DNA from: a virus
IMG/VR virus record: IMGVR_UViG_3300011114_000597
Location: 1-23,026 of that record
Reading direction: 5' to 3' (one strand)
DNA: 23,026 nt
In this document: piece after piece, positions 1 to 23,026 of the stretch
How positions within the stretch are numbered: the stretch's first letter is position 1
Layout: every line of letters starts with the position of its first letter
The notes under the pieces: model-generated
What the model was told of the DNA's origin: nothing
Database searches by the model: none
What the model saw: the letters and a program-made list of their open reading frames with translations, nothing else
Made by a program: the position numbers and the translations under genes

Positions 1-1
1 T

Positions 2-409
2 TATGATTTCAAAACGGTTACTTCAGTCGTGGCCTCTGGCGCATCTGCGGGGAACGTAAGCATTGGCACAAACGCTGTTGCATCGAGCCGTCCGGTGTTT
101 TTAGATACTTACGCCGACAGCAGCACTTATATCCAGACCGATACTGGTGGGTCTTCAGCGATCACTTATACCATTCAGCTTTCCGGCGATAACCCAAACA
201 ATGCCCAACTTGGCATTGGAACTGAAAATTATGCGGATACGCGGTGGGTGAATTCAGGAACAGCAGCTTTGGTTGCTGCGACAAGTGCTCAGAACGCCAA
301 CCAAGCAGGTGTTCCAAACATGATTCGTTGTTTAATCACCAATGCTGGGTCAAATACATCTGCATCTGTCCATGTTAACTTCAATCAATCTGGCATGGTT
401 TCCTTCTAA
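2..409 (+). CDS. phage structural protein, 3' part only
   Basis: The reading frame is open from base 2, so this is the C-terminal 135 residues of a gene that begins before the window. A GTG at position 29 exists in frame, but coding continues upstream of it. The sequence is rich in Ser, Thr, Ala, Asn and Gly with alternating hydrophobic residues (for example SAITYTIQLSGDNPNN), as expected for a beta-rich virion protein. It has no Cys and no membrane segment. It lies directly before the neck adaptor gene with a 16-base gap, so a small capsid-associated, decoration or head-completion protein is plausible. The exact role is not recognisable. I am sure it is coding and only moderately sure it is structural. 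Confidence 0.7.
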   Translation, partial: YDFKTVTSVVASGASAGNVSIGTNAVASSRPVFLDTYADSSTYIQTDTGGSSAITYTIQLSGDNPNNAQLGIGTENYADTRWVNSGTAALVAATSAQNANQAGVPNMIRCLITNAGSNTSASVHVNFNQSGMVSF

Positions 410-425
410 TTTAAGGTAAAATGTC

Positions 426-1145
426 ATGGCAACGAGCGGCACATACGCATTCAATCCGTCGCTCGGTGAGTTGACGCTCTATGCGTTCAACCTCTGCGAG
501 GTTCGGAACACGGCGATTGCTCAGGAGCATATGGAATCGGCCCGTATGGCCTCCAACATGGTTTTGAGCAACTGGTCGAACCGTGGCGTAAACCTTTGGT
601 GCGTTGATCTTATCACGGAACCGTTGGTCGAGGGACAATCTGTTTATACGGTTGATCAAAACACGGTTATGATTTTGGATGCTTATGTCCAGATTGACAA
701 TGGTGACGGCAATCCGATTGACCGCATCATCCTCCCTGTCAGCCGCAGTGAATATGCGTCCTACCCGAACAAAGAACAGCAAGGTTTCCCAACGACTTAT
801 TGGTTCGATCGGTTGATCTCGGCAAACCGTTCGACCGGATCGGCTGGCCCTTCGGTCACCATTTGGCCTGTTCCGGACGGCACGAGCGCACAAAACCTAA
901 AATATTATTGCGTCCGTCAAATTCAGGACAGTGCGTTGACAAACGGTCAAACGGTCGAAATCCCCTATTTGTGGATGGAGGCGTATGCTTACGCGCTCGC
1001 GCAACGGCTCGCAATCATCTGGAACCCGCAGAAGGCAATGTTGCTGAAGCCATTGGCGGACGAGGCATATGCGGTTGCGGCGGAACAAAACGTCGAGCAA
1101 GCACAGCAGTACATCTCTCCAATGATTTCAGGGTATTTCAGGTGA
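426..1145 (+). CDS. head-tail adaptor, P22 gp4 / T7 gp11-like
   Basis: The 239-residue protein has an N-terminal helical part (LGELTLYAFNLCEVRN, then MESARMASNMVLSNWSNRG) followed by a beta-rich middle and a C-terminal helical part (EAYAYALAQRLAIIW). This layout, in which a helical repeat ends in a 'W..RG..LW' motif, resembles podoviral adaptors such as P22 gp4 and T7 gp11, which sit between the portal ring and the tail nozzle and help keep packaged DNA in place. It is longer than P22 gp4 (about 166 residues) and close to T7 gp11 size. AAGGT at 414-418 is a reasonable ribosome site for the ATG at 426. Its stop overlaps the GTG start of the next gene. The assignment rests on pattern recognition only. 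Confidence 0.55.
   Translation: MATSGTYAFNPSLGELTLYAFNLCEVRNTAIAQEHMESARMASNMVLSNWSNRGVNLWCVDLITEPLVEGQSVYTVDQNTVMILDAYVQIDNGDGNPIDRIILPVSRSEYASYPNKEQQGFPTTYWFDRLISANRSTGSAGPSVTIWPVPDGTSAQNLKYYCVRQIQDSALTNGQTVEIPYLWMEAYAYALAQRLAIIWNPQKAMLLKPLADEAYAVAAEQNVEQAQQYISPMISGYFR
1129..1144 (+). promoter_or_regulatory. ribosome binding site deciding the GTG start at 1142
   Basis: CAGGG at 1129-1133 lies eight bases before GTG 1142 in the frame that encodes the zinc ribbon. The nearby ATG at 1152 is in another frame and stops at 1271, so GTG 1142 is the best start. The GTGA overlap with the adaptor stop implies translational coupling. Confidence 0.5.
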
Positions 1146-1867
1146 GACCTCATGGCCGCGCATCAGTATCGTCGAGAAGCCCTCAAGCGTTTGCAATTTG
1201 CGATCGTTGCGGTTTTTTGTACAATCATTCTCGGCTTCAATGGCAGTTCGACTTCGCTGGCGCAAGCCTGATCAACAAGCGGATCCTCGTTTGCAACTCT
1301 TGCAATGACACTCCGCAGAACCAACTCCGTGCGATCATTATTTCTGCGGATCCGGTTCCAATCCAGAACCCTCGCACGCAGGATTACGCCACGGCGGAAA
1401 CCGACTTCATTGCGATCTCGGAGGCAACGGTTTACGACCCATTCACGGGCATTCCGATCCCTACGACCACGAAAATCGTCAACGAGGACGGAACTTTTCC
1501 GAACACTCAAGTGCTTGGCCCACCAATAGGGCTTGATCAAAACGCAATTATGCCGTTAAATGGAACCGTTGAGTACGGAGTAATTTTGTCTCCGTTGTCC
1601 GTTATATCCACAGGGACGCGCACCGTGACCATGACCTTTTCTTCAGCTCACGGATTAACGACCGACGACCAAGTCGCTGTCAATGGGTTGTCCAACAACA
1701 ATGCGGATGGTTTTTACAGCGTCACGGTGGGCTCGGCTACGCAGTTCTCCTATCAGGCAAACGTTGACATTCCGGCGAACAGCTTGCTCCAGTCAACAAC
1801 GCTCGTGAAAACTGCGCTCGTTGGCCTCCCATACAATTACGCTCAAATACCTCAGACGGGGATTTAA
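1142..1867 (+). CDS. zinc-ribbon phage structural protein, GTG start
   Basis: A 241-residue product starting at GTG 1142, which overlaps the upstream stop as GTGA. The frame is open far upstream, but that part only shadows the adaptor gene. Residues near the start hold a zinc-ribbon pattern: CDRCG, then about 30 residues later CNSC (two CxxC pairs). This is followed by a Pro/Thr-rich stretch with 'DPVPIQNPR'. The C-terminal third (about 1615-1820) is a beta module of the 'HGLTTDDQVAVNG' type often found in phage virion proteins. The place in the operon, between adaptor and tail fibre, suggests a virion or assembly role; a metal-binding connector or fibre-attachment protein is possible. I recall similar zinc-ribbon proteins beside adaptors in environmental podoviruses but cannot name a function. 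Confidence 0.7.
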   Translation: MRPHGRASVSSRSPQAFAICDRCGFLYNHSRLQWQFDFAGASLINKRILVCNSCNDTPQNQLRAIIISADPVPIQNPRTQDYATAETDFIAISEATVYDPFTGIPIPTTTKIVNEDGTFPNTQVLGPPIGLDQNAIMPLNGTVEYGVILSPLSVISTGTRTVTMTFSSAHGLTTDDQVAVNGLSNNNADGFYSVTVGSATQFSYQANVDIPANSLLQSTTLVKTALVGLPYNYAQIPQTGI

Positions 1868-1869
1868 TC

Positions 1870-4131
1870 ATGGCCAATATTACCATCCCAAATCTTCCGC
1901 AATCGACCTCACTTGACGGCACAGAGCTACTTCTTGGGGTTCAATCCGGCACCTCAAAAGCAATTACGACTGGCCAGATTGTCAGCCTTGCAACAGGCGG
2001 CGGCGGGACAACGCCAATAACCGTTCCTATTGGCGGAACTGGCAACACCACGTTTGACAATTACGGCGTTTTGTACGGCGACGGGACAAACCCTATTGAG
2101 TCGATCACTCCTCCAACTGGTTCAAATTACATCCTCGTTGCAAGCCCTGGAACAATTCCGGCATGGCAAGAGAACATTCCCGTCACGGCTGGCGTGAATA
2201 GCATCAGTTTTGGCTCAACTGGCCTGACGCCAAACACGGCGACGGAAGGCGTTGTAACGGTTGCGGGAACGCTTGTTGCAGCCAGTGGCGGCACGGGTCA
2301 ATCAAGCTACACAATTGGTGATTTGCTTTACGCTTCTTCCTCAACAGCCTTGTCAAAACTTGCAGACGTGGCGACGGGATCTGTTTTGATTTCTGGTGGG
2401 GTTGGTGCCGCGCCTTCTTATTCGGCCTCTCCAACGCTGACGACCTCGCTGACAACGCCGTTTCTTATTGGGGGGACGACTGCGTCCTCGTCCCTTACGT
2501 TGCAATCGACAAGCGGTGTTGGCACGACTGACAGCATCCTGTTCAAGGTTGGAAGCAACGGTGCAACTACGGCGATGACAATTAATACGTCTGGTCAGGT
2601 AGGGATTGGGACGAGCAGTCCTACCGATAGATTGAGTGTATCTGGCAGCATACGAGCAACCTTTGCTGGAACCGTTTCTGTTATTGCTCAATCTGGAGAC
2701 GCAACAGATCACTCCGCTCTGCGCCTCCGTCAAACTGCCGCAGAAAGCCGCATTGAAAACTTTATTGCTGGCACGGGTGTATACACTCCACTAACTTTTT
2801 ATGTTGGAGGTGCTGAACGTATGCGTATTAGCACCGCAGGTCTTGTGTCTTTTACTACAGCACTTGCGGTTGGTTCTGGCGGAACAGGTGCGGCAACATT
2901 TACAGCCAACGGCGTTATTTATGGCAATACAACAAGCGCATTTGGCGTAACTGCGGCTGGTACAACAGGTCAAGTGCTTGTAGCAACAACAAGCGGCGCA
3001 CCATCTTGGGGTGCGATTCCTTCTACTGCCGCTGTAACTTCTATTACATTTGGCACAACAGGTCTTACGCCTAGCACAGCAACAACTGGTGCTGTTACGG
3101 TAGCGGGAACACTTGCGGTTGCAAATGGCGGCACAGGCGCAACAACCGCTAACGCCGCTCTGACAAACCTGACGACGTTCACAACTACCGCGACTGCTGG
3201 TGGCACAACCGTCCTGACCAACACAAGCACATATTTTCAATTTTTTACGGGAACGCTCACCCAAACAATCACATTGCCTGTGACAAGCACATTGGGGCAG
3301 GGTTGGACGTTTAATATTGTCAACAACGGCACTGGCGATTTAACGGTTAATTCATCTGGCGGCAACTTCCTTATCACGGTTCTCGCCGGAACAACCGCAA
3401 TGGCAACTTGTATCCTTACAAGCGGCACAACTGCGGCAAGCTGGGAAGCTGGCCTGACGGACTTCTCCACCGCGACAGGCGCAGGCTCGGTTGTTCTTGC
3501 CACAAGTCCAACGCTTGTTACTCCGGCACTTGGTGTGGCTACCGCTACAAGTGTTGCTATTGGTGGGGCAACTATTGGTGCAAATGCTTTGGCTGTTACG
3601 GGAAGTGTCCTGTTTAACACCGCATTAGCGGCAACATCTGGCGGGACAGGCCAATCGTCTTATGCTGTTGGTGACCTTCTTTATGCTTCAACAACAACGG
3701 CTCTTTCCGGCCTCGCAGACGTAGCTACGGGACAAGTTTTGGTATCAAGAGGCGTTGGCGTTGCTCCCTCATATTCAGCATCTCCAACAGCAACAAATTG
3801 GTATAATACTGCCACGCAGACTGCAACCAACACCGCTACTTTGACTGCGGCGCAAATTACTGGGCCATTTTTACTTGGAACGCCAACGGCAACAGCATCT
3901 TACACGCTTCCATTGGCTTCAGCGGTTGAAACTGCTCTTGGCACACCGCCAAACGAAACAGGATGGGAATTTGTTGTTTTCACAACTGCGGCATTTGCTA
4001 TCACATTGCTGACCAATACGGGGTGGACTCTTGTTGGTTCAATGGCAACAGGTGCAACTGCAAACAGCTTTGCTCGGTTCAGATGCCGCAAGACAGGAGC
4101 AGCGGCTTACTCAATTTACAGGATAAGCTAA
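1870..4131 (+). CDS. tail fibre protein with GGTG repeats
   Basis: A 753-residue protein that starts with a short conserved-looking N-terminal region (ITIPNLPQSTSLDGTELL, then SKAITTGQIVSLA), a type found at the virion-attachment end of phage fibres. The body is a Ser/Thr/Gly/Ala beta-rich shaft with five GGTG motifs and two pairs of long internal repeats. Around 2605-2665 it has 'GIGTSSPTDRLSVSG', a motif common just before S74 chaperone domains in phage fibres, but no S74 domain follows. The C-terminus (ETGWEFVVFTTAAFAITLL, ending RCRKTGAAAYSIYRIS) resembles fibre C-termini of aquatic phages. Its expected role is host-surface adsorption. It starts two bases after the upstream stop and is followed at once by another small gene. 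Confidence 0.75.
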   Translation: MANITIPNLPQSTSLDGTELLLGVQSGTSKAITTGQIVSLATGGGGTTPITVPIGGTGNTTFDNYGVLYGDGTNPIESITPPTGSNYILVASPGTIPAWQENIPVTAGVNSISFGSTGLTPNTATEGVVTVAGTLVAASGGTGQSSYTIGDLLYASSSTALSKLADVATGSVLISGGVGAAPSYSASPTLTTSLTTPFLIGGTTASSSLTLQSTSGVGTTDSILFKVGSNGATTAMTINTSGQVGIGTSSPTDRLSVSGSIRATFAGTVSVIAQSGDATDHSALRLRQTAAESRIENFIAGTGVYTPLTFYVGGAERMRISTAGLVSFTTALAVGSGGTGAATFTANGVIYGNTTSAFGVTAAGTTGQVLVATTSGAPSWGAIPSTAAVTSITFGTTGLTPSTATTGAVTVAGTLAVANGGTGATTANAALTNLTTFTTTATAGGTTVLTNTSTYFQFFTGTLTQTITLPVTSTLGQGWTFNIVNNGTGDLTVNSSGGNFLITVLAGTTAMATCILTSGTTAASWEAGLTDFSTATGAGSVVLATSPTLVTPALGVATATSVAIGGATIGANALAVTGSVLFNTALAATSGGTGQSSYAVGDLLYASTTTALSGLADVATGQVLVSRGVGVAPSYSASPTATNWYNTATQTATNTATLTAAQITGPFLLGTPTATASYTLPLASAVETALGTPPNETGWEFVVFTTAAFAITLLTNTGWTLVGSMATGATANSFARFRCRKTGAAAYSIYRIS
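2191..3789 (+). repeat. paired internal repeats in the tail fibre gene
   Basis: Two repeat families are visible in the protein. Repeat A is 36 residues, at 2191-2298 and 3031-3138, with shared pattern 'V.SI.FG.TGLTP.TAT.G.VTVAGTL...GGTG'. Repeat B is 52 residues, at 2281-2436 and 3634-3789, with 'SGGTGQSSY..GDLLYAS' and 'LADVATG' followed by 'APSYSASPT'. The DNA copies differ at many third positions, so these are old protein-level duplications and not recent DNA copies. Confidence 0.8.
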
Positions 4132-4132
4132 C

Positions 4133-4501
4133 ATGACAATCTCATACATCTGGACGATCAACTCAATGGAATCCTACCCTCAAGCCGAGGGTCAGACGGA
4201 TGTTGTCGTAAAGGTTAATTATTCATGCGCGGCGACCGACGGGACATACTCGGCGGCGGTAGCGGGGATGACAGAGCTAAAGCTTGACCCAGACGCTCCA
4301 TACACCCCATACGCTGATCTCACGGAAGAACAGGTGGTCGGGTGGGTGAAGAGCGTCCTCGGCGTAGAGGGCGTTGAAAACAGGCAAAACGCCGCCGAGC
4401 AGACGCTTGCCTATCGGTTCTATCACCCCGTAACTCTGCCAAATCCTTGGGATGCACCGCAGGAAATTGTTGATGCGCCGCCAGAGGAGATTGCTGAATG
4501 A
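4133..4501 (+). CDS. small phage protein, possibly DUF7936-like
   Basis: A 122-residue acidic soluble protein beginning TISYIWTINSMESYPQ, with 'TDVVVKVNYSC', 'DGTYSAAVAGMTEL', then 'YTPYADLTEEQVVGWVKSVLG' and a Pro/Glu-rich tail (PPEEIAE). The combination of an N-terminal 'W.I..M..YP' strand and a 'LTEEQV.GW' helix is familiar from a widespread family of small phage proteins of unknown function located near fibre genes; I think this is the family called DUF7936, but I am not certain. It overlaps the next gene by ATGA, so the two are probably translationally coupled. A fibre-assembly helper is possible from context only. Confidence 0.6.
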   Translation: MTISYIWTINSMESYPQAEGQTDVVVKVNYSCAATDGTYSAAVAGMTELKLDPDAPYTPYADLTEEQVVGWVKSVLGVEGVENRQNAAEQTLAYRFYHPVTLPNPWDAPQEIVDAPPEEIAE

Positions 4502-4737
4502 CCGTGGATTTTCAATTCATCGCAAACCTTGCCGCGATTGTGGTGTTCGGAGTGATCGGGTATTTTTACCGTCAGTTGGTGAATGATATCCAAAAGCTCT
4601 CGTCCACGATCAATGACATGAAGGTTGACATGCCAACGAACTACGTCCGGAAAGACGAGCTTTCAACGCACATGGTTCGCATTGAAAACATGCTGAACAA
4701 GATTTTTGATAAACTCGACAACAAGGTGGATAAATAA
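4498..4737 (+). CDS. small membrane-anchored coiled-coil protein
   Basis: 79 residues: one N-terminal membrane segment at about residues 8-24 (IANLAAIVVFGVIGYFY), then a charged helical region with heptad-like spacing (LVNDIQKLSSTINDM, RIENMLNKIFDKLD). The layout recalls small phage proteins related to XhlA-type lysis accessories and other membrane-tethered coiled-coil proteins, but no family-defining motif is visible. ATGA overlap with the upstream gene shows tight coupling. It may assist lysis or anchor another phage protein at the inner membrane; function not established. Confidence 0.6.
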   Translation: MTVDFQFIANLAAIVVFGVIGYFYRQLVNDIQKLSSTINDMKVDMPTNYVRKDELSTHMVRIENMLNKIFDKLDNKVDK

Positions 4738-4738
4738 C

Positions 4739-6172
4739 ATGGTTACTTACACCGCAAACAAAAATCTTCAAATCCCCGCGTATGCTTCAACAAGTTGGAA
4801 CACTCCGGTTGATATTGATTGGAATCTTTTGGATCAAATTGGTGGTTCGCCTTATCCAATTTCAGTAGGCACAGGCGGGACAACTGATCTCCTTTATAAT
4901 GCGGCGGCAAACGCAAGTGGCGTTTATTGGTATTCGGCACAACAATTTACAATTACGGCAACTAGCACGTTGACTTCCAATGCAACAATTACCCTCCCCC
5001 AAAATCTTGTTGGTTCGGGAATTACCACAATGGGCGGAGCGTGGATCATCGTGAACGGGATAACAACTGCCCAATCCCAGACTGCGCTTTCAATTACGGT
5101 GTTTCCAACTTCTGGAAATTCATCTTTTACTCTTGGGACAACGGCTCCGATTGCGGGGACAATTGTTGTTCTTTCGTCCACGGGTGTGCTTCCTGGTGGG
5201 TTTTCCGCAGGTGTTGAATATTTCGTCATCAACCCTGTCGGGTCAACTTGCGATCTTTCCGCAACTTACGGCGGTTCAGCAATTTTGGCGACAAGCACAT
5301 CTCCTTATCTCGGCACATCAACGATGACAGCGAGATATGTTTTGAGGATTCAAAAATATGGAGGAGCGGCAAATTCTGGTGTTATTATTCAACCTGAAAC
5401 TAAAGGATACATTTATTTTAACGGGACTACGGTAAATTTTGCTGACGATAACATTATTAAAAAAATATCGTCAATTGATGGTGCGCTTTCTATCAGCGGC
5501 CCATTAACTACGGCTAGTACCATTACGACTTCTGATACGGTTACTTTGTCGGCAACCAATACCCCTGATGTGAAACTTACCAACATTATTGAAGATGGCA
5601 CATATGGTTCAACCACTTGGTCATCAACGTTTAATTACGACATTCTCACTCAATCCGTTTGGTACAACACGGCCTCTGCAACGTCCACTTTTACGCTTAA
5701 TATTCGTGGAAATTCTAACGTTGCTTTGTCAAGCGTCATTCCAAACACTGGAGACTTGGTAACTTGCGTTTATATTGTTGATTGCCCTGCGGCAGTCACT
5801 CTTTCTTTGCCAACAGCAAGTTGCACAGGGACGACTTTAACAACCACGGGGTCTCCTGCCCTTACAGTTGGAACGACAATAACTTCTTCCGGATCAATCT
5901 CCCTCGGAACAATCGTTAGTGGCAGCGGGAACACATGGACCGTTTCCATTGGTGGGACATACACTTCCCAAACAATGACTGCAACGTTTGTTGTGCCTTA
6001 TTGTTCAGCGGTTCAAATTGACGGGACAGCGACTGGCGTAACAACAATTTGGCAAGGCGGGGTGGCTCCAACTGCCGGAACCGCAAGCCAGAAAAATTCT
6101 TACACGTTTACGGTTATTAGGACTGCGGCTTCAACTTATACGGTTTTGGCAAGCATTGTTGGCTTTGCCTAA
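4739..6172 (+). CDS. fibre-like structural protein with beta-repeat module
   Basis: 477 residues from ATG 4739; an earlier in-frame start at 4706 would lie inside the previous gene and is not preferred. AAGGTGG at 4723-4729 provides a ribosome site. The N-terminus (TYTANKNLQIPAYASTSWN, then PVDIDWNLLDQIGG) looks like the anchor segment of environmental phage fibres. The middle carries a beta module at about 5125-5339 ('APIAGTIVVLSSTGVLPGGF', 'GVEYFVI') that is also found twice in the nozzle protein at 9520. The C-terminal end ('QIDGTATGVTTIWQGG', 'APTAGTAS', 'YTFTVIRTAASTYTVLAS') resembles terminal domains of other phage fibres or collar proteins. Probably a second fibre, collar or decoration protein. 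Confidence 0.65.
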   Translation: MVTYTANKNLQIPAYASTSWNTPVDIDWNLLDQIGGSPYPISVGTGGTTDLLYNAAANASGVYWYSAQQFTITATSTLTSNATITLPQNLVGSGITTMGGAWIIVNGITTAQSQTALSITVFPTSGNSSFTLGTTAPIAGTIVVLSSTGVLPGGFSAGVEYFVINPVGSTCDLSATYGGSAILATSTSPYLGTSTMTARYVLRIQKYGGAANSGVIIQPETKGYIYFNGTTVNFADDNIIKKISSIDGALSISGPLTTASTITTSDTVTLSATNTPDVKLTNIIEDGTYGSTTWSSTFNYDILTQSVWYNTASATSTFTLNIRGNSNVALSSVIPNTGDLVTCVYIVDCPAAVTLSLPTASCTGTTLTTTGSPALTVGTTITSSGSISLGTIVSGSGNTWTVSIGGTYTSQTMTATFVVPYCSAVQIDGTATGVTTIWQGGVAPTAGTASQKNSYTFTVIRTAASTYTVLASIVGFA

Positions 6173-6181
6173 TAGGAGCGA

Positions 6182-6868
6182 ATGATGCCAACTATTGCAA
6201 CATTTGGGGCTGGTTCTGCGCGAGGATTTGGGGCAGGATCAAAGCGATTTATTTATGAATTTATTGCGACAGGAAATCAAGCAACCGTAGGGACAAGCTG
6301 GAACGGGCAAGAAAACTTTGCTTATTTTTCTTTTGGTGTAGTTAATTCTTCAAATAACATGGTTTTTACCGATGTTACTTTTAGTGGGGCAACTGGTTTT
6401 TTAAGCCAAGGAGCGGATGATAATGCCAACGGTGAAAATAAATCTATAGGAATTGGAGCAATTAATCTTTCTGTTCCATCAACGAAAACCGTTTTGATCA
6501 ATGCGACCGGAACCTTAAGTGGCTCTAAAGTTTATTCAAATTTTCGTATTCTTGGAGGCGGATCTCAACCAACGGTTTTTTATTCAAGCGCATTAGGGCA
6601 TCAAATTTGGCCTTACACTTATTCAATTCCAAACTGCAAAATTGGAGACATTGTTCTTTTGGGCATGAGTTTTAGGTCAATCACAACAGCAGATACATGC
6701 GCGACTACCGCGACAAACATGACTGCAATTAGCACATCAACAACACAAAGTTTTGTTCAAACGTTTGCCGCTTATGTAACATCTAACGGCACATTTACCA
6801 CGGTTATTGACGGAAATAAAGCTAACCAACAGTGGGTACAAGCAATTGTAGTTTTAAGGGCAGGATAA
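6182..6868 (+). CDS. small beta-rich virion protein, unknown
   Basis: 228 residues, with a strong ribosome site TAGGAGCG just before ATG 6182 (a second ATG follows at 6185). The sequence is Ser/Thr/Gly/Asn-rich with no membrane segment; the N-terminus has 'FGAGSARGFGAGSKRF', a short Gly-rich direct repeat. The C-terminus 'QQWVQAIVVLRAG' is strand-like and typical of beta-sandwich virion or adhesin-like domains. Position after two fibre-like genes suggests a fibre tip, receptor-binding or accessory virion protein. No family recognised. Its stop overlaps the start of the next gene by one base (TAATG). Confidence 0.55.
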   Translation: MMPTIATFGAGSARGFGAGSKRFIYEFIATGNQATVGTSWNGQENFAYFSFGVVNSSNNMVFTDVTFSGATGFLSQGADDNANGENKSIGIGAINLSVPSTKTVLINATGTLSGSKVYSNFRILGGGSQPTVFYSSALGHQIWPYTYSIPNCKIGDIVLLGMSFRSITTADTCATTATNMTAISTSTTQSFVQTFAAYVTSNGTFTTVIDGNKANQQWVQAIVVLRAG

Positions 6869-7335
6869 TGGATCCTTTTACACTCCTCGCTGGCGCAACC
6901 GCCCTCTATAATGGAATAAAGTCAGCGACCGACGCTGGCCACGAAGCCATCGACGTGGTAGAGCGCGTTGGGAGTTTGTTTGCGAGGATTGCGCAGATCA
7001 CGCAATTAACCTCTGGGCAAAAAAAGAAATTTTTCCAAAGCCAAGCAGAATACGAGGCTGAAGCAATCAAGCTGTACGCTTTGCGGGCCAAGGCGCAACA
7101 GCTTCAGTTGGACACCAAGAACCTGTTTGTAGGGGCATACGGGCTGCAAGCGTGGACTTCCATTCAGAAGGAAGTGACGGAAATGCGTAAAGAGGCCGTG
7201 CGTCAGGCCGCTATCGCGCAGAAGGAAGCAGAAGAACGCCAAGCTGAACTGATTTTGGGAGCGTGGATGTTTTTGGGCGTCATTGTTATGGCTCTTGGCC
7301 TTGCTCTTTTTGTTTATTTTACGGCGCACAAATGA
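6868..7335 (+). CDS. helical protein with C-terminal membrane anchor
   Basis: 155 residues from ATG 6868, which overlaps the upstream stop (TAATG). The N-terminal half is helical; residues about 50-127 are strongly charged and coiled-coil-like (KKKFFQSQAEYEAEAIKLY, VRQAAIAQKEAEERQAEL). Residues 128-151 form one membrane segment, leaving a tail-anchored topology. It precedes a lipoprotein gene with ATGA overlap, then another membrane protein, a holin and an endolysin, so a role in lysis or envelope interaction is likely. Classical inner-membrane spanins have an N-terminal anchor, so this would be an inverted layout if it acts as a spanin. Function unproven. Confidence 0.6.
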   Translation: MDPFTLLAGATALYNGIKSATDAGHEAIDVVERVGSLFARIAQITQLTSGQKKKFFQSQAEYEAEAIKLYALRAKAQQLQLDTKNLFVGAYGLQAWTSIQKEVTEMRKEAVRQAAIAQKEAEERQAELILGAWMFLGVIVMALGLALFVYFTAHK

Positions 7336-7514
7336 AATACTTGCTGGCGATTGCATTTTTGGTTCTGTCAGGGTGCGAGGATCGTTATCGCTACCCGTGC
7401 CAAGATCCTAAAAACTGGGACGCGCCGGAGTGCAACCCGCCTATCTGCACCGCCTCTGGAACCTGCTCCGCAGATACCCTCAAGAGAAACCCGTGCGGAG
7501 CCGTAGCGCGATGA
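7332..7514 (+). CDS. cysteine-rich outer lipoprotein, possible o-spanin
   Basis: 60 residues starting at ATG 7332, in ATGA overlap with the gene before it. The N-terminus is a lipoprotein signal (KYLLAIAFLVL) with lipobox L-S-G-C, the modified cysteine being Cys15. The mature part of 46 residues is short, Pro-containing and has five more cysteines (Cys23, 34, 39, 45, 55) in a 'YPCQDPKNWDAPEC' and 'PPICTASGTC' arrangement. A small lipoprotein two genes before a holin fits an Rz1-type o-spanin, but it is cysteine-rich and not strongly Pro-rich, so another envelope role, such as superinfection exclusion, remains possible. Overlaps the next gene by ATGA. Confidence 0.65.
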   Translation: MKYLLAIAFLVLSGCEDRYRYPCQDPKNWDAPECNPPICTASGTCSADTLKRNPCGAVAR

Positions 7515-7765
7515 GGATTAAGGAAGACGAACTCCACGCCCTTCTCCAGTTCATCATTGGCATCAGCCTGTGCTTGACGTTGACGGGGACTGTCTTTGCC
7601 GTGCTGTACAGCCTTATATTTGTCGTGCAGCCTATTGACGGGCAAGCACCAAACGATCAAGAGTTTTTTAAATTGATTGCACCAATTGCTACGTTTCTGA
7701 CGGGGACTCTTTCAGGAATTATGTTGGGCTCTAAATCTGGAGGTAAGGACGATGGATCTTCTTAA
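7511..7765 (+). CDS. small two-helix membrane protein
   Basis: 84 residues from ATG 7511, overlapping the lipoprotein stop as ATGA. It has a charged N-terminus (MRIKEDELHALL), a first membrane segment at about residues 13-39, a short loop (QPIDGQAPNDQEFF), a second hydrophobic segment at about 54-73 ending in 'SGIMLGS', and a Gly/Lys/Asp-rich tail. Size and topology match small class II-like holins or antiholins. It also matches an unnamed membrane protein I recall beside lysis genes in environmental phages. It overlaps the start of the holin gene by 14 bases, which supports a joint function in lysis timing. Confidence 0.6.
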   Translation: MRIKEDELHALLQFIIGISLCLTLTGTVFAVLYSLIFVVQPIDGQAPNDQEFFKLIAPIATFLTGTLSGIMLGSKSGGKDDGSS

Positions 7766-8279
7766 AACATTTGGGCCGCTACTCGGCTCAGTCGCGCCTA
7801 GCATCGCTACGGCTCTTGGCGGCCCACTAGCGGGCATGGCAACGAAAGCGTTATCCCAAGCACTGCTTGGCAACGAAGATGGCTCTGAGGACGATCTGCA
7901 AGCAGCGCTCCGCGCCGCCTCACCTGAACAGCTTGCAACGGTCAAGAAGATCGACGCCGACTTCCGTGTCCAGATGAAGAGCTTAGACATTGACCTTGAA
8001 CGCATCGCGGTAGACGACCGTAAGTCTGCAAGAGATATGCAGAAAGAAGTAAAAGACTGGATTCCACGCGCCCTTGCAATCAGCGTGACATTCGGGTTCT
8101 TTGCCATTCTAATTTATATGCTCGTCTACGGCTTGCCGACAACAGGCAATGAGGCATTGCTTCTGCTCCTCGGCGCGTTGCAGACGGCGTGGGGTGGCAT
8201 CATTGCATTCTACTTTGGGTCTTCATCCGGTTCTCAGAAGAAAGACCAGATGATTTACAATTCAACACCGAAAGAATGA
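7752..8279 (+). CDS. holin, 3TM family (GTA holin type, PF11351-like)
   Basis: 175 residues. The N-terminal segment (about 5-35) is hydrophobic and Gly/Ala-rich; a helical charged linker follows with 'DDRKSARDMQKE' at residues 88-99, the hallmark of the 3TM holin family; then membrane segments at about 104-127 and 134-156, the second with 'LQTAWGGIIAFYFGSS'. A hydrophilic C-terminus (SQKKDQ) ends the protein. Family members form inner-membrane lesions that release the endolysin, and they include gene transfer agent holins of alphaproteobacteria. The endolysin gene follows by three bases. The match is strong in motif, order and length. Confidence 0.85.
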   Translation: MDLLKTFGPLLGSVAPSIATALGGPLAGMATKALSQALLGNEDGSEDDLQAALRAASPEQLATVKKIDADFRVQMKSLDIDLERIAVDDRKSARDMQKEVKDWIPRALAISVTFGFFAILIYMLVYGLPTTGNEALLLLLGALQTAWGGIIAFYFGSSSGSQKKDQMIYNSTPKE

Positions 8280-8282
8280 GCC

Positions 8283-8795
8283 ATGAAAGACAATTTTGAA
8301 GAATCACTTGCCCATGTTTTGAAATCGGAGGGAGGATACGTTGATCACCCCAAAGACCCAGGCGGGGCAACAAATCTCGGTTGCACCAAAAAAGTTTGGG
8401 AAGAATGGGTAGGCCATGAGGTAACCAAAGATGACATTAAAGCCCTCACAGTCGCCGATGTCGCCCCGCTCTACAAAGCAAGGTACTGGGACAAGTGCCG
8501 CTGCGATGACCTCCCGCATGGGGTGGACTTTGCTGTTTTTGATTTGGCTATTAATTCTGGTGTTGGCCGCGCCTCCAAGTTTCTTCAAAATGCTTGTGGT
8601 GTGGTTGCTGATGGGGCTATCGGCCCTGCTACACTTGCCGCTGTAGCAAAAATGAACCCGCGTGAACTGGCATCCAAGATCTGCGAGGATCGGTTGGCTT
8701 TCTTGCAAGCATTGCCAACATGGGGTACATTCGGCAAAGGATGGGGTCGTCGCGTGGCCGAAGTCGAAAAGACCGCTTTCAACATGGTAGGCTGA
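8283..8795 (+). CDS. endolysin, glycoside hydrolase family 108
   Basis: 170 residues. The N-terminal GH108 signature is complete: 'EGGYVDHPKDPGGATNLG' with the catalytic glutamate at Glu16, followed by 'LYKARYWDKCRCDDLP', 'GVDFAVFDLAINSG' and a C-terminal peptidoglycan-binding part of the PG_binding_3 type (VADGAIGPATLAAV, ICEDRLAFL, TFGKGWGRRV). The enzyme cleaves the glycan backbone of peptidoglycan. There is no signal peptide or SAR anchor, so export depends on the holin encoded just upstream. Length is typical for the family. The stop is followed after one base by the next gene start. Confidence 0.92.
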   Translation: MKDNFEESLAHVLKSEGGYVDHPKDPGGATNLGCTKKVWEEWVGHEVTKDDIKALTVADVAPLYKARYWDKCRCDDLPHGVDFAVFDLAINSGVGRASKFLQNACGVVADGAIGPATLAAVAKMNPRELASKICEDRLAFLQALPTWGTFGKGWGRRVAEVEKTAFNMVG

Positions 8796-8796
8796 C

Positions 8797-9513
8797 ATGG
8801 TCGGATTAACATACTCAACCTACGTTGAACAAATTGCCACGATGGCGGTCGTGCAATCGACCGACACAAATTACCTCACCATCGTTCCAAGCATGATTGA
8901 TTACGCCGAATTGCGGATGCAACGCGATTTAGATTTTCTTTCGACGCAGATTAGCAATTCGTCTTATGCGTTTACTTCCGGCAACAACACGCTGACAATT
9001 CCAACATCATCGTTTGTGTCTTTGCAGACGTTTGAGGTTATTGATGGGGCAGGTAACTCAACTCCGCTTTTGGCGATTGGGAAAGAATACATTCAAAACG
9101 TGTACGGCGGCGGCTCAACGACAGGGTTGCCAAAATACTTTGCGGTTTATGGCGGGGACTCTGCAACGACAGGAAAAACGTCGCAGAATATCATTGTTGG
9201 TCCAACGCCAAATTCAGCATACGCCGTTCGGTTGACCGGAACAGTTCGATCGACGCCTTTATCTGCCGCAAACTCGACAACGTTCATCAGCGTTTATCTG
9301 CCGGATTTGTTCATCATGGCTTCAATGATTTATATTTCTGCTTATCAGCGCAACTTTGGCCGACAGTCCGACGATCCTCAGATGGCGCAAAGCTACGAAA
9401 GCCAATACCAAGCTCTCAAGGCAAGCGCGTTAGTTGAAGAAAACCGCAAAAAGTTTGAGGCAGCGGCTTGGACAGCCTACTCACCATCCCCTGTCGCTTC
9501 ACCAACGAGGTAA
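8797..9513 (+). CDS. second adaptor-like neck protein
   Basis: 238 residues. The N-terminal half is helical (TYVEQIATMAVV, MIDYAELRMQRDLDFLSTQ), then a beta-rich middle region (FTSGNNTLTIPTSSFVSLQ), and a C-terminal helical segment with 'YLPDLFIMASMIYISAYQRNF' and 'SYESQYQALKASALVEENRK'. This helix-beta-helix plan, with 'YAE.R..RDLD' near the start, matches a widespread phage adaptor-like family next to nozzle genes. It directly precedes the gp10-like nozzle gene, as expected for a connector that joins neck and nozzle. The genome therefore has two adaptor-like proteins, at 426 and here. Exact family name uncertain. Confidence 0.6.
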   Translation: MVGLTYSTYVEQIATMAVVQSTDTNYLTIVPSMIDYAELRMQRDLDFLSTQISNSSYAFTSGNNTLTIPTSSFVSLQTFEVIDGAGNSTPLLAIGKEYIQNVYGGGSTTGLPKYFAVYGGDSATTGKTSQNIIVGPTPNSAYAVRLTGTVRSTPLSAANSTTFISVYLPDLFIMASMIYISAYQRNFGRQSDDPQMAQSYESQYQALKASALVEENRKKFEAAAWTAYSPSPVASPTR

Positions 9514-9519
9514 CCTCCC

Positions 9520-12111
9520 ATGCCTCACGCAACGATGAAGCTGATCCCTGGTATTGATACCTACAAGACACCTGCTTTGAACGAGGCGGCGTTTTCAAAA
9601 TCTCAACTTATTCGTTTTGTGCCAGACCGCTCGGGTATGGGCCTCATTCAAAAAATGGGAGGTTGGGTTCAGTGGGCAACCCAAATTACCCCAAACATAA
9701 ATGAACTTCATCCTTGGGAAGACTTAAACACAAACAAACGTCTTGCTGTTGGAGCAAACGACAGCATTTCTTACATTGAATATAACGATGCGACGAACAC
9801 GGCTGGGAATCAAATTTTTATCACTCCAGAATCAACATCCTCAAATTCACCCGCATCCACATATACAGTAACAATTTCAAACGCTACTCCTGCCGAAGTC
9901 ACCGCTACAGGAAGCTCATATCCTGCTGGAACTCCGATTGTTTTTACCACGACAGGAGCTTTGCCTTCTCCGCTTGTTGTTGGAACAGTTTATTACGTCG
10001 CGACGAGCGTACCAGCACCGTACGCAACACCAAATAAGTTTGGCATCTCGACTACAATTGGTGGGGCTGGCATAGCAACAACAACAGCAGGAAGCGGAAC
10101 CCATACGGTTACTGTTCCATTTGCCTCAACAACAAGCGGCTCTTCAGTCGTAACCATTTATGACACAGGTTTGGGAGTTCAAACCGTAACTTTTACAACT
10201 GCCACCCCGACTGTTATTACTGCGGCAACTGCCCCAACATTAAATACGGCAGTGAATTTTCTTTCGTCAGGAACCCTTCCGACAGGAATATCCGCAGCGA
10301 CAACCTATTATGTTATTCCTTTGACTAGCACAACATTTAATCTTTCAACAACATCAGGCGGCACGGCGGATGTTAATGTTACTGTTGCTGGTACTGGAAC
10401 AATTAAAATGTATGCCCCAAACCAAATTCAAACGGGGTTTTCGGTTTTAATTAAAACTCCAATTAGCGTTGCAAATTTGTACATTTCAGGGGTTTATGAA
10501 GTTGTTACTCCGGTAGTTTCAAGTAGCTATTATAATATTTACAATATTAATGTTGGGATTTTGGCAACTTCAACGACAGGGATTTCAACAATTCCAGAAT
10601 TTACGCCAACAAATAATACTTCATTGGTGAACGTCAAATCAGCCAACCACCCTTATCAGAATGATTATACGGCGACGTTTTTAACATCTACGACATCGGC
10701 TGGGGTAACAATTTATGGCAACTATTTTGTTAGCTACGTTGATTCATCGAATTATAAAATAAACACATCTTCTGCCGCGACAAGCAACACTGCATTTTTC
10801 ATGAATAGCGGAAATGCTCTCTATCAATATTATTTTAATATTCCTTCAGCTTTCTCGGCGGCAGGGTATGGCGCGAACGCAAGCGGGTACGGCGGCGGTG
10901 GGTATGGAGCAGGAGAGCCTTTGGCTTCTTCTTCTGCCCCAACAATTACAACAACCGACTGGGTAATTAATAATTTTGGAGAAATTCTCACTGCGAACCC
11001 ACAAAATGGCCCAATTTATTATTGGTCTCCAAGCAGAAATACTTCAACAATGTATTTGTTGGACACTGCACCAATGACCAACACAGGCCATTTCATAGCG
11101 ATGCCTTCCCGACAAGTGGTTGCATATGGCTCGACTGCAACAGGCATTCAGGATCCGTTGTTGATCCGGTGGTCGGACGCCGGAGACGCAACCGTTTGGC
11201 AAGCCTCCGCAAATAATCAAGCCGGATCTTTCCGCATCGCTGAAGGAAGCCTAATTGTCGCAGGAATTCAGGCTTCGCAACAGGCTTTGATTTGGACAGA
11301 TTTGGCTGTTTGGGCAATGCAATATGTTGGCTATCCAAATGTGTTTGGGTTCAACAAGCTCGCAGACGGCGTTGGCTTAATCGCTAAAAAAGCGGTCGGC
11401 ATCCTCGGCAGAGCGACATACTGGATGTCGCCTGGAGGGTTTAATGTTTTGGCGGATGGCGGTCCGCAAGACATGGCTTGCCCTGTTTGGGATCAGATAT
11501 TCCAGAATTTGAACACAAGTTATTTGGATTTGATCCGTTGCGCGACAAACTCAATCTTTGACGAAGTAACTTGGTATTATCCCTCCGCAAGTGCAACTTA
11601 CAATGACTCTTACGTCAAATACAACACAACTACTCAGGCTTGGGACTACGGCACATTAAATCGAGTGGCTTGGTGTGACCAATCGGTTCTTGGCTCGCCA
11701 ATCGGGGCGGACAACAATGGTTACATCTGGCAGCATGAAATTGGTTACAATGCTGGCAATCAACCAATGGTGTCGTCGTTTGAAACGGGTTACATGCAGT
11801 TAAACGATGCAGATAATTTAATTTTCATTGATCAAATTTGGCCTGATTTCAAATGGCAAACAACTTCTGGGTCATCGCCCTCTGCAACTGTTTATTTGAC
11901 TTTTTATGGTTCGGATTATCCAGGTGATGTTCCAATCCAATACGGCCCGTACACCATGACCTCTTCTACGCAGTATCTAAGCGTTCGTATTCGAAATCGT
12001 TTGTTGCGTATTTCATGTTCCACGGCAAATGCGGCGGGGATTGCGGGCTCCGGAACATTCTTCCGTATTGGTGCTTTGCGTTACCGTGCTCAACTTGATG
12101 GGAAGTTTTGA
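9520..12111 (+). CDS. P22 gp10-like DNA-stabilization / tail nozzle protein
   Basis: 863 residues; P22 gp10 is about 472. Residues 1-95 (MKLIPGIDTYKTPALNEA, 'QLIRFVPDRSGMG', 'KMGGWVQW') and about 478-863 ('YYWSPSRN', 'MPSRQVVAYGS', 'RWSDAGDATVWQ', 'IWTDLAVWAMQYVG', 'ATYWMSPGGFNVL', 'WYYPSASATYNDSYVKYN', 'ALRYRAQLDGKF') form the conserved beta-propeller-like hub of podoviral nozzle proteins, which close the head after packaging and attach fibres. Between them lies a roughly 380-residue insertion with beta repeats, followed by a Gly/Tyr hinge 'GYGANASGYGGGGYGAG'. The stop overlaps the next start (TGATG). Confidence 0.72.
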   Translation: MPHATMKLIPGIDTYKTPALNEAAFSKSQLIRFVPDRSGMGLIQKMGGWVQWATQITPNINELHPWEDLNTNKRLAVGANDSISYIEYNDATNTAGNQIFITPESTSSNSPASTYTVTISNATPAEVTATGSSYPAGTPIVFTTTGALPSPLVVGTVYYVATSVPAPYATPNKFGISTTIGGAGIATTTAGSGTHTVTVPFASTTSGSSVVTIYDTGLGVQTVTFTTATPTVITAATAPTLNTAVNFLSSGTLPTGISAATTYYVIPLTSTTFNLSTTSGGTADVNVTVAGTGTIKMYAPNQIQTGFSVLIKTPISVANLYISGVYEVVTPVVSSSYYNIYNINVGILATSTTGISTIPEFTPTNNTSLVNVKSANHPYQNDYTATFLTSTTSAGVTIYGNYFVSYVDSSNYKINTSSAATSNTAFFMNSGNALYQYYFNIPSAFSAAGYGANASGYGGGGYGAGEPLASSSAPTITTTDWVINNFGEILTANPQNGPIYYWSPSRNTSTMYLLDTAPMTNTGHFIAMPSRQVVAYGSTATGIQDPLLIRWSDAGDATVWQASANNQAGSFRIAEGSLIVAGIQASQQALIWTDLAVWAMQYVGYPNVFGFNKLADGVGLIAKKAVGILGRATYWMSPGGFNVLADGGPQDMACPVWDQIFQNLNTSYLDLIRCATNSIFDEVTWYYPSASATYNDSYVKYNTTTQAWDYGTLNRVAWCDQSVLGSPIGADNNGYIWQHEIGYNAGNQPMVSSFETGYMQLNDADNLIFIDQIWPDFKWQTTSGSSPSATVYLTFYGSDYPGDVPIQYGPYTMTSSTQYLSVRIRNRLLRISCSTANAAGIAGSGTFFRIGALRYRAQLDGKF
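9859..10416 (+). repeat. tandem beta-repeat module inside nozzle gene
   Basis: Two protein repeats of about 80-86 residues lie at 9859-10116 and 10177-10416. They share the pattern 'P..VTATG/A..P..GT.V.F...G.LP..L..GT.YYV', then '.F..STT.GG', then 'AGTGT..'. A third copy of the same pattern is in the fibre-like gene at about 5125-5339. The copies are similar in protein but not in DNA, so divergence is old. Confidence 0.65.
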
Positions 12112-12461
12112 TGGCAAGTCTTGACGATATCCTCACTACCCAGAAAAACGGCGTCATTGCAATTGGTGAATATACAAACACTCTTTCGCGGTTGGCGGGA
12201 ACAAACAATTCAAAAGAAATTGCGGCGGCAACAACCTACCAAGTCAAAGTTGGCAAAGGTTGGCTCGCTAACATTTCAGTTATTGTAGCGGGAACAACAA
12301 CCGGAACCGTTTACGATTCTTCCAACACCAATTCTTTGACGGGATTGAGGATTTATATCATACCGAATACAGTTGGCATTACGCAAATCCAAGTTCCGTT
12401 TGCAGACGGTCTTGTTATCACCACTGGAACAGGGCAAATTGCCTCTGTCACTTATACGTGA
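12111..12461 (+). CDS. small virion protein after nozzle gene
   Basis: 116 residues from ATG 12111, which overlaps the upstream stop. The N-terminus 'MASLDDILTTQKNGVIAI' is a short helical start I associate with small structural proteins of environmental podoviruses; the rest is a beta-sandwich-like region with 'GKGWLANISVIVAGTTTGTVYDS' and 'IPNTVGITQIQVPFADGLVI'. This resembles short decoration or fibre-attached domains. No membrane segment or Cys. Context between nozzle and ejection-protein genes favours a virion component; the function is not known. Confidence 0.6.
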   Translation: MASLDDILTTQKNGVIAIGEYTNTLSRLAGTNNSKEIAAATTYQVKVGKGWLANISVIVAGTTTGTVYDSSNTNSLTGLRIYIIPNTVGITQIQVPFADGLVITTGTGQIASVTYT

Positions 12462-12468
12462 GGTCGTT

Positions 12469-13254
12469 ATGCCGTTGAAAAAAGGCTCTTCCCAAAAAAC
12501 AGTCAGCTCCAATATTTCGGAGATGATGCGTTCTGGCCGTTCGCAGGACCAAGCCATTGCGGCGGCGTTGAACACCGCTCGGAACACAAAAGCAATGGGC
12601 GGTGGGTTGTATGCCAACATTCACGCCAAGCGCGAGCGCATCGCCCACGGTTCAAAAGAACGCATGCGGAAACCAAATTCCAAAGGTGCGCCAACTGCTG
12701 ACGCTTTCAAACAATCGGCTCGGACGGCGAAGGCGGGTGGTGGCCCATTTGCCGACATGTCTTACACCAAAGCTGACATGTCATATACAAAGCCTGATTT
12801 TCCTTATCCGGTGAATAAAGTTCATGAAGGACCAATTCATTCTCCGGTCGCCGGACGAACGGACCACCTACCGATGAACGTTGCTTCAGGCTCGTACGTC
12901 ATCCCTGCCGACATCATTTCGGCCATGGGTGAAGGCAACACAATGGCAGGGTTCAAGGTCGCCAGAAAGATGTTCTCCTCACAACCTTACATGCAGAACG
13001 ACAAACAGCCCTACGACCCTTCTCCAAGCCCGTATGCCGAAGGCAAACCATACGGCGCAAGAGCATCTGGAGGAGCAACTCCTGTAGAGATTGTGGCGGC
13101 GGGTGGAGAATATGTTATAAAGCCTGATGATGTTGTTAAAATTGGCAATGGCGACATGGATCATGGGCATAACGTTCTCGATCATTTTGTTAAACAATAT
13201 CGAAAGAGAACTATCGAGACGTTGAAAAAGTTACCTGGCCCTAAGAGAGATTGA
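12469..13254 (+). CDS. glycine-motif virion-associated protein with internal repeat
   Basis: 261 residues from ATG 12469, with GTGAGGT upstream as ribosome site; an open frame extends further upstream but overlaps the previous gene heavily. The N-terminus 'MPLKKGSSQKTVSSNISEMM' followed by 'GRSQDQAIAAALNTAR' is a short helical module seen at the start of many phage proteins. The middle is basic and low in structure. Two copies of a 'YVIP.D....G.GN...G' motif lie at residues about 135-162 (SGSYVIPADIISAMGEGN) and 205-233 (GGEYVIKPDDVVKIGNGD), a known motif in phage tape-measure and internal proteins. The basic C-terminus (KQYRKRTIETLKKLPGPKRD) could contact DNA. Probably an internal virion or assembly protein. 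Confidence 0.6.
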   Translation: MPLKKGSSQKTVSSNISEMMRSGRSQDQAIAAALNTARNTKAMGGGLYANIHAKRERIAHGSKERMRKPNSKGAPTADAFKQSARTAKAGGGPFADMSYTKADMSYTKPDFPYPVNKVHEGPIHSPVAGRTDHLPMNVASGSYVIPADIISAMGEGNTMAGFKVARKMFSSQPYMQNDKQPYDPSPSPYAEGKPYGARASGGATPVEIVAAGGEYVIKPDDVVKIGNGDMDHGHNVLDHFVKQYRKRTIETLKKLPGPKRD

Positions 13255-13256
13255 TT

Positions 13257-13769
13257 ATGGAAAAAGAACTCAGCGTTCGTGTTGGCACGCCGGAAGACAT
13301 CGATGGTATGATGAAACTGGCTACTGCGGCATGCGAAGAGAACGGTTTAACCAATCCTAATCCGATGAAGCTCTTGGGCGAGCTTTGGGCGGGGTTGACA
13401 AGAGATCACGGGATTGTCGGTATTATTGGCAATCCTGAAGAGCAATTTGAAGCCGCGATCCTATTGCGCACAGAGTCTCTTTGGTACTCGGACGATTTGA
13501 CAATTGTCGAACGGGCAATTTTCGTTCATCCTGATTACCGAAGCGCAAAAGGTGGTCGGGCAAGAAAACTCTGTGAATTTGCAAAACAAGCTGCAGAAGT
13601 ACTACAATTGCCATTGGTGATTGGGATCTTGAGCTCTCATAGGGCTGAAGGCAAGGTTAGACTCTACGAGCGGCAATTTGGCCCACAGTCGGGTGCTTAT
13701 TGGATCTATGGCAAAAAGACAGGCGATTGGGCGACAGACGCACAACCTGAGAACGCGACGGAGCACTGA
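13257..13769 (+). CDS. GNAT-family N-acetyltransferase
   Basis: 170 residues; ATG 13257 follows the upstream stop by two bases. The protein begins with 'LSVRVGTPEDIDGMMKLA', a typical GNAT first strand and helix. It has the acetyl-CoA-binding region 'VHPDYRSAKGGRARKL' at residues 90-105, a slightly degenerate form of R/Q-x-x-G-x-G/A. The C-terminal part has 'VIGILSSHRAEGKVRLYERQFGPQSGAYWIYGK', as in the final strands of the fold. It should transfer an acetyl group from acetyl-CoA to an amine, but the substrate is unknown. Its place between an internal-protein gene and the ejection-protein genes is a recurring arrangement in environmental podoviruses and suggests a target in the virion or in the newly infected cell. 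Confidence 0.75.
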   Translation: MEKELSVRVGTPEDIDGMMKLATAACEENGLTNPNPMKLLGELWAGLTRDHGIVGIIGNPEEQFEAAILLRTESLWYSDDLTIVERAIFVHPDYRSAKGGRARKLCEFAKQAAEVLQLPLVIGILSSHRAEGKVRLYERQFGPQSGAYWIYGKKTGDWATDAQPENATEH

Positions 13770-13770
13770 C

Positions 13771-16700
13771 ATGGGCGGGAAAACCGGAACCACGAGTTCA
13801 ACGACCAAAATCCCTCCAGAGGTTATGGCGCGTTACGAGGCCGTGAACAAACGCGCAGAAGAAGTTGCTGCGAAGCCCTTTCAGCAATACGGCACAACGC
13901 CGGATCAATTTGTTGCGCAACTGAACCAACAGCAAAAAACAGGTCAGGCTGGCATGAACCAGTATGCCAATGCCGCACAACCTGTTTTGAACCAAGTTCA
14001 GCAAGGCTACACTCCCGAAGGTTTTTCTCAGGGCGTGAAGGGTTACATGAACCCTTACCTCGAGAGTGCGGTCGCCTCGACAAGAAATCAAATGCAAAAT
14101 GTTGCGGGTCAACAGCAAGCTCAGATGAAGGGATCCGCGATCGGGCAAGGCGCGTTTGGTGGCGACCGCTCCAACATTGGTATGGGCAATTTAATCAATC
14201 AGCAGAACCTTGCCCTCGGTCAGACGATTGGTGGCATGGAGTCGCAAGGTTTCCAGAACGCCGCACAGAATTATATGTCAGGTCTTGGCCAACGTGGCCA
14301 AACAGCCCTTGCCGCTCAACAGGCGGGGCTACAGGGGGCTCAGGCGCAGATTGGCGCAGGTACCCTTGGTCAGCAGACTGAACAGGCTGGAAAGACCGCG
14401 CTGTACAATCAGTTCCTGCAGGAACAAGCATATCCGTATCAGGTCGCTCAGTTCCTCGCGAACATCGCAATGGGCACAGGCGCGTTGTCCGGCTCGAGCA
14501 CAACCACGACCCAGCCAATGCCATTCTTCTCGGACGAGCGGCTCAAGGATGACATTGAAAAGATCGGCAAAACGTTTGACGGTCAAGACATCATCAAGTT
14601 CCGTTACAAAGGCGAGGACGGGCCTAAGCAAATTGGCTTGTCGGCGCAGAACGTTGAAAAGCACCATCCCGAAGCTGTTGGCTTGGCTAAGGGCTACAAG
14701 ACTGTTGACTACGATGCGGCAACAAAAGACGCTGCCAAGCGTGGCCATTTTGAAGAAGGTGGTTTGGTGTCTGAAGGCGGTGCTGTTGGCATGCAACACA
14801 TGGGACAAGGTTTTGCTTCAGGAGGCGGAGCTTACGATCCTTACGACCCATACTCAATTTACAACATCCTTTCCCGTCAACAAGGGTTCTTCGAGGGTGG
14901 AGAGCGTAGCCATGTTCCCACCGCTCGCGGGTTGTCTGGTGGCATTGGCAAGCATGGTCGCGTTCCGGAGGCGAGCTTGCCTGTTGGAAGGCTCATGACT
15001 CCCGATAGCGCACCTCCTATTCCAGAAAGCCTTTTGAAGCAGGGTCTTGGGACTGCAACAGATTTTGCAGATCTGGCAACAAAAGGAAAAGATCTTTATA
15101 AATTTTATAAAGATTTGGATAAAAAAGAAGAAGCGCGTGGTGGTCTTGTAGGGTACGCTGCCGGAGGAATGCCTTACGATTTGGATTCCGATCCTAAAAA
15201 ACTTGACATTCCGGACGACACATCAAAATTTAAAATGCCTGAGCAAAAGCACCTTCCTGGAGCCATGCAAGACCCGACAATGAAAGCCATCATGGACATG
15301 GCGAAGCTCGCTTCTGGGTTCATGAAGAACGGCGGACGTGCGGGCTACGCGACAGATGGCGCGGTCGATGAATCAAGCCCTGAATATTGGAAAAATTACT
15401 CAATCGAGTCTGCCAAACGCGCAGGTCATAAAGACCCACAATTTGCGGCAAAAGTTTATCATGGGGAAAGCGGGTTTAATCCCTTGGCGGAAGGAGATGA
15501 CAAGTCTTCTTACGGCATTGCGCAATTGCATTATGGGAATACATCAAAACAATTTTCAAAGCCTGGTCTTGGAGATGAGTTTACCAAGCAAACAGGTTTT
15601 GATTTGAGAGACCCAGAAGTTCGGAAAAACCCAGACGTTATTCGCGCTTCGATTGATTGGTCAAACGATTACGCCGCAAAAAATGGTTGGAAGCCTTGGA
15701 CAGTTGCTCGGAAACTTATGGGCGAAGGAGATCTTCCTGCCAAAAACGCAACACCTTCCGCCGACGTAGGCGAAGGTGGGTTGAACCCACCTAAATCTCA
15801 ATCAATGATTGATAGACTTGCTGAATCAGTTGGGTTTTCAAAATCAAGCGCACAAGACGTAAAAGGTAAAAACCGTGAAGGTCCGGATTCCACCGATCTT
15901 CTGTTGTCAGTTTTGGGCGGCGTTGGCACAATGGCTTCGTCAAACAGTCCGTATCTTGGTGCCGCACTATTGCAAGGTCTTGGCGGAGGCGCGAAGACGT
16001 ATGCAGGGCTCCGTGGCCAGTCTCTCGAGCGCGGCCTTGCGCAACAGGGAATTGATATTACTGGGCGGACCCAAGGGATCCAAGCTCTTAAATATCTGCA
16101 AGATCGTTTTGAACCTCTCATGGATGCAACTGGTAGTAAAATTATTGGCTATCGTGATCTGAATGGAGGAGAAGTGAGCGTTGAAGAGTATGGCCGCATA
16201 ATGAGTAGTGCTGCCAACGAACTTAATTTGTCTTCTTCAATAACCGGACTTGGCGGCGCAGAAAAAACGTCTCCATCCGGCACAACTGAAGTTGGTGGGG
16301 AAGGTCTTGGAGGGGCGGGTAAAGTAATAGAAGGCGGGGGCACCATAGACGAAGGTGGTCTTGGATCTGTTGGAGAAAAACCTGTTGCGGAAGAAAAAAC
16401 AGTTGATTTGGGCGAGGGGAAAATTGTTCCACTTTCCTATTTGTCAGATCCGGCTGTGATCCAATCGACAATTGAAAAATTAAACCGCCAACTTGGAGTT
16501 GCAAGAGGAGCACAAGCAGATGTTATTAAAGGAGAAATTGAAAAACTGAACAATGTGCAACTTCAAATTGCGTCAGTAGCTAACACAATCCAAACTGTTT
16601 ATGACCCGCAAACGGGGCAAAAAATTGGGATTACTGGCGTTGATTATCTCAAAGGGTTGGCAGATGCCGCGGAAAGTGGGACGCCTGGTGAATTTACATA

Positions 16701-17460
16701 TAAGGGACAAAAAGTTGTAACGGGTGAAGACCCTACGGCTAAAGCCAATGTTGACATGTTTAATGACCAGCTAAAGGAATCAAATAATTTCGTCAGATCT
16801 TGGAAATCAGATCTTCGCCCTCGCCTTATAAGCCTTGCTGGTATTTATCAGCAATGGAAAGGTGCAGGCCGAGGTTCACAAGGTTTTGCGCAACTTAATG
16901 ATTTTATGAGAAATATTTTTGGAATAAAAGGATTTGATGCCGAAGCGGCACCAAATTTTGATGCGGCAGCAAAAGACGCTATGTTGATTGCTATTGCAAG
17001 AACGAATGAATTTGCAAAATCAGCCCCCGCAACAGGTGGCGAAATGGCAATGGTAACCGTTCCTGACCCAGAAAAAAATCCTGATGCTCTGTATAAAAAC
17101 ATTACAGACGCAATAGGGTATGGAGATCTTGGTTACAAGAGGTCTTCTGAATTCATTAAAAATAAACCTCGTGATGTTTCTGTATTCAATATGAATTTTG
17201 GAGAAAACCCTGAAAATAATGCTGATTTGTTTAAAGAAAGAGCCAGAAAAGAAATTAAACCTTTTGCAGGTTCTAACCCTAAAGTACTTGAAAATATGGG
17301 GCTTGGAACTCCAAAAGAACCAGTTATTCAAGACGATAACACTGTTGCTATTCCCCCAAACACACCAAACAGGGAAGTTCTTAGAATAATCAGAGAAACG
17401 CCAAAAGGTGTTATGGTTATTCTCCCTGACGGGCGAGAAATCCAAGGCGAAAAGGAGTAA
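13771..17460 (+). CDS. large ejection-type virion protein with S74 and lytic transglycosylase-like domains
   Basis: 1229 residues from ATG 13771, one base after the GNAT stop. Residues 1-253: Gln/Ala/Gly-rich helical region starting 'KIPPEVMARYEAVNKRAEE'. Residues about 254-325: an S74 intramolecular chaperone/autoprotease core with 'SDERLK' (Ser254 and Lys259 match the catalytic dyad), 'IKFRYK' and 'IGLSAQNVEKHHPEAV'. Residues about 326-530: Gly-rich linkers, including 'GGLVGYAAGGM' and 'GGRAGYATDG'. Residues about 534-650: an SLT-like domain with 'YHGESGFNPLAEG' (Glu566 as likely catalytic acid) and 'SSYGIAQLHYG'. The rest is helical and Gly-rich linkers. It is probably ejected with DNA and locally opens peptidoglycan. 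S74 in mid-protein is unusual. Confidence 0.75.
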   Translation: MGGKTGTTSSTTKIPPEVMARYEAVNKRAEEVAAKPFQQYGTTPDQFVAQLNQQQKTGQAGMNQYANAAQPVLNQVQQGYTPEGFSQGVKGYMNPYLESAVASTRNQMQNVAGQQQAQMKGSAIGQGAFGGDRSNIGMGNLINQQNLALGQTIGGMESQGFQNAAQNYMSGLGQRGQTALAAQQAGLQGAQAQIGAGTLGQQTEQAGKTALYNQFLQEQAYPYQVAQFLANIAMGTGALSGSSTTTTQPMPFFSDERLKDDIEKIGKTFDGQDIIKFRYKGEDGPKQIGLSAQNVEKHHPEAVGLAKGYKTVDYDAATKDAAKRGHFEEGGLVSEGGAVGMQHMGQGFASGGGAYDPYDPYSIYNILSRQQGFFEGGERSHVPTARGLSGGIGKHGRVPEASLPVGRLMTPDSAPPIPESLLKQGLGTATDFADLATKGKDLYKFYKDLDKKEEARGGLVGYAAGGMPYDLDSDPKKLDIPDDTSKFKMPEQKHLPGAMQDPTMKAIMDMAKLASGFMKNGGRAGYATDGAVDESSPEYWKNYSIESAKRAGHKDPQFAAKVYHGESGFNPLAEGDDKSSYGIAQLHYGNTSKQFSKPGLGDEFTKQTGFDLRDPEVRKNPDVIRASIDWSNDYAAKNGWKPWTVARKLMGEGDLPAKNATPSADVGEGGLNPPKSQSMIDRLAESVGFSKSSAQDVKGKNREGPDSTDLLLSVLGGVGTMASSNSPYLGAALLQGLGGGAKTYAGLRGQSLERGLAQQGIDITGRTQGIQALKYLQDRFEPLMDATGSKIIGYRDLNGGEVSVEEYGRIMSSAANELNLSSSITGLGGAEKTSPSGTTEVGGEGLGGAGKVIEGGGTIDEGGLGSVGEKPVAEEKTVDLGEGKIVPLSYLSDPAVIQSTIEKLNRQLGVARGAQADVIKGEIEKLNNVQLQIASVANTIQTVYDPQTGQKIGITGVDYLKGLADAAESGTPGEFTYKGQKVVTGEDPTAKANVDMFNDQLKESNNFVRSWKSDLRPRLISLAGIYQQWKGAGRGSQGFAQLNDFMRNIFGIKGFDAEAAPNFDAAAKDAMLIAIARTNEFAKSAPATGGEMAMVTVPDPEKNPDALYKNITDAIGYGDLGYKRSSEFIKNKPRDVSVFNMNFGENPENNADLFKERARKEIKPFAGSNPKVLENMGLGTPKEPVIQDDNTVAIPPNTPNREVLRIIRETPKGVMVILPDGREIQGEKE
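14530..14740 (+). other. S74 chaperone/autoprotease domain inside the 13771 gene
   Basis: Codes for 'SDERLKDD' then 'GQDIIKFRYKGEDG', 'QIGLSAQNVEKHHPEAV' and 'YKTVDYDA'. In fibre and spike proteins this domain trimerises, folds the upstream shaft, and self-cleaves just before the serine. Here cleavage would fall between Phe253 and Ser254. The domain is about 70 residues, the short core form. Confidence 0.75.
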
Positions 17461-17463
17461 GTT

Positions 17464-19449
17464 ATGGTTGATCAAAACGATGACGCAAAAAATCAAACTT
17501 GGCCTGAATACCTTAAGGAAACTTGGAGCAACATAGGGCCATCTGCAAAAAAATATGGTGAAGGTCTTGTTCAAGGGCTAGATCCTAGAAATCTTCCTCA
17601 AACAATTGAGGGATTGGGCACTCTTGGCCGCGGAGCTATATATAATTTTTTGGGAGATGATTACTTGCCTTCTAATGCAGGCAAGCCCATGCCTGAAACA
17701 GCAGTTACACCTATTCAGAAGATGCAAGCACGTCGTCAAGGTTATGGCGAAAATCTTGCTCAAATTGAACAAGAAAGAGCCCTTGCATCAGATGTTGGCA
17801 AGGGTCTTCCACCTGTTTTCAAATATACAATGGATGGAGGATATCAGGGGGGTGATCCTGAAAAATGGAAAGAATTTAGCCAACGTTTTAAAGAAGATCC
17901 TATAGGAACAGCATCTCTTGCCGCGTTGCCTCTCAGCGGGTTTGGCGGAACGCTGTCTAAAGTTGCTGGCACAACAAGCCGCGTTGCTGAAGCCGCTAAT
18001 CTTCCAAACGTGGCTAAAGCATTGGATGTTGCAAGGAAGGCAGGAAATGTTGCAGAAGCAACAAAATACGCGGACCCTGCAACTTCTGCTATTGGGCTTA
18101 CTTCCTTAGGGGGTAAAGGGCTTGTTAACGCAGCTTCAAGCCTATCTGGTGTTGACGATTTTGGAGCAATCAAAGATCTGTTTGCCCAAACAGGTGATAA
18201 TGCACCTAAACTTCGCGAAGTTTTTAAACAGTATGCATCTGGCAGAGGTGACCCTCAAGGACTCATGCAAAATGTGAACAGTTGGGTTAAAGAATACCGC
18301 CAAAACAAAATCAACGAATGGGCGTCAAAAAAACAAAATCTTGCTAATCAAGACATTCCTTTAACAGATGTTTTAATGAAGACATCAGATGAGATCCAAG
18401 CTCTGGGGGATCCAGCTTATAAATTGTCTCCTAAAGCACAATCTGCTCTTGATTTTTTAGTTGGAACAAAAGATCCAAAAACAGGTGCAACAATAAATGA
18501 AGGTTTGTTTCAGAAAATGCATCAAATTGATGCGTTGCCTCCTGGGCATCCTGAAAAAAACTTGTTGAGCTTAGATAAACAAAAACAACAATTGTGGGAT
18601 CTTATTACTGAAAACAAAACAGCAAACCCCACATTATCTGATGCATTGGTTCCAATTCATACTGAACTTGTAAAATCTTTGACCAAATACGGGGATCCCG
18701 ATTACGCAAAATTAATGCAAGAATTCCAAGACATCCAAAGTGAAATGGGTGGGATTACAGCCGCAACAGGTTCTAAAATGAACCAAGTTGCTCAATATAA
18801 ACGCATAATGAGTAGCAGAAGAAACCCTGTTGGAAAAAGTTATCTTGACCTTATGTCTGAGCAAAACCCTGAAATAGGAGCCGCTCTTCTTGGCGCATCT
18901 TCACCTTCTAAAGTTTTCAAAGGTGGCATAGAAGATTTTGCTTTGCCAGTGGGAGCTGGTTTTGCATTTGCGCAAGGTCAACCATTGTTAGGTGCAGCGG
19001 CATTGGCTGGCCAGACAAGTAAATTTGCTCTTGGATCTCCTGGTTTGACAACAGGAGCCGCCAAGACGCTTGGCGCAATGGACAGGAATCTTCTTACAGG
19101 ATCCGCAAAAAGCCTAGCTTCCGCCGTTCCTACCGCGGCGCGTGCAATAACTCCTTTTCAATCAAATTTAGACTCTGCTTATAATCGGCTTGTTGATAAA
19201 AAAGCAGAAGAAGAGGCTGGAAATCAAATTGAAGAGCTATACAATAAACAACAGAACGCTCGAGGCGGTCGTATTGACAGAGCCTCCGGCGGTCGCACCA
19301 TGTCAAAAGATTCTGTTGCCAAGGCAATGGCCTTGATCGCAATGGCCGATCGTATTAAAAAAGAGCAAGGCAAGGACACGTCGTCTTTGCTGAATCTTGA
19401 TGACACAACCGTTGCGAAAGCACTGGCTGTCGCTAACAGAGGGATCTAA
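17464..19449 (+). CDS. large internal virion / ejection-type protein
   Basis: 661 residues, starting three bases after the stop of the large S74/SLT gene. Mostly helical; N-terminal part polar (WPEYLKETWSNIGPSAKKYG), then an Ala/Gly-rich stretch (SLAALPLSGFGGTLSKVAG), a charged middle and a hydrophobic Ala/Gly-rich segment at about residues 494-530 (GAGFAFAQGQPLLGAAALAG) that could insert in a membrane. The C-terminus carries 'ARGGRIDRASGGRT' followed by 'DSVAKAMALIAMADRIKKEQG' and 'LNLDDTTVAKALAVANR', which I recall as a recurring ending in environmental podovirus internal proteins. By size, order and composition it resembles one of the P22/T7 ejection proteins. The DNA is clearly AT-richer than the nozzle gene. 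No enzymatic motif is visible. Confidence 0.6.
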   Translation: MVDQNDDAKNQTWPEYLKETWSNIGPSAKKYGEGLVQGLDPRNLPQTIEGLGTLGRGAIYNFLGDDYLPSNAGKPMPETAVTPIQKMQARRQGYGENLAQIEQERALASDVGKGLPPVFKYTMDGGYQGGDPEKWKEFSQRFKEDPIGTASLAALPLSGFGGTLSKVAGTTSRVAEAANLPNVAKALDVARKAGNVAEATKYADPATSAIGLTSLGGKGLVNAASSLSGVDDFGAIKDLFAQTGDNAPKLREVFKQYASGRGDPQGLMQNVNSWVKEYRQNKINEWASKKQNLANQDIPLTDVLMKTSDEIQALGDPAYKLSPKAQSALDFLVGTKDPKTGATINEGLFQKMHQIDALPPGHPEKNLLSLDKQKQQLWDLITENKTANPTLSDALVPIHTELVKSLTKYGDPDYAKLMQEFQDIQSEMGGITAATGSKMNQVAQYKRIMSSRRNPVGKSYLDLMSEQNPEIGAALLGASSPSKVFKGGIEDFALPVGAGFAFAQGQPLLGAAALAGQTSKFALGSPGLTTGAAKTLGAMDRNLLTGSAKSLASAVPTAARAITPFQSNLDSAYNRLVDKKAEEEAGNQIEELYNKQQNARGGRIDRASGGRTMSKDSVAKAMALIAMADRIKKEQGKDTSSLLNLDDTTVAKALAVANRGI

Positions 19450-19450
19450 A

Positions 19451-19621
19451 ATGGAAATTACTTTGAAGCTCAACGTTAACGCCGTGAACGTCGTATTGTC
19501 AGCCCTCGCTAGGGCTCCCTACGGGGACGTAGCAGACGTGATCACCTTAATCAGGGACCAAGCCGCCCCACAGGTAGAAGCGGCCTCTAAGGCCGCTCCT
19601 GAGCCTGTTAAAGAGGATTAA
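19451..19621 (+). CDS. 56-residue conserved-type small protein at end of late operon
   Basis: The ATG at 19451 lies one base after the upstream stop. The product has an N-terminal 'MEITLKLNVNAVNVVLSALA' strand-helix, then 'PYGDVADVITLIRDQAA' and an Ala/Pro/Glu-rich tail. Short proteins of this type ('E..LKL.V..VN..L..L...PY..V') are common as the last gene of structural operons in such phages; function unknown. The gene is notable for its dense inverted repeats and for sharing its stop bases TTAA with the convergent gene on the other strand. Confidence 0.6.
   Translation: MEITLKLNVNAVNVVLSALARAPYGDVADVITLIRDQAAPQVEAASKAAPEPVKED
19501..19601. other. cluster of three hairpins near transcript end
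   Basis: Three inverted repeats in about 100 bases: AGCCCT-CGCT-AGGGCT at 19501-19516; TCCC-TACG-GGGA at 19516-19527, whose RNA form has a C(UACG)G tetraloop of the extra-stable UNCG class; and AGCGGCC-TCTAA-GGCCGCT at 19579-19597, with CAGG (19571-19574) and CCTG (19598-19601) as a possible outer extension. None is followed by a T-run on either strand, so these are not standard intrinsic terminators. They could slow polymerase or protect the 3' end of both convergent transcripts. Confidence 0.45.
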
Positions 19622-19956
19622 AATTTGTCGTAAGACAGATTGCGAACGACATAGCCATTTTTCTTGTGAGAGAATCTGGCTATGTCAAAAGAATCAAACT
19701 GATCAGACAAAAACATCACCATCATGGCGAAGATCAAGCCGTCGCCATAATGCCCGACTACATCTTTGACGGGGTTGAAATCTTCCATCTTCCTCGAGAT
19801 CTTTTTCTCAAACATTCCAATGTTATCGTCTTCCGTCAAATTGTCGAACATCGGCATATCGCAGACGTAGACGATACTTTCCGCTAAATCGTCCAGTGGT
19901 GATGTATCAAATTTCAAACTCGGGTTGGGTACAAATACCCTGTTGTATTTTACCAT
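19618..19956 (-). CDS. unknown 112-residue protein
   Basis: Last gene of the leftward operon. Its stop codon (bases 19618-19620) overlaps the stop of the opposing gene (19619-19621). The protein is acidic to neutral, starts 'MVKYNRVFVPNPSLKFDTSP', and has a hydrophobic helix-like piece 'DGLIFAMMVMFLSDQF' near the middle-to-end and a basic C-terminus (SHKKNGYVVRNLSYDKF). No motif is recognised. It overlaps the upstream gene by seven bases, so the two are likely co-translated. Confidence 0.65.
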   Translation of the reverse strand: MVKYNRVFVPNPSLKFDTSPLDDLAESIVYVCDMPMFDNLTEDDNIGMFEKKISRKMEDFNPVKDVVGHYGDGLIFAMMVMFLSDQFDSFDIARFSHKKNGYVVRNLSYDKF

Positions 19957-20228
19957 TTCATCAACTTCCTGTTCATTTCGTATTGTTCTTCAAGCGTTCG
20001 GGACGTGCTAGATGGGCCGTATCTGAGATGCCCCACCAACATATTAAGGAATATTCTTGCTTCAGATATGAGTGCTTTGTTCTTCTTTTCAGGGACGTTT
20101 AACACTAGGCTCTCAATCATATCCACGCAACGAGATATTATCTGTTCATCTCCTTTTAATTTCTCAGAGTATTTGTTTTTAAGTAAAAAATTTATCGCCC
20201 ATATGGTGTCTTCGTCTAGCTCTATCAT
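19950..20228 (-). CDS. unknown 92-residue helical protein
   Basis: Starts at ATG 20228 after the purine-rich ribosome site AAAGAGGAAAATAAA. The sequence is helical and charged (MIELDEDTIWAINFLLKNKY, 'ISRCVDMIESLVLNVPEKKNK', 'EARIFLNMLVGHLRYGPSS', 'RTLEEQYEMNRKLMKW'). No membrane segment or catalytic motif. Overlaps the downstream gene start by seven bases. Not recognised; an accessory or host-takeover protein is possible from the location only. Confidence 0.65.
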   Translation of the reverse strand: MIELDEDTIWAINFLLKNKYSEKLKGDEQIISRCVDMIESLVLNVPEKKNKALISEARIFLNMLVGHLRYGPSSTSRTLEEQYEMNRKLMKW

Positions 20229-20249
20229 TTTATTTTCCTCTTTTTGTGG

Positions 20250-20843
20250 TTAATATTGATTTTCAACAGATATTGAAACATTTTTTACAGTTCTTTTTTT
20301 CAAATTTAAAATCTCCTTTGCTCTCTTTATCGCTTTGTCTGGATGCCCCTGATGGATATGCAAGAGGCTCTTGCAAATCTGTATTTGGTTCAAGGTTTTT
20401 CTAGCAACTTCAGCAGCAAATGCTTCCATTGACCCAGGCACTGGGTTCAAATTAAACGTCTCCTCTTTTATTAAAGTCTCAAGATATCCCGCGTAGACGC
20501 GGATAACATCTGGCAACTCTTCCAACTCGTCAACCATTGATAGTTTCATAGCAGTTTCAATTATATTTCGGCCCTTTTTAACATTAATAGTTTCAAACTC
20601 CGGTGCGGGATTTTTGTTGTAAACCTTTTCTTCAACCACAAATGGCAAAAAACCATCCGCCTCGTTCTGTGCTAATATAAATGCATCTTCTGCTTCTTTC
20701 TTCTTTCTCCGCATTGTGTTTTTCTCATTGATGGACTTTATGGTTTTAATTTGGTCCTCAATCTCGCGGGAAAAATTATTCGCTGACTTTTGAAACGCCA
20801 TACATATCTCAAGCCGTGCAAGTTCTCGTTTTTCTTTTGACAT
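20250..20843 (-). CDS. unknown 197-residue helical protein
   Basis: Starts at ATG 20843 behind AGGAAAGGAAAA. The first 60 residues are highly charged and predicted helical (ELARLEICMAFQKSANN, 'MRRKKKEAEDAFILAQNEAD'), consistent with a coiled coil. The middle contains two similar short segments, 'NKNPAPEFETINVKKG' and 'FNLNPVPGSMEAFAAE', and the end is basic (KAIKRAKEILNLKKRT). No known domain is seen. With the next two genes it forms an AT-rich trio whose spacing differs from the tightly linked array upstream, so it may have a different origin. Confidence 0.65.
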   Translation of the reverse strand: MSKEKRELARLEICMAFQKSANNFSREIEDQIKTIKSINEKNTMRRKKKEAEDAFILAQNEADGFLPFVVEEKVYNKNPAPEFETINVKKGRNIIETAMKLSMVDELEELPDVIRVYAGYLETLIKEETFNLNPVPGSMEAFAAEVARKTLNQIQICKSLLHIHQGHPDKAIKRAKEILNLKKRTVKNVSISVENQY

Positions 20844-20846
20844 AAC

Positions 20847-21080
20847 TCAATTTTCCTTTCCTATTTCTACAAAAACAGGCGTTCCCGCCCCAACCCACGC
20901 TCCAGTGACATTATATTCCATGTATTCAATTGCATCATGATGATCCATGCCGTCCCGTTTCATCAGGATCTCGATGCACTTGTCGTAATCATATACCGCT
21001 ACATCTTGATTGAATTGCCGCCCCATACCAATCAGGGCTTCTTCGAATCCGTCCGCTAATAATGCTTCGTCAGTCATCAT
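20847..21080 (-). CDS. small conserved phage protein
   Basis: 77 residues; ATG at 21080 or, one codon later, 21077, with GGAGAAAGA directly upstream. It contains 'LLADGFEEALIGMGRQFN' and 'VAVYDYDKCIEILMKRDGM' followed by 'DAIEYMEYNVTGAWVGAGTPVFVE'. I recognise this pattern as a small protein found in many phages of different hosts, where it is encoded in early or accessory regions, but no function is established. It is the best conserved-looking member of the leftward operon. Confidence 0.75.
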   Translation of the reverse strand: MMTDEALLADGFEEALIGMGRQFNQDVAVYDYDKCIEILMKRDGMDHHDAIEYMEYNVTGAWVGAGTPVFVEIGKEN

Positions 21081-21089
21081 TCTTTCTCC

Positions 21090-21281
21090 TTACTCCGCCG
21101 TTCTGCGCCAAGGCTTGTGCGGCCCAACCCATATTAAACTTAATGCTTTTTCAGTCGCTTCTTCATTTGTTAAAGCAGCCTCACAAAAAAAATGCATCAT
21201 TTGTTTGTAAAGTTTTTTCAATTCTTCAAATTCAGCAGCCAATCTTTTTCCTTCCGGCGTCTTGTCTATGATGTCAGTCAT
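21090..21281 (-). CDS. small helical protein of the mini-gene array
   Basis: 63 residues from ATG 21281, which overlaps the upstream stop as TGATG. The sequence is helical with 'TPEGKRLAAEFEELKKLYKQMM' and a Trp-containing end (SLIWVGPHKPWRRTAE). Its stop codon TAA lies before the linker GGAGAAAGAATGATG, so unlike its neighbours it does not end in KEKE. Function unknown; no family recognised. Confidence 0.6.
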   Translation of the reverse strand: MTDIIDKTPEGKRLAAEFEELKKLYKQMMHFFCEAALTNEEATEKALSLIWVGPHKPWRRTAE

Positions 21282-21484
21282 CACTCTTTCTCCTTCAGCG
21301 CGGCGCGAGCAATTTTTGGTATTTCATAAGCGTTGCTGTAATCGCCGTATAAATCAAAATCAGCAATGCGTTCCAACGCTTCCTGAAACCGCTCAATCTC
21401 GTCATACATCAACTTTGCATCCGAGGCTTTGACGTATGATTTGCCATCAATAATTACGCAGTTCAACCTTTCAAAAATCTCCAT
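21281..21484 (-). CDS. small coiled-coil protein, array paralog
   Basis: 67 residues from ATG 21484; GGTGGGGGTGAG upstream serves as ribosome site. It begins 'MEIFERLNCVIIDGKSYVKA', then 'AKLMYDEIERFQEALERIADF' and ends 'IPKIARAALKEKE'. The ending, 'AL.RIA' then 'KIA..AL.KEKE', is shared with the gene at 22888-23025, and the start resembles the 'DIVERLR ... EIE.LR' genes nearby. The last codons overlap the ribosome site and start of the next gene. Function unknown. Confidence 0.65.
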   Translation of the reverse strand: MEIFERLNCVIIDGKSYVKASDAKLMYDEIERFQEALERIADFDLYGDYSNAYEIPKIARAALKEKE

Positions 21485-21487
21485 CAC

Positions 21488-21667
21488 TCACCCCCACCAA
21501 AATACAAAGAACCAAACCAAGAACACGATCAAAGGAAACATCATTACCGTCACCGTTTTTACGTTCACGTCGTAGTCATTGTAGGTGAAGTAAAACGGGG
21601 AACCCGCCATCCAGATAATCGCAAACGCCAATAGCTTGAGCGTCCACACGTCGCTTATTGTATCCAT
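21488..21667 (-). CDS. small two-helix membrane protein
   Basis: 59 residues from ATG 21667, overlapping the upstream stop as TGATG, with the linker ribosome site GGAGAAAGAG. It has two hydrophobic segments: 'LKLLAFAIIWMAGSPFYF' and 'MMFPLIVFLVWFFVFWWG', separated by 'TYNDYDVNVKTVTV'. It ends in the second membrane helix without a hydrophilic tail. It is paired with another small membrane protein directly upstream. An inner-membrane effector such as a superinfection-exclusion or host-modifying protein is possible, but nothing specific is visible. Confidence 0.6.
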   Translation of the reverse strand: MDTISDVWTLKLLAFAIIWMAGSPFYFTYNDYDVNVKTVTVMMFPLIVFLVWFFVFWWG

Positions 21668-21813
21668 CACTCTTTCTCCTTAAATTTTCTGTATTCCCAA
21701 AGCCACTTAAACACAGAAAAAAATATCGCGGCGACAAAGACCACAACAATCAAACCGATAACCAAAAATAGTTCAGCAAAAAACTTTGCCATCCAAAACC
21801 AAATTTCATCCAT
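21667..21813 (-). CDS. 48-residue single-pass membrane protein
   Basis: A gene too short for usual cut-offs: ATG at 21813, stop TGA at 21667-21669. The product is MDEIWFWMAKFF followed by a long hydrophobic helix (AELFLVIGLIVVVFVAAIFF) and a short basic/aromatic tail ending 'WLWEYRKFKEKE'. The end is encoded by the recurring linker that also gives the ribosome site and start of the next gene. The gap to the previous gene is three bases. The tight fit with both neighbours and the shared linker support that it is real. Function unknown. Confidence 0.6.
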   Translation of the reverse strand: MDEIWFWMAKFFAELFLVIGLIVVVFVAAIFFSVFKWLWEYRKFKEKE

Positions 21814-21816
21814 CAC

Positions 21817-22047
21817 TCAGTTCCCATCCAAGTTATCACCACGATCATCAAGGCGCGGGCCATCATCGTACAATGTGGCACGGGCGACCTCTTTCTTTAA
21901 CCGATTGATCTCTTTTATAAAAACATCCATCAGTTCAAACGCTAGTTGCTTGTCTTTCCTCAGTTGCTCGATCTCGGCGGCAGCTTCATGGGAAATGTAA
22001 TCAAACGGAGGCTCGTTATGCTCCCGCAGACGTTCAACGATATCCAT
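21817..22047 (-). CDS. small coiled-coil protein of the DIVERLR type
   Basis: 76 residues if started at ATG 22047, behind AAGGAAC; an upstream in-frame start at 22083 would overlap the previous gene more and lacks a good site. The protein begins 'MDIVERLREHNEPPFDYISH', then 'AAAEIEQLRKDKQLAFELMD' and 'INRLKKEVAR', and ends in an Asp/Gly-rich tail. 'DIVERLR ... AA.EIE.LR' is a pattern I know from small phage proteins of unknown function and is shared with the gene at 22177-22344. It overlaps the upstream gene by 14 bases. Confidence 0.65.
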   Translation of the reverse strand: MDIVERLREHNEPPFDYISHEAAAEIEQLRKDKQLAFELMDVFIKEINRLKKEVARATLYDDGPRLDDRGDNLDGN

Positions 22048-22177
22048 CACGAAGTTCCTTTTTAATTTCTCTTTTGACGGCATTGCGCTCTGCGCTCCAG
22101 AATACTTTCTTCCAGTCTTTCAGATGGTCCCACCACTGCGGTGCAGATGTGAGGATGCCTTTCTTTTTTGTTGCCAT
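22034..22177 (-). CDS. 47-residue basic protein (KKGILTSAPQWW type)
   Basis: ATG 22177 overlaps the previous stop (TGATG); stop TGA at 22034-22036. The product begins 'MATKKKGILTSAPQWWDHLK', continues 'DWKKVFWSAERNAVKREIKK' and ends 'LRDGYR'. The 'KKGIL...P.WW.HL' start and 'ERNA.K..IK' end match a short basic protein I recall from phages of rhizobia and related alphaproteobacteria, usually near other small early genes. The pattern supports an alphaproteobacterial host but does not prove it. Function unknown; aromatic and Lys/Arg content would allow nucleic-acid binding. Confidence 0.7.
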   Translation of the reverse strand: MATKKKGILTSAPQWWDHLKDWKKVFWSAERNAVKREIKKELRDGYR

Positions 22178-22344
22178 CACTCTTTCTCCCTCAATGCGGC
22201 ATCGTATCCATCATCCCGCTGTAGCCCTATGTTCTCTGACAGTTCTTTTAATGCTTTACGCAGCTTCTCGATCTCGTCAGCCGCTTCTTGCCACGGCCCC
22301 ATAAAATTAAGAACGCGCAACCTATCTACAATATCTTCCATCAT
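22177..22344 (-). CDS. 55-residue coiled-coil protein, DIVDRLR type
   Basis: Starts at ATG 22344 (a second ATG follows at 22341), overlapping the previous stop TAA as TAATG; stop TGA at 22177-22179. The protein reads 'MMEDIVDRLRVLNFMGPWQE', then 'AADEIEKLRKALKELSENIG' and ends 'AALREKE'. It is a paralog of the gene at 21817-22047 by the shared 'DIV.RLR' start and 'AA.EIE.LRK' helix. The linker at its 3' end supplies the ribosome site of the next gene. Confidence 0.68.
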   Translation of the reverse strand: MMEDIVDRLRVLNFMGPWQEAADEIEKLRKALKELSENIGLQRDDGYDAALREKE

Positions 22345-22607
22345 TATTTCTCCTTCAATGCGGCAACAACCACTTCATAAGATAAACGTAACTCTTTTAG
22401 TTCTTCCCGCAGTCTTAAAACTTCAGCTTGCAACCTGTCGCATTCAGTTTTGGCGTAATCAAACCACATCTGAAGGTCCGAGTTAGCTAACCTCGTATTT
22501 TTGATTTGCTTTTCCAATTCAAAAATCAAATCGTCAATAGTGTCACCATGGCCTGTCGCCAGTCCACATCGGATCATCATTTGAGCTAATTTTTCAGTAG
22601 CATCCAT
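22344..22607 (-). CDS. coiled-coil protein
   Basis: 87 residues from ATG 22607, overlapping the upstream stop TGA as TGATG, with GAGGAGCG as ribosome site. The N-terminus is helical ('MDATEKLAQMMIRCGLATGH'), followed by a long charged coiled coil ('DDLIFELEKQIKNTRLANSD', 'ECDRLQAEVLRLREELKELR') and the ending 'VVVAALKEK'. A soluble oligomeric protein is likely. It belongs to the same linker-joined array as its neighbours. No specific function can be given. Confidence 0.65.
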   Translation of the reverse strand: MDATEKLAQMMIRCGLATGHGDTIDDLIFELEKQIKNTRLANSDLQMWFDYAKTECDRLQAEVLRLREELKELRLSYEVVVAALKEK

Positions 22608-22888
22608 CACCGCTCCTCACCTACTGGCTCATTATATTTAGCCATGATCATTTCAATTTGAAACATGATCCACTCATACGCCTTTAAACTATTCTCAAAT
22701 TTTGGGTGATTGTAAATAAACTCAAGGAAATCCAATAGCTCCTTGATCATTTCAACGGCTATTTTCTGCTTAGTTCTTAACAGATCAATCTCATCAATCG
22801 CTGGCAAGAACACGTCAGAATAATCGTTGCCAAACGTCATCAGCAGGTCGTTGCTCCGCTTCAGGGTCACAATGATATCTTCATCCAT
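22607..22888 (-). CDS. small helical protein, array member
   Basis: 93 residues from ATG 22888, overlapping the upstream stop as TGATG; ribosome site GGAGAAAGAG. The sequence 'MDEDIIVTLKRSNDLLMTFG' then 'AIDEIDLLRTKQKIAVEMIK' has the same plan as the 'DIV.RLR ... EIE.LR' paralogs, with weaker identity. The C-terminal part is hydrophobic-helical ('LLDFLEFIYNHPKFENSLKA', 'EWIMFQIEMIMAKY') and ends with 'VGEER'. Function unknown. Confidence 0.65.
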   Translation of the reverse strand: MDEDIIVTLKRSNDLLMTFGNDYSDVFLPAIDEIDLLRTKQKIAVEMIKELLDFLEFIYNHPKFENSLKAYEWIMFQIEMIMAKYNEPVGEER

Positions 22889-23025
22889 CACTCTTTCTCC
22901 TTCAGTAGTGCTTCTTGTGCAATTTTCTGTACTGTCATTATAGGTGGCACACCAAACTCGGGGTCTGAACGCATACTGGCAATTCTGTGCAAAGCATTTC
23001 CTCTTCGCTCAAATGCTTGGGCCAT
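22888..23025 (-). CDS. small helical protein, complete or 5'-truncated
   Basis: The frame is open from the right edge of the window; an ATG sits at 23023-23025, so the gene may be complete at 45 residues or may begin outside the window. The visible product is 'MAQAFERRGNALHRIASMRS' then 'DPEFGVPP' and 'VQKIAQEALLKEKE'. The ending resembles the gene at 21281-21484 ('AL.RIA' and 'KIA..AL.KEKE'), so these two look like paralogs. The stop overlaps the next start as TGATG. Confidence 0.55.
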   Translation of the reverse strand: MAQAFERRGNALHRIASMRSDPEFGVPPIMTVQKIAQEALLKEKE

Positions 23026-23026
23026 G

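Follow-up and report, generated by a model that had tools for sequence, protein, structure and literature searches.

The DNA considered here (the window) is a virus fragment of 23,026 bases, IMG/VR record IMGVR_UViG_3300011114_000597, which carries a tail-gene cluster consisting of a head-tail adaptor gene, a nozzle gene and further virion genes (Table 1). The 863-residue product of ORF 9520-12111 is a podovirus nozzle of the P22 gp10/SU10 type, for which the family profile, the propeller and platform fold and the adjacent adaptor gene were all found. The 524-position profile of phrog_3287, a family annotated as 'virion structural protein', spreads over residues 6-836 of the protein, and a profile of residues 478-863 built from 14 proteins retrieved the solved nozzles of Pa223 (3.9e-10) and VP1 (3e-8). 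An AlphaFold model calculated from a 35-sequence alignment (pLDDT 78.8, pTM 0.72), with low confidence at residues 1-47 and 445-468, had the SU10 nozzle as its top Foldseek match, accompanied by the nozzles of Pa223, VP1, cyanophage A4, P22 and crAss001. In VIA comparisons the model was aligned with the Pa223 nozzle over 417 residues (6.5 A) and with the SU10 nozzle over 439 residues (Z 26.8, 7.3 A), and a seven-bladed propeller with platform is predicted with Z values of 24-29 to solved nozzles. Searches with the nozzle DNA against phages by blastn and with the whole protein against Pfam gave no useful match. Because homologous nozzles are hexameric, the protein is probably present in six copies per virion.

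Table 1 Features of the nozzle locus and of a second structural gene in the window
Feature	Position	Strand	Evidence
A-type module in structural ORF 4706-6172	5108..5317	+	A profile 4e-19
Segment of ORF 4706-6172 homologous to the nozzle insert of L050/L044 and L046	5816..5985	+	blastn 71.8% and 70.6% over 170 bases
Head-tail adaptor gene, immediately preceding the nozzle gene	8797..9513	+	Pfam SU10_adaptor 1.3e-16, 62.1 bits (cut-off 27)
Nozzle gene, 863 aa	9520..12111	+	phrog_3287 4.6e-58; Foldseek SU10 nozzle 2.3e-17; VIA Z 29.0 to Pa223 nozzle
N-terminal hub, residues 1-103 (predicted beginning of the platform and first blades of the propeller)	9520..9828	+	conserved in A1/A3; model strand order
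Inserted module A1, residues 106-200, preceding B1	9835..10119	+	A profile
B1, first part, residues 201-217	10120..10170	+	gives the whole of B1 with 301-357 once A2 is left out
Module A2, residues 218-300, placed within B1; predicted fold like the small beta-barrel of E1 FCCH	10171..10419	+	excision peak 218-300; VIA Z 8.4
B1, second part, residues 301-357	10420..10590	+	B profile match 288-357
Domain B2, residues 359-450, endosialidase beta-barrel-like	10594..10869	+	B profile; VIA, PDB and Pfam searches
Gly/Tyr loop, residues 449-465, ancestral nozzle part	10864..10914	+	also in MW202879 and one-B relatives; pLDDT <50
Rest of the propeller with the C-terminal platform, residues 478-863	10951..12108	+	profile and model matches to nozzles

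The propeller of this nozzle is interrupted by a beta-structured insert of about 345 residues (approximately 104-449). In the alignment, the identity of relatives to the window falls between residues of about 81 and 480, and the insert modelled alone is almost wholly beta (pLDDT 86.9, pTM 0.84). The order of strands in the full-length model, rather than its three-dimensional coordinates, would place the insert between propeller blades 2 and 3. An earlier note on this DNA had described a gp10-like nozzle with a large insertion rich in beta structure; this observation was largely right and its reading is supported in part, as alignment, structure prediction and the existence of insert-free relatives bear out the insertion itself, but with borders at about 104-449 instead of 96-477. 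The accompanying statement that P22 gp10 has no insertion of such size agrees with the P22 gp10 chains of 470-471 residues. The Ser/Thr richness noted for the insert relative to the hub was recovered as well: serine and threonine make up 30.9% of residues 96-477 as compared to 13.7% and 16.1% in the flanks, while charged residues account for 3.7% as compared to 17.9% and 12.4%. The ACA richness exists at the codon level (34 of 382 codons in residues 96-477, 2 of 95 and 12 of 386 in the flanks) but not as a DNA signal, which was ruled out by counts in any frame; there ACA is hardly enriched (34.0 per kb in the insert, 31.6 and 25.0 in the flanks), and the signal is therefore an effect of threonine codons.

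The insert is a composite of modules. The two beta repeats of about 80 residues recognized previously are A1 and A2, a profile of A1 recovering A2 at 1.8e-16, whereas the 'further Ig-like stretches' are indeed additional domains but represent two homologous B domains, the first of which (B1) is split by A2. The nesting was assessed with a B1 profile derived from ten relatives having no A module in B1, which was scored before and after excisions. The intact chain gave 12.3 and 10.1 bits, in pieces, and the score rose to 37.6 bits once residues 218-300 were removed; controls in which 84 residues were excised elsewhere yielded 23.1 bits when the excision began 12 positions downstream, 16.7 bits when it began 12 positions upstream, and at most 16.3 bits further off. 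Since the B1 score peaks upon excision of 218-300, A2 is, as judged by profile scores, located inside B1. The Gly/Tyr stretch that follows B2 had been taken as a hinge of the insert. This assignment was rejected, because an equivalent GYGYGSYGAYAYG loop is present in the insert-free 493-residue nozzle of MW202879 and occurs also in relatives with one B domain; the loop thus belongs to the conserved nozzle.

The distribution of the modules was analysed in 65 distinct full-length proteins, comprising the window and 64 relatives (L047 is GenBank record MW202675, the others are IMG/VR contigs), and in 14 proteins from bacterial genomes, including Rhizobium, Bradyrhizobium and Bosea contigs. The pair B1 and B2 was found in all 79 of these related full-length proteins (65/65 viral, 14/14 genome-derived), the B profile catching only the second part of B1 in A2-bearing proteins, where the first part was left unscored. 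The conserved B1 and B2 stretch comprises about 200 amino acids, and the B pair together with the loop occupies 199-210 residues in the simplest genome-derived proteins. The relatives range in size from nozzles with no insert up to 1183 amino acids. Among the 65 proteins, the segment equivalent to 104-480 has a length of 202-556 amino acids, and the segment 481-863 has 376-402 in most of them, reaching 590 in those with modules inserted there; in 64 of 64 relatives the insert segment is less identical to the window than the C-terminal core. In the alignment with gp10-like relatives which the earlier note had proposed, the distance between hub and core thus varies and seven relatives have no B domain, so that the whole length is not conserved in all members.

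The more distant comparison comprised 22 phage records matching the nozzle, 13 of which were examined for domains. No B match was obtained in seven cultured or named relatives of 492-505 amino acids, in which 130-134 residues precede the core. MW202481 (536 amino acids) contains an F module and no B domain; one B domain is present in DSL-LC04, CRP-901 and, weakly, Pag-Yong1, and two are present in MW202675. The nozzle of Pelagibacter phage HTVC023P (711 amino acids; contig L120, 1119-3254) gave no B match by profile but seems, by eye, to contain a B-like domain with a different module inside, and Roseobacter phage CRP-901 appears, again by eye, to have a similar module before its B domain, which suggests that nesting occurs also in distant lineages.

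Extra modules (A, F, G, N) are present in 59 of the 65 proteins and in three of the 14 genome-derived ones. Sixteen module/site combinations were distinguished, for which a tree of the core with 91 tips requires 20 changes or more; these figures are approximate, as the placements were assigned by reading the sequences, with L034-L036 scored as A1-bearing although their match is less strong (L034, 44 bits) and the L044/L050 module still counted under G_inA1. A1 and A2 were each gained once and are common to 35 tips, which counts against a hypervariable insert. The insert is variable in its overall length, but B1 and B2 are constant throughout the 79 proteins, and A1 and A2 mark a single clade, that of the window, in which they are fixed; in relatives, other loops bear other modules. 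Among 13 pairs compared for dN/dS, two were not computable due to saturation of dS in the core; in all of the remaining 11 the ratio was higher in the insert than in the C-terminal core, ranging from 0.30 versus 0.07 to 0.12 versus 0.11 (L005-L014, barely higher), with 0.23 versus 0.07 for the window and L050. L042 and L029-L031 have A or F modules even in the propeller, at sites near residues 733 and 690 of the window protein. The nozzle gene of L023 (4995-7783) consists of two overlapping ORFs of 450 and 497 amino acids that are split in the insert region, possibly due to a frameshift or an assembly error.

Modules of the insert recur in other structural genes. A-type modules were detected in 19 phage records, many of them annotated as tail fibre, tail or minor tail protein, from unrelated phages of Leptospira, Sinorhizobium, Rhizobium and Microbacterium, and one is present in the window itself in the structural ORF 4706-6172 (Table 1). 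L044 and L050 (one contig) and L046, whose N-terminal hubs are 99% and 92% identical to that of the window, have 62 extra residues in A1. Within this addition in L050, 57 residues match positions 371-427 of the product of ORF 4706-6172 in the window at 82% identity (71.8% in the DNA), with 91.5 bits as compared to at most 35.6 bits in 200 codon shuffles; one module is therefore common to the nozzle and another structural gene within the phage group of the window. A wholesale swap of the L044/L050 insert, to which a match confined to residues 1-286 had pointed, was rejected in favour of a 62-residue addition plus divergence. An assignment of the added module to kind G was not supported by the G profile (E 0.53), and the module is treated as a fifth kind. 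Searches against phages with the G, N and L050 modules gave no match, and the loci showed no copies of nozzle inserts apart from those in the nozzle gene, most loci consisting of short flanks only.

The endosialidase beta-barrel is a small barrel inserted in the propeller of a tail protein. In VIA, B2 (residues 358-431) was superimposed on the barrel of the K1F endosialidase over 70 residues at 2.0 A with a Z of 8.8, a value near 9 being barely above the level reached by unrelated models. A B2 profile had the phi92 endosialidase as its best match among PDB sequences (E 0.0046; K1F E 3.1), and PF12195 (End_beta_barrel) was the commonest Pfam match of B2 domains (6 of 22, best 2.2e-5), the B2 domain of L112 scoring 16.6 bits relative to a gathering score of 35 bits. 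The B2 domain of the window itself had no PF12195 match at E≤0.1, where DUF2846 and Cadherin-like were its sole Pfam matches, and Foldseek with the insert against the PDB gave nothing at E 0.001. Taken singly, the structure, PDB-sequence and Pfam results are weak or marginal; as they converge, B appears to be related most closely, among known domains and in both sequence and fold, to the polysialic-acid-binding beta-barrel of phage endosialidases (PF12195; K1F gp17, phi92). The likeness is that of a small beta-barrel, whereas the endosialidase barrel sits in an enzyme spike and B sits in a nozzle and lies below the Pfam cut-off where scored. K1F has three polysialic-acid sites, one of which is this barrel, a hotspot of host discrimination (PMC12632334). 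The sugar binding guessed in the earlier note thus gains indirect support, the binding itself being predicted. The likeness of A2 to E1 FCCH (7sol; model positions 120-201, residues 219-300) concerns the fold only; PF16190 (E1 FCCH) was absent among the Pfam matches of A modules, and the A profile found nothing below E 0.2 in the PDB. Endosialidase and E1 FCCH were among the matches listed for the insert-only model and SU10 was not, which leaves room for a relation of the insert to SU10.

Inserted domains are already known from the nozzles of SU10 and crAss001. The SU10 nozzle gp17 (7z47, 7z4b) has its inserted domains between propeller blades 2 and 3, its fibres dock mainly at a separate blade 1 loop that contains three tryptophans, and its nozzle domain 4 contacts the short tail fibre (PMC9509320). 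An SU10-type adaptor gene lies next to the nozzle gene of the window, and the likeness concerns the full nozzle models: SU10 contains four Ig-like domains in a row, whereas the window contains two endosialidase-barrel-like domains with modules nested in them. The muzzle gp44 of crAss001 (7qol, VIA Z 24.7) likewise carries, between blades 2 and 3, an Ig domain, and its insertions vary in length among relatives (PMC10172136), but it is far more distant and differs by its own 'crass' domain and by other inserted domains. P22 gp10, Pa223 (9nwi) and VP1 gp16 (8zkk) share the core fold of the window (Z 24-29) in 470-521 residues and have no comparable insert. New in the window are the nested, exchangeable construction and the link to endosialidases; among the papers listed by literature searches, from which subscription journals were mostly absent, none dealt with podovirus nozzles that contain nested modules or barrels of the endosialidase type. 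The shuffling of domains among phage proteins has been described in passages that do not mention nozzles (PMC10684548), and the T7 nozzle is treated in PMC6702177.

Nozzles are usually regarded as conserved plumbing, but the nozzle of the window evolves like a tail fibre, with a stable inserted barrel pair and exchangeable modules nested in domains while the reading frame is kept. We propose, at a probability just short of even, that the arm is a surface-contacting nozzle extension, probably with low-affinity glycan binding, whose modules derive from a tail-fibre pool. The hexameric nozzle would close the tail of a short-tailed phage and would bear a distal arm between the early and later propeller blades (presumably 2 and 3), the stable base of which would be formed by the homologous, putatively endosialidase-barrel-related domains B1 and B2. 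Small modules (A, F, G, N and a fifth kind) would have been inserted in frame from the tail-fibre pool into surface loops over time, in the case of the window A1 before B1 and A2 inside B1. The arm would contact the host surface, probably with weak glycan binding by the B barrels; the extra modules would change its reach and surface, and the arm might shift during ejection like the SU10 nozzle domains. It is rather doubtful whether one may go further and regard the nozzle as a glycan-reading receptor-contact organ, in which six paired endosialidase-type barrels surround the DNA exit and are retuned by nested tail-fibre modules. If the barrels do bind glycans, host recognition would be situated on the exit channel, and binding and ejection would be linked in one protein.

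A serious competitor, which we consider plausible without expecting it to hold, is a purely structural extension, in which the arm makes the exit channel longer or acts as its gate, changes its arrangement upon ejection and binds no glycans, in the manner of SU10 and crAss001. The domain at blades 2/3 and the length-variable insertions of crAss001 fit this explanation, as does the top rank of SU10 among the Foldseek matches, whereas a channel lining should evolve as slowly as the core and the insert evolves faster and changes in length and modules; moreover, the B domains point to a glycan-binding barrel. That the insert anchors a tail fibre or spike, like the dock loop and nozzle domain 4 of SU10, would be in line with the contact of this domain with the short tail fibre and with the modules common to insert and tail-fibre genes, but the main dock of SU10 is the separate loop at blade 1, and we judge a docking arm improbable; neither the fibre-docking nor the extra-fibre function suggested earlier gained specific support. 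Even less probable is a largely neutral accretion, by which recombination places self-folding modules in exposed loops, where they are tolerated and add little function. Several kinds of modules are found at many loops, the propeller included, and relatives manage without them, as expected from such a process, but dN/dS of the insert is well below 1, and A1 and A2 are kept in 35 tips and B1 and B2 in 79 proteins.

Two further ORFs of the window deserve mention. Residues 285-334 of the 1260-residue product of ORF 13678-17460 form a Peptidase_S74 (endosialidase chaperone) domain (Pfam 2.8e-7), with more than 900 residues after it; S74 domains are usually found at the C terminus. ORF 13251-13769, downstream of the nozzle gene, encodes a GNAT-like putative acetyltransferase (Pfam 0.00053, below the cut-off), and several named relatives likewise have annotated acetyltransferases downstream of their nozzle genes.
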